Positions 1 through 64,000 of a stretch of 64,000 nucleotides of DNA are shown here, one piece after another. A program made the translations under genes and the position numbers. Under the pieces are notes generated by a model. The model was not told where the DNA came from and ran no database searches. It saw only the letters and a program-made list of their open reading frames with translations. Within the stretch, counting starts at the first letter, position 1, and each line of letters begins with the position of its first letter. This DNA is from Rickettsia tillamookensis (GTDB taxonomy: Bacteria; Pseudomonadota; Alphaproteobacteria; Rickettsiales; Rickettsiaceae). Location: contig NZ_CP060138.2 in NCBI RefSeq assembly GCF_016743795.2, positions 1,364,001 through 1,428,000 on the forward strand, written 5' to 3'.

Positions 1-2305
1 GTAAGAAATGCATCTCTATTTTAATTAGCCCGTCGCCTTGGCATGCTTCACATCTACCGCCTTTAACGTTAAACGAAAATCTGCCTACTTTATACCCTCT
101 AGCTTTTGATTCAGGTAATTCCACAAACCAATCCCTAATATGGGTAAAGGCACCTGTATAAGTCGCAGGGTTTGAACGAGGAGTTCGACCTATCGGGGAT
201 TGATTAATATCGATAATTTTATCAATATATTCAAGTCCTTTTAACTCTCTATATTTTCCTGGAAATACTTTGCTAGTCGGCTCTAAATGCTTTAGAGCCG
301 CTTTATATAGAGTATGAATCATCAAGCTTGATTTACCGCTTCCCGATACGCCTGTTATAGCAGTAAAAGTACCAAGTGGAATTTTGATATCAATATTATC
401 TAAATTGTTAGAAACCGCCCCAAGTAATTCAATTGACCTATTATCATGCCCTACTCTTGTTTCAGACGGCACTTTGATTGTTTGACGACCGCTTAGATAC
501 CTACCTGTAATACTTTCTTCAAAATTCTTTATTTCTTCTGCATTGCCTTCTGCAATAACACGACCACCGTGAATACCGGCTCCCGGTCCTATATCGATAA
601 TATGGTCTGCTTCATACATTGTTTCTTCGTCATGCTCGACTACCAAAACGGTATTACCTAGATCTCTAAGCCTTTTTAGCGTCTCAATTAATCTTGTATT
701 ATCTCGTTGATGAAGACCGATAGACGGCTCATCAAGTACATATAAAACACCGCTAAGCCCTGATCCTATTTGAGATGCAAGACGGATACGCTGACTTTCC
801 CCTCCTGATAAAGTACCTGCTTCTCGTGATAACGTTAGATAATCAAGTCCGACATTCATAAGAAATTTTAATCTCTCTGTAATTTCTTTGAGTATACGCT
901 CAGCAATAAATAATTGCTTTTTATTTAATTTTTCTTCTAAGTGACTAAACCATTTTTGCAAGGCTGCAATACTCATACCTGCTACTTCGCCTATATGAAG
1001 ATTCGCTATTTTAACGCATAATGCTTCGTCTTTTAATCTAAACCCTGAGCAGGCAGTGCATTTATGTTCTGACTTAAATTTAGCTAGTTCTTCTTTAATT
1101 AAAACCGATTCTATAGTACGGTCCTTTTCCTGCAAACTTGGTATTATACCGGCAAAAGGTTGTTTTATTATTTGCGTTTTAGAACCGTCGTGAAATTCAA
1201 ACTTTATTGCCTCTTCTCCTGAACCTTCAAATAAAATATCCTTAACATTTTGTGATAAACTTACAAAAGGTACTTCAATAGAAAATTTATAATGATCGGC
1301 AAGAGCCTTTAATGTCTCTAGGATAAATTTAGAAGATGTGCTACCCCAAGGTACTATTGCACCGTCTTTAATAGAAATTCTTTGATCCGGAACTATTAAA
1401 TCTCTATCAAAGAAAAACTCCTTACCTATTCCTTCACATTTAGGACATGCTCCAAAAGGGCTATTAAAAGAAAAAATTCGAGGCTCTATTTCAGTAAGCT
1501 GAAAACCGGATACAGGACAAGAATATTTTTCGGAAAAAGTAATACGCTGATTTTTTTCAAATTCGGTCTTAACTGCCAGTGGCAATTCTACAATTTCTAA
1601 ATAAGTAATGCCTTCGGCAAGATTTAACGAACTCTCTAAGCTATCTGCAAGCCTATTACCTAAACTTTCGTCTAGAACTATTCTATCAACGATGACTTCT
1701 ATATTATGCTTCTTATTTTTATCAAGTTTCGGTAAATCATCAATTTCACAAACTTCACCGTTAACTATTAATTTCTGAAAGCCTTGCTTTTTTAGATTCA
1801 TAATTTCACGTTTGAACTCCCCCTTATGTCCTCTAACAATAGGAGCAAGTAAATATACTTTCGCGCCTTTAGGTAGTTCATTAATTATATCTACCATCTC
1901 AGAAACCGTTTGGCTATGTATCGGAAGACCGGTTGCCGGAGAGTAAGGAATACCCACCCTTGCATATAATAACCTAAGGTAATCGTAAATTTCCGTTATA
2001 GTTCCAACCGTAGAACGTGGATTTTTAGAAGTAGTTTTTTGATCAATTGCAATAGCAGGCGATAATCCGGAAATAGATTCCACATTCGGTTTATTTTGTA
2101 AATGCAAGAATTGCCTTGCATATGAAGATAAGCTTTCAACATATCGCCTTTGACCTTCTGCATAAATAGTATCAAAAGCTAAAGAAGACTTGCCTGAACC
2201 ACTAAGACCGGTGATAACAACAAATTTATTCCTTGGAATATCAACATTTATATTTTTTAGATTATGCTCTTTAGCACCGCGTACCTTAATATATTCTTGG
2301 TTCAT
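1..2305 (-). CDS. uvrA: Excinuclease ABC subunit A (3' end beyond window)
   Basis: UvrA is the damage-sensing ABC ATPase of nucleotide excision repair; it acts in the cytoplasm as a dimer with UvrB. About 768 residues are readable from the ATG at 2305 ([16 protein letters not shown]), and the frame runs off the left edge, so roughly the last 180 of about 950 residues are missing. Visible motifs are the first Walker A (GLSGSGKSS), the zinc-finger cysteines ([18 protein letters not shown]), the first ABC signature ([12 protein letters not shown]) with Walker B ([13 protein letters not shown]), the second Walker A (GVSGSGKSS), and the start of the second zinc module (CEACQGDG). The frame is open throughout. 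It diverges from ssb with a 108-bp gap. I did not find a convincing SOS box. Confidence 0.97.
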
Positions 2306-2413
2306 AATCACTTCACTACAAAATTTTTGAGATATTTTTTAAAAAACCTGTAGTATTATAGGCTCTTTTATTTTATTATTGCAATAATAATATTTTAAAA
2401 TAGGTAGTAATCT

Positions 2414-2872
2414 ATGGCAGGTAGTTTAAATAAAGTAATATTAATAGGTAATGTAGGGCGTGATCCGGAAATTAGAACTACGGGCGAAGGGAAAAAAATC
2501 ATTAATCTTTCCTTAGCAACAACCGAAACTTGGAAAGATCGCATTACCAGCGAACGAAAAGAACGAACTGAATGGCATAGAGTAGTGATATTTAGCGAAG
2601 GGTTAGTATCTGTTGTAGAACGCTATGTCACAAAAGGTAGTAAATTATATATTGAAGGTTCATTGCAAACCCGTAAGTGGAATGATAATTCAGGTCAAGA
2701 AAAATATACCACAGAAGTTGTGTTACAAAATTTTAATTCACAATTAATATTATTAGATAGTAAAAACTCTAATAATCATACTCAAGATTCAGGGCATAGC
2801 GAATATAAACATCCTGAAGCTAAAAATCATTCCTTTGACCATAGCGACTTAGACGACGAAATACCGTTTTAA
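2414..2872 (+). CDS. ssb: Single-stranded DNA-binding protein
   Basis: SSB coats single-stranded DNA in replication, repair and recombination. The 152-residue protein has an N-terminal OB fold (MAGSLNKVILIGNVGRDPEIR, with WHRVVIF and LYIEGSLQTRKW), a polar Asn/His-rich linker from about residue 115, and the acidic tail DLDDEIPF that binds partner proteins. Its length is normal for Alphaproteobacteria. It is transcribed away from uvrA, an arrangement common in this class. Repeat A1 begins 8 bp after the stop codon. Confidence 0.97.
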   Translation: MAGSLNKVILIGNVGRDPEIRTTGEGKKIINLSLATTETWKDRITSERKERTEWHRVVIFSEGLVSVVERYVTKGSKLYIEGSLQTRKWNDNSGQEKYTTEVVLQNFNSQLILLDSKNSNNHTQDSGHSEYKHPEAKNHSFDHSDLDDEIPF

Positions 2873-2880
2873 TTATTTTC

Positions 2881-2986
2881 TGTCATTGCGAGAAGAATTA
2901 CGTAGTAATTCGACGAAGCAATCTTAGGAGTTTGTTATTACTTCATGAGATTGCCACGCAAGTACTACGACTGCTCGCAATGACGA
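2881..2986. repeat. Palindromic repeat family A, copy A1
   Basis: Inverted arms GTCATTGCGAG and CTCGCAATGAC enclose a second pair (cgaagcaatct / gagattgcc). This is an RPE-like element directly 3' of ssb. The right half, read in reverse, holds a single CAGTCGTAG, which is the undisturbed version of the site duplicated around the nested insertion at 11845-12007. Confidence 0.85.
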
Positions 2987-3058
2987 TGGAGCCGATCCAC
3001 GCAGGAATATCATTAAAGACATGCAAGTAACTTCTACCAAATATTACCTATAAATATT

Positions 3059-3886
3059 ATGAAAAAACTTCTTTGTATAATATTCCTTACATCAATATTT
3101 CTTTCAGGGTGTTCTACCACTCATGATGTAGCTAGTAGGGTAAAGCATTCACAAGATATAGCAACTCAAAATAACTTTCAGATGAGGCTAGTAAACGGTG
3201 GTGATTTTACTCTTACGACTTATCAGCGTATTACCAACCATAACCTACCTTTCGTATTCTATATTGAGGGAGATGGGCATCTTGCGGATGGCGGCGTTAA
3301 CTCTGACAACCCTACCCCTGTTAATCCGATGCTCTTAAAGCTTGCTACAATCGATAAAAGACCGAATATTGTTTATATAGCAAGACCTTGTCAATATACA
3401 CCTTTAGAAATGAGCCCAAAATGTATTAGTGATTATTGGTTAGATAAGAGGATGAATCAAGAAGTCGTAAATTCAATTAATAACGTCATCAATACCTTTA
3501 ATAACGGACAGAAATTTAGCTTAGTCGGCTTCTCCGGTGGCGGCGGGCTTACAATATTAATTGCTGCTCAAAATAGTAATGTTAAAGATATTATAACGAT
3601 TGCCGGTAATTTAGATACTAAAAAGTTCGATAAATACCATAATTATCGTGGTTACTTAGTTAAATCGTTAAACCCGATAAATTATGCAAAGCAAGTTAAT
3701 AATATCCCCCAATTACATCTCTCCGGCATGGATGACAAAAGAGTCCCGCCTTTCATAGCAGAACTTTACGTAAAAACAAGTAACTCACCATGCGTAAAAA
3801 AGCAAACTTTTCCTAATATTTCTCATGCAAAAGGTTGGGATAAAATTTGGTCTAATATATTAGATATTCCTCTGATTTGTAATTAA
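3059..3886 (+). CDS. Alpha/beta-hydrolase lipoprotein, function unknown
   Basis: The 275-residue protein starts with a lipoprotein signal peptide (MKKLLCIIFLTSIFLSGCS; lipobox LSGC, Cys18), so it is probably lipid-anchored in the envelope. The body looks like an alpha/beta hydrolase: a nucleophile elbow GFSGGGG at about residues 157-163, an Asp in HLSGMDDKRVP and a late His (NISHAKGWD) could form the Ser-Asp-His triad. The Cys-rich stretch RPCQYTPLEMSPKC resembles a lid disulphide. The substrate cannot be told from sequence. The transporter remnant downstream begins about 110 bp later. Confidence 0.75.
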   Translation: MKKLLCIIFLTSIFLSGCSTTHDVASRVKHSQDIATQNNFQMRLVNGGDFTLTTYQRITNHNLPFVFYIEGDGHLADGGVNSDNPTPVNPMLLKLATIDKRPNIVYIARPCQYTPLEMSPKCISDYWLDKRMNQEVVNSINNVINTFNNGQKFSLVGFSGGGGLTILIAAQNSNVKDIITIAGNLDTKKFDKYHNYRGYLVKSLNPINYAKQVNNIPQLHLSGMDDKRVPPFIAELYVKTSNSPCVKKQTFPNISHAKGWDKIWSNILDIPLICN

Positions 3887-3995
3887 GCATTGGGAAATCT
3901 TATTAATCTATTTAAATATATAAGACAAAATCCTTTATTGACTTTTATACAAAACAGTATAATTTTTTTACAATTTAATTTTTTTTACAAGAATT

Positions 3996-5341
3996 ATGCT
4001 AGGCTACGAAAAAGAACAAAGAAGTTTGACAAAAGAACAAAAACAAGCTGTAGGGTTGTTATCTGTAGGAACTTATTGGAATATTTTGATCTTATGCTTT
4101 ATGTTCATATGTCCGTACTTCTTAATGAGCTTTTTTTCCCAAAAGCTGATGCTTATGCTACTTCGCTTTACTCTATAGCAGCTTTATGTGCTACTTTTAT
4201 CTTTAGACCACTCGGAGCTCTCGTTTTCGGATATTTAGGCGATACATATGGGCGAAAAACTACAGTAGTTATAACAACTATGATGATGGCTACCTCGTGC
4301 ATAGTAATGGCACTACTTCCTACTTACAATGAAATTGGTATAACAGCTTCTATTATAATAATATTATGTAGAATTGTTCAAGGTATGTCCTCAATGGGAG
4401 AGGTAATAGGAACAGAAGTTTATTTAACCGAGTTTACTAAGCCTCCAATACAATATCCTATTGTAGCCTTAGCTACGGTTTTCGCTACTGTAGGAACTTT
4501 CGCAGCTTTAGGGGTTGCTACTATTGTTACTTCTTATGGCTTTAATTGGCGTTATGCATTTGGTATCGGTGCAATTATTGCCGTTGTAGGAACATTAGCA
4601 AGAACCGCATTACGAGAAACTCCTGAATTTGCTAATGCAAAGCTTAAATTACTTAAAACTTTTGAAAAAGCTAATAGAGATATAAAAGTATTAGAAAATA
4701 ATCCTATTTGGAAAGAAAAAATTAATAAAAAGACAGCAATAGCTCTATTTATAATGGATTGTGCATGGCCTGTATGTTTTTATTTTGCATATATTTATTG
4801 TGGCGATATTCTTGTAACCAAATTTAACTGTACTCCTGAACAAGTTATAAAACAAAATTTTAAATTATCTATAATAGAACTTATAAGTATACTAATAGTA
4901 GCAGCATTAAGTTATAAGATATATCCTTTAAAAATTCTAAAAGCATTATTAGGTATTTTTACTATTACAATATTACTATGTCCATATTTATTAAATAAGG
5001 CTTCTAATCCAAATCAAATATTCATTATTCAATCACTTATCATGGCTTTTGCCCTTAATGTTATGCCGGCTGTACCAAATTGTTTTAGACATTTTCCAAT
5101 CTTTAAACGCTTTACTTCCGTAACCTTTACATATGCTTTATCAGCTGCTTGTATGTATGTTATTAGCTCTTTTGGTTTTCCTCATTTAATAAAAACCTTT
5201 GGAAACTGGGGAGTATTAATTATTATGATTCCAACAAGTATTGGATTTGGATTTGGTATATTTCATTTTGAAAAATTGGAGAAAGAAAGTGGAAATTATC
5301 CGACAAAATCTTTTGCCCCCTCTCCGGTGATATCTGCTTGA
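3996..5341 (+). pseudogene. proP: ProP-type MFS transporter broken by a 1-nt deletion
   Basis: This is a Rickettsia-type proline/betaine (metabolite:H+ symporter) MFS protein with about 12 membrane segments and the MFS motif GYLGDTYGRKTT. The natural start is the ATG at 3996 (MLGYEKEQRSLTKEQKQAV...), but that frame leaves the family sequence after LLSVGTY and stops at 4178. The rest (LEYFDLMLYVHM... to 5341) lies in the -1 frame. Restoring one T near 4075 (ttattgg to ttatttgg) joins them as GTY-LEYFD. A 483-residue reading from TTG 3890 only bypasses the break with an unrelated N-terminus. Most likely a recent pseudogene, unless the deletion is a sequencing error. Confidence 0.8.
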
Positions 5342-5368
5342 TTGATAAATATTTATAGCATTTTATTA

Positions 5369-7222
5369 TTAACCAGCAGCAGGTACAAAATCACCACCTA
5401 ACATGCTAATATCGTCGGTTGTATTTTGGTTTTCAATTATTTCGTTAAGTCGGTGTTCTATAGTTACAATTTCTAATTTTGTAGATTTATTAACTATAAG
5501 CTTTTCCATACTAGCCGTTATTTTGTCTATATCGGCTGTATTATTAAGGGCTTTAATGTTATTTACTATATTCTCTATAGTATCTTTTATTATAGCTTTA
5601 TCTTTAGTATTTATTGCAATATTAGTAGCTACTTTATCATTTATTCCATCAGCCAACTTTTGAAAACTCATTAAATTTTTATTTCGCTGTAGATATTTCT
5701 CAATTATAACTTTGCTTTTATTATCTATATTATCTTGCTCTAAATCTATATGTGTAATAGTAGTATTTTCTCTTAAAGCTACAATAATTGCTTTTACTAC
5801 TTCAAGCGTTATCTTATTACCTGAAATATCAAGATGCTTTAAAGTTTTATTATTTGTTAAGAATTCAGCTATTAATTTTACTTCCTCATTACTTATATTG
5901 TTGTTGTGTAAATCTAGATGTACAATATTATTATTGAACTTTGAAGCTTCTATAATTGCTTTAATTCCTATAATCCCTATATCATTTTCACCAAGGTAAA
6001 TATGAGTAAGAGTACTAACCTGTAAAATTTCAGCTAATATAGATATTTTTTGATCGCCTAAATTACTGCAACTAAAATCAAATTTCTCTAGATATTTACT
6101 TGTTTTTAGAACTTCAATAATAGCAATTATACCATCGACACTTATTTGGCTACCTGAAAAATTAATAGTAGTGATTGTCTCAATACCTTTTAATTTATCA
6201 GCGATTAATTTTGCTACTTCATCACTTATTGTTTGATAACAAATATTAAGAGAAGTTTTATCGGTATTTAATAAATCATCAATTTGTATATTTAAGTTTT
6301 GAACCTTAAAAAGTTCTATTAATTCTACTTTTAATTGCTGTTCATAACATTTTTCTGCTCTATGTTTATTATTGATATATAAACGCTGTTTATTAAGAGC
6401 TATTGCCTCCGTATATTTTCCTATTGCTTTCTTATATTCATTATCATTGTAAAAAACATCGCCTTCAGCATTTAATATTTCTGCTTTTTTATGATTTTCT
6501 TCTTCTAGTGCAAGGTTTCTCTCCAAGATCTCTTGAAGTTTAGGGATGGTTTTTATAGAAAGATTACAATAAGTAAGAGAATAATTTTTTTCTAAATCGT
6601 CTATTATTGCATTTATACCTTCTTCTGTTGTATTGTTATCCATAAGATTAAGAGATGTAAGGGTAGTATTTTCAATTAAAGCACAAGCAATTCTTTTAAT
6701 TCCTTCATTTCCTATTTTATTATCCATAAGTTTAAGAGATTGAAGAGTATTATTAATTTTTAAAGCCTCAGCTATCGCTATTGCTCCTTTATCTGTTATT
6801 TCATTGTTATTAAGATTAAGAGTAGTTATGCTCTTACTTTTTTTCAAAATCTCAGCAATTTTTATTGCTTTCTCGTCATCAATTTTTTGGTTTGTTAAAT
6901 TAAATATAGGCTTATTATTACTATTCAGTTCTTGTAATGATAAATCAAAGCCAAAATCATTAAATCTAGTAGTAGTAGTGGTGATAGTTGTAGGACTAAG
7001 ATTAGTATTAAGAGAAGAGGGCGTTTGTTGTGCTTCTGTATCTTTATGTGTTGTGTGATGTTTATTATGTTGTTGCCTACCTTGATTTGTATTATGTGTT
7101 CTGTGACCTTGATATATAGGACGTGTTGAATGACGTGCGGTTTGATTTGCTCCATGATGTACTGCTTGAGTTACTGCATGTTTTGCCCCATGCTGTACTA
7201 CTGAACTAGCTACTCCTCCCAT
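5369..7222 (-). CDS. Leucine-rich-repeat protein with central TPR-like helix pair
   Basis: This 617-residue protein has no signal peptide or membrane segment. Residues 1-90 are low-complexity and rich in His, Gln and Thr. Residues 105-230 and 340-530 carry ribonuclease-inhibitor-type leucine-rich repeats of about 28 residues (pattern LTSLNLMDNNTTEEGINAII). Between them, about 243-290, lies a TPR-like unit (EGDVFYNDNEYKKAIGKYTEAIAL). The C-terminus is mainly helical and ends GGDFVPAAG. Such LRRs are typical of eukaryotic and effector proteins, so a host-directed role is plausible but inferred. It stands alone: a broken transporter lies downstream and a decayed phage-lysozyme fragment upstream. 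Confidence 0.75.
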   Translation of the reverse strand: MGGVASSVVQHGAKHAVTQAVHHGANQTARHSTRPIYQGHRTHNTNQGRQQHNKHHTTHKDTEAQQTPSSLNTNLSPTTITTTTTRFNDFGFDLSLQELNSNNKPIFNLTNQKIDDEKAIKIAEILKKSKSITTLNLNNNEITDKGAIAIAEALKINNTLQSLKLMDNKIGNEGIKRIACALIENTTLTSLNLMDNNTTEEGINAIIDDLEKNYSLTYCNLSIKTIPKLQEILERNLALEEENHKKAEILNAEGDVFYNDNEYKKAIGKYTEAIALNKQRLYINNKHRAEKCYEQQLKVELIELFKVQNLNIQIDDLLNTDKTSLNICYQTISDEVAKLIADKLKGIETITTINFSGSQISVDGIIAIIEVLKTSKYLEKFDFSCSNLGDQKISILAEILQVSTLTHIYLGENDIGIIGIKAIIEASKFNNNIVHLDLHNNNISNEEVKLIAEFLTNNKTLKHLDISGNKITLEVVKAIIVALRENTTITHIDLEQDNIDNKSKVIIEKYLQRNKNLMSFQKLADGINDKVATNIAINTKDKAIIKDTIENIVNNIKALNNTADIDKITASMEKLIVNKSTKLEIVTIEHRLNEIIENQNTTDDISMLGGDFVPAAG

Positions 7223-7437
7223 AATTACCCCCTAAATATCAAATTTTTTGTTTTAAAATTAATTATTAAATAATTAATTAAGAAAATAATAATAAGTAGC
7301 TTTTAAAAAGCAATAGAAATTTAACTAAAAGTACGGATAAATAAATTGGAGTTGATTTAGGGAATCTATGAATATGTAGAGGATTAAAGGAGATAATAAG
7401 GAGTTTTAATAATTAGTAATAATTATAATCTATAATG

Positions 7438-7617
7438 TTACCGACGTTTCACTAAACCTTGCAGCTTAACCCCGCCTTTAACATGCACTCATCTTAGCAG
7501 CTCAGCGACAGCCGCTAAATATTCAACTCGGTTTAACTTATGCCGCAATGTTGATGCTTGAAACTTCTCGCTACCAAAATTAAAGATAAATGAGATTAAG
7601 GCGACTTGTTGCTTAAT
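7438..7617 (-). pseudogene. Fragment of phage-type (GH24) lysozyme, decayed
   Basis: On the minus strand this reads ALISFIFNFGSEKFQASTL, then RHKLNRVEYLAAVAELLR, a stop (TGA where the family has a Trp codon), then VHVKGGVKLQGLVKRR and a second stop. The order LVSFxFNxG, STLxxKLN, AAxELLRW and LxGLxxRR is that of the C-terminal half of phage endolysins of glycoside hydrolase family 24. The catalytic N-terminal half is not recognisable, so this is a dead fragment, probably a prophage relic. The rest of the gap 7223-7815 is AT-rich and I see no other gene in it. Confidence 0.75.
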
Positions 7618-7815
7618 TAAATTATTAATATTTCTTTTTATAAGGTGATGAATTTACTATTTAGAAGAAAGAGAAAAGCTGCTTAGTTTAGAGATTTGGT
7701 GAAAGACAATTAATAAAAATTAGTTTTATCGAACCTTTCATTAAACGGCAGAAAGCTTGATTTTATGCTGCATCTGCGGTTTGATATTTTTGTAGAAATA
7801 CCGAAAAATGAAGAA

Positions 7816-7892
7816 TGGCGCACCCTAAAGGATTCGAACCTCTGACCCACAGATTAGAAATCTGTTGCTCTATCCAGCTGAGCTAAGGGTGC
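7816..7892 (-). tRNA. tRNA-Arg (anticodon TCT)
   Basis: The 77-nt cloverleaf on the minus strand has acceptor GCACCCT paired with AGGGTGC, discriminator G, and an encoded CCA end. The D arm is GCTC...GAGC, the anticodon stem CAGAT/ATCTG encloses a loop with TCT, and the T arm contains GGTTCGAATCC. It decodes AGA/AGG arginine codons. Confidence 0.95.
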
Positions 7893-7989
7893 TGAACCGT
7901 TTACGGTAAACTTTATATCAGTTTAAGCAAAATTTTTCAAGTATTCTTTTATTATTACAAAAAATAAGCAAATGTGATAAAAAATATTC

Positions 7990-8307
7990 ATGAATAAATT
8001 CTACAATTACAATTCTTCTTCAAAGCAGGCTTTACTTAGTCTTAAAGTAAAGCCTAATTCTAAACAAAATCTAATTAGTAATTTTGTAATTATCAATAAT
8101 ATCCCATATCTAAAATTATCTATAAAAGCAATACCGGCACAAGGTAAAGCTAATGAAGAAATCATAAATTATTTAGCAAAAGAATGGAAATTATCACGCA
8201 AGAGTATAGAAATTATTAAAGGTCATACTAATAGCTTAAAAATGATATTGATAAAAAATATTGACGAAGACTATTTAAATTTAATTATTAATTCCTATAT
8301 TAAATAA
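7990..8307 (+). CDS. DUF167/YggU family protein
   Basis: The 105-residue protein belongs to the UPF0235 (YggU, DUF167) family. The hallmark is the central core IKAIPAQGKANEEIINYLAK followed by the helix-strand unit SRKSIEIIKGHTNSLK. The family is a small mixed alpha/beta fold without an established biochemical role. Length is normal. It is a single gene between tRNA-Arg and htpG, with repeat A2 starting 23 bp after its stop. Confidence 0.85.
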   Translation: MNKFYNYNSSSKQALLSLKVKPNSKQNLISNFVIINNIPYLKLSIKAIPAQGKANEEIINYLAKEWKLSRKSIEIIKGHTNSLKMILIKNIDEDYLNLIINSYIK

Positions 8308-8330
8308 AGTTTTGTTACAAGATACCAAAA

Positions 8331-8425
8331 TCGTCATTGCGAGCGACTAAAAGGAGCGTGGCAATCTCAGGACTATAGCATGAGATTGCTTCGTCAAAAC
8401 TTACAGTTTTTCCTCGCAATGCCGA
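8331..8425. repeat. Palindromic repeat family A, copy A2
   Basis: Arms CGTCATTGCGAG and CTCGCAATGCCG (one mismatch) enclose gtggcaatctc / gagattgcttcg. It lies in the yggU-htpG gap. Confidence 0.85.
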
Positions 8426-8478
8426 AAAAACTGACCTAGTAATAAAACTAAAAACAAGAATTTATAAATTGGTTTAGT

Positions 8479-10335
8479 ATGACACAAGAAAAGAAAAAGT
8501 TTGATGCCGAGGTTGGCAAGATTTTAAATTTAATGATTCACTCTCTTTATAGTAATAAAGAGATTTTTATGAGGGAGTTAATTTCTAATGCTTCGGATGC
8601 TTGCGATAAATTACGTTATTTGTCTCAAAGTAATAGTGAATTAGTAGCTGGCGATAGCAATTTTAAAATTACGGTTAAAGTCGATAAAGATAAAGGACAA
8701 ATCATCATCCGTGATAACGGTATCGGCATGAATAAAGAGGATTTGATTGAGAATCTTGGTACTATTGCAAGATCTGGTACGGCAAATTTCCTTAAAAGCC
8801 TCTCCGGTGATTCTAAAAAAGATAATATGCTAATCGGTCAGTTTGGAGTTGGCTTTTATTCAAGCTTTATGGTAGCTGATAAAGTGACTGTAACTTCAAG
8901 AAAAGCTGGGGAAGATAAAGTCCATGTTTGGGAATCAGACGGGCTTGGTGAATATACCGTCTCAGATTCAGATAAAGAGTTCACAAGAGGCACGGAAATC
9001 GTTTTACATATCAAAAAGGAAGAAGATACATTCCTTGATCATTTTAGATTAAAACACATCGTTAAAAGCTATTCCGATCATATAGCAGTACCGATATATT
9101 TCTTTGATGAAGCTGGTAATAATGAAATCCAGCTTAATTCAGCTTCTGCATTATGGACAAGACCGAAATCAGAAATTACGGAAGAACAATATAAAGAATT
9201 CTACAAAAGCTTATCTTATGCTATAGATGATCCGTGGATTACTCTGCATAATAAAAATGAGGGAGCTATAGAATTTACTAATCTGCTTTTCATTCCCTCA
9301 AGTAAAACATTTGATTTATTTCATCCTGATCGCAAAAGGCGTGTAAAATTATATATAAAAAGAGTATTTATTTCCGATGAGAATATTGATTTAATTCCAT
9401 CATATTTAAGGTTTTTACGAGGCGTAGTTGATTCAGAAGATTTACCATTAAATATTAGCCGTGAATCACTGCAGCATAATAGCGTGCTTGAGAAAATCAA
9501 AAATGCTATTACAAAAAGAGTGCTTAGCGAAATTAGAAAAAAGAAAGAGGAATCATCTGAAGAGTATAATAAGTTTTGGGCTAATTTTGGTGGTGCTTTA
9601 AAAGAGGGTTTATGTGAGGCTACTACCGACCATGAAAAATTATTAGAAGTATGTATATTCAGAAGTGCTTTGCATAATAAAATGATAAGTCTTGATGAGT
9701 ATATAGCGAATTTTAAAGAAGGACAGAATACCATATATTATTTAAGCGGGGATAATCCCGATAAATTACTTTCAAGCCCGCAAATCGAAGGATTGTTAAG
9801 TAAAAATATCGATGTATTACTTTTCACCGATACAGTGGATGATTTTTGGGTAAATGTTAATAGCGAATATAAAGGGCATGCCATTAAATCAGCAACAAGA
9901 AGCGATATCGATTTAGAACAAACTGCTACATCATCTGAGGAAAAAAAGAAAGACGATACAAAATCCGATGAGGAATATAAATTACTAACTGATTATTTTA
10001 AAGAGACGCTAGGGGAGTTAGTAAAAGAAGTTAAAATCTCTAAAAAACTTACTTCAAGCCCTGCTTGTCTTGCCGTTAGCGACGCTGCTATGGATATTCG
10101 TATGGAGAGGTTTTTAATTGAGCAAAAACAAATAGCTGCTGCATCCGCCAAAAATTTAGAGCTAAATCCTAAAAATAAAATCATAGAGAAAATCTTTAAC
10201 GATTTAAAAGCAAATAATGAAGAATTGGTTAATCTAATATTTGATCAAGCCTGTATTTTAGAGGGCGAACCGGTTGCTGATACCGGTGCATTTTCAAAGA
10301 GATTAAACGATATTATACAAAAAGCTATATTATAA
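8479..10335 (+). CDS. htpG: Chaperone HtpG (Hsp90)
   Basis: This is the bacterial Hsp90, an ATP-dependent cytoplasmic chaperone working as a dimer. The 618 residues include the GHKL ATPase motifs in the N-terminal 200: [29 protein letters not shown] and [11 protein letters not shown]. The middle domain carries [12 protein letters not shown] and the catalytic-loop segment [11 protein letters not shown], and a C-terminal dimerisation domain ends at residue 618. Length is normal. It is monocistronic, flanked by repeats A2 and D1. Confidence 0.98.
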
Positions 10336-10359
10336 CTTTAAAATTCTTTAATTTTAATG

Positions 10360-10465
10360 TATAGTCAATTGATTTGAACTTGGTGCTTTGTTGTTCGTCG
10401 ACTCGCCTATTATTATAGGCTTCGCTCCTCACGCCTGTCACCAAATTCAACTGAATTGACTATAG
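10360..10465. repeat. Palindromic repeat family D, copy D1
   Basis: Arms TATAGTCAATTGATTTGAAC and the reverse-complementary end ttcaactgaattgactata surround a G+C-richer core (ctcgcctattattataggcttcg). A second copy lies at 38048-38153 and a partial one at 59145-59205. Confidence 0.85.
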
Positions 10466-10496
10466 AATGGTTGCAAACGTGAGTTTGGGTATCCAC

Positions 10497-10570
10497 TGTC
10501 ATACCGTGGCTTGACCACGGTATCTAGACAAAAATTAATAAAATGGATTCCCGCTTATGCGGGAATGACA
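10497..10570. repeat. Palindromic repeat family B, copy B1
   Basis: It starts with the hairpin tgtcataccgtggcttgacc and ends attcccgcttatgcgggaat. It lies directly before hemA and contains the upstream in-frame ATG at 10543 that could lengthen HemA by 12 residues. Confidence 0.85.
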
Positions 10571-10578
10571 TAGAGAAA

Positions 10579-11823
10579 ATGTTTTATTACGATACTATAT
10601 TTAGCAAACATATAGATAAGATCAAAAGCGAAGGAAGATATCGAGAATTTAAAGCCTTAAAAAGACAAGCCGATAATTTTCCTTTTGCAGAACACGCTAA
10701 TAAACAAATAGTTATGTGGTGCATTAATGACTATTTGGGTATGAGTAAACATGCAAAAGTAATGCAAGCTTCTATAGATGCCTTGCTAAAATACGGTGTT
10801 GGATCAGGCGGAACTCGCAATATCGGCGGTAATAATATTGCCATTCTTGAGCTTGAAAAAGAACTTGCAGATTTACACAAAAAGCAAGCAGCTTTAGTTT
10901 TTACATCCGGTTTTGTTGCAAATGATACAACGCTTGCAAGTCTTGCTAAAATCATGCCGGATATAGTATTTTTTTCCGATGAGCTAAATCATGCCTCAAT
11001 AATTGCCGGGGTTACAAGTTCAAGAGCCGAGAAATATATATATAGACATTTAGACGTTAAGCATCTAGAAGAGCTTTTACAATCAGTCGATATTAATAGA
11101 CCGAAAATTATTGTTTTTGAATCGGCTTACTCTATGGACGGTTTTTTCTCACCTATCAAAGATATAATCAACTTAGCCAAAAAATATAATGCTTTAACCT
11201 TTATTGATGAAGTTCATACGGTCGGTTTATACGGTAAACATGGAGGCGGTATTGCCGAGCTTCTTAATTGTAGAGATCAAATCGATATTATTCAAGGTAC
11301 ACTTGCCAAAGCATATGGCACTATCGGTGGTTATATCACTAGCAACCATAATTTAGTCGACGCTATAAGACTAACCGCTCCAGGATTTATTTTCACTACT
11401 TCATTACCGCCGGTAATTTCTACCGCTGCAACGCATAGTATTAGACATCTTAAAGAATCGAATGAAGAACGAATAAAACATCAAGAAGTAGTTACAAAAC
11501 TTAAAAATTCTTTTGAAAATTTTAATATACCTTATTTGAAAAATGAAAGTCATATAGTGCCGATAATTATTGGTGATCCGATTAAAGCGGCGAAAGCCTC
11601 AAATATGCTCCTTAATGAATACGGTATTTACGTTCAACATATCAATTTTCCAACCGTACCGAGAGGTACGGAACGCCTCCGAATCATCCCAACCCCTGCC
11701 CATACCGATAAAATGATCAATGATTTATCTATAGCCTTAGTGCATATATTTGCCGAACTTGATATAGAATTATCTTCTACAAAAGAACTAAATGAAGAAG
11801 TACGTTTGAATCTTATTGCATAA
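10579..11823 (+). CDS. hemA: 5-aminolevulinate synthase
   Basis: This PLP enzyme condenses glycine with succinyl-CoA to 5-aminolevulinate, the first haem step in Alphaproteobacteria (C4 pathway). Visible features are CINDYLGMS, the glycine-rich [23 protein letters not shown] (Asp of the PLP site), and [13 protein letters not shown] holding the Schiff-base lysine. From ATG 10579 the protein is 414 residues ([16 protein letters not shown]), matching the usual start. An in-frame ATG at 10543 would add [12 protein letters not shown], which is entirely repeat-B sequence, so I prefer 10579. The stop codon abuts the disrupted repeat at 11822. Confidence 0.96.
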
Positions 11824-12245
11824 CGTCATTGTGACCAGTTGTAGGCGTTGTTGCATGGCTCGGTTTTTTTGTTGTCATCCCGTGATTTATTCACGGGATC
11901 CAGTTAAAAATACTAATAATATTAGTATTTTTAGTTGTTTTACTGGATACCGTGGACAAGCCACGGTATGACACTCAGCAGGTTTTCCGAGCCATGCAAC
12001 AACGCCGCAGTTGTAGTACTTGCGTGGTAATCTAGAAAAAATTATTAGTTTTTGCTAAAAAATAACATATATACTTTATTTATATAAAAGGGGAAAACCG
12101 CTTTTCACCTTTTATATTCAATATTTCTAACCGAATAGCGGATTATGTAATAATTTGCTATTTGCGTTAAAAAAATTCTGTAAACTAGAATTTTTTACTG
12201 GATTGCTTCGTCAATTGTTATACAATTTCCTCGCAATGACGATAT
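11822..12245. repeat. Family A repeat split by two insertions (copy A12)
   Basis: The outer pieces form one family A element: left arm cgtcattgtgaccagttgta and, far to the right, ctggattgcttcg...ttcctcgcaatgacg. The matching uninterrupted element is A6 (40355-40480, read in reverse). It is broken at 11845-12007 by a palindromic insert, and again at about 12046-12165 by AT-rich DNA I cannot assign. These repeats account for most of the 530-bp hemA-tig gap; I see no gene in it. Confidence 0.75.
11845..12007. mobile_element. Palindromic element with H arms and B core, 9-bp target duplication
   Basis: The insert has near-perfect terminal inverted arms GCGTTGTTGCATGGCTCGG and ccgagccatgcaacaacgcc. 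Inside is a family B hairpin pair (cccgtgatttattcacggg; taccgtggacaagccacggta). It is flanked by the 9-bp direct repeat CAGTTGTAG at 11836-11844 and 12008-12016, while the related element A1 has the site only once. It encodes nothing. Confidence 0.8.
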
Positions 12246-12353
12246 TGATAGCTATTAGGCTATACCCAACGAGTATATAAAAACTATTGCATATTTCGGC
12301 TCATTAGTTTATTTTGATTAGCAAACTATGTACAGAATTAATGGATTATTAAA

Positions 12354-13691
12354 ATGGGAATTACCGTATTAAAAAACGAAGGATTGGATTTTCATGCAAG
12401 AATCTCTACTCCTTTAAGTGAGATAGATGACGATATTCAAAAAGAATTACTTGATTTAACCAAAAAAGTTAAAATAGCAGGTTTTAGAGCCGGTAAAGTA
12501 CCGGTTTCAATTGTTAAGAAAAAATACGGTACTTCCGTCAGGAATGATATAATAGAAAGAAGAATTAACCATTCGGTAAATCACGTTATTAAAGAACATA
12601 ATCTAAATATAATCGGTAGACCCAAAATTGAAGAATTGCAAAACGAACCCGATAAAGCTTTAGAATTTACCGTAAAAATAGAGCTATTACCTAAAATTAC
12701 TATTCCGGATTTAAAGAAAATCTCACTAGATCGTCCAAAATTAGAAGTAAACTCTAAAGATGTTGAAGAACAACTAGAAAAACTTGCCGCATTAACAAAA
12801 AGCTATACTAAAGAAAGTAAAGCAAAAATAAAAGACGGAGATCAGGTTACTATTGATGCAATTGGGTACATCAAGGATGAAGCTTTTGAAGGCGGTAAAT
12901 TAAATGATTTTAAGGTAGTAATAGGTAGTAATGCACTTATTCCAGGTTTTGAGAAACAATTAATAGGTTCTAAAACAGGTAGCGAAGTAGATGTTAATGT
13001 TACTTTTCCTGAAAATTACCATGCTAAAGATTTAGCAGGTAAAGATGCTCGTTTTGCAGTACAAATTAAAGCAGTACATACTGCAGAACCTACAGTTATT
13101 GATGAGGAGTTTGCTAAAAAATTCCAAAGTAATAGCCTTGAAGAATTGCGTACACATTTTGCTAAACAAATAGAAAACGAATCGGAAGAAGCTATTAATA
13201 CTATAATGAAAATGAACTTATTTGATAAGTTAGAAAAATTGTTAGATTTTGACATACCGGAATCTTTATTAGAGCAAGAAAAAAATATTCTAAAGTCCGA
13301 AACCGATAAAAATGACCAAGATGAATCATTATTAAAAGATAAATCCCCTAAAGAAATAACAGAATATTATAATAAATTAGCCCTACGCCGTGTGCGAATA
13401 GGTTTATTACTTGCTGAATACGCAAAATCTAAAAATTTGCAATTAGAGCCTGATGATTTAAGGAAAGTTATTATGCAACAAGCACGTAATTTTCCTGGGC
13501 AGGAAAATATGATATTTGATTTTTATAAAAATAATCCTAGAGCAATTGAAGGACTTAAAGGTCCTGCCTTAGAAGATAAAGCTGTACAATATATATTTAA
13601 TAACGAAATAAAGCTTAAAGAAAAGAAATATACTAAGGAAGAGCTAGAGAAATATCTAGAGGCAGAAGAGCAACGTATTACTTTGATTTAA
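12354..13691 (+). CDS. tig: Trigger factor
   Basis: This ribosome-bound chaperone and peptidyl-prolyl isomerase acts on nascent chains. The 445-residue protein has the N-terminal ribosome-docking segment with GFRAGKVP at about residues 44-51, an FKBP-type PPIase domain at about 155-245 ([11 protein letters not shown], ...[11 protein letters not shown]), and a long helical C-terminal domain. Length is normal. In many bacteria tig precedes clpP; here repeat A3 and the convergent obgE follow. Confidence 0.97.
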
Positions 13692-13702
13692 AGTTTATTA
13701 AT

Positions 13703-13808
13703 TGTCATTGCGAGCATTCGTAGAATGCGTGGCAATCTCATGAAATAATAACCAACTCTTGAGATTGCTTCGCCTTGATTACTAAGTAATTCTTCTAGCA
13801 ATGACGAT
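13703..13808. repeat. Palindromic repeat family A, copy A3
   Basis: Arms TGTCATTGCGAG and CTAGCAATGACGA, inner arms ggcaatctcatga / cttgagattgcttcg. It lies 11 bp after tig, between the convergent genes tig and obgE. Confidence 0.85.
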
Positions 13809-13848
13809 GAAATCGATCCACAAAACAACACCTACTCGCTAAGTAATA

Positions 13849-14841
13849 TTACTCCTGATTTTTTATAGTCTTTAAAGCTAGTTTAACTATTTTATTTACC
13901 CCTAGATTAGTGTAGGTAGAGATAGAAAAAACTTCTTTATTAGTAGCTTTCTGCAACTTATTTATTTTTTCTTGTATTTCCTCATCGGTAAGAACATCAC
14001 ATTTATTAATACATATGATTTCGATTTTATTTTTTAGATAATCGGAATATGATTCAAGCTCAAGACGTACCGTATTATAATCTGCCACTACATCATTACT
14101 AGAGCCGTCTATTAAATGTATTAATACATTACATCTTTCTATATGTTTTAAGAATTTATCGCCAAGTCCGTGACCTTGATGAGCTCCTTCGATCAAGCCT
14201 GGGATATCGGCTATAACAAATTCTTCATCGTCAACATATACTACTCCAAGATTCGGCACTAAAGTAGTAAAGGGATAATCGGCAATTTTAGGCTTGGCTG
14301 CTGTTACAACCGATAAAAAAGTAGATTTACCGGCATTTGGAAGACCCACAAGCCCAACATCAGAGAGAAGTTTTAAGCTTAAATGAATCCACATTTCTTC
14401 AGCAATTTCCCCTTCCGTACGCTTTCTTGGAGCTTGATTAACTGATGTTTTGAAATGGCTGTTACCAAGACCGCCGCTTCCTCCTTTAATCAGCTCAAAG
14501 CTTTGATCATCTTCAGTAAAGTCATGCAGTAATATGTGACCGTCCTCAGAAAAGATTTGAGTACCGATCGGAACATCAAGAACTAACGATTTTCCTGATT
14601 TACCGCTTCTATTCGAGCCTTTACCATTTTCGCCGTTTTCTGCGGTAAAATGCTGTTTATATCGATAATTTACTAGCGTATTAAGATGGTGATTACTCCT
14701 GAAAATAACACTACCGCCACGCCCACCGTCACCGCCGTCCGGTCCGCCTCTGTCAATAAATTTCTCACGATGAAAACTAACGCAACCATTCCCGCCGTTT
14801 CCACCTTTTATATATATTTTAACTTCATCAATAAAATTCAT
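13849..14841 (-). CDS. obgE: GTPase Obg/CgtA
   Basis: Obg is an essential GTPase of 50S ribosome assembly and stress control. From the ATG at 14841 ([20 protein letters not shown]) the protein is 330 residues: the glycine-rich Obg fold (about 1-158), then the G domain with GLPNAGKST (G1), DIPGLIEG (G3) and INKCD (G4). An in-frame ATG at 14883 would add 14 residues ([14 protein letters not shown]), almost all read from repeat B3. The family start is MxFxDE, so 14841 is preferred. It lies downstream of gltA on the same strand, 100 bp away. Confidence 0.95.
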
Positions 14842-14851
14842 ATTTGCCTTA

Positions 14852-14941
14852 GTGTCATACCGTGGCTTGACCACGGTATCCATAGATGTTTATTATTTTA
14901 AGTCTTTTCTGGATACCGTGGTCAAGCCACGGTATGACAGT
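14852..14941. repeat. Palindromic repeat family B, copy B3
   Basis: Two hairpins (gtcataccgtggcttgacc and ctggataccgtggtcaagcc) mirror each other. It fills the gltA-obgE gap, beginning 5 bp after the gltA stop and reaching into the possible obgE N-terminal extension. Confidence 0.88.
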
Positions 14942-14946
14942 GAGTT

Positions 14947-16254
14947 TTACCTCTCCCCAATTACCTTATACTCTCTATGTACATAACCGGTGTAAAGTTG
15001 TCTTGGTCTGCTGATTTTTTGTTCAGGGTCTTCGTGCATTTCTTTCCATTGTGCCATCCAGCCTACGGTTCTTGCTATTGCAAAAAGTACCGTGAACATT
15101 TGCGACGGTATACCCATAGCTTTATAGATAATACCAGAATAAAAATCAACATTTGGATATAATTTTCTCTCAATAAAATATTCATCTTTAAGAGCGATAG
15201 CTTCAAGTTCTATTGCTATTTGCAGAAGTGGGTTGTTTTCTAGCTGTCCGAGTTCCTTTAATACTTCTTTGCAGGTTTCTTTAAGTACTGCGGCACGCGG
15301 ATCGTAGTTTTTATATACACGATGACCGAAGCCCATCAACCTAAATGGATCATTTTTATCCTTAGCTTTAGCTATATATTTAGGGATATTCTCAGAACTA
15401 CCGATTTCTTTAAGCATATTTATTACCGCTTCATTAGCCCCGCCGTGAGCAGGTCCCCAAAGTGAGGCAATCCCTGTACTTACGCAAGCAAAAGGGTTAG
15501 CCCCAGATGAACCGGCAATTCGGACTGTTGAAGTAGAAGCGTTCTGCTCGTGGTCAGCATGTAGGATAAATATTTTATTAAGAGCATTTTTTATTATTGG
15601 ATTTACTTTATATTTTGTACAAGGCGTTGCAAACATCATATGCAGAAAATTTTCGGTAAAATCTAGCGAATTATCAGGATAAATAAACGGTTGCCCTATA
15701 GAATATTTATAAGACATTGCGGCAATGGTAGGTATCTTAGCAATCATTCTAATAGCGGTAAGTTCGTAGTCTGCTTCTTTAAAATTCAGTAAATCAGGAT
15801 AAAATGCCGAAAGAGAACCAACAGCCGCAAGCATAATAGCCATAGGATGAGAAGAGCTACAAAAAGTTTGAAATAAATAGTGTAATCTTTCATTCACTAA
15901 TGAATGATGAGCAACCTGTTTAGTGAAATTACTATACTGCTCACTACTTGGTAATTCTCCATAGATTAACAAATATGCCACTTCTAAAAAATCGCTTTTC
16001 TCGGCTAAATCTTTAATGTCATATCCTCGATGCCGCAAGATTCCTTTATCACCGTCTATATAAGTGATAGTAGACTGACAAGAAGCAGTAGACATAAAGC
16101 CCGGGTCATAAGTAAAACAATCGGCTTCCGAAGATACCCTGCTTATATCGATTACATCCTCACCAATACTTGCTTTAAGTATAGGTAATTTAAATATTTT
16201 TCCTCTGATTTTTAATTCGGCAAATTCTGAATCATTATTATTTTCATTGGTCAT
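14947..16254 (-). CDS. gltA: Citrate synthase
   Basis: This enzyme condenses oxaloacetate and acetyl-CoA, opening the TCA cycle that Rickettsia uses for energy. The 435-residue form starts at the ATG at 16254 ([19 protein letters not shown]); an in-frame start at 16284 would add 10 residues and is less likely. Catalytic residues sit in [20 protein letters not shown] and [15 protein letters not shown] (His and Asp). The sequence is the well-known Rickettsia marker used for typing, with C-terminus REYKVIGER. Confidence 0.98.
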
Positions 16255-16382
16255 ATATATATACCCTTTGTTGTTATATATCAATATAACCTTAATTTCA
16301 GAAAATTAGAAATGAATTATTATTTATGAGGATTTAAAAATTTTCTTTGATATCTTGCTCAGCTTACAAGATTAATGAAAAT

Positions 16383-16682
16383 TTAAAATGCACACGCTTC
16401 TACTTTCAACTGCAAGCCTAAAGCACTCAATAAAGAACCTATATTGTCGAAACTTGGATTACCTTTGCTAGATAACATTCTATATATATGTTGTCTATTT
16501 ATGTGAGCTTCTTTAGAGATTTTTGCTATACCTCCTCTTGCTATAATGGCTTCTTTTAAAGTAGCCAAAAATAGCTCCTTATTATGATCTACGAAATATT
16601 GCTCTAACGCTTCATTAATATACCCAGCTAATATTTCCTCATTTTGCAATTTTTCTTTTAAATAATCTGTAAACTTTTCCAT
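16383..16682 (-). CDS. Antitoxin, HTH type (HigA-like)
   Basis: The 99-residue protein has a C-terminal XRE-like helix-turn-helix (GGIAKISKEAHINRQHIYRM at about 50-69), typical of addiction-module antidotes paired with phage Gp49/HigB-like toxins. It follows the toxin gene at 16691-17017 on the same strand with 8 bp between them. The toxin-first order is that of HigBA modules. It likely binds and neutralises the toxin and represses the pair. There is a 128-bp AT-rich gap to the gltA start. Confidence 0.85.
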   Translation of the reverse strand: MEKFTDYLKEKLQNEEILAGYINEALEQYFVDHNKELFLATLKEAIIARGGIAKISKEAHINRQHIYRMLSSKGNPSFDNIGSLLSALGLQLKVEACAF

Positions 16683-16690
16683 ATAATACC

Positions 16691-17017
16691 TTAATTTCGT
16701 TTATAAACTTCTTCTATTATTTCTAAAGCTTTTTCAATATCTTTGCTTTGTGTATCTTTATTACCTGCATTTAATAGTAGAATAATTTTATTATCTTTTT
16801 CAGTAAAATATATTCTATAACCTTTGCCAAAGAAAAACCTAAGTTCATATAGTCTTCTTTTTATCTGCTTATGGTCACCATAAATTCCATATTCTAGTCG
16901 AACTAATCTATTAAGAATCCTACTATGCGTCTCTGTCTCTAATTTTTCTAACCAATCTTTAATATAAGATTTACCATTTTTTGTTATAAAAAATTGTATT
17001 TGTTTAGTTTTTTGCAT
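16691..17017 (-). CDS. RelE/HigB-superfamily toxin
   Basis: The 108-residue protein matches the addiction-module killer (Gp49/HigB) branch of the RelE superfamily: KSYIKDWLEKLE, then RILNRLVRLEYG, the core LYELRFFFGKGYRIYFTEKD, and IILLLNAGNKDTQSKDIEKA. Such toxins cut mRNA, usually on the ribosome. The gene is intact and full length with its antitoxin directly downstream, so the module is probably functional or recently so. Confidence 0.87.
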   Translation of the reverse strand: MQKTKQIQFFITKNGKSYIKDWLEKLETETHSRILNRLVRLEYGIYGDHKQIKRRLYELRFFFGKGYRIYFTEKDNKIILLLNAGNKDTQSKDIEKALEIIEEVYKRN

Positions 17018-17127
17018 ATTAATCTTAATCAGAGATAATTATGTTGTCGCATAAATACGACTAGTTGTCCAGTAAAAAATTATTTTGAAAAGTACATGAA
17101 GCTGCGGATACTAGATTAATGTACAAG

Positions 17128-18063
17128 TTATTTAAGAAGTCTATTACTCACCAAATACTCCTTAATTTTGAGTAAATCATACCATGAGGTGCGTTTTTGC
17201 ATAGGTTGGCGTAGTAGATAAGCAGGGTGGAAGATTGCCGTAGTTTGAATAGGAGCTGATAGATATTTATTGGTATAAAAATAATATTCTTGTCTAATTT
17301 TAGTAATACCCGAATTTTTCCCAAGTAAGCTAGTTGCAGCTGTGCTACCGACTAAAATAATTAGCTTAGGGCTAATAAGAGCAATGTGTTTTTCAACAAA
17401 CGGTCTACAAATATCGACTTCTTCAAGTGTTGGCTGTCTATTAGCGGGAGGGCGCCAAAATACCGTATTAGTAATATAAGCGTTATTTTTCCGTGAAATT
17501 CCGATAGCGTGCAGCATATTATCAAGTAAATTGCCGCTTTCGCCGCAAAAAGGTATTCCTTTCAAATCCTCAGTACTTCCAGGAGCTTCGCCTATTAACA
17601 TAATTTTAGCTTCCAAATTACCATCACCGAAAACCGTATTAGTAGCAAATTTCTCAAGTTCACAACCTTTAAAATTTAGTAGAGATTCTTTTAGTTCTTC
17701 GATATTATTAGCTTTATCGGCAAGAGATCTTGCTAAGGTTATATTATCATGAATTTTATCATTCATGTTGAATGCAGCTTCTTTTGTAGGCATAGGTTTT
17801 ATACTCGTTGAACTTGAAAAATTATCTACGTCGTCTTTGTAAGACCTCGGATGCTGAACGTTTATTATACGCTCCGCTCCTCGGCTTACAGACTCCTTGC
17901 TCTTTTCCAAGTTGAACTTCGTATCCAAACCCTTCATTTCACAGGAGTATACTTGTGAATTTAACTGTAGCTTGGTATTATTACTCACTTTTAATTTCGG
18001 TGGATGCTCGTAGCAACAATATTCAACACCGATTGCACTTAACCATTTAAGCGTATTATTCAT
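17128..18063 (-). CDS. Uracil-DNA glycosylase (family 4-like) with repeat-coded insert
   Basis: It removes uracil from DNA, starting base excision repair. Residues about 120-311 carry the family 4/5 motifs GEAPGSTEDLKGIPFCGESG (water-activating loop) and FHPAYLLRQP, with NTVFWRPPANRQPT between. Only some of the usual iron-sulphur cysteines can be assigned (GCELEKFATNTVFG; DICRPF), so cluster status is uncertain. Residues about 30-89 are not family sequence: they are read from a family C repeat (17800-17975) in frame, giving a 311-residue protein, longer than usual. It diverges from rluD, whose start is 17 bp away. Confidence 0.9.
   Translation of the reverse strand: MNNTLKWLSAIGVEYCCYEHPPKLKVSNNTKLQLNSQVYSCEMKGLDTKFNLEKSKESVSRGAERIINVQHPRSYKDDVDNFSSSTSIKPMPTKEAAFNMNDKIHDNITLARSLADKANNIEELKESLLNFKGCELEKFATNTVFGDGNLEAKIMLIGEAPGSTEDLKGIPFCGESGNLLDNMLHAIGISRKNNAYITNTVFWRPPANRQPTLEEVDICRPFVEKHIALISPKLIILVGSTAATSLLGKNSGITKIRQEYYFYTNKYLSAPIQTTAIFHPAYLLRQPMQKRTSWYDLLKIKEYLVSNRLLK
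17800..17975. repeat. Family C repeat inside the uracil-DNA glycosylase gene (C1)
   Basis: It begins tatactcgttgaacttgaaa and ends gttgaacttcgtatcc, followed by the extension cacaggagtatac, all shared with C6 (54309-54462). It adds about 59 codons without breaking the frame. This is the only C copy lying inside a gene and read in the opposite sense. Confidence 0.85.
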
Positions 18064-18079
18064 TATCTTAAAATAACAT

Positions 18080-19111
18080 ATGTTAACATATCATGTACCA
18101 AACGAACTAAATAACATAAGGCTTGATAAAGCTTTATCATCGCTTCTTGAAAATGTCTCTAGAAATCAAATCCAAAAAGCCATTAAAAGTTCTTGCGTAC
18201 AAGTTAATGATGTAATTATTTCTGATCCTGATGTTTTGGTCAAGGAGAATGATATTATATTATTTTCTTTTAAAGAACCTGAAGAGCTAAAAATTGTAGC
18301 AGCAAATATAGCACTTGATATAATTTACGAAGATGATGATTTGATAGTAATTAACAAAGCTGCAGGTATGACGGTACACCCGGGAGCAGGGCATCATGAT
18401 GATACTCTTGTTAATGCACTACTTCACCATACGAAAAATTTATCGGATATAGGTTCAGCAGAAAGACCAGGGATAGTGCATCGTTTGGATAAAGATACTA
18501 CGGGCTTAATGGTAGTTGCTAAAAATAATAAAGCACATATGCTACTTGCAAATCAGATAGAACAAAGGCAGGTAATACGGAAATATAAAGCGTTAGTTTG
18601 GGGAGTAATTAATCCGCTAGAAGGATTCATTAAGAATAATATCGGTCACAGTAGAGTAGACCGCCAAAAAATGACCATATTAAAATATGGCGGTAAAGAA
18701 GCCGTGACACATTATAAAACTCTAGAATTGTTTCACAAGGGTACTATTAGTATGGTGGAGTGCAAACTTAGTACCGGTAGGACTCATCAAATTAGGGTAC
18801 AGCTAAGCCATTTAAAGCATTCCGTAGTCGGTGATCAAACTTATGGTAATAACGACCGAAAAATTGCTCATTCCCCCCCTGAACTAAAAGCAAAATTAAT
18901 TGATTTTAAACGTCAAGCCCTGCATTCTTGGTATTTAAGCTTTACTCATCCGACTAGTAATGAGATTATGGAATTCTCTTGTGAGTTGCCAAGGGATATG
19001 GAGGAGATTATAGCCACCGATGCACTGCACAAATTCATTGAACTTAAGAAACAAGCTTCTTTGGGTAGTATAGAAGATATTTTAGAGATGAAAAATCTAG
19101 GTAGAAAATGA
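18080..19111 (+). CDS. rluD: 23S rRNA pseudouridine synthase RluD
   Basis: RluD makes pseudouridines in helix 69 of 23S rRNA. The 343-residue protein has an N-terminal S4 RNA-binding domain (RLDKALSSLLENVSRNQIQK), then the catalytic domain with the RluA-family motif GIVHRLDKDTTGLMVVAK holding the catalytic Asp, and STGRTHQIRVQL. Length is usual. A toxin-antitoxin promoter begins only 4 bp after its stop. Confidence 0.95.
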   Translation: MLTYHVPNELNNIRLDKALSSLLENVSRNQIQKAIKSSCVQVNDVIISDPDVLVKENDIILFSFKEPEELKIVAANIALDIIYEDDDLIVINKAAGMTVHPGAGHHDDTLVNALLHHTKNLSDIGSAERPGIVHRLDKDTTGLMVVAKNNKAHMLLANQIEQRQVIRKYKALVWGVINPLEGFIKNNIGHSRVDRQKMTILKYGGKEAVTHYKTLELFHKGTISMVECKLSTGRTHQIRVQLSHLKHSVVGDQTYGNNDRKIAHSPPELKAKLIDFKRQALHSWYLSFTHPTSNEIMEFSCELPRDMEEIIATDALHKFIELKKQASLGSIEDILEMKNLGRK

Positions 19112-19115
19112 GAAC

Positions 19116-19170
19116 TTGACATAAATTGTATTACAACTATAATTACACTATGTGTTTATAATTGTAATAC
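19116..19170 (+). promoter_or_regulatory. Sigma-70 promoter with operator of the RHH-MazF module
   Basis: TTGACA (19116-19121), 16 bp, then TATAAT (19138-19143). The 9-bp perfect inverted repeat GTATTACAA (19128-19136) and TTGTAATAC (19162-19170) overlaps the spacer and the start region. That placement fits autorepression by the RHH antitoxin encoded 10 bp further on. Confidence 0.8.
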
Positions 19171-19179
19171 TTAAGAGTT

Positions 19180-19416
19180 ATGTCTGCACTTACTGTAAGA
19201 TTACCCGATGATTTAGCCGAGGAAGTAGCTAAAAGGGCTAAAAAACTTCATATTTCACGTAGTCAATATATTAGAAGATCTATTGAAACTATGAATAAAA
19301 GCCTATATGAGCAAGAAAGGAAGGAAAAATTATTTGCAATTAGTATGCGTACAAGAAAAGAAAGCATGAAAATAAATTCCGAATTTTCTAATATAGAGCA
19401 TGACCCTGAAAATTAA
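19180..19416 (+). CDS. Ribbon-helix-helix antitoxin
   Basis: The 78-residue protein begins with a CopG/RHH DNA-binding fold: strand ALTVRLPDDLAEEVAKRAKK and helices ISRSQYIRRSIETM. The acidic, polar C-terminus would wrap the toxin. It lies just behind a strong promoter/operator and overlaps the MazF gene by 17 nt, the usual sign of translational coupling. It is antitoxin and probable autorepressor of the module. Confidence 0.9.
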   Translation: MSALTVRLPDDLAEEVAKRAKKLHISRSQYIRRSIETMNKSLYEQERKEKLFAISMRTRKESMKINSEFSNIEHDPEN

Positions 19417-19774
19417 TCTCGGAGAAATTTGGCTTGCCGATTTAAATCCTAGAGTTGGTAGTGAGCTTGGTAAAACAAGACCTGTATTGATTATTCAAGA
19501 TCAAGTATTATTGGACGCAAAACATCCTTCTACTTTAATCATTCCGCTAACAACTAATTTAATAGACGATGCTTTCCCTTTACGAATTCGTATTAAAGCT
19601 CATAATAAATTAGAAAGAGATTCAGATCTTTTAATAGACCAAATACGTAGCATAGATAATAAACGCTTAATTCTAGGGCCTCTAACTACTTGCAGTCCTA
19701 TCATTATGCAAACAATATATAAAGCAATATTAGAAGTTATAGGAGTTGGACCTGTTCCGTGCAATATTCTATAA
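19400..19774 (+). CDS. MazF/PemK-type endoribonuclease toxin
   Basis: The 124-residue protein has the MazF fold: GEIWLADLNPRVGSELGKTR (catalytic Arg in the loop), PVLIIQD, TLIIPLTTN and DQIRSIDNKRL (second conserved RSID element). Such toxins cut single-stranded mRNA at short motifs. The gene is intact. Its 3' end overlaps the GTG start of prmC-trmB by 16 nt, so the module sits directly in front of that gene and may co-transcribe it. Confidence 0.92.
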   Translation: MTLKINLGEIWLADLNPRVGSELGKTRPVLIIQDQVLLDAKHPSTLIIPLTTNLIDDAFPLRIRIKAHNKLERDSDLLIDQIRSIDNKRLILGPLTTCSPIIMQTIYKAILEVIGVGPVPCNIL

Positions 19775-21312
19775 AACAAGTCTTGAGTAAAGCATCAGAT
19801 AAATTAAATAAAATAGGCATCAATTCACCGCAATTAGAAGCACGAATTTTACTACAGCATGTTATAAATAAACCTACCCAATATTTGCTGATTAATCTTG
19901 ATGAGCAGTTAAATGAAGCTGAAATAGAAGCTTTTGAAAAACTGTTAGAGAGAAGATTAAAGCATGAACCGATAGCGTATATTACAGGTGTTAAAGAATT
20001 TTACTCACGTAAATTTATCGTTAATAAACATGTGTTAATCCCCCGTGCGGATACGGAGTTGTTAGTTGATGTTGTATTTCAATGTCATTCCCGCGTAGGC
20101 GGGAATCCAGAAAAAAAGCGACTGGATTCTGTGGTCAAGCCATGGAATGACAATTTTCATATATTAGAACTCGGGGCAGGTAGCGGCTGCATTGCTATCA
20201 GCCTATTATGTGAACTACCAAACGCTAAGGCAGTAGCTACTGATATCAGTCTTGATGCAATAGAAGTTGCTAAAACTAATGCTTTAAGACATCATGTAAC
20301 AAATCGTATCCAGATTATTCACAGTGATTGGTTTGAGAATATTGAGGGTCAGAAATTTGACTTTATTGTTAGCAACCCCCCATATATATCTATAGACGAA
20401 AAATCAGAGATGGCAATTGAAACAATCAATTATGAACCGTCTATTGCTTTATTTGCTGAAGAAGACGGACTGCAATCTTACCGTTTAATCGCCGAAAATG
20501 CCAAGCAATTCTTAAAACCAAACGGTAAGATTGTATTAGAAATAGGTTTTAAACAGGAAGAGGCGGTAACCCAAATTTTCTTAAGTAATGGTTATAATAT
20601 TGAAAGCATTTATAAGGATCTACAAGGTCATAATAGGGTAATATTATTTTCTCCTATCAATCTCAATAGGTCATACGCAAGACGTATAGGAAAAAGCTTA
20701 TCAGGGCTGCAACAAAATTTGTTAGATAACGAACTACCGAAATATTTATTTTCCAAAGAAAAACTTATTGATGAAAAACGTAAAATCTTTTTAGAGATAG
20801 GCTTTGGTATGGGTGAGCATTTCATTAACCAAGCTAAAATGAACCCTAACGCACTTTTTATAGGTGTAGAGGTATATTTAAACGGCGTTGCAAATGTTTT
20901 AAAGCTTGCTGCTGAGCAGAATATTACGAATTTTTTATTATTCCCTAATAATTTGGATTTAATATTAAACGATTTACCTAATAATAGCCTTGATGGAATC
21001 TATATTTTATTTCCCGATCCATGGATAAAAAATAAGCAAAAAAAGAAACGTATTTTCAATAAAGAACGACTTAAGATTTTACAAGACAAGCTAAAAAATA
21101 ACGGTAGTTTAGTATTTGCTTCCGATATCGAAAATTATTTTTATGAAGCAATTGAGTTAATTGAGCAGAACGGTAATTTTGAAATTATGAATAAAAATAA
21201 TTATTTAAAGCCGCATGATAATTATATAATTACCAAATATCATCAAAAAGCTATTAAGGAAAATAGAACTCCAAAGTTTATGATTTTGCAGCACGTTTCA
21301 GACGATCATTAA
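19759..21312 (+). CDS. prmC: Bifunctional PrmC-TrmB methyltransferase
   Basis: Two SAM enzymes are fused in 517 residues. Residues 1-295 are PrmC/HemK, which methylates the GGQ glutamine of release factors: ELGAGSGCIAISLL and the catalytic VSNPPYIS. Residues about 325-517 are TrmB, the tRNA guanine-N7 (G46) methyltransferase: FLEIGFGMGEHF and YILFPDPWIKNKQKKKR. The fusion is typical of Rickettsia. Residues about 112-132 (CHSRVGGNPEKKRLDSVVKP) are encoded by repeat B4, between RADTELLVDVV and the SAM motif. The start is GTG 19759 (MQYSIKQVLSKA), inside the toxin gene's end. The 3' end overlaps convergent tsaC by 35 bp. Confidence 0.93.
   Translation: MQYSIKQVLSKASDKLNKIGINSPQLEARILLQHVINKPTQYLLINLDEQLNEAEIEAFEKLLERRLKHEPIAYITGVKEFYSRKFIVNKHVLIPRADTELLVDVVFQCHSRVGGNPEKKRLDSVVKPWNDNFHILELGAGSGCIAISLLCELPNAKAVATDISLDAIEVAKTNALRHHVTNRIQIIHSDWFENIEGQKFDFIVSNPPYISIDEKSEMAIETINYEPSIALFAEEDGLQSYRLIAENAKQFLKPNGKIVLEIGFKQEEAVTQIFLSNGYNIESIYKDLQGHNRVILFSPINLNRSYARRIGKSLSGLQQNLLDNELPKYLFSKEKLIDEKRKIFLEIGFGMGEHFINQAKMNPNALFIGVEVYLNGVANVLKLAAEQNITNFLLFPNNLDLILNDLPNNSLDGIYILFPDPWIKNKQKKKRIFNKERLKILQDKLKNNGSLVFASDIENYFYEAIELIEQNGNFEIMNKNNYLKPHDNYIITKYHQKAIKENRTPKFMILQHVSDDH
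20092..20152. repeat. Family B repeat inside prmC-trmB (B4)
   Basis: The hairpin atgtcattcccgcgtaggcg is followed by ctggattctgtggtcaagcc, a short B element read in frame by PrmC between its N-terminal domain and the SAM-binding motif. Confidence 0.85.
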
Positions 21313-22336
21313 TTGCAGCCCCGATATTTATCGATGGTATAGGAGCAACTGCTATACCGCTTACATCATGAGAGGCAGCATAATCGTCAAAAATTCTCAA
21401 ATGAGCATAAAGATTTGCAGCAGCTTCTATAAGATCACCTTTAAGGCTTAGGTTTAATGAAAACTTTCCCGTAAGCTTGCTATCACCAAAATTTAACCCA
21501 ATTTCTTTATCCTCTAAATTTGTAGCATTTAGTCTAACCGGTACTTTTGGTGAATAGTGTTTAGCAAGCATTCCAGGAGCTTTTACAGCGTCATTCACAA
21601 AGCTTGATACAAGCGAATTTTGTAGGACTCGTCTGTGCTCACGTACTAATGTACGCTGTGCAGACTCGCCCTTAAATTCATCTTGTCTGAAGCTTTGTGA
21701 ATTTAGCTGTACGTCATTTGTTACTTTAAAAACTTTTACCCCAAGTACTTCTTCTAAAATTTCAGCAGTTATAAACCCTTCTCTTAATATAGTAAGATTA
21801 GTCGTTGTAGTATCAATTATCGTTGACTCTAGCCCATATTCAGATTGGTAGATTTCAGGAGCTAAGATAAAAATCTCTTCATTATCTGAAAAGTGTCTTG
21901 TAACATGCTCGTTATTTGTTGGACTAATATAGTTTGAAGGGTTGGCACTTGGTGCGGCAATAGGTACGCCTGATTGTCTGATAAGTTCTAATGCTAGCGG
22001 ATAAGACGGTATCCGAATCGCTATTGTATTAAGCCCTGCCGTTACACTAGGAGCAATATTTGCATTCTCTTTTAAAGGCACAACTATAGATAATGGTCCA
22101 GGCCAAAATTTTTCTGCTATTTTTGTAGCTAAATCATTAAACTTTCCTATTTCGTTTGCTTGCTCTATGGAGGAGACATGCACGATAAGCGGATTGATAG
22201 CAGGGCGGTTTTTGAACTGAAAAATCTTTAAACATGCTTCATTGTTTGTAGCATCTGCTCCAATCCCATAAACTGTTTCAGTTGGAAAAACAACCACCTT
22301 ACCGGATTTTATAAATTGAACTGCTTTGCTTATCAT
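21278..22336 (-). CDS. tsaC: L-threonylcarbamoyladenylate synthase (Sua5/YwlC type)
   Basis: It makes threonylcarbamoyl-AMP, the donor for the t6A modification at position 37 of ANN-decoding tRNAs. The N-terminal YrdC domain (about 1-200) shows GKVVVFPTETVYGIGADATN, FKNRPAINPLIVHV and GVPIAAPSANPSNYISPT. The C-terminal Sua5 domain has PGMLAKHYSPKVP. Residues about 210-251 between them are read from repeat E1 (QLNSQSFRQDEFKGESAQRT...FVNDA), so the insert sits in the interdomain linker and probably spares both folds. Length is 352 residues. Confidence 0.93.
   Translation of the reverse strand: MISKAVQFIKSGKVVVFPTETVYGIGADATNNEACLKIFQFKNRPAINPLIVHVSSIEQANEIGKFNDLATKIAEKFWPGPLSIVVPLKENANIAPSVTAGLNTIAIRIPSYPLALELIRQSGVPIAAPSANPSNYISPTNNEHVTRHFSDNEEIFILAPEIYQSEYGLESTIIDTTTTNLTILREGFITAEILEEVLGVKVFKVTNDVQLNSQSFRQDEFKGESAQRTLVREHRRVLQNSLVSSFVNDAVKAPGMLAKHYSPKVPVRLNATNLEDKEIGLNFGDSKLTGKFSLNLSLKGDLIEAAANLYAHLRIFDDYAASHDVSGIAVAPIPSINIGAAINDRLKRAAKS
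21585..21708. repeat. Family E repeat inside tsaC (E1)
   Basis: It begins acagcgtcattcacaaagct and ends gaagctttgtgaatttagct. It is near-identical to E2 in ampD (60941-61068) and read in the same frame and orientation there. Confidence 0.88.
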
Positions 22337-22362
22337 TATTTAGTTATTTTTGTTTTTCTATT

Positions 22363-22444
22363 TGTCATCCTAGCTAACTTGATCACGGGCCCCAGTCTTT
22401 TTTAATTTTTTTTCTGGATACCGTGGTCAAGCCACGGTATGACA
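22363..22444. repeat. Palindromic repeat family B, copy B5
   Basis: It begins tgtcatcctagctaacttga and ends ccgtggtcaagccacggtat. It is partly decayed on the left arm and lies 8 bp downstream of glyS. Confidence 0.85.
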
Positions 22445-22452
22445 GGTTTCAA

Positions 22453-24447
22453 TCATAAGCGGTTAAACTTAGCTACTTTATCAAATAATTCACAGATATT
22501 CTGTAATAACGATAAACGATTCCCCACAATTTTTGGATCAGGATCATTAACGAGTACATTATCAAAAAAGCTAGTAATCGGAGCTAATAGAGATGATAAT
22601 AAACTTAAAGCTTTCTTATAATCTTTATCAGCTATACTATCTATAATTTGCGACGAAATTTTTTGGATTACTTCAAATAATTCTTGTTCAGGCTGTGTAC
22701 TAAAGAGACTCGCATCAACTAAGCCGGTAATTTTCTGACCATCAATTATATTGCTGGCTCGTTTGTAAGCATTTAATAATTGTTTGCCTGCGTTTTCTAT
22801 TAAAAATTCTTTTAACGCATCAAGCTTAAATTTTGTATCCAATAAATTTAAATTAAGAACTGCATTAATTAACGCAATATCATAGTCATTTTTAAAGTAA
22901 AATTTTGCTCTTTCTTCAAAGAAAGACACTACTAAGTTCTTATTTTCATCAGATAAGTCTTTATATAAATTTATAGAAAAATTAATTAAATCATTTAAAT
23001 TTAGCTCTAATTTATTCTCAATTATTATCTTAATTATACCAAGAGCTTGGCGTCTTAAGGCATATGGATCACCTGAGCCTGTTGGTGCTTCACCCGCTAT
23101 CATTAGACCGGTTAAACTATCTAGCTTATCGGCTAACGCAAGCAGTGCAGCATTCCCGCTCGGTATATTATCATTAAGTCCTTGAGGTTTATAATGGTCT
23201 CTAATTGCAGCGGCTACTTCTTCGCCTAGTCCCTCATGTTTTGCATAATAATAGCCCATAATACCTTGTAAATCAGGAAACTCCCCAACCATTTCAGAAA
23301 CGAGATCGCTTTTGCAAAGTTTAGCTGCCGTAATTAAATCTTTATTATTTGGAGCTATATGACCACAAATTTTAGCTACACGCTCAACTTTCTCTCTTAA
23401 GTTACCAAGCTTTGCATGAAATGTTACAGCTTCTAATTTACCTAATCTTGATTCTAAAGTTTTAGCTACATCTTGTTTATAAAAATATAAAGCATCTGAA
23501 AGACGTGCTGATAATACCTTTTCATTGCCTTTAATAACGAGCTTAGTATTTGCAAATCTGCCATTACTGACAAAGAGAAAATATTGTGCAAAATTTCCTT
23601 CTTTATCAAATAAACAAAAATATTTCTGATGTGTACGCATCGAAGAAATAAGTACTTCTTTAGGTAGCTCTAAGAATTTTTTTGAGATTTTTCCAAGTAA
23701 TACAACAGGAAATTCACTAAGCCCTGCTACTTCTTCAATTAAACGATTATCTTCTTTTATGTTTAGATCATGAGAATTTGCAAGTTCCAATAAACCAGTT
23801 TTAATTATTTCTTCTCGCTTTGTTCTTTCTAAAATAACATGGTTTTCTAAAATCTTACTTTTATAATCTTCAAAATCTGTTATTTTCAGTTTTTTATTAC
23901 AGTTCAGACGATGACCAAATGTAATATTATTAGACGTTAAATGACCAAATTGCAACGGTAGTACTTCGCCGTCAAATATACATAAAATATTACGCAGGGG
24001 TCTAACCCACTTTATATTATAGTCGCCCCAAAACATTGATTTTGCCCAGCTATATTTATTAATAGCCTCTATAATAATCTCCGGCAAAATCTCTTTTATT
24101 TCTCTTTCTTCTGTTTTTTTGACAAAGAAATAATATAGCTGATTATTAATTAATTTAGTAGAAAGCTCTAATTTACTAACGTTATGAGCTTTACAAAAGC
24201 CGTTAATAGCGGCTTCCGGAGCATCTAAGCTAGGTCCTTTAATTTCCGTTTCTTTCGGCAGCGTTACTTTCGGCAGGTAGGTAGCATGCAGCGTTATCCT
24301 GCGAGGTCCTACGAATAGTTGTACTTTTGCAAATATTTCGTTTTCTTCAAAAATCTTTGTAAATATATTGAAATAACCCTCTTCAGCATTTTTTTGCATT
24401 AATGCAGGTATTTCTTCACTAAATAGCTCTAATAATAACTCGCTCAC
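22453..24447 (-). CDS. glyS: Glycyl-tRNA synthetase beta subunit
   Basis: This is the tRNA-binding subunit of the alpha2beta2 glycyl-tRNA synthetase. From GTG 24447 ([20 protein letters not shown]) it is 664 residues. GTG is preferred because it forms a 4-nt overlap (GTGA) with the glyQ stop and matches the family N-terminus; an in-frame start at 24477 would add [10 protein letters not shown] from glyQ sequence. Recognisable parts are [13 protein letters not shown], an HD-like segment ([20 protein letters not shown]) and the C-terminal DALR-like anticodon region ([19 protein letters not shown]). Confidence 0.95.
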
Positions 24448-25310
24448 TCGTTCATCTCCAACCATTTTGTACAACAAATTTTTGCTAAATAACGCACTCT
24501 TAAAACATAAGAGGCACGTTCAGTGACGCTAATTACCCCAAGTGCATTTAGTTGATTAAATGTATGACTTGCCTTAAGGCATTCATCATAAGCAGCTAAC
24601 GGCACATCTCTGTCAACTAGTCTTTTGCATTCCTCTTCACTATCTTTGAAATGCTGCAGTAACATTTCACTATTCGCAAGTTCTAAATTATATTTTGAAA
24701 ATTGTCTTTCAGCCTCAAAATCTACTTCACCGTATTTTAAAGCTTTTTCTCCTACCTGCCCATTCCAATCAAGTTCTTTTACTTCATCGACACCTTGAAT
24801 ATATAACGCAAGTCTCTCTAAGCCGTAAGTGATTTCACCGGCAACGGGACGGCATTCAATCCCGCCGATTTGCTGCATATAAGTAAATTGCGATACTTCC
24901 ATACCGTTACACCATACTTCCCAGCCAAGCCCTGCAGCACCTAAGGTTGGCGATTCCCAATCATCTTCGACAAAACGAATATCATGTTTTTTTAAATCTA
25001 TTCCTAAACATTCTAAACTTTTAAGATATAGCTCTTGAATATTATCCGGCGATGGCTTTAGGATAACCTGAAACTGATAATAATGCTGCATTCTGTTGGG
25101 GTGCATGCCATATCTGCTATCCCCTGGTCTTCTTGATGGCTGAACATATGCAACAGACCAAGGTTTTGAGCCAAGACATCTAAGCACGGTTGCAGGGTGA
25201 AACGTACCTGCTCCAACATGTGCATCGTAAGGCTGCAAAATTGCACAGCCGTAATCCTGCCAGTAATTTTGTAATGTCAGTATAATTTGCTGAAATGATA
25301 GTTTTTTCAT
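24444..25310 (-). CDS. glyQ: Glycyl-tRNA synthetase alpha subunit
   Basis: This catalytic class II subunit activates glycine. The 288-residue protein has [20 protein letters not shown] near the start, [20 protein letters not shown] (motif 2 region), and [20 protein letters not shown] (motif 3). It is upstream of and overlaps glyS by 4 nt, a translationally coupled operon. Confidence 0.97.
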
Positions 25311-25337
25311 AGGAAGTTATTAGTGAAGAAATTTTGA

Positions 25338-25745
25338 TTAGTCAAAAGGATTAAATATTTTAATGTTAAACATATTATAATGTTTTGTATTTCTAGTAAC
25401 TAATATCATATTATTTTGTTTTGCTTGTGCTGCTATTAAAGTATCAATTGCATTAGTACCGTCTATACTCATTAATTCACCCCATTCTTCACATATTTCT
25501 TTGTCAATATTAAGAATTCTCTCATTATAGTCTATTATTATTTTTTCTAACCATTTCTCTAATTGTAGACTTGCTCTTTTATTGTTCTTTACTAATTTTG
25601 ATATTCCCTTTCTTATTTCACCTATGGTTATACAACTTAAGTGCAGCTGGCTAGCATGAACAATTGAAAACCATGCTGCTACTTGAGAATTAGGATTTTT
25701 CTTTTTGATTTCAGATACAACATTAGTATCTACTAAATATTTCAT
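25338..25745 (-). CDS. VapC-type PIN-domain toxin
   Basis: The 135-residue PIN ribonuclease has the acidic metal-binding set: MKYLVDTNVVSE (Asp6), ITIGEIRKG (Glu43), and NAIDTLIAAQAKQ with a following TRNTKHYNMFNI. VapC toxins cut tRNA or rRNA. It overlaps the antitoxin gene by 4 nt (ATGA). All active-site residues are present. Confidence 0.92.
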   Translation of the reverse strand: MKYLVDTNVVSEIKKKNPNSQVAAWFSIVHASQLHLSCITIGEIRKGISKLVKNNKRASLQLEKWLEKIIIDYNERILNIDKEICEEWGELMSIDGTNAIDTLIAAQAKQNNMILVTRNTKHYNMFNIKIFNPFD

Positions 25746-25987
25746 AGCTCAAAATCTCTTGCTTTTCCTTGCACTCTCTCAATAACCAAATTATCTATCT
25801 TAGGCATGCTCAATAAATGTTCTTTAAAATCAGGTTTTTTTTTAGTAAGTTGTTTATAGTCTTTTATACTCATAATTACAACTGCGTCTTCGCCTCTTTT
25901 TGTAATACATTGAGGAGTGCCATGCATGGCAATATCAATAATATTACTTAACTTATTTTTTGCTTCGTGTAACTGCCATTTATTCAT
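25742..25987 (-). CDS. Phd/YefM-family antitoxin
   Basis: The 81-residue protein has the Phd/YefM fold: WQLHEAKNKLSNIIDIAMHG, then PQCITKRGEDAVVIMSIKDY, and a toxin-binding tail with KDFEL-like polar residues. It is paired with the PIN toxin downstream. A GAGGAT ribosome site stands 7 bp before its ATG, and a small palindrome lies just upstream. Confidence 0.92.
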   Translation of the reverse strand: MNKWQLHEAKNKLSNIIDIAMHGTPQCITKRGEDAVVIMSIKDYKQLTKKKPDFKEHLLSMPKIDNLVIERVQGKARDFEL

Positions 25988-26004
25988 ATAAAATCCTCAT
26001 ATAG

Positions 26005-26017
26005 CTAGATTGTCTAG
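26005..26017 (-). promoter_or_regulatory. Probable operator of the Phd-VapC module
   Basis: The perfect inverted repeat CTAGA-TTG-TCTAG lies 18 bp upstream of the antitoxin ATG, with a TATAAT-like sequence further upstream on the minus strand. This is the position expected for Phd/YefM autorepression. Short, so only moderate confidence. Confidence 0.5.
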
Positions 26018-26073
26018 ATTATTATAATATAAAGATTCAAAAAAATGAAATATTTTTTTATTAATTTGAGATC

Positions 26074-26239
26074 TTAGAGGCGATCAGTAAATAAGTTTTA
26101 ATTAATAATTAAAGATTTTTTTAGCGAAAATTCATAAGATCTTTGAAGGAATAGTTATTCATATTTCAAAAAAATCTTATAATTTACAGCAAAAAAGAAC
26201 TAAATTATCGGTTAAAACTTGTTTACTAATTGCCTCTTA
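26074..26239. mobile_element. MITE-like element family F, copy F1
   Basis: A 166-bp AT-rich element, about 90% identical over its full length to F2 (36972-37139). The ends form inverted repeats of about 20 bp (ttagaggcgatcagtaaata; right end tttactaattgcctcttaa). It holds no open frame of note. Its right end overlaps the queH stop codon (26237-26239). Confidence 0.82.
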
Positions 26240-26863
26240 ATAATACTCCTTACCAATCTCGATTTTAGGACGGTTATTAGCTACACGCCAATCGTTAGTA
26301 TCACGGAAAGAATAAACACATCCGCAAAATTCTTGTTTGTAAAAATTCTCTTCTTTAGCGATTTCGTACATCCTACTAGCACCACCATCTTTACGCCAAT
26401 TATAAGTCCAATAGGTTATCCCTTCGTAATGAGATGCAGCCCTAGTTCCTGATTCATTAATTTGGTTCATATCTTTCCATCTAGAAATACCAAGCGAGCT
26501 AGTTATAACCTTAAAGCCGTTCTCATAAGCATATAAAGCCGTACGCTCAAAACGCATATCAAAGCACATTGTGCAGCGTTTACCTCGCTCAGGTTCAAAC
26601 TCCATCCCTTTAGCACGCCTAAACCAATTTTGCGGATCATAATCTGCATCGATAAATTCTATATTATGCTTTTCGGCAAACTTAATATTTTCGTTCTTAC
26701 GAAGCTCATATTCTTTTTTAGGATGAATATTAGGATTATAGAAAAAAAGCGTAAACTTAATGCCGGTATCGATCATTTTTTCCATTAAAGGACCAACGCA
26801 AGGAGCACAACAACAATGTAGTAAAACCTTACCACCGCCCGGTATTTCAAAAACTTCACTCAT
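26237..26863 (-). CDS. queH: Epoxyqueuosine reductase QueH
   Basis: QueH reduces epoxyqueuosine to queuosine in tRNA wobble positions, using an iron-sulphur cluster. The 208-residue protein shows the family cysteines: [12 protein letters not shown] near the start, [17 protein letters not shown], and the late [11 protein letters not shown]. Length is normal. The stop codon falls in the terminal repeat of element F1. The 3' end of the broken transporter's upstream neighbour lies 3 bp away, suggesting co-transcription before decay. Confidence 0.92.
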
Positions 26864-26865
26864 AA

Positions 26866-28118
26866 TTAGCTTACCAAGTTTTTCTTATATGTCTCTTTAT
26901 AGAATTTTAGAATTATAGAAGATAATAAGGCAAGTGCAATTAAATAATATGCAATAGCATAATTGTCTCCGGTAACTTTCGTTAATATCATTGCTAACAT
27001 TGGAGCAGTACCGCCAAATATAGCAGCTGCAAGGTTGTATGAAAGTGCAACACCGGTAAATCTTACGCTAGTCGGAAATATCTCTACTAAAACCGTTGTG
27101 ATAGGTCCCATATAAATAGCGATAATTCCAGCAAATATTACTTGAGATATTATAGCTAAAGTAAAGTTCATTGATCCTAAGGCTAGAAAAATAGGATAGA
27201 CTGATAAAATTAACAAGATAATCCCCCATATTAGTACAGTACAGGACGACGCCCCACCTTGTCCGAAACATACGCAGATATAGGAAATACTATCATCATT
27301 ACGATTAATATTATACTACTAACAATTGTGCTTTGCTGACTAGTATAACCAAGAGTTTGCATAAAATTACCGATAAAAACCGTAGAAGTATAAAAAGGAG
27401 CAGTTACGGTAATATAAAGACCAAGTGCGATAATTAGTTCTTTTGGGTATTTTGTTAATGTTTCTCGTAAAGGAAAACGTGCTAAACGCCCTGTTTCCTT
27501 AGCTTTTTTATAAATAGGACTTTCTGCTAGGTTTTTTCTAATATATAAACCTACGGAGCTAATAAATAAACCGGCAATAAAAGGTATTCTCCAACCCCAT
27601 TCAAATAGCATATCGGCAGGCATAAAATAAGAAAAACCGGCTGCTGTACCAAGTCCAAGCAGCATACCGCCGCACATACTAACGAATGAGCTACTCCCCG
27701 CAAGTCCTCGCTGCTCGAACGAGGCATGTTCTACAATATACGAAATACAACCGCTAAATTCCCCTCCTAAAGAAAAACCTTGTATGAGTCTGATAACAGT
27801 TAAAATAATAGGAGCGGCAATACCTATAGTTTTATAACCTGGTAAGAGACCTATCCCGGCAGTCGGTATTGCCATAGTTATAATACCCATTACCAAAGCG
27901 GTACGTCTGCCGAATCTATCACCGATATTACCGAAAATAATACCGCCGAGCGGTCGTACTACAAAGCCTGCAGCAAATACCGCAAAAGTTAAAGTCTCTC
28001 GCATTTCTGAATCCGGAAAAAAATGCTGCCCTATAATATAAGCAAATTGAGCATATAATGCATAATCATACCATTCTAAAGCGTTGCCGATCATGCCGGA
28101 TATTACTACTTTTCTCAT
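26866..28118 (-). pseudogene. proP: ProP-type MFS transporter broken by a 5-bp tandem duplication
   Basis: The first 295 residues (MRKVVISGMIGNALEWYDYA...DKVGRRPVLY) and the last 116 (MLILSVYPIFLALGSMNF... to KKNLVS) are two halves of one 12-helix metabolite:H+ symporter of the ProP family. At 27233-27242 the sequence AGTAC occurs twice in tandem (GTACTGTACT on the coding strand). Removing one copy gives the continuous reading RRPVLIWGIILLILSVYP. MFS motif GNIGDRFGRRTA is intact. A very recent pseudogene; otherwise full length at about 415 residues. Confidence 0.85.
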
Positions 28119-28205
28119 TAAGTTATTTTATTGATTTTAAAGAAGATAATAAGAGTAATATTTTATATTCTCAAGTAAAAATATAATCCAAACAAAATAA
28201 GAGAG

Positions 28206-28335
28206 TAGGTATAAGAAGATCAACTTTAAAAAGAGCAAGGAGTCTGTAAGCCGAGGAGCGGAGCATACAAAAGTACGTGAGCATCCGAGGACTTACAAAG
28301 ACGACGTAGCCAATTTTTAAAGTTCATCGAGTATA
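28206..28335. repeat. Palindromic repeat family C, copy C2
   Basis: Arms gtataagaagatcaacttta and ttaaagttcatcgagtatac. It stands 2 bp after the stop codon of the 317-residue protein, with the TATACTCGATGAAC end towards that stop. Confidence 0.87.
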
Positions 28336-28337
28336 CT

Positions 28338-29291
28338 TTATCTATGTTTTTCATTAACCACTTTCTTAGTTAATTTAGCATTTATTTGAGAAGGAGAAAC
28401 TTTAATATTTTGTTTGATGTTTTTTGTTTTTTCTTGAGATAGAAGACTTTCTTTATCATTTTGTAATGTTTTCGTGAACTTATCTATATTGCTTTGTTCT
28501 AGTTTTATTGCATTATCATTATTTAAAATTAATCCTCCAATTTTTTCGCCAAGTTCAGGGGCATATCTGACTGCAAAAATCGATGCCGGTACAACTATGA
28601 TAGAAAAAGCCGCTCCTGCAGTCGCAACACTAATTGCTCCGACTAATAAAGCACAAACAGCACCGGCGATTTTTCCGGTTGCTTGTTTAAATATATTACT
28701 TTTTTGTGTAAATGCTAAAGACATCTCTAATATTTTATTAAATTCTTTCTTTATATAGATTGTTGCTTCATCAATATTATTATATTTCTTCACTGCATAT
28801 ATTACAGAAGCCTTAAATAATTTTTTATGAGATTCCGCATAATTTATTATTTTGTCAAAATTCTTCTCTTTTAAAAGAGTTTTAAATATATTTTTAATTT
28901 TTTCTTTTTCGGTACTATTTATTTTTTCATCTCCAAAATAAACTTCTACAAGATTTTCTGCTATTATATCTTGTGATTGCTCTAAAATATTATTCTTATT
29001 TTGCTCATTTTCGTCTTCAGAAGTAATCATTATTGCAAATAACTCTAATGCTACGGAAAAATTATCATCGTTAATAACCCGCATACCTAAATAATTTTTG
29101 AGTCTAGAAATACATTTATTAATATATTTTTCAGCCTCCGGTTTAGAATTAAGCCTTAGCGTATAATCTATAGCAAGCATATTTGCAATAGTAGAGCAAG
29201 TAGATTTCGTAAGATTATTGACAAAATTATTAACAATATCTTTTTTAAATAAATTAGTATTTATGTTATTAAGTACTATAGCATTATTCAT
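28338..29291 (-). CDS. Unknown protein with one hydrophobic hairpin
   Basis: I do not recognise this 317-residue protein. Residues 1-205 are helical and charged with no signal peptide (MNNAIVLNNINTNLFKKDIV). About 210-250 is a glycine/alanine-rich hydrophobic stretch (GAVCALLVGAISVATAGAAF) that could be a membrane hairpin. The tail is Lys/Gln-rich. It starts 9 bp after the PilO-like gene, so it belongs to that transcription unit and may be a third component of the same membrane complex. Repeat C2 follows its stop. Confidence 0.6.
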   Translation of the reverse strand: MNNAIVLNNINTNLFKKDIVNNFVNNLTKSTCSTIANMLAIDYTLRLNSKPEAEKYINKCISRLKNYLGMRVINDDNFSVALELFAIMITSEDENEQNKNNILEQSQDIIAENLVEVYFGDEKINSTEKEKIKNIFKTLLKEKNFDKIINYAESHKKLFKASVIYAVKKYNNIDEATIYIKKEFNKILEMSLAFTQKSNIFKQATGKIAGAVCALLVGAISVATAGAAFSIIVVPASIFAVRYAPELGEKIGGLILNNDNAIKLEQSNIDKFTKTLQNDKESLLSQEKTKNIKQNIKVSPSQINAKLTKKVVNEKHR

Positions 29292-29300
29292 TTTAGTAAT

Positions 29301-29936
29301 TTATTTTGAGGCTAATTCTCTGATATATAATATCAATTTAGCATAAATAAGATTAGGAGCATGATTTACTGAAAGTTTATATATATTCTTAGGCGTTAAC
29401 ACTTCTTCATTACGCACTCGCACAAAAGATATAAGAGTATTAGGAGGCATATAAGAATAAATTTCAGAGAATATTTTTAGAAAAGTCAAAAAATCTGCAC
29501 ATGCATATTTTACATTTATGCTATAATTATTTACATGAATCGATTCACCTTCTCCTTCAATCGCCTGAACATTATTTTTAAAAAATACTGAATTTATAGA
29601 TACATCTATAGGTTCTACTAAATCATATTTATTGCTTAAGCTTTTTATTTTAGGAATTAGTTCTTGATAATTTAAGCAACTCACATTACTTGGAACGCTT
29701 AAATCTACATATTTTTTGTAAGATTCTAAAATTTCTTCTTTAGAGTTAATGACAGAATAAAGCTTTAAAACTTCCTCTGTTAGGTTTTCTTGTGAAACTT
29801 GTTTATCAAGAATAGATTTACTGTATTCTTGCTGGAAATTTTTTATTATCCAAATAGTTAAGGAAATAAAGAAGAAATATATAATAAATTGAAAGAATAT
29901 AAGATTCTTTAAATACATAATATATTTTTCAAACAT
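29301..29936 (-). CDS. PilO/GspM-like inner-membrane protein
   Basis: The 211-residue protein has a short cytoplasmic start, one membrane helix (FFQFIIYFFFISLTIWII, about residues 14-31), a coiled-coil-like segment (about 32-75), and an alpha/beta region to the end. This is the architecture of PilO, PilN or GspM, which form the periplasmic part of type IV pilus/type II secretion platforms. I see no diagnostic motif, so the call rests on topology and on the PilM/GspL-like neighbour. Its ATG overlaps by 8 nt (ATGTTTGA) the tail that once ended the upstream gene. Confidence 0.45.
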   Translation of the reverse strand: MFEKYIMYLKNLIFFQFIIYFFFISLTIWIIKNFQQEYSKSILDKQVSQENLTEEVLKLYSVINSKEEILESYKKYVDLSVPSNVSCLNYQELIPKIKSLSNKYDLVEPIDVSINSVFFKNNVQAIEGEGESIHVNNYSINVKYACADFLTFLKIFSEIYSYMPPNTLISFVRVRNEEVLTPKNIYKLSVNHAPNLIYAKLILYIRELASK

Positions 29937-29985
29937 TATTGTTACCTTGGGTTATTAGTGCCGGTTTAGGATCAATATACTCTGG

Positions 29986-30117
29986 AGTAGATACGAAGAT
30001 CAACTTCAAAAAGTGCAAGGAGTTCACAAGGCGAGGATCGCAGCGTATACTTAATACGTGAGAACCGCAGCTCTTGTAGAACGACGTAGCCAATTTTTGA
30101 AGTTGATCGAGTATATT
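29986..30117. repeat. Palindromic repeat family C, copy C3
   Basis: Arms gtagatacgaagatcaactt and ttttgaagttgatcgagtat. It follows the stop codon of the 523-residue protein and separates it from its probable original tail (IDPKPALITQGNNNV, 29929-29985). Confidence 0.87.
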
Positions 30118-31687
30118 ACGTCTTATCGTCAACTATATTAACCGATAAAGGAATTACTACCTTACCGAATATATCAAGTATTTTATCCTTATATATAACA
30201 TAATCTATCTGCAAATTAGATAATTTATTTTTTACGTTTTGCATATGATCATCTAGCATCTTTAGAGATTCATCTACCGATAGATTATTAGTATGATATT
30301 TAAGTATTAATTTGATTATTAATTGTCTCTTAGAAATTAACAAAATATTATCTATATTTGTTAATTCCCATTTAATTTCTTCTAATTTAAAAGCCGGATT
30401 TAAAGTAATTATAAGTCTGTTAAGTAAATCAAACGGTAGCGGTACCGGTGCTTCTAGTAATTTTTCTATTACATATAAATCAGCTAGGCTAGTAGTATTT
30501 TTAATATAAGGATATTTATATTTGATACTATCATATTCTTGATTTGTTGCATAATATTTTTCATTAATGGAGTTTATGTCTTTGTAATTCTGTTTTGTAT
30601 TATATTTGATAATACCGACCACTAATATTAATATTATAAGTAATGCACTATATAATTTAAATGTCAGATCCTTTATAGTAACTAGTTTTTTTATTGATTT
30701 TAAATTATTATTATAAGCGGGAAAACTCTTATATTCTAGAAACAGCCTACTAATATTCGTATCTATAAATCTTTCTTTTTCTAGAGTTTGCTTATTTAGT
30801 ATATTATCAACCGGTATAAAGATTACAGGGCGATCTTCAAAATTTGTTGATTCTAATAAAGATTTTAACTCTTCATCTACTATAAGAATTATACAGGCTC
30901 TTTGATTAAGATTACTTATATAGTTTTTAAATAATATAAAACAATCATTAATTTCTTGTTCTATAATACCTTGAACATAGCCGGTTGTTTTACCGAATGG
31001 ATAATCAAGATTTCTAATTGTTATTATATTATTTTTATGTTTGATAATAAATTTTATACCGCTAGCTTGTGAGACATATACACAAATTTGGAAATAATCA
31101 TTATATTTATCATTTTCTATATTCTGAACTATTTTATTTATAATAACTTTTAGCTCTAACGTTAAAAAGTAAATTCCTTTTAAATCAAGCGATCTTTTAT
31201 CTATAATACATGAAATTATATCACTTAAAGGTGTTTCAAATGGACACGACATAATTAAAGTCGACCAAATTTCACTTGGTGTAGTAGTAATTTCGTAAAC
31301 ACAATGTGCTATAATGTCTTCTTTATTAAAATAACCTTCGATAAATTGTTCAATAGGATCAAGTTTAACTATTGACTGTAATATAGGTATTTGATCATGC
31401 CGTGTCTTACATTCACTACCGTCAAGTAAAAAATAAATATCGCTTTTTGGAAATTTACTAAAAAAGTTTTTATAAGGATTTAAGTCTATCTGTTCCTGAG
31501 TAGGGATAAATAATTTATCTAATAATTTATTATCGAGAAAAGTACTAAGAAATACACCTTTATTACCTAGTAACACCACGATCTTTTTTCTTTTGAAAGA
31601 AAATATTGTTAATTTTGTAACAAAATTAACAATATGTAATTTGATCGAATCAAAAATATTTTTCATAAATAAGTTTATTTTAATCAT
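30116..31687 (-). CDS. PilM/GspL-like membrane protein, C-terminus cut by a repeat
   Basis: The 523-residue protein has a cytoplasmic N-terminal part of about 340 residues starting [19 protein letters not shown], then one membrane helix ([18 protein letters not shown], about 348-366), then about 155 residues of alpha/beta sequence outside. An actin-like cytoplasmic domain, a single helix and a ferredoxin-like end is the GspL (or fused PilM-PilN) plan; I infer this from layout, not from a clear motif. The frame ends at the edge of repeat C3. The sequence beyond C3, in another frame, ends with a TGA that overlaps the next gene's ATG, so the original C-terminus was probably about 16 residues longer. 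Confidence 0.45.
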
Positions 31688-31740
31688 GATTCATTATATT
31701 TTACTATATGCAAAGTCATACCTGGGTAGCATTACCTGAG

Positions 31741-31835
31741 CCGTCATTGCGAGAAGAATTACGTAATAATTCAACGAAGCAATCTCATGATATTTGACGA
31801 GATTGCTGCGTCGCGTCGCTCCTCGCAATGACGAC
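31741..31835. repeat. Palindromic repeat family A, copy A4
   Basis: Arms CCGTCATTGCGAG and CTCGCAATGACG. It lies between the divergent PilM/GspL-like gene and alaS, the only A copy placed between two gene starts. Confidence 0.85.
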
Positions 31836-31883
31836 TCGGTATCAACGCAGGAATGACATAATATTTAAATAATATATCTTACC

Positions 31884-34520
31884 ATGACTAAATTTACCAC
31901 CGAAGAAGTTAGAAGTAAATTTATAACTTACTTTAAAGCAAATAATCATACACATGTACCAGCTAGCTCATTAATTCCACACAATGACCCTAGCTTAATG
32001 TTTGTTAATTCCGGAATGGTACAATTTAAAAATGTTTTTACCGGACAAGAAAAAAGACCTTATAACAAAGCGGTAACTAGTCAGAAATCTCTTAGAGCCG
32101 GTGGCAAGCATAACGACCTTGAGAATGTCGGTTACACGGCAAGACATCATACCTTTTTTGAAATGCTAGGCAATTTTTCATTCGGTGACTATTTTAAAGA
32201 ACACGCCATATATTACGCTTGGAATTTACTGACTAAAGAATTTGAACTCCCAAAAGATAAGCTATATGTAACAGTCTATCATACCGACGACGAAGCAGCT
32301 TCTTACTGGAAAAAAATAGCAGGATTTAGAGATGATCGCATAATAAGGATTAAAACAAACGATAATTTTTGGTCTATGGGCGATACGGGTCCTTGCGGTC
32401 CTTGCTCTGAAATTTTTTATGACCACGGTGAACAAATATACGGTGGGCTACCTGGCACTAAGGACGAAGACGGTGATAGATTTATCGAGATTTGGAATAT
32501 GGTATTTATGCAATATGAACAAATCGATAAAGATACTAGAATAGAGTTACCGCAAAAATCTATCGATACCGGTATGGGTCTTGAGCGTATGACGGCAGTA
32601 TTACAGCATGTTAACAATAATTATGACATAGATTTATTTCAGGAAATAATTAATTTTACCGAAAATATAGTAAAAGTGAAAGTAGAGGGAGAAGCCAAAT
32701 TTTCTTACCGAGTTATTGCCGACCACTTACGAGCAAGTAGCTTTTTAATAGCTGACGGTGTTATCCCTTCAAATGAGGGGCGTGGTTACGTACTTCGCCG
32801 TATTATGCGAAGAGCCATGAGGCATGCTCATATGCTTGGGTCAAAAGAGCCATTAATGTATAAATTACTGCCAAAGCTTGTTGATTTAATGGGGAATGTT
32901 TATCCTGAACTTAAGAGAGCAGAAAGCTTTATCAGCAGCATCTTAGAACAAGAAGAAATTAGGTTTAAAACTACTTTAGAACGTGGTCTAAAGCTTCTTA
33001 CCGAAGAAACAGAAACACTAATAAAAGGTAATGAATTATCAGGAGAAGTAGCATTTAAACTATATGATACTTACGGATTTCCTCTTGATTTAACTGAAGA
33101 TATTCTAAAAAATCGTAATATTTCCGTCGATCATAAGGGATTTGAAGAGCAAATGCTTGCACAAAAAGAACGTGCTAGAAAATCTTGGCTTGGCTCCGGT
33201 GAGTCCAAAACCGATCAGTTGTGGTTTGATATTAAAGAGCAGCATGGTAGCACGGAATTTTTAGGATATACGCTTAATGAAGCTGAATGTAAAATAATTG
33301 CATTAATTAAAGATAATAATTTAGTTGATGATATAAAAAAAATAGACACGCAATTTTTGTTAATTAGCAACCAAACACCTTTTTACGGTGAGTCCGGCGG
33401 TCAAATGGGTGATGTAGGTAGGATATTTGCAAAAGATTCTGAAGTAGAAGTAATAGATACTCTAAAATATTTAGGCTCTATTATAGTCCACAAATGTATT
33501 TTGAAAAAGGGGCAGATTAAAATAGGCGAAAATGCTAATTTTAGTATAGACATCAAATATAGACAAAATTTAAGAATTCATCACTCGGCAACGCATATAT
33601 TACATGCAGTACTGCATGAGGTGCTTGGTAAACATGTTACACAAAAAGGTTCTTTAGTCGCTCCGACTTATTTACGTTTTGATATTAGCCATTCTAAAGC
33701 TGTGACTAATGAAGAAATCACTTTAATCGAAGATAAGGTAAATGAGATTATTAGAGATAATCATGAAGTAGATACTACATTAATGACAACTGAAGATGCA
33801 GTCAAACAAGGAGCTATGGCACTGTTTGGCGAGAAATACGACTCTGAGGTAAGAGTAGTTAAGATGGGTGAGACTTCTTTAGAATTATGCGGTGGTACGC
33901 ATGTCAGACGTACCGGTGACATCGGTTGCTTTAAAATCACAAGCGAAAGTGCTATAGCGGCAGGGGTTCGCAGAATTGAAGCAGTTTGCGGTGAATTCGT
34001 AATTAAATTAATGAGAGAAAAGGATAGTTTACTTAAATCGATAGAAAGCAGTTTAAAGACTAACAAAAACGAACTTGTTACTAAGGTTAATAATACCCTA
34101 GAGCGTAATAAGGAACTTGAGAAAGAGTTAGAAAAAACTCATTTAGCTCGTTTAGATTTAAGTATAGAGCAGATTGAAAAACAAGCTGAAGATATAAAAG
34201 GATTTAAGCTAATTTATCGATATATAGAGAATTTAGACAATAAAGTATTGCGTCAGGCTGCAGAAAATTTAACGAAAAAAGTAGAGAATTTAATAGTAGT
34301 ATATATTACGGGTAATAACGATAAATTATCTATTACGGTTGCGGTTAGTAAAGCTATAACGGACAAATTTAATGCAGGTATAATAGTAAAAGAACTCTCT
34401 TTATTCTTAGGAGGCAGCGGCGGCGGTGGACAGCCTTCGATTGCTCAAGCCGGCGGAAATGATATAGGTAAGCTAACTAACATCCATGAAAAATTACATA
34501 GTTTATTAACAGTATCATAG
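31884..34520 (+). CDS. alaS: Alanyl-tRNA synthetase
   Basis: A class II synthetase that charges tRNA-Ala and edits Ser/Gly. The 878 residues cover the catalytic core (HHTFFEMLGNFSFGDYFK; SIDTGMGLERM), the editing domain with zinc-binding HHSATHILH and ELCGGTHVRRTGD, and the C-Ala domain ending LGGSGGGGQPSIAQAGG. It is full length and monocistronic, with repeats on both sides. Confidence 0.98.
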   Translation: MTKFTTEEVRSKFITYFKANNHTHVPASSLIPHNDPSLMFVNSGMVQFKNVFTGQEKRPYNKAVTSQKSLRAGGKHNDLENVGYTARHHTFFEMLGNFSFGDYFKEHAIYYAWNLLTKEFELPKDKLYVTVYHTDDEAASYWKKIAGFRDDRIIRIKTNDNFWSMGDTGPCGPCSEIFYDHGEQIYGGLPGTKDEDGDRFIEIWNMVFMQYEQIDKDTRIELPQKSIDTGMGLERMTAVLQHVNNNYDIDLFQEIINFTENIVKVKVEGEAKFSYRVIADHLRASSFLIADGVIPSNEGRGYVLRRIMRRAMRHAHMLGSKEPLMYKLLPKLVDLMGNVYPELKRAESFISSILEQEEIRFKTTLERGLKLLTEETETLIKGNELSGEVAFKLYDTYGFPLDLTEDILKNRNISVDHKGFEEQMLAQKERARKSWLGSGESKTDQLWFDIKEQHGSTEFLGYTLNEAECKIIALIKDNNLVDDIKKIDTQFLLISNQTPFYGESGGQMGDVGRIFAKDSEVEVIDTLKYLGSIIVHKCILKKGQIKIGENANFSIDIKYRQNLRIHHSATHILHAVLHEVLGKHVTQKGSLVAPTYLRFDISHSKAVTNEEITLIEDKVNEIIRDNHEVDTTLMTTEDAVKQGAMALFGEKYDSEVRVVKMGETSLELCGGTHVRRTGDIGCFKITSESAIAAGVRRIEAVCGEFVIKLMREKDSLLKSIESSLKTNKNELVTKVNNTLERNKELEKELEKTHLARLDLSIEQIEKQAEDIKGFKLIYRYIENLDNKVLRQAAENLTKKVENLIVVYITGNNDKLSITVAVSKAITDKFNAGIIVKELSLFLGGSGGGGQPSIAQAGGNDIGKLTNIHEKLHSLLTVS

Positions 34521-34571
34521 TGTGCTAGTTTAGGTCATCATTGCGAGCGGGTATTGTTGCGTAGATATCTA

Positions 34572-34676
34572 ATCGTCATTGTGAGAAGAATTACGTAGTA
34601 ATCAAGGCGAAGCAATTTCAGGAAATTAGTACTGCTTCATGAGATTGCCACGTCGCTTCGCTCCTCGCAATGACGG
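34572..34676. repeat. Palindromic repeat family A, copy A5, flanked by H arms
   Basis: Arms TCGTCATTGTGAG and CTCGCAATGACG. Outside them lie ggtattgttgcgtagat (34548) and ccgagccatgcaacaacacc (34680), the same H-type arms that bound the insert at 11845-12007, here around an A core. Confidence 0.8.
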
Positions 34677-34732
34677 AAAACCGAGCCATGCAACAACACC
34701 GAACAAGCCATGGTGTGACACCTGTATTAATA

Positions 34733-36856
34733 TCATAGTGTAATTAAATCCCCAAGTGCTTCTACTAATTTATGGTTATTAGCAAAATTTTCTACCTCAT
34801 TATGATTGCCGTAATGATCAAAATTTAGTAATAGTTCTTCTTGAGAATTTTTATAAAAAATGTTGGTAAATAAACGCATGTCATCGTTAATTTTAATCTC
34901 TACAGCTTTATTCTGTAAAAATTTAACTCCATTCACGTTTGTTTTGCAATATGTAATACCTTTTTCTATAGCACGAGTAAAAGAATCAATGAGGTTCTTA
35001 TCTAGCTTCTTTTCAACTTCTTTCGCAATTTTTGCAAAACAATTTAAACCTTTATATTTGCCTATAGGATAAGTATCATTTTTTTTAATGATCTGTTTAT
35101 TAACATTCCAATTACTAACAATTTGGTTATTAGTGATTTTTTGACTAATTTCAAAAAGTTTTTGTTGTTTTACCCGTTGATAATGAGCATGTATTTCTTT
35201 TGGATCATATTTTTCAATAAGCTTCTCTATATTTTCAGCGTTATAATTAACAGCAATTTCTTGTTGTTTTTCTTCGCTTAATTGATTTAAATATCCTTGA
35301 GCTTTTTCCTTATCCTTATCTAATAAAGCAGCTGCTACGCCGATTTCTAAAGCTTCTTCATTTTGAGGGGCATATTTTAAAGATTTCTCAATATTCTTAA
35401 GAGCAGCTGTAGTTTTTTCGTCTGCTATTAAAGAAGTGCTTGCAGTATTAAGAATTTCTACTATCACTTCTTCTTTGAATTCAGATTCATCGTACAATAT
35501 AGAATCAGGATCAAGATAGCTTTGTAAGACTGCAAAATTTTTATATATTTGCATATCTTTTTTAGGTATAGTTTTTAAAACATCGTGAGCTACTTCAACT
35601 TGTTTAGTATAAAGTGCAGTTGAAAGTATCAAAAGCTTATCACTTGAGAACTTAAAAATTTCTTTTAATTCTTGCTTTAATTCTTCCTTATAAATCCTTC
35701 TTTCTTTATCAGAAAAACTATTATATTTAGCAATATATTTACAACAATTTAATATAGACAAATATTGTGGAAGCAACGTATTAACATTAATAAGATTTAA
35801 TTTTTCTTTATTAATCTCATATAAATTATTTAGCATTTCCAATAAATATTTAACATTGCCTAAAGACATTTTCAGAATTATATTAGCTGCTTCTTTAGGT
35901 CTATCAGTCATTTTATAATTAGCACATAAGCTGAACATTATATTTTCATCGTTCGGCAAAAAAGATAAGGCGTATTTATAGTATTTCTCTGCTAATTTAT
36001 TATTACCGTTTACCTCATAAATATGGGCTAAACGATAAAGACAAAAACCTTTATCTTCTTCATTAAAATTAGTATCTATAGAATTATTATTAATTGTTTC
36101 TTCTAAAAGCTTACATGCTTCAGCATAATAATCGTTCTTTATTAACATCTCAGAAAGTTCATTTACTATACCAAAATAATATTTTATATGAGATGTTAAC
36201 TCTTTAGTAAATTTAACCTGAAAATCTGTTTTCATAAACTTCAACAAATAAAACAGAGTTTCCGTACATTCTTTATGTTTTGCATAGTTCTTTGTATTAA
36301 GCATTAATGTTAAAGATATATTTGCCCTAGTGAATATATCGCTTAATATTGTTTCTGCTGCTTCGGTATGATTGTTTAATATACTACAATAAAACGCCTC
36401 ACTCATTGCTTGAACTTTAAGGAAAATATTTTCTATAGGATCAAGAGATTTTACAGTAAATTTATTTTGTAAGGTATAACTGTTCTTAACATTTGAACTG
36501 AGGTTATAAAATAGTACATTCCCTTTTTGCTGTATGTTATACTTTTTTAATAATTCATGCCCTTTAAATTCGTCATATTTATAATTATTAAAAAACATTT
36601 CAATTACGCTGATTTTCTTTTCTACAATTCTCTCAGCTTCTTCATCTAAATATTTAAAAAGGTAAAGTATTGTTTCTATTGCAGCATTTACATTTTGTAA
36701 ATATGGAAGATTTTTAACTATCATATTTGCTTTAAGAGTAGGATTAATTGTTCTAAACTTATTTATTTCGTCTTTCGATAACATAGTAATTACTATATTA
36801 TTGCTAGAGTTAATATGAGAAGAATATTCTATAATGGAAGGTTTAGAATTTTTCAT
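34733..36856 (-). CDS. TPR-repeat protein, function unknown
   Basis: The 707-residue, wholly helical protein has no signal peptide or membrane helix. Degenerate TPR units are visible at about 255-320 (FCLYRLAHIYEVNGNNKLAE, KYYKYALSFLPNDENI) and about 490-560 (KTTAALKNIEKSLKYAPQNE). N-terminal helices (about 40-110) resemble a coiled-coil docking segment. The C-terminal 110 residues (about 600-707) look like a separate compact domain with GKYKGLNCFAKIAKEVEKKL. Partner and role are unknown; an effector or scaffold role is possible. Confidence 0.65.
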   Translation of the reverse strand: MKNSKPSIIEYSSHINSSNNIVITMLSKDEINKFRTINPTLKANMIVKNLPYLQNVNAAIETILYLFKYLDEEAERIVEKKISVIEMFFNNYKYDEFKGHELLKKYNIQQKGNVLFYNLSSNVKNSYTLQNKFTVKSLDPIENIFLKVQAMSEAFYCSILNNHTEAAETILSDIFTRANISLTLMLNTKNYAKHKECTETLFYLLKFMKTDFQVKFTKELTSHIKYYFGIVNELSEMLIKNDYYAEACKLLEETINNNSIDTNFNEEDKGFCLYRLAHIYEVNGNNKLAEKYYKYALSFLPNDENIMFSLCANYKMTDRPKEAANIILKMSLGNVKYLLEMLNNLYEINKEKLNLINVNTLLPQYLSILNCCKYIAKYNSFSDKERRIYKEELKQELKEIFKFSSDKLLILSTALYTKQVEVAHDVLKTIPKKDMQIYKNFAVLQSYLDPDSILYDESEFKEEVIVEILNTASTSLIADEKTTAALKNIEKSLKYAPQNEEALEIGVAAALLDKDKEKAQGYLNQLSEEKQQEIAVNYNAENIEKLIEKYDPKEIHAHYQRVKQQKLFEISQKITNNQIVSNWNVNKQIIKKNDTYPIGKYKGLNCFAKIAKEVEKKLDKNLIDSFTRAIEKGITYCKTNVNGVKFLQNKAVEIKINDDMRLFTNIFYKNSQEELLLNFDHYGNHNEVENFANNHKLVEALGDLITL

Positions 36857-36971
36857 AATAAATAACCTATAAATTTGGCGTGCATTATAAAATAAATTCT
36901 ATTTTCTGTAAAGAATAATTAATTTTTAAATGAAATTTTAATAAAAAGATAAATAGTATGATCTGCTATTA

Positions 36972-37139
36972 TTAGAGGCTATCAGTAAATAAACTTTAAT
37001 TAGTAATTAAGGAGCTTTTTTAGCGAAAATTAATAAGATTTTTGTAGGAATAGTTATTCATATTTCAAAAAAATCTTATAATTTGCAGCAAAAAAGAACT
37101 AAATTACCGGTTAAAATTTGTTTACTGATAGACTCTTAG
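36972..37139. mobile_element. MITE-like element family F, copy F2
   Basis: A 168-bp full-length partner of F1. Terminal inverted repeats agaggctatcagtaaataaa and (reverse of the right end) agagtctatcagtaaacaaa match at 18 of 20 positions. An internal inverted repeat (aataagattttt / aaaaaaatctta) adds secondary structure. It lies between truA and the TPR gene. Confidence 0.82.
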
Positions 37140-37186
37140 ACACAGTATTGTTTATCAATATAATTCTGTGATATTTTTCACAGTTA

Positions 37187-37924
37187 TTAATACTCTGCTT
37201 TTACAAAATAAAGTCCGGATGCGGGAGCGGTAGGACCGGCGGCTTTTCTATCTTTGGCTTCTAGAACCTCTTTAATTTGTTCTGCATGCCAAATATTTTT
37301 ACCGACAAGCACTAAACTACCGACAATATTACGTACCATATGATGCAAAAACGAAGGTGCTGAAAGATATAATTTTATTTCTTCGTCTTCTTTAACAATA
37401 TTAAGTTCAGTTAAAGTTTTAATCGGTGATTTTGATTGACATGAACTAGCCCTAAATGAAGTAAAATCATGTTTGCCTAATAGATAAGCGGCAGCTTTTT
37501 GCATAGCTAGAATATCTAAAGGTGAACTAATCCACCATGCTCTATTTAAATCAATTACCGATGGGTAAGGTCTATTAATGATTCTATATATATAATGACG
37601 AGAGGTAGCTGAAAATCTTGCATGAAAATTATTTGGGACTATTTCACAATGCCATACCGCTACTGCATAAGGTCCTACAAAATAGTTGATAGCTGTAATA
37701 ATTTTATGAGGTTCTAAATGTTTTGAAAGATCAAAATGTGCTACTTGACCTATAGCATGAACACCGGCATCTGTTCTTCCTGATCCAAACAATACTATTT
37801 GTTCACCGGAAAATTTATAAATCGCTTCTTCTAATATCTGCTGTACCGACATTACTCCTGCTTGCCTTTGCCAACCTGCAAGATCCGTGCCTAAATACTC
37901 AATGGTAATCTTATATCGATACAT
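37187..37924 (-). CDS. truA: tRNA pseudouridine(38-40) synthase
   Basis: TruA modifies the anticodon arm of many tRNAs. The 245-residue protein shows [12 protein letters not shown] near the start, the catalytic [18 protein letters not shown] with its Asp, and [17 protein letters not shown]. Length is normal. Its promoter region is filled with repeats G1, D2 and C4. Confidence 0.96.
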
Positions 37925-37925
37925 A

Positions 37926-38051
37926 TATACTCTGCTGATTTCAAGAATTGCTCTTTCATTTTATCAAGGATTCGCATCCTCACCTATTAAGTATAGGCTG
38001 CGGGTGCTCACCTCTCAAAATAAAATTCAATTCTCGAAATCATTTGAGTAT
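37926..38051. repeat. Palindromic repeat family G, copy G1
   Basis: Arms gatttcaagaattgctcttt and taaaattcaattctcgaaat; the left end overlaps the truA start region and the right end runs into D2. The 447-bp truA-rpoD gap (37925-38371) consists mainly of G1, D2 and C4 and has no gene. Confidence 0.7.
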
Positions 38052-38153
38052 AGTCAATTGATTTAAACGAGGTAGCACATTGTACGCCCTTTCGCCTATT
38101 ATTATAGGCTCTACCCTCACGCCTGTCGTCAAATTCAACTGAATTGACTATAA
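38048..38153. repeat. Palindromic repeat family D, copy D2
   Basis: Arms tatagtcaattgatttaaac and ttcaactgaattgactata; about 85% identical to D1 at 10360-10465. Confidence 0.85.
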
Positions 38154-38217
38154 AGGAGTTACTGCGTCATTCCCGTTAAAGTCTTTATTGGACAGATAAA
38201 CAAGAATGGATAAACGA

Positions 38218-38371
38218 GTATACTACTATGAAATGAAGAGTAGGTATACGAAGATCAACTTCAAAAAGAGCAAGAAGTCCACAAGACGAGGAGCGGAGCG
38301 TATACTTAATACGTGAGCACCGCAGTACTTGTAGGACGACGTAGCCAATTTTTGAAGTTCATCGAGTATAC
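38218..38371. repeat. Palindromic repeat family C, copy C4
   Basis: The longest C copy: gtatactactatgaaatgaa at one end, ttcatcgagtatact at the other. It touches the rpoD stop codon (38372-38374). Confidence 0.88.
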
Positions 38372-40279
38372 TTACGCCTCTAGTAAATCCGTTGGGTTAC
38401 CTTCACCACGCTTTCCACCGCTTCTAAAGCTATTAAGCTTTTTGGATCTAATAGGATGTTGTAACTTTCTTAAAGCTTTGGATTCGATTTGTCTTATACG
38501 TTCTCTAGTTACTTTAAATTGCTGCCCTACTTCTTCTAAAGTATGGTCAGTATTCATACCTATACCAAAACGCATTCTAAGCACTCTTTCTTCACGGGGC
38601 GTAAGGGTTGCAAGTACTCTAGTGGTAACTTCTCGTAAATTTGACTGAATTGCTGCATCAATCGGTGCTACTGCATTCTTATCTTCAATAAAATCGCCTA
38701 ATTGACCGCCGTCACTATCATCACCTATGGGATTTTCAAGGCTTATAGGTTCTTTAGCTATTTTCATGACTTTACGCACTTTATCAAGCGGCATTGAAAG
38801 ACGGTTAGCGATTTCCGTTGCTGTCGGTTCATAGCCGAGTTCATTAAGCATTTGCCTTGAAGTACGCAGTATCTTATTAATTGTTTCAATCATATGCACA
38901 GGAATACGTATAGTCCTTGCTTGATCTGCAATAGCTCTTGTTATAGCTTGTCTAATCCACCAAGTAGCATAGGTAGAGAATTTATAGCCACGGCGATATT
39001 CAAATTTATTCACCGCTTTCATAAGCCCTATATTACCTTCTTGAATTAAATCTAAAAACTGCAATCCCCTATTAGCGTATTTTTTAGCGATAGATATAAC
39101 TAAACGTAAATTCGCTTCTATCATATCTTTTTTTGCTTGTAGCGTTTGTCTCTCACTTTTTTGTATAGTATTAACTAGTTTTTTAAAATCATTAACTAAA
39201 AGCCCGGTATTAGATTCTATAAGCGATAATTCGGCAATCATTTGATCTATATAATCCGATTCCTTAGTAATTAACTCTTTCCAAGCGACTTTTTTATTTT
39301 TCAGCATTTTTTCTTTCCATGCTGCATTGATAACTGATCCTATATATTCATCTAGGAAATTTTGGCGAGTTACTCCGTATTTTTCAGCAAGTTTTAAAAA
39401 GGCTGTTTCTTTATTAATTAAATCACGATTTATTCCATACATCTTACCTAAAATTTCTTCTGTTCTTTTAGAATTAAAATGTATTTCTGAAACTTCATTT
39501 ATCAATAATTCCAAATTATTATTATATTTTTTGCTATTTTGTAAAACTTTCGGCTCAAAAGATTTCTCATAACATTTTTTAGCTTCAATGAGTAGCTCTT
39601 CGCAGATAAAAGAAATCTTTTTCATACGCTCTATGATATTAGGTAATATCTGCGTTTCTACTCTAGACATAGATAAGTGATTATCCTCATGCTCTTCTCC
39701 TTCGGTCTCACTACTATGTTCTTCATCATTTTCGGGTGTTTCGTCATGTAACATGTTAGCTTCTAAATCTATCAGATCACGTAGTAACATTTTTTCATTA
39801 ACTAAATCTTCATACCATACTATAAAACAACGCATAGCAATAGGGCTTCTGCATAAGGAAGCAGTCATTGTTTTACGTCCTTCCTCAATCCTTTTTGCTA
39901 TTTCTACTTCGTTTTCACGAGTTAAAAGATCGACACCTCCCATGTCCTTAAGATATAATCTCACAGGATCATCGGTAGTACCTATATTTTCTTCTTCTGC
40001 CTCATCCTCAGGTTCATTATCAACATTGGTAGATAGCTTAAATTCTTCATCCATTCCGATATCAAGCTTAATTTCATCATCTTCATTAGATTCTAAGATA
40101 TCTACTCCTGCATCGGAAAATTTTAATATAACTTCCTCTAATTGTCTTATTGAAGGATTTTTATTAAGAGGAAGAGCTTTATTTATCTCATCGTATGTAA
40201 CAGGTGTTTTTTTAGATTTAGCTTTTTTAAGTAAACTATCTATTTTATCTAGATCATTGTCTATATTGCTATTGCTCAT
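38372..40279 (-). CDS. rpoD: RNA polymerase sigma-70 factor
   Basis: The main sigma factor. The 635 residues include region 1.1 (about 1-75), region 1.2 ([20 protein letters not shown]), the non-conserved insert with an acidic run, region 2 ([33 protein letters not shown]), region 3, and region 4 with the helix-turn-helix ([20 protein letters not shown]). In many bacteria rpoD follows dnaG; here dnaG is upstream on the same strand, 209 bp away with A6 between, a kept macromolecular-synthesis order. Confidence 0.98.
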
Positions 40280-40354
40280 TAAATACCTATATGCTTTTTT
40301 CTTTTAAAAGAAGTTTGAAATAATTAAGTTATCGTGTGATTAATAAATTAACGT

Positions 40355-40480
40355 CACGTCATTGCGAGGAAATTACGCAAGTAATTGACGAAGCAATCCA
40401 GTAAAAAATTCTGATTTACAGAATTTTTTTATTATTTTTTCTGGATTGCCACGCTCCTTGCAGTCGCTCGCAATGACGAT
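40355..40480. repeat. Palindromic repeat family A, copy A6
   Basis: The longest complete A copy, with an extra internal hairpin (aaaaaattctgatttacagaattttt region). Read in reverse it is the intact counterpart of the broken element A12. It lies 8 bp downstream of dnaG. Confidence 0.87.
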
Positions 40481-40488
40481 GTCTGTTG

Positions 40489-42276
40489 TTAGTTAGTAAT
40501 ACCGTTAATAAAAGATTCGTTTAAAACTTGAAGTTCATTTGCAATCTTCAGAATTTCTTTTTTATATAATAAAACTTTTTCAAAGTCGTGATTGTCTGTA
40601 CTGTTTATGGTAATAGCGTATTCTTGTTGTAAATTTATTAGATAATATTTCTTATGTAGCCACTGCCATAATAAATCCAGTCTGATATTATTTTTATTAA
40701 ATGAGATATCTAAAAACAAATTATCCGTTTTTGATAATAATAAAAAAATATCAAAAAAGCTAGTTTTTTCCACAATTGCAGTAATTTCACTTGCTTCTAC
40801 GTTATTATCTATAATCTCGTTTAAATACCAATTACGGAATTCTTCAAGCGACTTATTATTAAAATTTAAATTTAAGATGAAATCTCTAATATCTTTTTCT
40901 TCAAGTATTATAGGAAATTTAACTAACAAAGCACAAAAAGCGTGTTCTAGCATTTCAAGCTCTGAATAGCCGTGACTTGAAATTATAGGAGCCAAATTTG
41001 AGTTTTTAGTTGTAGCTTTCTTCTGCTTTGTGACTAAATTTTGCCATATTTGATCTTTAAAAAACCTGTAATAACTTGCTTTTAAATTACTATCCGATAT
41101 TTTACTGCAGTAATCTTTTAAATTTTTCTCTAAATTAGCTTTTTCTTCCGCAGTTTTAAAACTCTTGCCACTATACTCAATATGCCAAATCATTTCTGAT
41201 AGGCTTATTCTTTTATCTATGAGCTTTGCAAAAAAATCAGCACCGTTTTTATTTACTGCATCGTCGGGATCAAGTCCGCTTGGTAACCTAATAAAAGAAA
41301 TTTTCTTTTCACTATTAATAAGCGGTAATGCTAAGTTAATAGTTCTTATGCTAGCTTTTATACCTGCATTATCTCCGTCAAGACATAATATAATTTCATC
41401 GCCGGCACGCCATAATTTATGTAAATGATTTTCAGTAACGCTAGTACCAAGACTCGCCACCGCTTCGCTAAAGCCTGCTTGATGTAGTGCTATAACATCA
41501 AAATAACCTTCTACTAAAATCGAGTGATTTTTTTTATAGCTACTGCTTATCGCTTTATGCTCACCGTATAGAGTTTCACTTTTTTGAAATACTGTAGTTT
41601 CAGGTGAATTCAAGTATTTAGGCAGCCCCTCCCCTAGTACCCTACCGCCAAAGCCTACAATTTTATTGTAAATATTTCTAATTGGAATAGTAATACGGTT
41701 AGAAAATAAATTATATATTTCACCGTTTTCTCGCTTGCCGATTAGCCCTGCTTTACCAAGCTTTATAATATCTATATTTTTATCGTGAAAAAACTTTTCA
41801 AATTTATTATTCTTCGGAGCGAAGCCTATTGAAAACTCTTTTACTGTTTCTTCGGTAATATTTCTTCCGTGTAGATAATTTAATATTTCAGGCGTTAATT
41901 GTGTCCTGAAAAATTTATTGGCGAGTTCTAAAATATTTAGAATTTCATCAGATTCTTCATAAAATTCTTTCTGTTTCGCAGTTAATTTCGGTATCTCTAT
42001 CCCATAATCGGTTGCAAGCTTTATAGCAGACTCATTATAGGATAAACCGCTAATATTAGAAGTAAATTTTATAACGTCACCGGCTGCTTTACAGCCAAAA
42101 CAATAGAAAAATCTCTTACTATCACTAACTGTAAAAGATGGAGTCTTTTCTTGATGGAAAGGACATAAACCTACATAGTTACCGGATTTTCTAGTTAAAG
42201 CTACTTTTTGCCGCACTACATCAGATATGTTAATGCGGTTTCTTAAAAACTCATAAAATTCCGGTGCAACTCTCAT
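40489..42276 (-). CDS. dnaG: DNA primase
   Basis: DnaG lays RNA primers for replication. The 595 residues include the N-terminal zinc finger (Cys38, His41, Cys59, Cys62: CPFHQEKTPSF...FFYCFGC), the TOPRIM core (ILVEGYFDVIALHQAG; EIILCLDGDNAG), and a C-terminal helicase-binding part from about residue 430 that is divergent, as usual. It is 3 bp downstream of the membrane-protein gene at 42280, so they are probably co-transcribed. Confidence 0.97.
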   Translation of the reverse strand: MRVAPEFYEFLRNRINISDVVRQKVALTRKSGNYVGLCPFHQEKTPSFTVSDSKRFFYCFGCKAAGDVIKFTSNISGLSYNESAIKLATDYGIEIPKLTAKQKEFYEESDEILNILELANKFFRTQLTPEILNYLHGRNITEETVKEFSIGFAPKNNKFEKFFHDKNIDIIKLGKAGLIGKRENGEIYNLFSNRITIPIRNIYNKIVGFGGRVLGEGLPKYLNSPETTVFQKSETLYGEHKAISSSYKKNHSILVEGYFDVIALHQAGFSEAVASLGTSVTENHLHKLWRAGDEIILCLDGDNAGIKASIRTINLALPLINSEKKISFIRLPSGLDPDDAVNKNGADFFAKLIDKRISLSEMIWHIEYSGKSFKTAEEKANLEKNLKDYCSKISDSNLKASYYRFFKDQIWQNLVTKQKKATTKNSNLAPIISSHGYSELEMLEHAFCALLVKFPIILEEKDIRDFILNLNFNNKSLEEFRNWYLNEIIDNNVEASEITAIVEKTSFFDIFLLLSKTDNLFLDISFNKNNIRLDLLWQWLHKKYYLINLQQEYAITINSTDNHDFEKVLLYKKEILKIANELQVLNESFINGITN

Positions 42277-42279
42277 ATT

Positions 42280-42894
42280 TTATAGTATATAAGAAAGAAT
42301 AGCGGTAGATAAACAATAAGAAAGCGGTATAGATAAATTATCGTTAATTCTTAAATCTTTTGAATAAAATTCAGCTGCCGTAGCCCCTATGCAGCTTATA
42401 ATGATAATAATAAAACTCGTATTGTACCCTAAATAGAAATACACTAATATACTTATAAAAATTGCAGAAGCTAAGAAAGTAACAGAACCTGCTATAGATT
42501 TACCGTTACCTAAGCTATTTCCTATTTTAACGCCGACAAGAGCCGCTAAACAATCTGAAATAATTAAAATCAACCATGAACAAATCACTAAATTTTTAGG
42601 AAAAAGAAGAGCAGTTAAGAAAAAACCGAGCATCATAAAGCTAATGCCGCTTAAAGCAAAAGAACCGTTATTTTCTAGGGGCCTTATAACTTTTGAAAAA
42701 AATCTAGTTACAAATTCGCTAATTTTTGCATTATTATGACGTGCTACATCTAAATATAATGTAATAGCCGTTATTATAAATAATAATAACGTAATAGCGG
42801 TTCTTGGAATAAATAAATAAAGCAACGGAAATATTATAGCCGATAGGTGGAAAATTTTACGCTTTTTCTCAAAGTCAAAATCTTTAATTTCCAT
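42280..42894 (-). CDS. Dolichol/diacylglycerol kinase-like membrane protein
   Basis: The 204-residue protein has about six to seven membrane helices and begins FDFEKKRKIFHLSAIIFPLL, where the RKxFH motif is typical of the CTP-dependent dolichol kinase/diacylglycerol kinase family (also related to CDP-diglyceride synthetases). The later DCLAALVGVKIGNSLGNGKS with GS(V/T) is the family's nucleotide-site signature. The substrate in Rickettsia is unknown; a phospholipid or undecaprenol role is likely. It starts just upstream of dnaG. Confidence 0.75.
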   Translation of the reverse strand: MEIKDFDFEKKRKIFHLSAIIFPLLYLFIPRTAITLLLFIITAITLYLDVARHNNAKISEFVTRFFSKVIRPLENNGSFALSGISFMMLGFFLTALLFPKNLVICSWLILIISDCLAALVGVKIGNSLGNGKSIAGSVTFLASAIFISILVYFYLGYNTSFIIIIISCIGATAAEFYSKDLRINDNLSIPLSYCLSTAILSYIL

Positions 42895-42945
42895 AGAATC
42901 ATTAATATGTTTTTAGATATGTGAAAAATAATTAAAAAGGCTTAT

Positions 42946-42974
42946 TTGACAAATTTAACTATTACAAATATACT
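42946..42974 (+). promoter_or_regulatory. Sigma-70 promoter of greA
   Basis: TTGACA at 42946-42951, 17 bp, TATACT at 42969-42974. It lies 62 bp before the greA ATG at 43036, and shows that the in-frame TTG at 42946 is promoter, not a start codon. Confidence 0.75.
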
Positions 42975-43035
42975 TGCTGAAATCTATATTATTGAAAATA
43001 GTATACTAAAATTACTAAATCTATACAATATAATT

Positions 43036-43524
43036 ATGAATACAAAATTTCCTATCACCGCTAAAGGTTTTGAAAAATTAGAACACGAGCTTAAACATTT
43101 AAAACATGTAGAGCGTAAAAAAATTAGTGAAGATATAGCCGAAGCACGAGAACACGGCGATTTATCCGAGAATGCGGAATATGAAGCGGCACGTGAGAAA
43201 CAAGCGTTTATAGAAGGGCGTATTAAAGAGCTTGAAGATATGACGGCAAGAACGGAAATTATTGATATTGGTAAATTATCAGGAGATAACATAAAATTCG
43301 GAGCTACGGTTACTTTGATCGACGACGATACTGAAGAAGAAGTAACATATATTATTGTAGGAGAATATGAAGCCGATATAACTAGAAAAAGAGTTTCAAT
43401 CGCCTCTCCTATAGCAAAAGCTTTGATTGGAAAATCGGTAGGTGATTTTGTAGAAGTTACAACACCGAAAGGATCTAAATCATACGAAGTAGTTAAAGTC
43501 GAATATAAAGAGCTGGAGTTTTAA
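43036..43524 (+). CDS. greA: Transcription elongation factor GreA
   Basis: GreA rescues backtracked RNA polymerase by stimulating transcript cleavage. From ATG 43036 ([20 protein letters not shown]) it is 162 residues, the family length: an N-terminal coiled coil with the acidic tip ([21 protein letters not shown]) and a C-terminal FKBP-like domain ([20 protein letters not shown]). A longer reading from TTG 42946 would add 30 residues translated from the promoter, and is rejected. Confidence 0.96.
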
Positions 43525-43534
43525 TTTGATTTAT

Positions 43535-43627
43535 TCGTCATTGCGAGGAAATTGCATAGCAATTGACGAAGCAATCTCAGGAGGTCTAACAAGATTGCCA
43601 CGTCGCTTCGCTCCTCGCAATGACGAC
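43535..43627. repeat. Palindromic repeat family A, copy A7
   Basis: Arms TCGTCATTGCGAGG and CCTCGCAATGACGA. It lies 10 bp after greA, between convergent greA and pntA2. Confidence 0.87.
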
Positions 43628-43642
43628 GTAGACAGACAATAG

Positions 43643-44041
43643 TCACTTCCTCTTAAACATCTCTAGCATCCTTTTTGTCACTATAAATCCGCCGAAAATA
43701 TTTATAGAAGCAAGCAGCGTTGCAAAATACCCAAGTAAACCGGGAAACCCAAAAGCAGAGCTACTTGCGGCAATCATAGAACTAAGAACTATAATACCTG
43801 AAATAGCGTTAGTAATAGACATAAGTGGAGTATGAAGTGCAGGCGTTACTTTCCACACTACATAATATCCGACAAAAGAAGCTAATACAAAAATGGTTAT
43901 AGCAAATACTAGCGGGTCTATAGTACTTGTGTTTGTTTGCCAACTAGTATCTATTATCAAATCTTTTAATTTATCTGATAATTCTTGAGTATTATGGGCA
44001 ATCTCAGCTGCTTGTTTAGCCATTATCGGTAATTGGTTCAT
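43643..44041 (-). CDS. pntA2: NAD(P) transhydrogenase subunit alpha, part 2
   Basis: This is the membrane part of the split alpha subunit of proton-translocating transhydrogenase. The 132-residue protein has three to four helices: [40 protein letters not shown], and [20 protein letters not shown]. It is downstream of pntA1, with repeat B6 between. The beta subunit gene is not in this window: repeat A7 and greA follow. Confidence 0.92.
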
Positions 44042-44106
44042 ATTTCTTCTCTTGGTTATATCATTCCTGGGTGGTGTTGCCCGCGTGGATCAAAAAACGT
44101 ATTCGG

Positions 44107-44193
44107 TGTCATGCCGTGGCTTGTCCACGGTATCCAGTAAAACAACTAAAAATACTAATAACTGGATCCCGTGAATAAATCACGGGATGACAG
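44107..44193. repeat. Palindromic repeat family B, copy B6
   Basis: Arms tgtcatgccgtggcttgtcc and gaataaatcacgggatgaca. It lies between pntA1 and pntA2 and supplies the last three codons and stop of pntA1. Confidence 0.87.
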
Positions 44194-45310
44194 CAATTTT
44201 CTCACTCACAATTTTTCCGTCTTTAGTAATCAACATATCACGTACTAACTCATCATCCATATTAAATTTACCGTCTTGCAGAGCATAACTAAGAAAATTA
44301 TATAAATTCTTAGAGTAGAGTTTTGAGCTATCGGTAGCAATTTTAGTAGCAAGATTTGATAAACCTATTATGGTAACACCGTGTTTAGTAACGATCTTAT
44401 CAGGTTCTGAACCTTCCACATTTCCTCCTGTAGAGGTTGCTATATCAACAATCACTGAGCCGTGCTTCATAGATTCTAGCATTTTTTCCGTAACAAGCAG
44501 AGGTGCTTTTTTTCCCGGAATTTGTGCAGTAGTAATAACTATATCATATCCTTTAATAATTTTTGCTAAAAACTCTTCTTGTTTAGCTTTGTAATCTTCC
44601 GAACTCTCGTGAGCATAACCTGATTTATCCTGCAAATCTTCTTGTAGTTCCGGTGAAACAAACTTAGCTCCTAAACTTTCTACCTGCTCTTTAGTAGCAG
44701 CCCTCACATCATATCCTGCAACAATGCTACCGAGTCTTTTTGCCGTTGCAATAGCTTGGAGTCCTGCAACACCGATACCAAGCACCAAAGTTTTACACGG
44801 TGAAATCGTCCCTGCTGCCGTCATCATCATAGGAAAAGCCTTTGTGTAATGATAGCTTGCTTCAATTACCGCTCTATAGCCTACTAAGTTACTTTGAGAA
44901 GATAAAGCGTCCATATTTTGAGCTTTAGTAATTCTTGGAACGAATTCCATAGCAAAAGTCGTAAGGTTTTTTTTAGCTGCCGCTTTTATATATTCATGAT
45001 TTAAATAAGGCGATAATAATCCTACAATAATTGCTCCTTTTTTTGCAAATTCAAGCTCACCATATTTATCCGTAACGGATGAAGGTTGTACCTTTAATAT
45101 AATCTCGGCATCGGAAATAATTTCGAGTGGTACCGAAGATATTTTAGCACCTAGAGCAACATATTCTTCATCAAGAAAACTGGCATGAAGCCCTATATCT
45201 TTTTCTACCGTAACCGCATAGCCTTTTTTTACTAGCAATCCTGCTACTTCAGGCGTTATAGCAACTCGTGTTTCATGCTTGGCTTTTTCTTTTAAAGCAA
45301 CGATTTTCAT
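44180..45310 (-). CDS. pntA1: NAD(P) transhydrogenase subunit alpha, part 1
   Basis: The soluble NAD(H)-binding part of transhydrogenase, which couples hydride transfer between NADH and NADP+ to the proton gradient. The 376 residues start MKIVALKEKAKHETRVAITP and carry the Rossmann motif VLGIGVAGLQAIATAKRLG and IVITTAQIPGKKAP. The C-terminus ends KIAVIP and stop; the codons for VIP and the stop come from repeat B6 (gtcatcccgtga), so the native end has been slightly altered. Confidence 0.95.
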   Translation of the reverse strand: MKIVALKEKAKHETRVAITPEVAGLLVKKGYAVTVEKDIGLHASFLDEEYVALGAKISSVPLEIISDAEIILKVQPSSVTDKYGELEFAKKGAIIVGLLSPYLNHEYIKAAAKKNLTTFAMEFVPRITKAQNMDALSSQSNLVGYRAVIEASYHYTKAFPMMMTAAGTISPCKTLVLGIGVAGLQAIATAKRLGSIVAGYDVRAATKEQVESLGAKFVSPELQEDLQDKSGYAHESSEDYKAKQEEFLAKIIKGYDIVITTAQIPGKKAPLLVTEKMLESMKHGSVIVDIATSTGGNVEGSEPDKIVTKHGVTIIGLSNLATKIATDSSKLYSKNLYNFLSYALQDGKFNMDDELVRDMLITKDGKIVSEKIAVIP

Positions 45311-45385
45311 AAATATTAATTATATTTTGCATTAACTGAATACATAAGGTATTTTAAACATAATTTAAAATATAAAACAACGAAA

Positions 45386-46024
45386 ATGAAAAAAATATTT
45401 TTTCTAATTATTATTTATCTTTTTGTGAATTCAAGCTTAGCATTTGGGACAGATGATAAAACAGCTATTTCGGAGCTAAAAACTTATCTACATACGATAA
45501 AATCGGTTGCTATAGATTTTACTCAAGAAGATTCGCATAGTAAAATAGTTAAAGGAAAATTACTAATCCACAAACCTTATAATTTTAGATGTAATTATTA
45601 TCCTCCTTTCCCTTTAGTTATAATAGGTACTAAAAATTTCGTATCGATGTATGATTATGATATGGAGCAAGTAAGCCGTATTAATAGAAGCGAAAATACA
45701 TTTAATTTTTTATTAGAAGATAATAAGCATTTTGACAAGGATTTTGTTTTTGAATCGGTAATCAATGAAGGAAATATTTCTAAAATTACTATCTATCATA
45801 CTTTAACGGAAAAGCGTAGCGAAATTACTTTTAATAAAGCTACTAAACAAATTGAAGCATTAAAAATATTTGAAGATAATAATATAGTCACTATTACTTT
45901 TGATAAAATAGCTAAAGTACAAAAATTTTCCGACGATTTGTTTAAATTAAAAAACCCTGAAATATTCGGTCCGCCTGAAAGGTTAACAAAATCGGAAATA
46001 GAAAAAAAATATATTGTTTCTTGA
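45386..46024 (+). CDS. lolA: Outer-membrane lipoprotein carrier (LolA-like)
   Basis: LolA shuttles lipoproteins across the periplasm. The 212-residue protein has a Sec signal peptide (MKKIFFLIIIYLFVNSSLAFG), then a LolA-type half-barrel: VAIDFTQEDSHSKIVKGKLL, HKPYNFRCNYYPPFPLVIIG, and FDKIAKVQKFSDDLFKLKNP. It is shorter on strict motifs than enterobacterial LolA but of family length. It directly precedes the SRP RNA gene. Confidence 0.85.
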   Translation: MKKIFFLIIIYLFVNSSLAFGTDDKTAISELKTYLHTIKSVAIDFTQEDSHSKIVKGKLLIHKPYNFRCNYYPPFPLVIIGTKNFVSMYDYDMEQVSRINRSENTFNFLLEDNKHFDKDFVFESVINEGNISKITIYHTLTEKRSEITFNKATKQIEALKIFEDNNIVTITFDKIAKVQKFSDDLFKLKNPEIFGPPERLTKSEIEKKYIVS

Positions 46025-46046
46025 AAATAAACAGGTTATGTTAATT

Positions 46047-46133
46047 ATGCTAGTAGTGGGCACCTAGCCTGTTTAGTCGGTCAGGTCTGAAAGGAAGCAG
46101 CCGGAGTAGGATTCGGTGGGTCATTACTAGCAT
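46047..46133 (+). ncRNA. ffs: Signal recognition particle RNA (4.5S type)
   Basis: The region holds the SRP Alu-less hairpin of small bacterial SRP RNA: the apical motif GGTCAGGTCTGAAAGGAAGC with the conserved GGTCAGG...GGAAGCAG, and complementary outer ends atgctagta (46047) and tactagcat (46125). It binds Ffh to target membrane proteins. The exact ends are set only by the stem. Confidence 0.88.
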
Positions 46134-46140
46134 TACTCTT

Positions 46141-46259
46141 CGTCTTTTTAAAATTGCTCTTTTATTTTACTTAAGAGTTCATATGCTCACGTACTTAAGT
46201 GTACGCTCCGCTATTCACTCTTAAAAAATAAAATTCAATTTCAAAAATACTTTGAGTAA
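46141..46259. repeat. Palindromic repeat family G, copy G2
   Basis: It shows aaattgctcttttatttta and taaaattcaatttcaaaaat with tttgagta at its end, like G1. It fills the space between the SRP RNA and dnaX. Confidence 0.7.
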
Positions 46260-46293
46260 ATCTTCCTCTTTCCTTTTTTCAAAAATTTAAATC

Positions 46294-47823
46294 GTGACAG
46301 ATATAAATTCATCTAATCAGTATATTCCTTTTGCAAGGAAATATCGTCCTAGTAATTTTACCGAGCTTCAGGGGCAAGAGGTATTAGTCAAAGTTTTAAG
46401 CTATACTATTTTAAATGATAGGCTTACCGGAGGCTATCTTTTAACAGGTATTAGAGGGGTCGGTAAAACTACCTCGGCTCGTATTATTGCTAAAGCCGTA
46501 AACTGCTCTGCTTTAATTACTGAAAACACGACCATTAAAACATGCGAAGAATGTACGAACTGCCTCAGCTTTAATAATCATAATCACCCCGATATAATTG
46601 AAATTGACGCAGCAAGTAAAACTAGCGTAGACGATATACGTAGAATTATAGAATCCGCTGAATATAAACCTCTGCAAGGTAAACATAAAATCTTCATCAT
46701 TGATGAGGTGCATATGCTCTCTAAAGGAGCGTTTAATGCACTTCTTAAGACTTTAGAAGAACCGCCGCCTCATATAATATTTATCTTTGCAACGACGGAA
46801 GTACAAAAGATACCTGCAACTATTATCTCAAGATGTCAACGTTATGATTTAAGGCGGTTGAGTTTTGAAGAGATTTTTAAGCTACTTGAATATATAACTA
46901 AGCAGGAAAATTTAAAAACCGATATAGAGGCCCTTAGAATTATAGCTCATAAGTCTGAAGGGTCGGCACGTGATGCAGTATCTATTTTAGATCAAGCAGC
47001 TAGTATGTCGGCGAAATCCGATAATATAATTAGCCCTCAAGTAATTAATCAAATGCTTGGGCTTGTTGATAGTTCGGTTATAATAGAATTTGTCGAATGT
47101 ATTATCCACAGAGAGACGGAAAAAGCTATAAATTTAATAAATAAACTTTACGGTTCTTCGGTTAATCTTGAGATTTTTATAGAATCGGTAGCAGATTTTA
47201 TTGCTTATCTTAATAAAGTAAAAATGTTACCTAATTATAGTTTGCCGATATATGAATCGTTTAATGATAGAACTAAAAACCTACTAGATACAACCAACTT
47301 GCCGTATTTATCAATCTTATGGCAAATATATAATAAGGGAGTAGGAGAAATAAAAATTTCCTATAATCAACTAACAGAAACGGAAATGTTAGTTATAAAA
47401 TCTATATATTCGACATCGCTACCCTTGCTTGCAGATTTTGACGGTAATAATCAAAATTTAAATCAACCAATTAATCCAGAAATAAAAAAAAATTTTGAAA
47501 TTGTAGATTTTCTTGAATATCTATATAAAAATAATGAGATAGATATATATTACTTCCTGCTTAATAACACAGAACTTAAAAATCTCAGTGATAATAGATT
47601 AGAACTCGTAAGCCTTGAAGTTACAAGCAAAATAAAAAAACAAATAGAAGATTTGTTAGCTGCTTTTACTAAAGAAAAGCTTGAGATAGTAATCATAAAG
47701 GAACAGAGCAAGCAAAATTTAAAGAATCAGTTAATAGGTAAGATTGAAGTAAGTAATGATTTTGGTTTAATTAAAAAACATTTTCCTAATGTAACAATTT
47801 CAGATATATTACTTAAAAATTAA
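46294..47823 (+). CDS. dnaX: DNA polymerase III subunits gamma/tau
   Basis: The clamp-loader ATPase. The 509 residues from GTG 46294 carry Walker A (GIRGVGKTTSAR), the four-cysteine zinc module (NCSALI...CEECTNC), Walker B (IFIIDEVHML), sensor 1 (FIFATTEVQKIP) and SRCQR. Domains I-III end near 370 and a tau-specific tail follows. At 47484-47492 there is a run of nine A's at codons about 397-399; a shift of one base either way meets a stop within 2-6 codons. ybaB follows 11 bp later. Confidence 0.96.
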   Translation: MTDINSSNQYIPFARKYRPSNFTELQGQEVLVKVLSYTILNDRLTGGYLLTGIRGVGKTTSARIIAKAVNCSALITENTTIKTCEECTNCLSFNNHNHPDIIEIDAASKTSVDDIRRIIESAEYKPLQGKHKIFIIDEVHMLSKGAFNALLKTLEEPPPHIIFIFATTEVQKIPATIISRCQRYDLRRLSFEEIFKLLEYITKQENLKTDIEALRIIAHKSEGSARDAVSILDQAASMSAKSDNIISPQVINQMLGLVDSSVIIEFVECIIHRETEKAINLINKLYGSSVNLEIFIESVADFIAYLNKVKMLPNYSLPIYESFNDRTKNLLDTTNLPYLSILWQIYNKGVGEIKISYNQLTETEMLVIKSIYSTSLPLLADFDGNNQNLNQPINPEIKKNFEIVDFLEYLYKNNEIDIYYFLLNNTELKNLSDNRLELVSLEVTSKIKKQIEDLLAAFTKEKLEIVIIKEQSKQNLKNQLIGKIEVSNDFGLIKKHFPNVTISDILLKN

Positions 47824-47834
47824 AGGATAGAATT

Positions 47835-48158
47835 ATGGTAAATTTTAATCAGTTTTTAAAGCAAGCCCAATCAATGCAAAAGAAAATGCAAGAAGCTCAA
47901 GAGCAAATGGCAAATGCAAGATATACCGGTAAAGCCGGCGGCGGGCTCGTTGAGGTTATTGCAACAGGCAAAGGTGAAGTTGAAAAGATTACAATTGATG
48001 AATCTTTATTAAAACCAGAAGAAAAAGAAATGCTTGAGGATTTAATTAAAGTTGCTTTTAACGATGCTAAACAAAAATGTGATGAAGATTCTCAAAATTC
48101 TTTATCAGGAGCTTTAAACGGTATGAGCTTACCGCCTGGTTTCAAAATGCCGTTTTAA
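47835..48158 (+). CDS. YbaB/EbfC nucleoid-associated protein
   Basis: The 107-residue YbaB/EbfC family DNA-binding protein starts MVNFNQFLKQAQSMQKKMQE with a helical N-terminus, then GGGLVEVIATGKGEVEKITI and the C-terminal SGALNGMSLPPGFKMPF. It forms an operon with dnaX, as in most bacteria, and has a good AGGATAG ribosome site. Confidence 0.95.
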   Translation: MVNFNQFLKQAQSMQKKMQEAQEQMANARYTGKAGGGLVEVIATGKGEVEKITIDESLLKPEEKEMLEDLIKVAFNDAKQKCDEDSQNSLSGALNGMSLPPGFKMPF

Positions 48159-48179
48159 TAAGGCGTTTATGGTTTAAAA

Positions 48180-48270
48180 TCGTCATTGCGAGGAAAAACT
48201 GCAAGTTTTGACGAAGCAATCTCAGGATGCTTGACAAGATTGCCACGTCGCTTCGCTCCTCGCAATGACG
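48180..48270. repeat. Palindromic repeat family A, copy A8
   Basis: Arms CGTCATTGCGAGG and CCTCGCAATGACG. It lies 22 bp after ybaB; a stray half-arm (ctcgcaatgacgat) remains at 48303-48316. Confidence 0.86.
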
Positions 48271-48322
48271 GTTTGGGTGTCCATGCAACAAAACCCTCAC
48301 AATCTCGCAATGACGATGAAGT

Positions 48323-49018
48323 CTAATAATTCAAAATCAATAAATCCTTATAAATTCTGAAACCTTTGAAACGCTCAAGTAGCGACATACCAAGCAGTGA
48401 AATATCCAGGTCACCTAGACCTACATGTCCTTTGATGTTCTTAAATTCCGTACCGATTACTACACTATTTAAGGTTATAGGGGCAGCTTTATTTTCGCCG
48501 TTAGCTGTTAGATAAGTTCTAGTATATTTTAATTTAGTTAAGTCAAAGCCTAATTTTTGAGCATCCTCTTTAGTTAAAGCTATATCACTTGCACCAGTAT
48601 CTACCATAAATTTTATCTTAACGTTATTTACAAAAGCATTGATATAAAAATGCCCGTCCCCGCTACGAGCTATAATAATTTCTCCGACTTCGGTAGACCA
48701 TTTATATGATGGAATTAAAGCAGACATTACCCTATGATAAGCATAGTTCAGCTCAAACCTAAAAGCATAACCGGTTATTATAACTAAAAAAATTGCTGCC
48801 CACATTGCTAATTGCAAACAAAATTTACGCACTTCATTTTGGCTAATAGTACTGTAAATTATACTAAATAATATTAATAACGACGCACAAAAACTTCCTA
48901 TATTTTGCGGTTCTTTAAAAAATTTCGGATAATGCTGATTGATATATTTGTATAATAAACCGGTTACAATTACGGTGCTGCAAATTATAAAACTTATTTT
49001 TATAAGTTTTTTATTCAT
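48323..49018 (-). CDS. Retropepsin-like aspartic protease (APRc type)
   Basis: The 231-residue protein has membrane helices in the first 100 residues (IIVTGLLYKY; SLLILFSIIYSTI; MAAIFLVIITGYAF) and a C-terminal retropepsin-like domain with the single catalytic motif FMVDTGASDIALT and the following VGLGDLDISLLGMSLL. This is the architecture of the Rickettsia protease APRc (first described from R. conorii), a membrane-bound dimeric protease implicated in cleaving surface autotransporters. Active-site DTG is intact. Confidence 0.93.
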   Translation of the reverse strand: MNKKLIKISFIICSTVIVTGLLYKYINQHYPKFFKEPQNIGSFCASLLILFSIIYSTISQNEVRKFCLQLAMWAAIFLVIITGYAFRFELNYAYHRVMSALIPSYKWSTEVGEIIIARSGDGHFYINAFVNNVKIKFMVDTGASDIALTKEDAQKLGFDLTKLKYTRTYLTANGENKAAPITLNSVVIGTEFKNIKGHVGLGDLDISLLGMSLLERFKGFRIYKDLLILNY

Positions 49019-49032
49019 ATAATATAACTTTT

Positions 49033-50151
49033 TTAATCTATATAATCAAACCAAAGTCCCAGCCCATTTTTAAGTGGAAAACTACCTTCTTGGTTCACTA
49101 GAATAATAATTCCAAGTTCTTCTGAGGGTATAAAACCAATAAAAGAATTAATACCGTTAATATAGCCTGAGTGAAAAATTAAATCCTTATTTGAGCGTCC
49201 TTTTACTTTAAGAATACGCCATCCAAGAGCATAATATGACTCGATCATTTTTTGATCAATAGGCCAAATCGGTTGCCATTTAAATCCAAAAACATCTTTG
49301 TTTGATTTTACTATTTTATACATACGATCTAAAGTACTTTTAGAAATAAGATTCGGTTTATAACCAAAACTAAGTTTGAATATTTCAATCATTCCATCTA
49401 TCGATGCAAAAATACCGGCAGATGCAGGTACCGTCTTTGGGTAATAAGGCGGAAACGGCAGTAATGTTATTACCTCTTGTCCGTCTATTATTGCTTTAGA
49501 ATGCGGATAAGCAAGTTGTATATTCGGCTCTAGCGGTAATATTTGTATATCTTGCGTTTTAAGCGTTGTACGCAAATTATCTATTGCAGCATTTAAGCTT
49601 GATTTTTTACAATTTAAAGCTTCTTCAAGCAAGCTGAAAACAGTGTTACTATATTTATAACATTGTCCGGGTTTACAACTAGCTTGTTGTTTTTTTAGCA
49701 GCGTTAAAAGCTTTGAGCGACTCATTCCTTGCTCAATTTCAATATTTCCTGAGAATTGATAACCTGTTGTATGGCTTAAAATATTATTAAGACTAATAGT
49801 ATTTTTTAAGTATGGTAATTTGAATTTTTCATCAAAATCTAAACTTCCTTGATCTACCATTAATGCAATTGCCGTTGCTGAAACAGCTTTTGAAACCGAT
49901 GCTAACGGAAATAAAGTTTTATCCGTAATAACTCCGCTATTACCTTTTTGATTTCCAAACGTTGTTTTATAAATAACTTCACCTTTGTATAAAATTGCAA
50001 TTGCTCCTCCTTGTAATTCGTCTTTTTGCAATTCGAGCTTTTTAATAAAATTTTTTAGTTTTTGCGGTAATTCTACTCGTGTCTGTGCAAAGACTGTAGA
50101 ACATAACAATAATGATATTATACTAAAAAATAAGATAAGCTTTTTATTCAT
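49033..50151 (-). CDS. Beta-lactamase-fold serine hydrolase
   Basis: The 372-residue protein has a Sec signal peptide (MNKKLILFFSIISLLLCSTVFA). It is a class C beta-lactamase/D,D-peptidase family protein: LASVSKAVSATA (Ser-x-x-Lys), QCYKYSNTVFSLLEEAL (Tyr-x-Asn) and FHSGYINGINSFIG (His-x-Gly). It probably acts on peptidoglycan or small esters in the periplasm; true beta-lactam hydrolysis cannot be predicted. It lies just upstream of APRc, 14 bp apart. Confidence 0.88.
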   Translation of the reverse strand: MNKKLILFFSIISLLLCSTVFAQTRVELPQKLKNFIKKLELQKDELQGGAIAILYKGEVIYKTTFGNQKGNSGVITDKTLFPLASVSKAVSATAIALMVDQGSLDFDEKFKLPYLKNTISLNNILSHTTGYQFSGNIEIEQGMSRSKLLTLLKKQQASCKPGQCYKYSNTVFSLLEEALNCKKSSLNAAIDNLRTTLKTQDIQILPLEPNIQLAYPHSKAIIDGQEVITLLPFPPYYPKTVPASAGIFASIDGMIEIFKLSFGYKPNLISKSTLDRMYKIVKSNKDVFGFKWQPIWPIDQKMIESYYALGWRILKVKGRSNKDLIFHSGYINGINSFIGFIPSEELGIIILVNQEGSFPLKNGLGLWFDYID

Positions 50152-50192
50152 ATGGCGATATTATGTTCATTTACATATATGATACTAAGAAA

Positions 50193-50477
50193 TTAAATAC
50201 GAGAAAATAATTTGTTATACACTTCATTCCGATTTCTTTTTCCAATAGCAAGTACAAGTACTATTATACGCTTATCATCTACTTCATACACTAGTCGGTA
50301 ACCGACTGACCTCAACTTTATTTTATATAAGTTATTTCCACCGTTTACTGCATCTTTGGGTACGTGGGGTGATTTAAGTCTCTCTGATAACTTCTTTTTA
50401 AACTGCTCTTTTATTGTAGAACCTAACTTATCCCATTCTTTTCTGGCAATAGGAATAAATTCTAGACTATAAGTCAT
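50193..50477 (-). CDS. RelE-family toxin
   Basis: The 94-residue protein shows the RelE fold: EFIPIARKEWDKLGSTIKEQ, LYKIKLRSVGYRLVYEVDDK with the basic catalytic region, and IIVLVLAIGKRNRNEVY. It is a ribosome-dependent mRNase by family. Its gene overlaps the antitoxin by 11 nt. Confidence 0.93.
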   Translation of the reverse strand: MTYSLEFIPIARKEWDKLGSTIKEQFKKKLSERLKSPHVPKDAVNGGNNLYKIKLRSVGYRLVYEVDDKRIIVLVLAIGKRNRNEVYNKLFSRI

Positions 50478-50718
50478 TTATATCAACCTTGATTGCTTCC
50501 TTTTTATCTTTTAATCTAGTTTTAGAAAGCTCTAATAAATAATTATCATCTAAAGCTTCAATGATTCTTGCATATAATTCAGCGGAAATTAAATAAGCAG
50601 TCGGTTTATTATGATTTAATAAGGCAACAGGCTCACCGCTTGCCTTATCTAATAATGCGGTAGGACTTTTTTTAAATTCAGAGATACTAACTGTTAGATT
50701 TGCATAAATATGTTCCAT
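50467..50718 (-). CDS. RelB/Phd-type antitoxin
   Basis: The 83-residue protein has the Phd/YefM-like N-terminus (ANLTVSISEFKKSPTALLDK, then GEPVALLNHNKPTAYLISAE) and a charged helical tail that binds RelE. Upstream lies a palindromic operator (50728-50759). Together with the RelE gene it forms an intact module. Confidence 0.92.
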   Translation of the reverse strand: MEHIYANLTVSISEFKKSPTALLDKASGEPVALLNHNKPTAYLISAELYARIIEALDDNYLLELSKTRLKDKKEAIKVDINDL

Positions 50719-50727
50719 TATTAGACC

Positions 50728-50759
50728 TATAATTAATACTAAATTAAATACTAATTATA
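50728..50759 (-). promoter_or_regulatory. Probable operator of the RelBE module
   Basis: The inverted repeat tataattaata / tactaattata (10 of 11 positions match, 10 bp between) lies 9 bp before the antitoxin start. It is AT-rich, so the repeat could arise by chance more easily than a GC one. Confidence 0.5.
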
Positions 50760-50787
50760 ATTTGCAATTTTATATTTATCAAGAATA

Positions 50788-51510
50788 TTACATTAAATCG
50801 CCGATATTCTCTAAAAACAACCTAGCTCGATGCGATGCCGGTTTATTAAAAAAATCCTCGGCAGGCTGATTTGCTAAAATCTGTCCTTGATCCATAAAAA
50901 TAACACGATCTGCTATTAATTTTGCAAATTTCAAATGATGCGTGACTACTACCATACTCATTTGATCTTTTAATAAATTTATATTTTCTATAACATCTTT
51001 AATATTTTCAGGGTCTAAAGCCGAAGTCGGTTCATCGAATAACAAAATTTCCGGTTTCATCATCAAGGCTCTTGCTATTGCGGTGCGTTGTTTCTGCCCT
51101 CCTGATAGACTTGCCGGATATGAGTCAAATTTTTGCGTTAGCTTAAATTTTGCAAGTAATTCCTTTGCCATAGAAATTGCTTGTTCTTTTGGCAAATTTA
51201 ATACATTTACCGGCGTATAAATTAGGTTTTCTCCTACTGTTAAATGCGGGAAGAGATTAAAATTTTGAAAAACCATACCGACTTTTAAACGAAGCTTTCT
51301 TCTATCTTTAGGCAGTAGCTTCTTCCCGTCTACCAAAAAAGTACCGCTACTCGGTTCTTCTAAATTATTTAAAATTCTAAGCAGAGTAGTTTTTCCACTT
51401 CCCGAAGGACCGATTATTACAGTAGTTTCCTTAGTAGTAAAATCTAAATCAATATTCTTAATTGCATAATTTTTGCCGTAACGCTTACAAACTTTTTCTA
51501 AAATAATCAT
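50788..51510 (-). CDS. glnQ: Amino-acid ABC transporter ATP-binding protein (GlnQ type)
   Basis: The 240-residue polar-amino-acid importer ATPase has Walker A (GPSGSGKTTLLR), Q-loop (VGMVFQNFNLFPHLTV), signature (LSGGQKQRTAIARAL), Walker B (ILLFDEPTSALDP) and the switch His (VVVTHHLKFA). No permease or binding-protein gene lies nearby, so the partners must be elsewhere, as is common in Rickettsia. Repeat C5 separates it from the upstream hydrolase gene. Confidence 0.94.
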   Translation of the reverse strand: MIILEKVCKRYGKNYAIKNIDLDFTTKETTVIIGPSGSGKTTLLRILNNLEEPSSGTFLVDGKKLLPKDRRKLRLKVGMVFQNFNLFPHLTVGENLIYTPVNVLNLPKEQAISMAKELLAKFKLTQKFDSYPASLSGGQKQRTAIARALMMKPEILLFDEPTSALDPENIKDVIENINLLKDQMSMVVVTHHLKFAKLIADRVIFMDQGQILANQPAEDFFNKPASHRARLFLENIGDLM

Positions 51511-51531
51511 ATATTCTCCAAATAAAGAATT

Positions 51532-51659
51532 GGTATACGAAGATCAACTTCAAAAAGAGCAAGGAGCCTATAAGTCAATGAGCGGAGCGTATAATAATAC
51601 GTGAGCACCGCAGATCTTATAAGACGACGTAGCCAATTTTTGAAGTTCATCGAGTAGAC
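51532..51659. repeat. Palindromic repeat family C, copy C5
   Basis: Arms ggtatacgaagatcaacttc and tgaagttcatcgagtaga. It starts 1-2 bp after the stop codon of the PhnP-like gene, same orientation as C2 and C4. Confidence 0.87.
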
Positions 51660-51660
51660 A

Positions 51661-52425
51661 CTAAACCGTGAATTTGTAGCCGTCGTAAAGCGGCTTAACA
51701 TTATTTGGAAGCATTTTCGTAATCTCATGATAATCTATCGTATGTCTCATATTGGTTAATAATATCTGCTCAGGTTTATATTTTTCACGCCATTCTAGAA
51801 CTTTATCAAGCCCTACATGATTCGGATTTGATTTATAATCCATACAATCTAAAATCCATATTTTTATATCCTTTAAAAATTTTTCCGATTCAGGCGGAAA
51901 ATCGATTACATCGGGCGAATAAACAAAATCACCTATACGTAAACCTAAACTATCTATAGGACCATGATGTTGTCTAAAAAATTGTATCTCAATAGTATTA
52001 ATTTTAATTTTATCAAAAAAACTAACAGATTGAGTTGTGAGCAGTCGCCCAAGCTTAAATAACTTATTATCAAATAGATAATCAAATTTTGTATGGAGCT
52101 TTGCTGCACTATTATGATCTGTATAGATTTCAAATGGCTTACCTTGCATAAAAGTAAATACCCGTAAATCATCGATGCCGTTAACGTGGTCGGAATGATA
52201 ATGTGTTAATATAGCACAATCGAGCTTATTTATCTTTTCTTGTAATAGTTGATTTCTAATATCAAAACCGAAATCAACTAATATTTGACTATTTTCATCT
52301 TTAATATATATTGCTGATCTAGTCCTTTTATTGTACTTTGAATTCGATAAGCATATACTGCAATCGCACCCGATTACCGGTACACCTATAGATGCTCCAC
52401 ACCCAAGTATTGTTACTTGTAACAT
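51661..52425 (-). CDS. PhnP-like metallo-beta-lactamase-fold hydrolase
   Basis: The 254-residue protein shows MLQVTILGCGASIGVPVIGC, the metal site THYHSDHVNGIDDLR, a histidine-rich loop RQHHGPIDSLG, YSPDVIDFP and LLTNMRHTIDYHE. PhnP-type phosphodiesterases cleave cyclic ribose phosphates; here the substrate is unknown. C5 lies directly after the stop codon. It diverges from the PAP2 phosphatase gene with 11 bp between starts. Confidence 0.88.
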   Translation of the reverse strand: MLQVTILGCGASIGVPVIGCDCSICLSNSKYNKRTRSAIYIKDENSQILVDFGFDIRNQLLQEKINKLDCAILTHYHSDHVNGIDDLRVFTFMQGKPFEIYTDHNSAAKLHTKFDYLFDNKLFKLGRLLTTQSVSFFDKIKINTIEIQFFRQHHGPIDSLGLRIGDFVYSPDVIDFPPESEKFLKDIKIWILDCMDYKSNPNHVGLDKVLEWREKYKPEQILLTNMRHTIDYHEITKMLPNNVKPLYDGYKFTV

Positions 52426-52436
52426 AAATATTTAAA

Positions 52437-53108
52437 ATGATGTTTGAAGTTTTTTATAATTTTTGCGGCTTAAATCAAGAAATATTCTTATTTTTGAATA
52501 AAATTACTAATATCGGCTTTATACCTTATTTTTTTAAAATAATTTCGTTTTGTTTTAATATCGCTAATTTCGCCTTAATATATATTTTATACTGTATATA
52601 TTTTTATATTCAATTAAAGAAAATTAAAAATGATAATGAACGGCAAAATAAATTTTGGCACAATTATAATAAATTAGTTGATATCGGTATAATATACGGG
52701 GTATTCGGTTTAATTTTTACCGCTCTTAAATTTTCAGTTAATTTCCCTCGCCCTTATTGTAGTCTTCCTGCTGATAGTTTCATGACCATAATAAATACTG
52801 CAAATGAAAGATGCTTTTCAAGCTTTCCAAGCAGCCACGCGGCTCTTAGCGTTTTGGTAACATATTTTATTTGGGATTATATTAAATTACCATTAAAAAT
52901 CTTAATGATTTGTGTTATTATACTCGTGTCTTTATCTCGTATAAGCCTTGCTATGCATTACCCAAGTGATATAACTTACGGTATTGCTATTGCATTTATA
53001 ACAATACTTATAGGTAATTTAATTTATCGAATCTTTGCAAATAATATAATAAGAAAGGTTGGTGTCTTTATCCTTTCGTCATTGCGAGGAAAATTACGAA
53101 GTAATTGA
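52437..53108 (+). CDS. PAP2-family membrane phosphatase
   Basis: The 223-residue protein has about six membrane helices and a complete PAP2 triad: KFSVNFPRP (Lys-x6-Arg-Pro), SFPSSHA (Ser-x-Ser-His) and SRISLAMHYPSD (Ser-Arg-x5-His-x3-Asp). It probably removes a phosphate from a lipid such as undecaprenyl pyrophosphate or lipid A. The last ten residues SSLRGKLRSN and the stop are translated from the left arm of repeat A9. Confidence 0.9.
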   Translation: MMFEVFYNFCGLNQEIFLFLNKITNIGFIPYFFKIISFCFNIANFALIYILYCIYFYIQLKKIKNDNERQNKFWHNYNKLVDIGIIYGVFGLIFTALKFSVNFPRPYCSLPADSFMTIINTANERCFSSFPSSHAALSVLVTYFIWDYIKLPLKILMICVIILVSLSRISLAMHYPSDITYGIAIAFITILIGNLIYRIFANNIIRKVGVFILSSLRGKLRSN

Positions 53109-53171
53109 CGAAGCAATCTCAGGATATTTAACGAGATTGCCACGCAGCCTATGGCTGCTCGCAATGACGAT
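53077..53171. repeat. Palindromic repeat family A, copy A9
   Basis: Arms TCGTCATTGCGAGG and CTCGCAATGACGA. Its left part is coding (end of the PAP2 gene). The right flank (acgcaacaataccttgcagg) is a half H arm and runs into the possible lptF start at 53202. Confidence 0.86.
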
Positions 53172-53228
53172 TAGATATCTACGCAACAATACCTTGCAGG
53201 AATGACATCAAAAAATCAAACAAACATT

Positions 53229-54320
53229 ATGCTACTATACCGAAAATACTTTATAAAAAATATCTTACCGCTGCTTATAGTCGTTACTTTTTCAGTGACT
53301 AGCATAGTATGGATAACGCAAATATTAAAACTTTTATACTTATTTGATAAAGGTATAAAAGTTATAGACTTCTTCAGTTTAATAGTTCTAGTACTTCCTA
53401 CTTTATTATTTATTCTGTTACCGGTAATAACGGTTATTGCCGTGATCTATATCTATAATAATTTAAAAGTCGAGCGACAATTAATTATATTACAAGCTTC
53501 AGGAGTTAATAATGTACAGCTAGCATTGCCTGCTTTATATGTCGCATTAATAGTTATGCTACTTGCTTATTATATATCTTCAACCATCCTGCCGTTATCT
53601 CATATAAACTTAAAATCACGTTTAAACTTTATAAAGAATAATTATATCTCAAGTATGATTGAAGAGAAAACTTTTAATAAAGTAACGAAAGATATCACTG
53701 TTTTTATAGATAAAAAATCAGCAGGAAATATTATGAACGGCGTAATAATATTTGATAATCGCAACGCCGATAACCCATCAGTAGTATTTGCGGGTTCAGG
53801 TACTCTTAATATATATGATAATAGCCCGATTTTTGAACTTAATAGAGGCATAAGACAAGAATATGACGTAAACGGTAATTTAACTCAGTTAACTTTCGAT
53901 TCTTTAATGATAAAACTACAAAATGATAATCCTTTAGTATCGCAAAGAACTAAACATAATAAAGAAGCAAACGAGTATTATATAAGCGAATTACTTGCCC
54001 CTCCTCATGATTTAGCTATTACTAAAAAAACTAAATTAATTGCTGAAGCACATCAAAGAATAATTTGGCCTTTATATAATTTTGTATTACCTTTTTTAGC
54101 TCTTGCAGTTTTTTTGAGATATCCTTATAGCAAAAAGACAACTTTTATGCCAGTATTATTTTCTGCCTTAACAGTATTGCTAGTTACTTCAATTCATTTT
54201 ATATTGCAAAATTTTGCTTCAAAAAATCTAGATTTTATTTTTGCTTGTTATTCCAATTTGGTTATTGCTTTAACGATCGGATTATATTTATTTGTACGTA
54301 AAAGAATATATACTCGTTGA
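53229..54320 (+). CDS. lptF: LPS export permease LptF
   Basis: LptF forms the LptBFG exporter that extracts lipopolysaccharide from the inner membrane. From ATG 53229 (MLLYRKYFIKNILPLLIVVT) it is 363 residues with six membrane helices in two groups and a periplasmic jellyroll between (about 135-260). An in-frame ATG at 53202 would add MTSKNQTNI from repeat-flank sequence. The C-terminal YTR and stop are read from repeat C6 (tatactcgttga). The ATPase LptB and partner LptG are not in this window. Confidence 0.93.
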   Translation: MLLYRKYFIKNILPLLIVVTFSVTSIVWITQILKLLYLFDKGIKVIDFFSLIVLVLPTLLFILLPVITVIAVIYIYNNLKVERQLIILQASGVNNVQLALPALYVALIVMLLAYYISSTILPLSHINLKSRLNFIKNNYISSMIEEKTFNKVTKDITVFIDKKSAGNIMNGVIIFDNRNADNPSVVFAGSGTLNIYDNSPIFELNRGIRQEYDVNGNLTQLTFDSLMIKLQNDNPLVSQRTKHNKEANEYYISELLAPPHDLAITKKTKLIAEAHQRIIWPLYNFVLPFLALAVFLRYPYSKKTTFMPVLFSALTVLLVTSIHFILQNFASKNLDFIFACYSNLVIALTIGLYLFVRKRIYTR

Positions 54321-54462
54321 ACTTAAAAAATTGGCTACGTCGTCTTTATAAGTCCTCGGATGCTCACGTATTAAGTATACGCTCCGCTCCTCGGCTTACA
54401 GACCGATTACTCTTTTCCAAGTTGAACTTCGTATCCCAATTCTTCAATTTCATAGGAGTATA
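54309..54462. repeat. Palindromic repeat family C, copy C6
   Basis: It runs tatactcgttgaacttaaaa to gttgaacttcgtatccc, then ttcataggagtataa. The first 12 bases are the end of lptF, so here the repeat supplies the stop codon itself. Confidence 0.86.
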
Positions 54463-54465
54463 AGC

Positions 54466-54930
54466 TTATTCTACTTTATTCCACGCTCCACGACTATTTT
54501 GAGTAAAACAATCGATTTTGTTTTCCTGCTCGATAAGTTTATTTATTTTAACTGTTAATTCTTTTAAATCTTCTGGTAAATCAGTTATTATAATTATCCT
54601 TTTAAAAACTCTTATATATTCTTTTGCTTGTAAAATTTTTCCTATATCTGTAGGCGAAATAATAACAAGCACACTAGCATTATTAGGATTTTGTAACTCA
54701 TCAGTAATATAAATCGGCTGTTTTTCAGGCTGTGGATCAAGCTTACTACCGTGAGGTATAAATTGCTTACGTGAATAAGTCCAAAGATTTTTATTGAGTA
54801 TTTCTTGTTGATCTGCATCTGTAGTTAATATCACACTTTTAAGATCAGAGTGATAGCATTTTTCTATCAGAAGCAATATCGATTTTAGAAGTAATTCATC
54901 GCTTGTTTGATAAATACTAAATTGCTGCAT
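54466..54930 (-). CDS. holC: DNA polymerase III subunit chi
   Basis: HolC links the clamp loader to SSB. The 154-residue protein matches HolC: FSIYQTSDELLLKSILLLIE, FIPHGSKLDPQPEKQPIYIT, and VLVIISPTDIGKILQAKEYI. The order and length are normal. Its start is 38 bp from tRNA-Leu on the same strand. Confidence 0.88.
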   Translation of the reverse strand: MQQFSIYQTSDELLLKSILLLIEKCYHSDLKSVILTTDADQQEILNKNLWTYSRKQFIPHGSKLDPQPEKQPIYITDELQNPNNASVLVIISPTDIGKILQAKEYIRVFKRIIIITDLPEDLKELTVKINKLIEQENKIDCFTQNSRGAWNKVE

Positions 54931-54968
54931 AAAAATTTTATGTTATTTTTTATGAGAAAATTAAAGAT

Positions 54969-55053
54969 TGGTACGGATGAAGGGACTTGAACCCCCACGC
55001 CTCGCGGCACAAGAACCTAAATCTTGCATGTCTACCAGTTTCATCACATCCGC
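54969..55053 (-). tRNA. tRNA-Leu (anticodon TAG)
   Basis: The 85-nt minus-strand RNA has acceptor GCGGATG/CATCCGT (first pair G-T), discriminator A, encoded CCA, anticodon stem CAAGA/TCTTG with TAG, a long variable arm (gtgccgcgaggcgt), and T arm GGTTCAAGTCC. It reads CUN leucine codons, with modification needed for the wobble. Confidence 0.93.
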
Positions 55054-55103
55054 ATATGGTAATGTTATTCCTAGCTCAGCATTGTTGCGTGGATCGGGTT
55101 TAT

Positions 55104-55197
55104 CCGTCATTGCGAGGAAATTACAAAGTAATTGACGAAGCAATCTCAGGATATTTGACGAGATTGCCACGCAGCCTATGGCTGCTCGCAATGACGA
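55104..55197. repeat. Palindromic repeat family A, copy A10
   Basis: Arms CCGTCATTGCGAGG and CTCGCAATGACGA, with H-type sequence outside (ttgttgcgtggatcgg). It lies 24 bp downstream of dapE. Confidence 0.85.
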
Positions 55198-55221
55198 CTT
55201 GGTATCCACGCTGGAATGACA

Positions 55222-56364
55222 TTAAAGCATTTCCATCAAAAAATTATAATACACATCATATAATTTTTGTAAATCGCTAATTTTTGTGTATTCATTTATT
55301 TTATGTGCCGTTTCGGATAATAAACCAAATTCTACTAACGGACAATAATTTTTGACGAATCTTGCATCTGACGTACCGCCGCTTGTAGAGAATTCAGGCT
55401 TTATTTTAAGCATATGCTCTACTATTTTAGCAAATTCTTTTATTTTATCGTTGGGATTTTGAATAAAACTATCAGCAGAACTACTATATTCTAACTTATA
55501 ATCTACTTTATATTCTTTACAATATCGTTTAATAATTTCTTCTACCGATTTTGCTAAAGTTTCTGCACTATGTAAATCATTAAAACGTATATTGAAAGAT
55601 GCTTCCGTACTTGCCGGAATTACGTTTGAAGTATTATTACCGACATCGATATTCGTCACTTCAAGATTTGAATTTTGAAAAAATTCCGTCCCTTCATCAA
55701 GTCTTATATTTGTTAACTCGTTCAATATTTTTATTAAGCAAGGCAATGGATTATTTGCTTTATGAGGATAAGCTACATGCCCTGCTAAACCTTCTATATT
55801 TAATTTAAAGTTAACACTTCCTCTTCTGCCGATCTTAATTGTGTCGCCTATTTTTTTTTCACAAGTGGGTTCACCGACAATAGCAAAATCCATCTTATGC
55901 CCTTGGTTATAAATATATTGCAGCATTTCTTTAGTACCATGCTTTGCTTTTCCCTCCTCATCACTAGTAAGTAAGAAACTAATAGAACCTTTAAAACCGG
56001 TATTATTTTTTATAAAATCTAAGCTAGCTGCTAGAAAGCACGCTATAGCCCCTTTCATATCAACTACGCCTCTGCCATATATCTTACCGTCTTGCTGGCT
56101 AGCCTTAAATGGACTCGCATTATGCCAAAGCTCATGATTACCTGCCGGCACTACATCTACATGCCCAACAAAGCAAATATTAGGTTTACCATTACCATAC
56201 ACCGCATAAAGATTGGTTACTTGTTCTTCTGCCTCACCTAATATCTTTATTTCAGTCTTAAAACCGTGTTTTTTAAGCAAACCATCAATATACTCAATAG
56301 CCCCGTCACTCTCAGGAGTTACAGACTTAAAACCAATCAAATCTTTTAAGTAGTTAATGTACAT
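55222..56364 (-). CDS. dapE: Succinyl-diaminopimelate desuccinylase
   Basis: DapE frees L,L-diaminopimelate for peptidoglycan and lysine; Rickettsia keeps it for the cell wall. From ATG 56364 (MYINYLKDLIGFKSVTPESD) it is 380 residues: GHVDVVPAGN and YGRGVVDMKGA (zinc ligands), LLTSDEEGKAKHGTKE, and TSGGTSDARFV near the end. A TTG one codon earlier gives the reading MMYIN. The methyltransferase gene upstream ends 3 bp before the ATG. Confidence 0.95.
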   Translation of the reverse strand: MYINYLKDLIGFKSVTPESDGAIEYIDGLLKKHGFKTEIKILGEAEEQVTNLYAVYGNGKPNICFVGHVDVVPAGNHELWHNASPFKASQQDGKIYGRGVVDMKGAIACFLAASLDFIKNNTGFKGSISFLLTSDEEGKAKHGTKEMLQYIYNQGHKMDFAIVGEPTCEKKIGDTIKIGRRGSVNFKLNIEGLAGHVAYPHKANNPLPCLIKILNELTNIRLDEGTEFFQNSNLEVTNIDVGNNTSNVIPASTEASFNIRFNDLHSAETLAKSVEEIIKRYCKEYKVDYKLEYSSSADSFIQNPNDKIKEFAKIVEHMLKIKPEFSTSGGTSDARFVKNYCPLVEFGLLSETAHKINEYTKISDLQKLYDVYYNFLMEML

Positions 56365-56367
56365 CAA

Positions 56368-58023
56368 TTATTGCCAAAGAGAATTTAATTTGGTTTCATT
56401 ATTTGGAATTTTAATTACTTTTCTATTATCAAATAAAAATAGTTCATCTACTCTTAGCTTTTCCATTTTTCTATTATCTAATATGCTATGCATATCTTCA
56501 AACTTAGAAAACCAATAATATTTTTGTTTATTTGGTTTATGTGCATCAGTAAAATAAAGTATTGATGTTTTTAACGATGAATTAGGTGAAAGAATACCTG
56601 GCGGCAAAGAAATAATTTTTTGTAATCTAGCTTTTGATAGTAAAAATTGAAATACAGTGGCATTATATTTTCTAAATATAAAGCTTTCAGGTACTATTAA
56701 TGCCATCCTACCGCCTTCTTTTAAGTTTTGGAGACAGTGTAAAACGCAAACGGCATTCCCATTACCCTTAGCAATACCATCGTAATAAAGAGGGGTAATA
56801 TCATTGTTTACACCAATCACTTGAACAAATGGCATATTAGTAACGATTATATCAAACTTTAATTGTTGGTTTGTCTTGGAGCTAATATAATAAGGATTTC
56901 TTAGGCTATCTATTTGCTGGATTTCACTATATCCATCATCGCATTGTAAAACAGTGTTCATCTTTGCGATTCTAGCAGTTTTAGTTAACTCTCGTCCATA
57001 TAACGTATTAAACTTTAATCTTTCTAAATCTTCTTCAGTGTTAATTATATTATTTTCTTTTATATAATTAAAAGCTTCAGTTAAAAAGCCACCTGTACCG
57101 CAAAAAGGATCATAAATAGTTTCTCCAAATTTGGGATCAATTAAGTTAATAATTGTTTTGATTATATTTCTCGGAGTAGAATATTCACCAAAATTATTTT
57201 CAATGAAAATGGTTTTTTCTAAGAATTGATCAAAAACCTCACCTTTTACATCTGTATCTATTGTAGATAAAATAAGAGGGTCAATTGCATCGATAATGTG
57301 GCGGAGAGTAATGGAATTGCTTAGAGAAATAGGCATAAACACATCACCACCGTATTTATTTTTAATTTGTTCTATGACATAACCATTTATGTAACCAATA
57401 ATATCTTCGTTTGATTGTGCTTTGATACTACTCCACCAAGATTTTTCATTATTCTCGCTTAGTAACTTTAGGAATAATATATTAGCAAATTCACCAAATC
57501 TTTCTATTCCAGCTCGGAGACCCTCACTTCTTAAAATATTATTTAGGTTTTTGAATATTGATATTAACTCATTTCGTGAAACTTTAACTTCCTTAGGGAT
57601 TGTCCACGCTTCATTGCTATTTTCATCTAAAAAAGCTAATATCTCTTTTTCACGTAGTAATTCCCTTACTTCATCACCGTTTAATATAAGCTCTTTATTA
57701 TTTGAGACAAAACGAGCTTCGCAGTAAGCTCCGTTCATTGCAAACACTATAGGTACATCAAGCAATTTTGCATATTCTGTTGCTTGTTCTAAAGCTTGCC
57801 TTAAATCCACTCCTGTTTTTTTTGCTTCTATTATTGCAATAGGTTTATCAGTATTACTTTCATATAAGATATAATCCGGTCTTTTTCCGCTTAATTTTGT
57901 CTGTTCTGTTTTTGATTTTGGTTTTTGGAAATAAACATTCTTTTTAGTATCATTATCTATGTGCCAACCTTTATTTACAAGGTTATTGCTGATAATCCAT
58001 TCGGTTTGCTGTTCTGCTAACAT
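56368..58023 (-). CDS. Orphan nuclease-methyltransferase fusion, type I/IIG restriction-like
   Basis: The 551-residue protein joins two parts. Residues about 1-135 are a PD-(D/E)xK nuclease like the start of type I HsdR: Glu8, Asp50 (GKRPDYILYE) and Glu66-x-Lys68 (IIEAKK). Residues about 150-545 are an HsdM-like N6-adenine methyltransferase: GEYSTPRNIIKTI, motif I DPFCGTGGF (305-313), and motif IV NMPF (396-399), where NPPF/NPPY is usual. No target-recognition domain follows; the protein ends at NSLWQ, just before dapE. No HsdS or separate HsdR gene is nearby. It may be a degraded or specialised restriction-like protein. Confidence 0.8.
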   Translation of the reverse strand: MLAEQQTEWIISNNLVNKGWHIDNDTKKNVYFQKPKSKTEQTKLSGKRPDYILYESNTDKPIAIIEAKKTGVDLRQALEQATEYAKLLDVPIVFAMNGAYCEARFVSNNKELILNGDEVRELLREKEILAFLDENSNEAWTIPKEVKVSRNELISIFKNLNNILRSEGLRAGIERFGEFANILFLKLLSENNEKSWWSSIKAQSNEDIIGYINGYVIEQIKNKYGGDVFMPISLSNSITLRHIIDAIDPLILSTIDTDVKGEVFDQFLEKTIFIENNFGEYSTPRNIIKTIINLIDPKFGETIYDPFCGTGGFLTEAFNYIKENNIINTEEDLERLKFNTLYGRELTKTARIAKMNTVLQCDDGYSEIQQIDSLRNPYYISSKTNQQLKFDIIVTNMPFVQVIGVNNDITPLYYDGIAKGNGNAVCVLHCLQNLKEGGRMALIVPESFIFRKYNATVFQFLLSKARLQKIISLPPGILSPNSSLKTSILYFTDAHKPNKQKYYWFSKFEDMHSILDNRKMEKLRVDELFLFDNRKVIKIPNNETKLNSLWQ

Positions 58024-58044
58024 AAGAATTGCTTAGATATTTTT

Positions 58045-59103
58045 ATTTTGTAATTATATCTTCTTGCACTTAATTATACAAGCTTATAAAAGTATAAAAA
58101 CAACTTTTATAGAGTTGGTTAATGACGGTCTCATGACCTTCTTCTTTTTATTAATAGGTTTAGAGATGAAATTTCACCTAGTAGAAGGTGAATATAAAAA
58201 TAAAAAAAACTAATATTACCTGCGGCGGCAGCCCTTGGAGGTGTGGTAGTTCCTGCCCTAATGTATATGTTTTTTAATTATGATAAACCGGGATTAATAA
58301 AAGGATGGGCTATTCCTATAGCAACTGATACTGCTTTTGTCCTTGGTATTTTATCCTTTTTCAGCCGACATATATCTTTAGAATTACGAGCTTTTATTAT
58401 AGGTTTCTCATTAATTGACGATGCTTTTGCGTTAATTATACTAGCCTTGTTTTATACTAAAACAATCAATACTCCGGCATTATTAATTTCCTCTGTAATT
58501 ATATTCATCTTGTTTATATTGAATTATCGACAAGTTAAACAATTATTTTATTATATAATTGTAGGTTTATTATTATGGATTAGTATGGTGGAGTCAGGTA
58601 TTCACGGTACTTTATGCGGAGCTATTATAGCACTTTTTATACCTGTTAATATAAAAGGAGAATTTAACACTTCTTTTAAAAAACTTGAAAATTTAACTCG
58701 TCCTTTTGTAAATTACTTTATTTTACCGCTTTTTGTATTTATGAATTCCGGTATCCTTTTAGAATATTTTGTATTTAAAGGCACCTGTTCCAACTCAATA
58801 CTTGCTTTAATTTATGGGATAATATTTGGTTTATTTGTAGGTAAGCAATTAGGTATTATGCTATTTTCATATCCATTTGTAAAATTTAAACTCTGTAATT
58901 TACCAAGTGATACCTCATGGTTAAAATTTTATTCTATATCTATACTTGGAGGAATCGGATTTACCCTAAGTTTATTTATAGGTAGTATTACGTTTGAGAG
59001 TAGTTGTCCTTCAAACTCTATGAGAGCTGCAGTAATAATAGGCTCTTTAATTTCTGCATTATTTGGCGTAGCCGTTCTAAAATATTGTACTAGCAAAGAG
59101 TAA
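58045..59103 (+). pseudogene. nhaA: Na+/H+ antiporter NhaA, frameshifted and N-terminally truncated
   Basis: Sequence up to 58210 reads FIELVNDGLMTFFFLLIGLE-MKFHLVEGEYKNKKN, then a stop (TAA at 58211). The family sequence LILPAAAALGGVVVPALMY... continues in the -1 frame to 59103. Adding one A to the run of eight at 58202-58209 joins them (KNKKK-LILPA). About 30 N-terminal residues, including most of helix 1, are also missing, upstream of which lies a stop at 58032. The remaining 286-residue frame from 58243 (with DTAFVLGIL and IDDAFALIIL) is intact but lacks the start. Probably inactive. Confidence 0.82.
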
Positions 59104-59144
59104 AGAACCTAAGAAGCTCTACCTTGAGTAACAGACCCATTTTG

Positions 59145-59311
59145 TGATGGGCGTGAGGAGGGAAATCTATAACTAATAGGCAAGCCAACGAACAACAAAG
59201 ACATTGTTGCGTGGACCGATAAAACCCATAGGGTCCATAAAAACAATAAAAAATACTAATAATTTTAGTATTTTTAACTGGACCCCGTGGTCAAGCGAAC
59301 TAGGTGACAGT
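59145..59311. repeat. Decayed D and B repeats
   Basis: 59145-59205 is the right part of a family D element (ggcgtgaggagg...gccaacgaacaacaaag). 59206-59311 is a worn B element (attgttgcgtggaccgataa to actggaccccgtggtcaagc). They fill the nhaA-ydcF gap. Confidence 0.65.
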
Positions 59312-59334
59312 ACAGAACCCGTGAACGCTCACGA

Positions 59335-59859
59335 TCAGTTTACTATACTCATTAAATAACGATGATAGGATTTTAATAACACATCATATTTTTGTTTGGA
59401 AAAAACAGGATATGGTACTATATAGATATTATTAGAAGAAGGAATCGCTTTTTCAAGATCATTCATTGTAAAAGGCATATTATAATTATGCTCTACTAAC
59501 ATTATTGAAGTAAGATTGTAAGTTACAATAAAATCAACCGCTTTCTTAATATTATCTTCTTCAGACATTATTTTATTCGGAGCAAGTATTACCTGCTGTT
59601 CTATAACATTACGTTCCTTTAACAAATTTTTTAATTGCTCTGTAGATTCTATACCGGTAATAAATAATATAGGTGCATAGCCTGCTTTAAGCAAAGCAAT
59701 ACCGGTTTCAATTTTATGTCCTCCTCCTGCAAATACTATTATTGCATTAGTGGTATTACTATTGAGCTTATAAGAATTTATTAAATATAAATAATAACCA
59801 AAACCACCGACCCAAAGAGCAAAAATTGCTAAAATTGTGAGTAAAAATTTTCTGATCAT
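59335..59859 (-). CDS. YdcF/DUF218-family membrane-anchored protein
   Basis: The 174-residue protein has an N-terminal membrane anchor ([21 protein letters not shown]) and a DUF218/YdcF-like Rossmann domain: [28 protein letters not shown], and [13 protein letters not shown]. The related ElyC/SanA proteins act on envelope precursor metabolism. It overlaps lipB by 4 nt and is therefore its operon partner. Confidence 0.8.
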
Positions 59860-60485
59860 TTAAATATTTTATTAAATTCAGTTTGAATAATTTTATCAAA
59901 TTCAGACATTTCAATATAAACACCTAATTGATTTAAAGATGTTACTAAAGAATTTTCAAGTCCACAAGGAATAATCCCACTAAACTTACTTAAATCTGTT
60001 GAAATATTTATAGCTATACCATGATATGTAACCCATTTTCTTACTCTAACACCTATTGCAGCAATTTTAGCAAATTCATCTTTTCTTACTTTTACCCAAA
60101 TTCCTACTTTATCTTTAATAATATATGCTTTAATTCCAAAATAATTTAAGCTATTTATAATCCATTCTTCAAGCATTTTTATATATAGCTTTAAATCTTT
60201 GTGTCGATTTGGTGAAGCTAAATTAAGAATTGGATAAATAACACGCTGACCCGGTCCATGAAAAGTAAATTTACCGCCACGTCCTGTGTAAATTACCGGA
60301 ATATCACCGTAATTTAATAATTCTTCTTGTTTATAATTAGTACCGGCTGTGTATACTTCCAAATGTTCAACTAAATAAATAATTTCCGGCTCATTATCAC
60401 TAATTACTTTGTTAACGTAATCTTCCATTAATTTCAAAGTAACCCGATAATCCATAAGATTCGGTATAGTTATAAATTGTAGCAT
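59856..60485 (-). CDS. lipB: Octanoyl-[acyl-carrier-protein]:protein transferase
   Basis: LipB transfers octanoate from ACP to lipoyl domains of pyruvate and 2-oxoglutarate dehydrogenases. The 209-residue protein carries [60 protein letters not shown] (Lys) and SGIIPCGL with the catalytic Cys. Length is normal. It is followed by ydcF in an overlapping operon. Confidence 0.94.
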
Positions 60486-60502
60486 ATTATAAATGTGTCA
60501 TA

Positions 60503-61375
60503 TTAATTACTTAACTCAGATTTATATTTCAATATTAATGCATCTAAAATTGCTATGGTTTCAGCATCCAAATCGCCGGAAAAATTACTAGGACGAAAAT
60601 GCATTTGAAACGAAATTATAACATCTTTCATTTTAGAGTCGAGAATTCCGTTAGCCTCAAGTTTATAACCGTATATAATAAATTTTTGTTGAATTGCTTT
60701 AATATCAGTTATGTCGATTTGCGGCAATAGATCGTTAAATACTTGTTCATCATACCAAGCTCCAATATCGTTATCATATAATAGTTTCCAAGGAAATAGC
60801 GGTCCAGGGTCCTGTTTTCTACCTGGGGCAATATCAGAATGCCCAACCACTCTAGTAGGTTTAATATCATATCGAGCAATAATCTGTTTACACAAACTTA
60901 TAACACTATTAATTTGTGCTTCCGAATAAGGCAACCAAATTACAGCGTCATTCACAAAGCTTGATACAGGCGAATTTTTTGAGTTAAGTCTGTGCTCACG
61001 TACTTTTGTACGCTCCGCAGACTTACTCTTAAATTCATCCTGTCTGAAGCTTTGTGAATTTAGCTGCATATTATGATTTTTTGTATTTACTTCAAAAGCA
61101 GGATTTACGATTTCAATACCGATTGATGTATCATTAATACGCTCATGACCTTGCCAATAACTCACTCCGGCATGCCATGCTCTATCATGCTCTTCTACTA
61201 GCTGGAATATATGTTCAGGGTTTTCATCGTTTATTAAATAATGGCTACTTAGCTTTTCACCGGTTAGAAAGTCTAAGGATTGCTTAAAATCACACTGCGT
61301 ATAATGTAGCACTAGGAATTTAATACGTTTATCAAACCCCACAGCCCTATAAGATGTTTTATCGATTACTATCAT
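60503..61375 (-). CDS. ampD: N-acetylmuramoyl-L-alanine amidase (AmpD-like) with repeat-coded insert
   Basis: It cleaves the amide between muramic acid and peptide in wall recycling. Residues about 20-200 are the amidase_2 domain: FLVLHYTQCDFKQS, AWHAGVSYWQGHERIN, SIGIEIVN and VVGHSDIAPGRKQDPGPLFP (zinc His and the catalytic Lys-Asp). Residues about 103-146 (QLNSQSFRQDEFKSKSAERT...FVNDA) are read from repeat E2, inside the domain. The C-terminal 70 residues resemble a peptidoglycan-binding domain (IKAIQQKFIIYGYKLEANGI). No signal peptide, so cytoplasmic AmpD-type. Confidence 0.9.
   Translation of the reverse strand: MIVIDKTSYRAVGFDKRIKFLVLHYTQCDFKQSLDFLTGEKLSSHYLINDENPEHIFQLVEEHDRAWHAGVSYWQGHERINDTSIGIEIVNPAFEVNTKNHNMQLNSQSFRQDEFKSKSAERTKVREHRLNSKNSPVSSFVNDAVIWLPYSEAQINSVISLCKQIIARYDIKPTRVVGHSDIAPGRKQDPGPLFPWKLLYDNDIGAWYDEQVFNDLLPQIDITDIKAIQQKFIIYGYKLEANGILDSKMKDVIISFQMHFRPSNFSGDLDAETIAILDALILKYKSELSN
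60941..61068. repeat. Family E repeat inside ampD (E2)
   Basis: It begins acagcgtcattcacaaagct and ends gaagctttgtgaatttagct, like E1 in tsaC; read in frame. Confidence 0.88.
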
Positions 61376-61467
61376 ATATAAAAATTTTAAAGGATGTTAA
61401 TCTTAGTTAAAAATGACTTTGTTGCATGGCTCTTATGTCATTCCTGGTATAACAAGAAAAATTTCGA

Positions 61468-61542
61468 TGGTGCCGGATATCGGATTTGAACTGATGACCT
61501 ACCGCTTACAAGGCGGTTGCTCTACCACTGAGCTAATCCGGC
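61468..61542 (-). tRNA. tRNA-Thr (anticodon TGT)
   Basis: The 75-nt minus-strand RNA has acceptor GCCGGAT/ATCCGGC, discriminator A, encoded CCA, anticodon stem ACCGC/GCGGT with loop CTTGTAA (TGT), and T arm ATCAG-TTCAAAT-CCGAT. The T stem has one A-C mismatch where the usual pair would be G-C. Confidence 0.93.
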
Positions 61543-61595
61543 ATATTAATATGATTATAGAGAAGAGGTATATAATTTGATAAAGCGTTACTATA

Positions 61596-61690
61596 TCGTC
61601 ATTGCGAGAAGAATTACGTAGTAATTCGACAAAGCAATCTCAGGATGTTTTACGAGATTGCCACGTCGCTTCGCTCCTCGCAATGACGAA
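61596..61690. repeat. Palindromic repeat family A, copy A11
   Basis: Arms ATCGTCATTGCGAG and CTCGCAATGACGA. It lies 13 bp downstream of rpsP. Confidence 0.86.
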
Positions 61691-61703
61691 AATACACTAT
61701 AAA

Positions 61704-62039
61704 CTAAGCTTCTTTAGCTTCCTTTTTACTTGGTCTAGCTTTACGGTTTTTTGCTTTAACTTCCATTTCCTTTTTAACTTTCTCAGGAAGAGTAACACCC
61801 GCTTGCTCAATAAATTTTGCGACTCGTTCAGTTGGTTTAGCACCGGTGCCAAGCCAATATTCTATACGATCTTTTTTTAAAACCACACGCTCACTATTAT
61901 CTGAAGCAAGCATCGGATTATAAGTTCCGACTTTTTCTAAAAAGTCACCGTCACGAGGTGCTGTTGCGTTAGCTACTACTACACGGTAAAAAGGACGCTT
62001 TTTAGCACCGCCTCTAGCTAAACGAATTTTTACTGCCAT
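61704..62039 (-). CDS. rpsP: 30S ribosomal protein S16
   Basis: The 111-residue protein starts [20 protein letters not shown], the S16 family hallmark, with the later [20 protein letters not shown]. The C-terminal 30 residues are lysine-rich. The rpmG start lies 184 bp upstream on the same strand, with the genes 13 bp apart, so both form one unit here. Confidence 0.97.
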
Positions 62040-62052
62040 ATATTACTTACAA

Positions 62053-62223
62053 TTATTTTATTTTTTCTTCTTTGAAGATAACGTGCTTTCTTACTTTTGG
62101 ATCATATTTACGAAAAGAAAGCTTCTCGGTTTGGGTTTTTGGATTACGCTTTTTCACTAAAAAAAAACCTGTACCTGCCGTACTTACCAATCTTACCAAA
62201 ACATTTTTATTTTTCTTTGCCAT
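62053..62223 (-). CDS. rpmG: 50S ribosomal protein L33
   Basis: Translated on the minus strand from ATG 62223 this is 56 residues: [20 protein letters not shown], then [20 protein letters not shown] and [16 protein letters not shown]. It is the cysteine-free L33 type with the usual order and length, and lies just upstream of rpsP. Confidence 0.95.
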
Positions 62224-62355
62224 TAGCTGACACCTTAAATCAAGATATTATTTTATTATTACTTAAGAAAAGCAGAATAAAACGAAATTGAAAAATAGTC
62301 AAGTAAAATACTATACATGTAGAATAATATATGCTCTATGAAAATGATAAGGTTT

Positions 62356-62482
62356 AGTAACGAAGTTTTATTTGGAAAAGAGCAAGGAGTTTATAAGTCG
62401 AGTAGCGGAGCGTATACTAAATACGTGAGCACCGCAGAACTTATAAGACGACGTAGCCAATTTTCCAAATAAAACGAGTTAC
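62356..62482. repeat. Palindromic repeat family C, copy C7 (variant)
   Basis: Arms gtaacgaagttttatttgga and tccaaataaaacgagttac; the middle matches other C copies (gaagagcaaggag; gacgacgtagccaattttt). The mutL stop codon (62479-62481) lies in its end. Confidence 0.82.
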
Positions 62483-64000
62483 CGCCCAAATAAGCGTTCG
62501 ATATCCTTAAGCTTCAACTCAATATAAGTAGGTCTGCCGTGATTACATTGACCTGAAAACGGCGTATTTTCCATTTGACGCAGTAAGGCATTCATTTCAT
62601 CTGCCGATAATTTTCGTCCCGCTCTAATAGAGTAATGACAGGCATAAGTTTCCGTCACATGCTCTATTAACTCCGTCAAAGCTATATTCTCACCAAAATC
62701 CGATAAATGATCAGCGAGATCCTGAATTAACTTTTGCACGTTTACATATCCAAGGATATTTGGAATTTCAGTCACTATAATAGATTTCTCACCGAATTTT
62801 TCTAGAGTTAAACCAAGTTTATATAATTTTTCTCTATTTTCATATAAACAATCTGCTTTTCTTTCATTTGGCAGTTCTACTATCTCAGGAATAAGCAAAC
62901 GCTGTTTGATTAACTCTTCCGTTTTAAGGTAATCTTTTATTTTTTCATATCCTAAACGTTCATGTGCTGCATGCTGGTCGGTAATTACTATACTATCTTC
63001 GGTTTGCGAAATAATATAAGTAGTATGAAGTTGTGCTTTAGCTGCCCCAAGTTTATATTGTTTACGGGCTTGCTGCTCATGTTCTATACGTCTTTCTACT
63101 TCTTGTTCTATTTTAGCGTGCGGTAATGTATCGATTAGTTTTTGACAAGCAGTATTTGGCGTAGGTTTTAAACTAGAAGGCATTGCCGGTCTATAATCTG
63201 CCGGTTTACTATTCACGCTTACAGCTTTACTTACTGACGGTTGTTTGTTAACTAAAGGATTTTTAAATAACTGAAGAGCATCAGAGGCGATAGTAGTAGA
63301 AGTAACATGGCTTTTATTTGTTAAAGCATTTTTAATTGCTTCTATTAACAAGTTTCGCACATAATTCGGGTCATGAAATCTTACCTCTGCTTTTGCCGGA
63401 TGTACGTTAACATCAACAAGTTGTGGATCGATTTGTAAGAATATAGCACATAGAGGATAACGATCACGAGCTAAATAATCCTGATATGCTACCCTTAAAG
63501 CTACTTGTAGCAACTTATCTTTTACCGGTCTATTATTGATAAATAAAAACTGATCTTCACTTGAAGCTCTGTTATATGTCGGGATACTAGTATAGCCACA
63601 AATAGAGAAATCAGGTGTTTTGAAATCTATATAAGCGGCGTTTTTTATAAAATCATCACCTATTACATCAACTATTCGTTGTTTTAGGTTAGTTTCTGCA
63701 TCTTTATTTTGTCCTTTAAATTTTAACAGATTTTTGTCATCGTGCGTTAAGCTAAAAGAAATTTCAGGATGTGCTAGAGCGATTTTCTTAACCACATCTA
63801 CAGTTGCTGCAAGCTCTGTTTTATCGCTTCTTAGAAATTTTAAACGTGCAGGTGTTGCGAAGAATAAATCTCGTATCTCTATTTTAGTACCTTCATTATG
63901 AACAGAAATAGTAACTTGTTTTTCATTGCCACCGATTAACTTAATCTGAAATGCTTTGTCAGCCCCTTGTTTCTTAGAAGTAATTAGCATTTTGCTAATG
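62479..64000 (-). CDS. mutL: DNA mismatch repair protein MutL (5' end beyond window)
   Basis: MutL couples mismatch recognition to repair. The 507 visible residues run to the true C-terminus (GRLFGR), and the frame stays open through the right edge (...AISKMLITSKKQGADKAFQI), so the first 90-100 residues with ATP motifs I-II are outside. Seen are GTKIEIRDLFFATPARLKFL (motif), VDVNVHPAKAEVRF, and the C-terminal nuclease-type site DQHAAHERLGYE plus GQCNHGRPTYIEL. Confidence 0.96.
   Translation of the reverse strand, partial: ISKMLITSKKQGADKAFQIKLIGGNEKQVTISVHNEGTKIEIRDLFFATPARLKFLRSDKTELAATVDVVKKIALAHPEISFSLTHDDKNLLKFKGQNKDAETNLKQRIVDVIGDDFIKNAAYIDFKTPDFSICGYTSIPTYNRASSEDQFLFINNRPVKDKLLQVALRVAYQDYLARDRYPLCAIFLQIDPQLVDVNVHPAKAEVRFHDPNYVRNLLIEAIKNALTNKSHVTSTTIASDALQLFKNPLVNKQPSVSKAVSVNSKPADYRPAMPSSLKPTPNTACQKLIDTLPHAKIEQEVERRIEHEQQARKQYKLGAAKAQLHTTYIISQTEDSIVITDQHAAHERLGYEKIKDYLKTEELIKQRLLIPEIVELPNERKADCLYENREKLYKLGLTLEKFGEKSIIVTEIPNILGYVNVQKLIQDLADHLSDFGENIALTELIEHVTETYACHYSIRAGRKLSADEMNALLRQMENTPFSGQCNHGRPTYIELKLKDIERLFGR

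Follow-up and report, generated by a model that had tools for sequence, protein, structure and literature searches.

Seven copies of a palindromic repeat in the window

The segment between rpoD and truA carries a palindromic repeat, C4, which is one of seven copies (C1 to C7) of the same family in the window, that is, the whole 64,000-nucleotide stretch of Rickettsia tillamookensis DNA analyzed here. One copy lies inside ung, while the six others abut the stop codons of rpoD, a 317-aa gene matching Pfam RP853 along its entire length (a match indicative of the genus Rickettsia), a 523-aa gene, a PhnP-like metallo-beta-lactamase gene, lptF, and mutL. All six contacts claimed for these copies in the earlier note were found at the distances given in Table 1.

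Table 1. Repeat copies in the window, with their positions, strands, and relation to neighboring genes
Feature	Position	Strand	Relation to genes
RPE5 copy C1	17800..17951	(+)	Inside ung (17128-18063, minus strand), antisense; encodes RPE5 domain, ung residues 43-85
RPE5 copy C2	28208..28335	(-)	+2 nt from stop of 317-aa RP853-like gene
RPE5 copy C3	29989..30115	(-)	0 nt from 523-aa gene stop; target TAATATT in G011 and G018
RPE5 copy C4	38219..38370	(-)	Full length to GTATA right end; left end 1 nt past rpoD stop (38372-38374)
RPE5 copy C5	51512..51658	(-)	+2 nt from stop of PhnP-like metallo-beta-lactamase gene
RPE5 copy C6	54309..54462	(+)	Inserted at TA of lptF stop TAA
Stop-restoring left end of C6, TAT ACT CGT TGA	54309..54320	(+)	TGA 54318-54320 (element positions 10-12), the present lptF stop
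RPE5 copy C7	62355..62482	(-)	Eroded left end GTAACTCG overlaps mutL TAA stop (62479-62481)
Palindromic element TATACTCTGCTGATTTC...GAGTATA	37925-38053	(+)	Between rpoD and truA, directly beside truA start codon
Further palindromic element	38048-38155		Between rpoD and truA
Repeat family GTCATTCACAAAGCTTGATACA...	21583-21709, 60940-61066
Repeat family GTCATTGCGAG...CTCGCAATGACG	2881-2973, 31742-31834, 43534-43626, 48179-48271, 61597-61689

Identity, ends, and fold of the element

The family corresponds to RPE5, a Rickettsia palindromic element (RPE): the ung copy matches NCBIfam TIGR03776 over 43/43 positions with 80.3 bits against a cut-off of 29.45, a match that rests on this copy as the scanned example of the in-gene copies. 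In the four copies lying within long frames (284-709 aa) the gene is read from the strand opposite the element, and the long open frame of that opposite strand is the RPE5 domain in ung. The whole genome, a single contig of 1,438,972 bp, was searched with a covariance model made from 31 copies. This gave 109 matches, 90 of which score at least 62.9 bits, the next one reaching 46.8 bits; the 19 weak matches (46.8 to 25.3 bits), several of which belong to another TA-ended family, were excluded from the 90.

Read from left to right, RPE5 has the layout TATACTCG(A/T)TGAACTTCAAAAATTGG ... CTTTTTGAAGTTGATCTTCGTATAC over about 126 bp, and complete copies extend to about 152 bp with a right extension ending in GAGTATA. 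A simple pattern detects this right end in 27/90 copies, which is probably an undercount; as the regular expression overlooks some full-length ends (e.g., 52300), right ends were audited by eye. The TATACTC...GAGTATA ends and the paired arms constitute the terminal inverted repeats expected of a MITE, and stop codons are found near both termini. The consensus forms a single long imperfect hairpin supported by covariation, with 83 two-sided versus about 11 one-sided cells among 961 and a mean of 23 two-sided cells in shuffles. In the paired arms a Watson-Crick pair is almost always replaced by a different one, one-sided and G-U states being few, and the palindrome looks as if it were corrected at the DNA level.

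Other palindromic repeats accompany RPE5. The two additional elements stacked between rpoD and truA include a distant RPE5 relative (37925-38053). The GTCATTCACAAAGCTTGATACA family lies inside frames in 11/19 end-to-end copies, like coding RPE families, while the GTCATTGCGAG...CTCGCAATGACG family, in either orientation, typically follows stops at 7-60 nt, a placement unlike that of RPE5. RPE5 itself also occurs at RNA genes: the permuted tmRNA gene (Rfam RF01849, RF04321) contains a copy both here and in the distant congener G004 (L010:1499-1627, L187:1724-1852), and the copy at G000:11858 of this genome (L051:1784-1860) starts next to the 5' end of an opposite-strand tRNA gene, about 3 nt away.

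Genome-wide position relative to stop codons

For each of the 90 copies, the flanking sequence was examined together with every open frame of at least 80 codons; the genes referred to below are these frames, not annotated genes. The left end, TATACTCG, faces the stop of the neighboring gene in 61/90 copies, and in 50 of these 61 the last base of the stop falls no deeper than 14 nt within the element and no farther than 4 nt ahead of it (-14..+4), an interval picked after the data had been seen and applied unchanged to the controls. Inside the element the stop ends at -13 in 5 copies, at -12 in 12, at -9, -4, and -3 in 1 each, and at -2 in 2; at or before its end the counts are 10 at 0, 9 at +1, 5 at +2, and 2 each at +3 and +4. 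The contacting copies are evenly divided between the plus (24) and minus (26) strands. As to context, both neighbors share the element's direction for 44 of the 90 copies and have the opposite direction for 12; 16 copies are flanked by convergent and 9 by divergent genes, 8 fall inside frames, and one has no right neighbor in the stretch.

The right end faces a stop in 28 copies. In 13 of them, as judged by eye, this stop falls within the right-hand portion of the element or no more than 4 nt past it; 6 of these 13 are convergent pairs with stops at both ends. At least one end meets a stop in 57/90 copies. Contacts are thus made by left and right ends in 50 versus 13 cases (binomial p 3e-6), insertions 0-4 nt after a stop are left end first in 28 cases and right end first in 3, and between convergent genes 8 copies make contact by the left end only and one by the right end only. 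The polarity of RPE5 toward stops is partial, as right ends also meet stops. Hence the earlier statement that the family "always" abuts a stop "in the same orientation" overstates the genome-wide situation, in which the left end is without stop contact in 40/90 copies and 13/28 right-facing ends meet stops.

Empty sites in related genomes and stop replacement

Comparison with relatives lacking the element, as suggested in the earlier note, shows that the stop, or at least the final few codons of the gene, is present there even without the element. The end of lptF reads AAA AGA ATA TAA in G009, G001, and G018 and AAA AGA ATA TAT ACT CGT TGA here, so the TA of the former stop was the target and the TGA of the element is the present stop. 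The PhnP-like gene is followed in four relatives by a three-base spacer (TAG TTT ATG), which is the target within which C5 sits. The 523-aa gene ends with TAATATT in G011 and G018 and with TAATATACTCG here and in G001. At the rpoD site relatives read TGATAACACTT, and G003 has an RPE5 copy directly 3' of its own rpoD TGA, while the mutL copy is old, with remnants common to relatives. The ung site reads GTTTTACTTG in four relatives, and TA flanks both sides of the insert here. A single TA in the empty site and a TA on both sides of the filled one were observed at four sites (ung, lptF, 788031, and G003:1473879), a pattern of TA duplication in which the last TA could equally belong to the element, as the data do not separate the two cases.

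Stop replacement is seen at lptF, at the copy at 1261151, and at one G003 copy. Where the ancestral stop lay a few codons beyond the insertion, a near-equal length is restored, as in GAG AAA GCT GTG GAG TAG versus GAG AAA AGT ATA CTC GTT TAA and in GGA TAT AGT AAA TAG versus GGA TAT ACT CGA TGA. Copy 788031, inserted 24 nt ahead of the old stop, gives a longer tail.

The 90 sites were also looked up in G003 (rpoD 97% identical), where 26 are filled, 8 are empty, 16 have another insert in the spacer, and 40 are unmappable. Such inserts, mostly of another RPE family, stand at 16 of the 24 sites without RPE5 in G003, and the short spacers are recurrent insertion sites. Among facing stops, those near the element amount to 15/18 at sites unfilled in G003 and 13/17 at filled ones, bearing in mind that some of the unfilled sites reflect a loss or an older insertion (remnants of 1270315 and 1426355 persist in G003, and 1393988 is also present in G001). 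These data bear on an erosion scenario in which copies would have landed anywhere downstream of a gene and deletions would then have removed the DNA separating stop and element. Reductive genomes do lose spacer DNA, in line with such a scenario. However, in relatives that lack the element a TA lies at the stop or next to it, and sites unfilled in G003 are as close to stops as the common ones; since the relatives' stops were already in place, the adjacency did not come from later erosion, which is largely refuted by the empty sites and which we reject as very improbable. The stop rule is real and, judging from the empty sites, was present at insertion, which supports the idea, raised in the earlier note, of a preferred site near stops.

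Chance expectation and controls

With TA sites drawn from about 400 kb of five relatives as a null, 217 of 18,316 spacer choices of TA site and orientation lie 0..+4 after a facing stop (1.2%), compared with 28/90 copies. Extending the range from within the stop to +4 raises the expectation to 482/18,316 TA choices outside frames (2.6%). The genome-wide survey of distance and orientation thus gives an approximately 25-fold excess at 0..+4 and an uneven use of the two ends; neither a lack of excess near stops nor an equal representation of both orientations, the outcomes that would have contradicted the initial proposal, was found. This suggests that RPE5 favors gene ends over random insertion.

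Given the spacer that each copy occupies, the picture is less extreme. When a TA was chosen at random within each copy's spacer, 21-34/60 contacts were expected and 50 were seen (a count in which one stop reads 43 nt into the element and from which one near copy at the end of the stretch is omitted), and in none of the six settings did any of 20,000 simulations attain 50. Since the excess given an occupied spacer is only 1.5-2.3 fold, with a median spacer of 23-50 bp, much of the stop effect is RPE5 occupying very short gene junctions. This spacer-conditional result is the main evidence against strict recognition of stops.

It also lends weight to the view that RPE5 enters any TA and that mainly insertions at gene ends survive, the ends of the element carrying stops and the genome being packed. 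The very short host spacers, which place 21-34/60 copies near a stop anyway, the near-terminal stops in both ends of RPE5, and the short replacement tails left by insertions in last codons are all consistent with survivorship alone. Against it, two other RPE families of these genomes do well at 5-60 nt from the preceding stop, a range where RPE5 is rare. Furthermore, an insertion that follows a stop by 0-4 nt does not have to restore one, yet this class shows the marked left-first asymmetry described above. We regard survivorship alone as a serious but fairly unlikely account.

The two other RPE families, examined with the same gene calls, have 1/120 and 7/122 of their facing stops within -14..+4 and a further 6 and 2 below -14, the median distances being 25 and 49 nt; some of these control copies are orthologous across genomes and are not independent. 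A similar script applied to RPE5 gave 51/64 for the left end and 2/28 for the right end, the right extension being excluded. The preference recurs in the distant congener G004 (rpoD 83%), with 15/20 facing stops near the element among 31 copies examined of 48 matches. In G003, 18/41 copies are at stops among the matches listed (41 of 59), many of them shared with this genome. A related TA-ended family, "E", has 4/6 left-facing stops at -1..+4, in small numbers.

A DNA motif around stop codons could also be the target, the genes themselves being irrelevant, as TAA and TAG include the TA dinucleotide. Yet TA sites are abundant in spacers, and the 27 copies classed as "other" are not visibly enriched in stop triplets ahead of the element, as assessed by eye, so that we give this reading hardly any credence.

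Terminator and RNA function

The hairpin might instead stabilize or end the message, or set up translation of the next gene, and be kept by stops for this reason. It is strong (z -5.9 and -6.4), its covariation exceeds that of shuffles, and in six co-directional copies, as seen by eye, a GGAG from the right end precedes the next start by no more than about 15 nt. However, a scan for terminator-like sites, i.e., a short G+C-rich stem followed by a T run, found none at three RPE5 copies (window 28000-40300), and the two strands of one copy fold about equally (-45.2 and -49.5 kcal/mol). As 44/90 copies lie between co-directional genes, many of them a few tens of nucleotides from the next start, a strong terminator should be costly to the next gene. 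The terminator role that had been proposed for the element thus finds no support in these three observations. Moreover, the scarcity of one-sided changes and G-U intermediates fits upkeep of a palindrome at the DNA level at least as well, and the polarity also holds between convergent genes, where there is no next start. A functional 3' element is, in our view, quite improbable. The convergent-gene polarity likewise cannot be explained by the right end supplying a ribosome site, which we rejected as the cause of polarity; such a supply by the right-end GGAG is a possible contributor.

Proposed mode of placement

The explanation that we favor, with somewhat better than even confidence, is that RPE5 is a non-autonomous, MITE-like palindromic element inserting at TA with a preference for gene ends and a polarity present at insertion, followed by a survival filter. 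RPE5 inserts at TA dinucleotides and duplicates them, as seen at the four sites above, preferably at a stop codon or within about 10 bases of one, as the relatives lacking it show, and usually with its TATACTCG(N)TGA end toward the gene. An insertion into the TA of a TAA or TAG stop, or into a TA in the same register within the last codons, changes the frame to TAT ACT CGN TGA, and the gene ends three codons later with little lost, as at lptF, 1261151, and the G003 copy; TTTAA variants have an equivalent effect in the next frame. The bias may arise at insertion through a putative mobilizing activity favoring gene ends with polarity. Survival would act next, the stops near both ends rendering insertions nearly harmless, helped perhaps by a right-end GGAG upstream of the following start codon. 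The transposase domain PF13358 was not found in this genome; PF01797 was not found in five genomes and occurs only in a broken form in G017. An unlikely version couples RPE5 insertion to translation termination, with exposed nascent RNA or single-stranded DNA marking both the stop and the direction. If true, the element would locate where unrelated genes end, in a single polarity and with no need of a sequence motif.

RPEs are selfish repeats that invade protein-coding genes. RPE5 instead concentrates at stops, mostly in one polarity, and can bring a replacement stop, a precise mode of life in a packed genome. Some annotated Rickettsia stops and C-termini thereby derive from RPE5, and each genome offers dozens of natural insertions for testing sequence-independent targeting of gene ends.

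Comparison with known repeats

The excerpt of PMC2267715 available describes Rpe-5 of R. conorii as a 115 bp intergenic repeat with 45-55 copies and a predicted common structure. The copies analyzed here fit this class, with 90 palindromic copies of about 115-150 bp that are mostly non-genic (8/90 inside frames), and the ung copy of the window encodes the RPE5 domain end to end. They differ from described RPE5 by their stop-centered position, polarity, and TA duplication, features absent from the descriptions found; no report of them for RPE5 was found in the literature searched, and an earlier one in the primary RPE paper is possible. In the part of PMC2229807 consulted, target duplication of RPEs is marked "?" and TA termini "+/-".

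RPE5 resembles the enterobacterial ERIC/RU-1 and pneumococcal RUP MITEs, which are short and hairpin-forming, with TA ends and TA duplication (PMC2759123, PMC2229807). One RU-1 copy deprived an amidase gene of its normal stop (PMC2759123), whereas the sections consulted do not mention any general stop-codon rule with polarity for these elements. Like RPE5, SPRITE of Streptococcus pneumoniae is a small repeat enriched near gene 3' ends (PMC3049150). According to the same excerpt, however, SPRITE has a stem and a T-rich tract and is thought to be a terminator, which the scanned RPE5 copies did not reveal, and it is without established target duplication, in contrast to the TA duplication at four RPE5 sites. 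QMITE2 in enhC of Coxiella burnetii is likewise a MITE at a gene 3' end, with the stop just before or after it (PMC5896051), but the available text presents a single case, in which the stop of one strain is attributed to an indel. Finally, insertion hot spots common to RPE-4, -6, and -7 have already been raised in the part of PMC3767692 consulted, and the 16 G003 spacers holding another insert agree with them.
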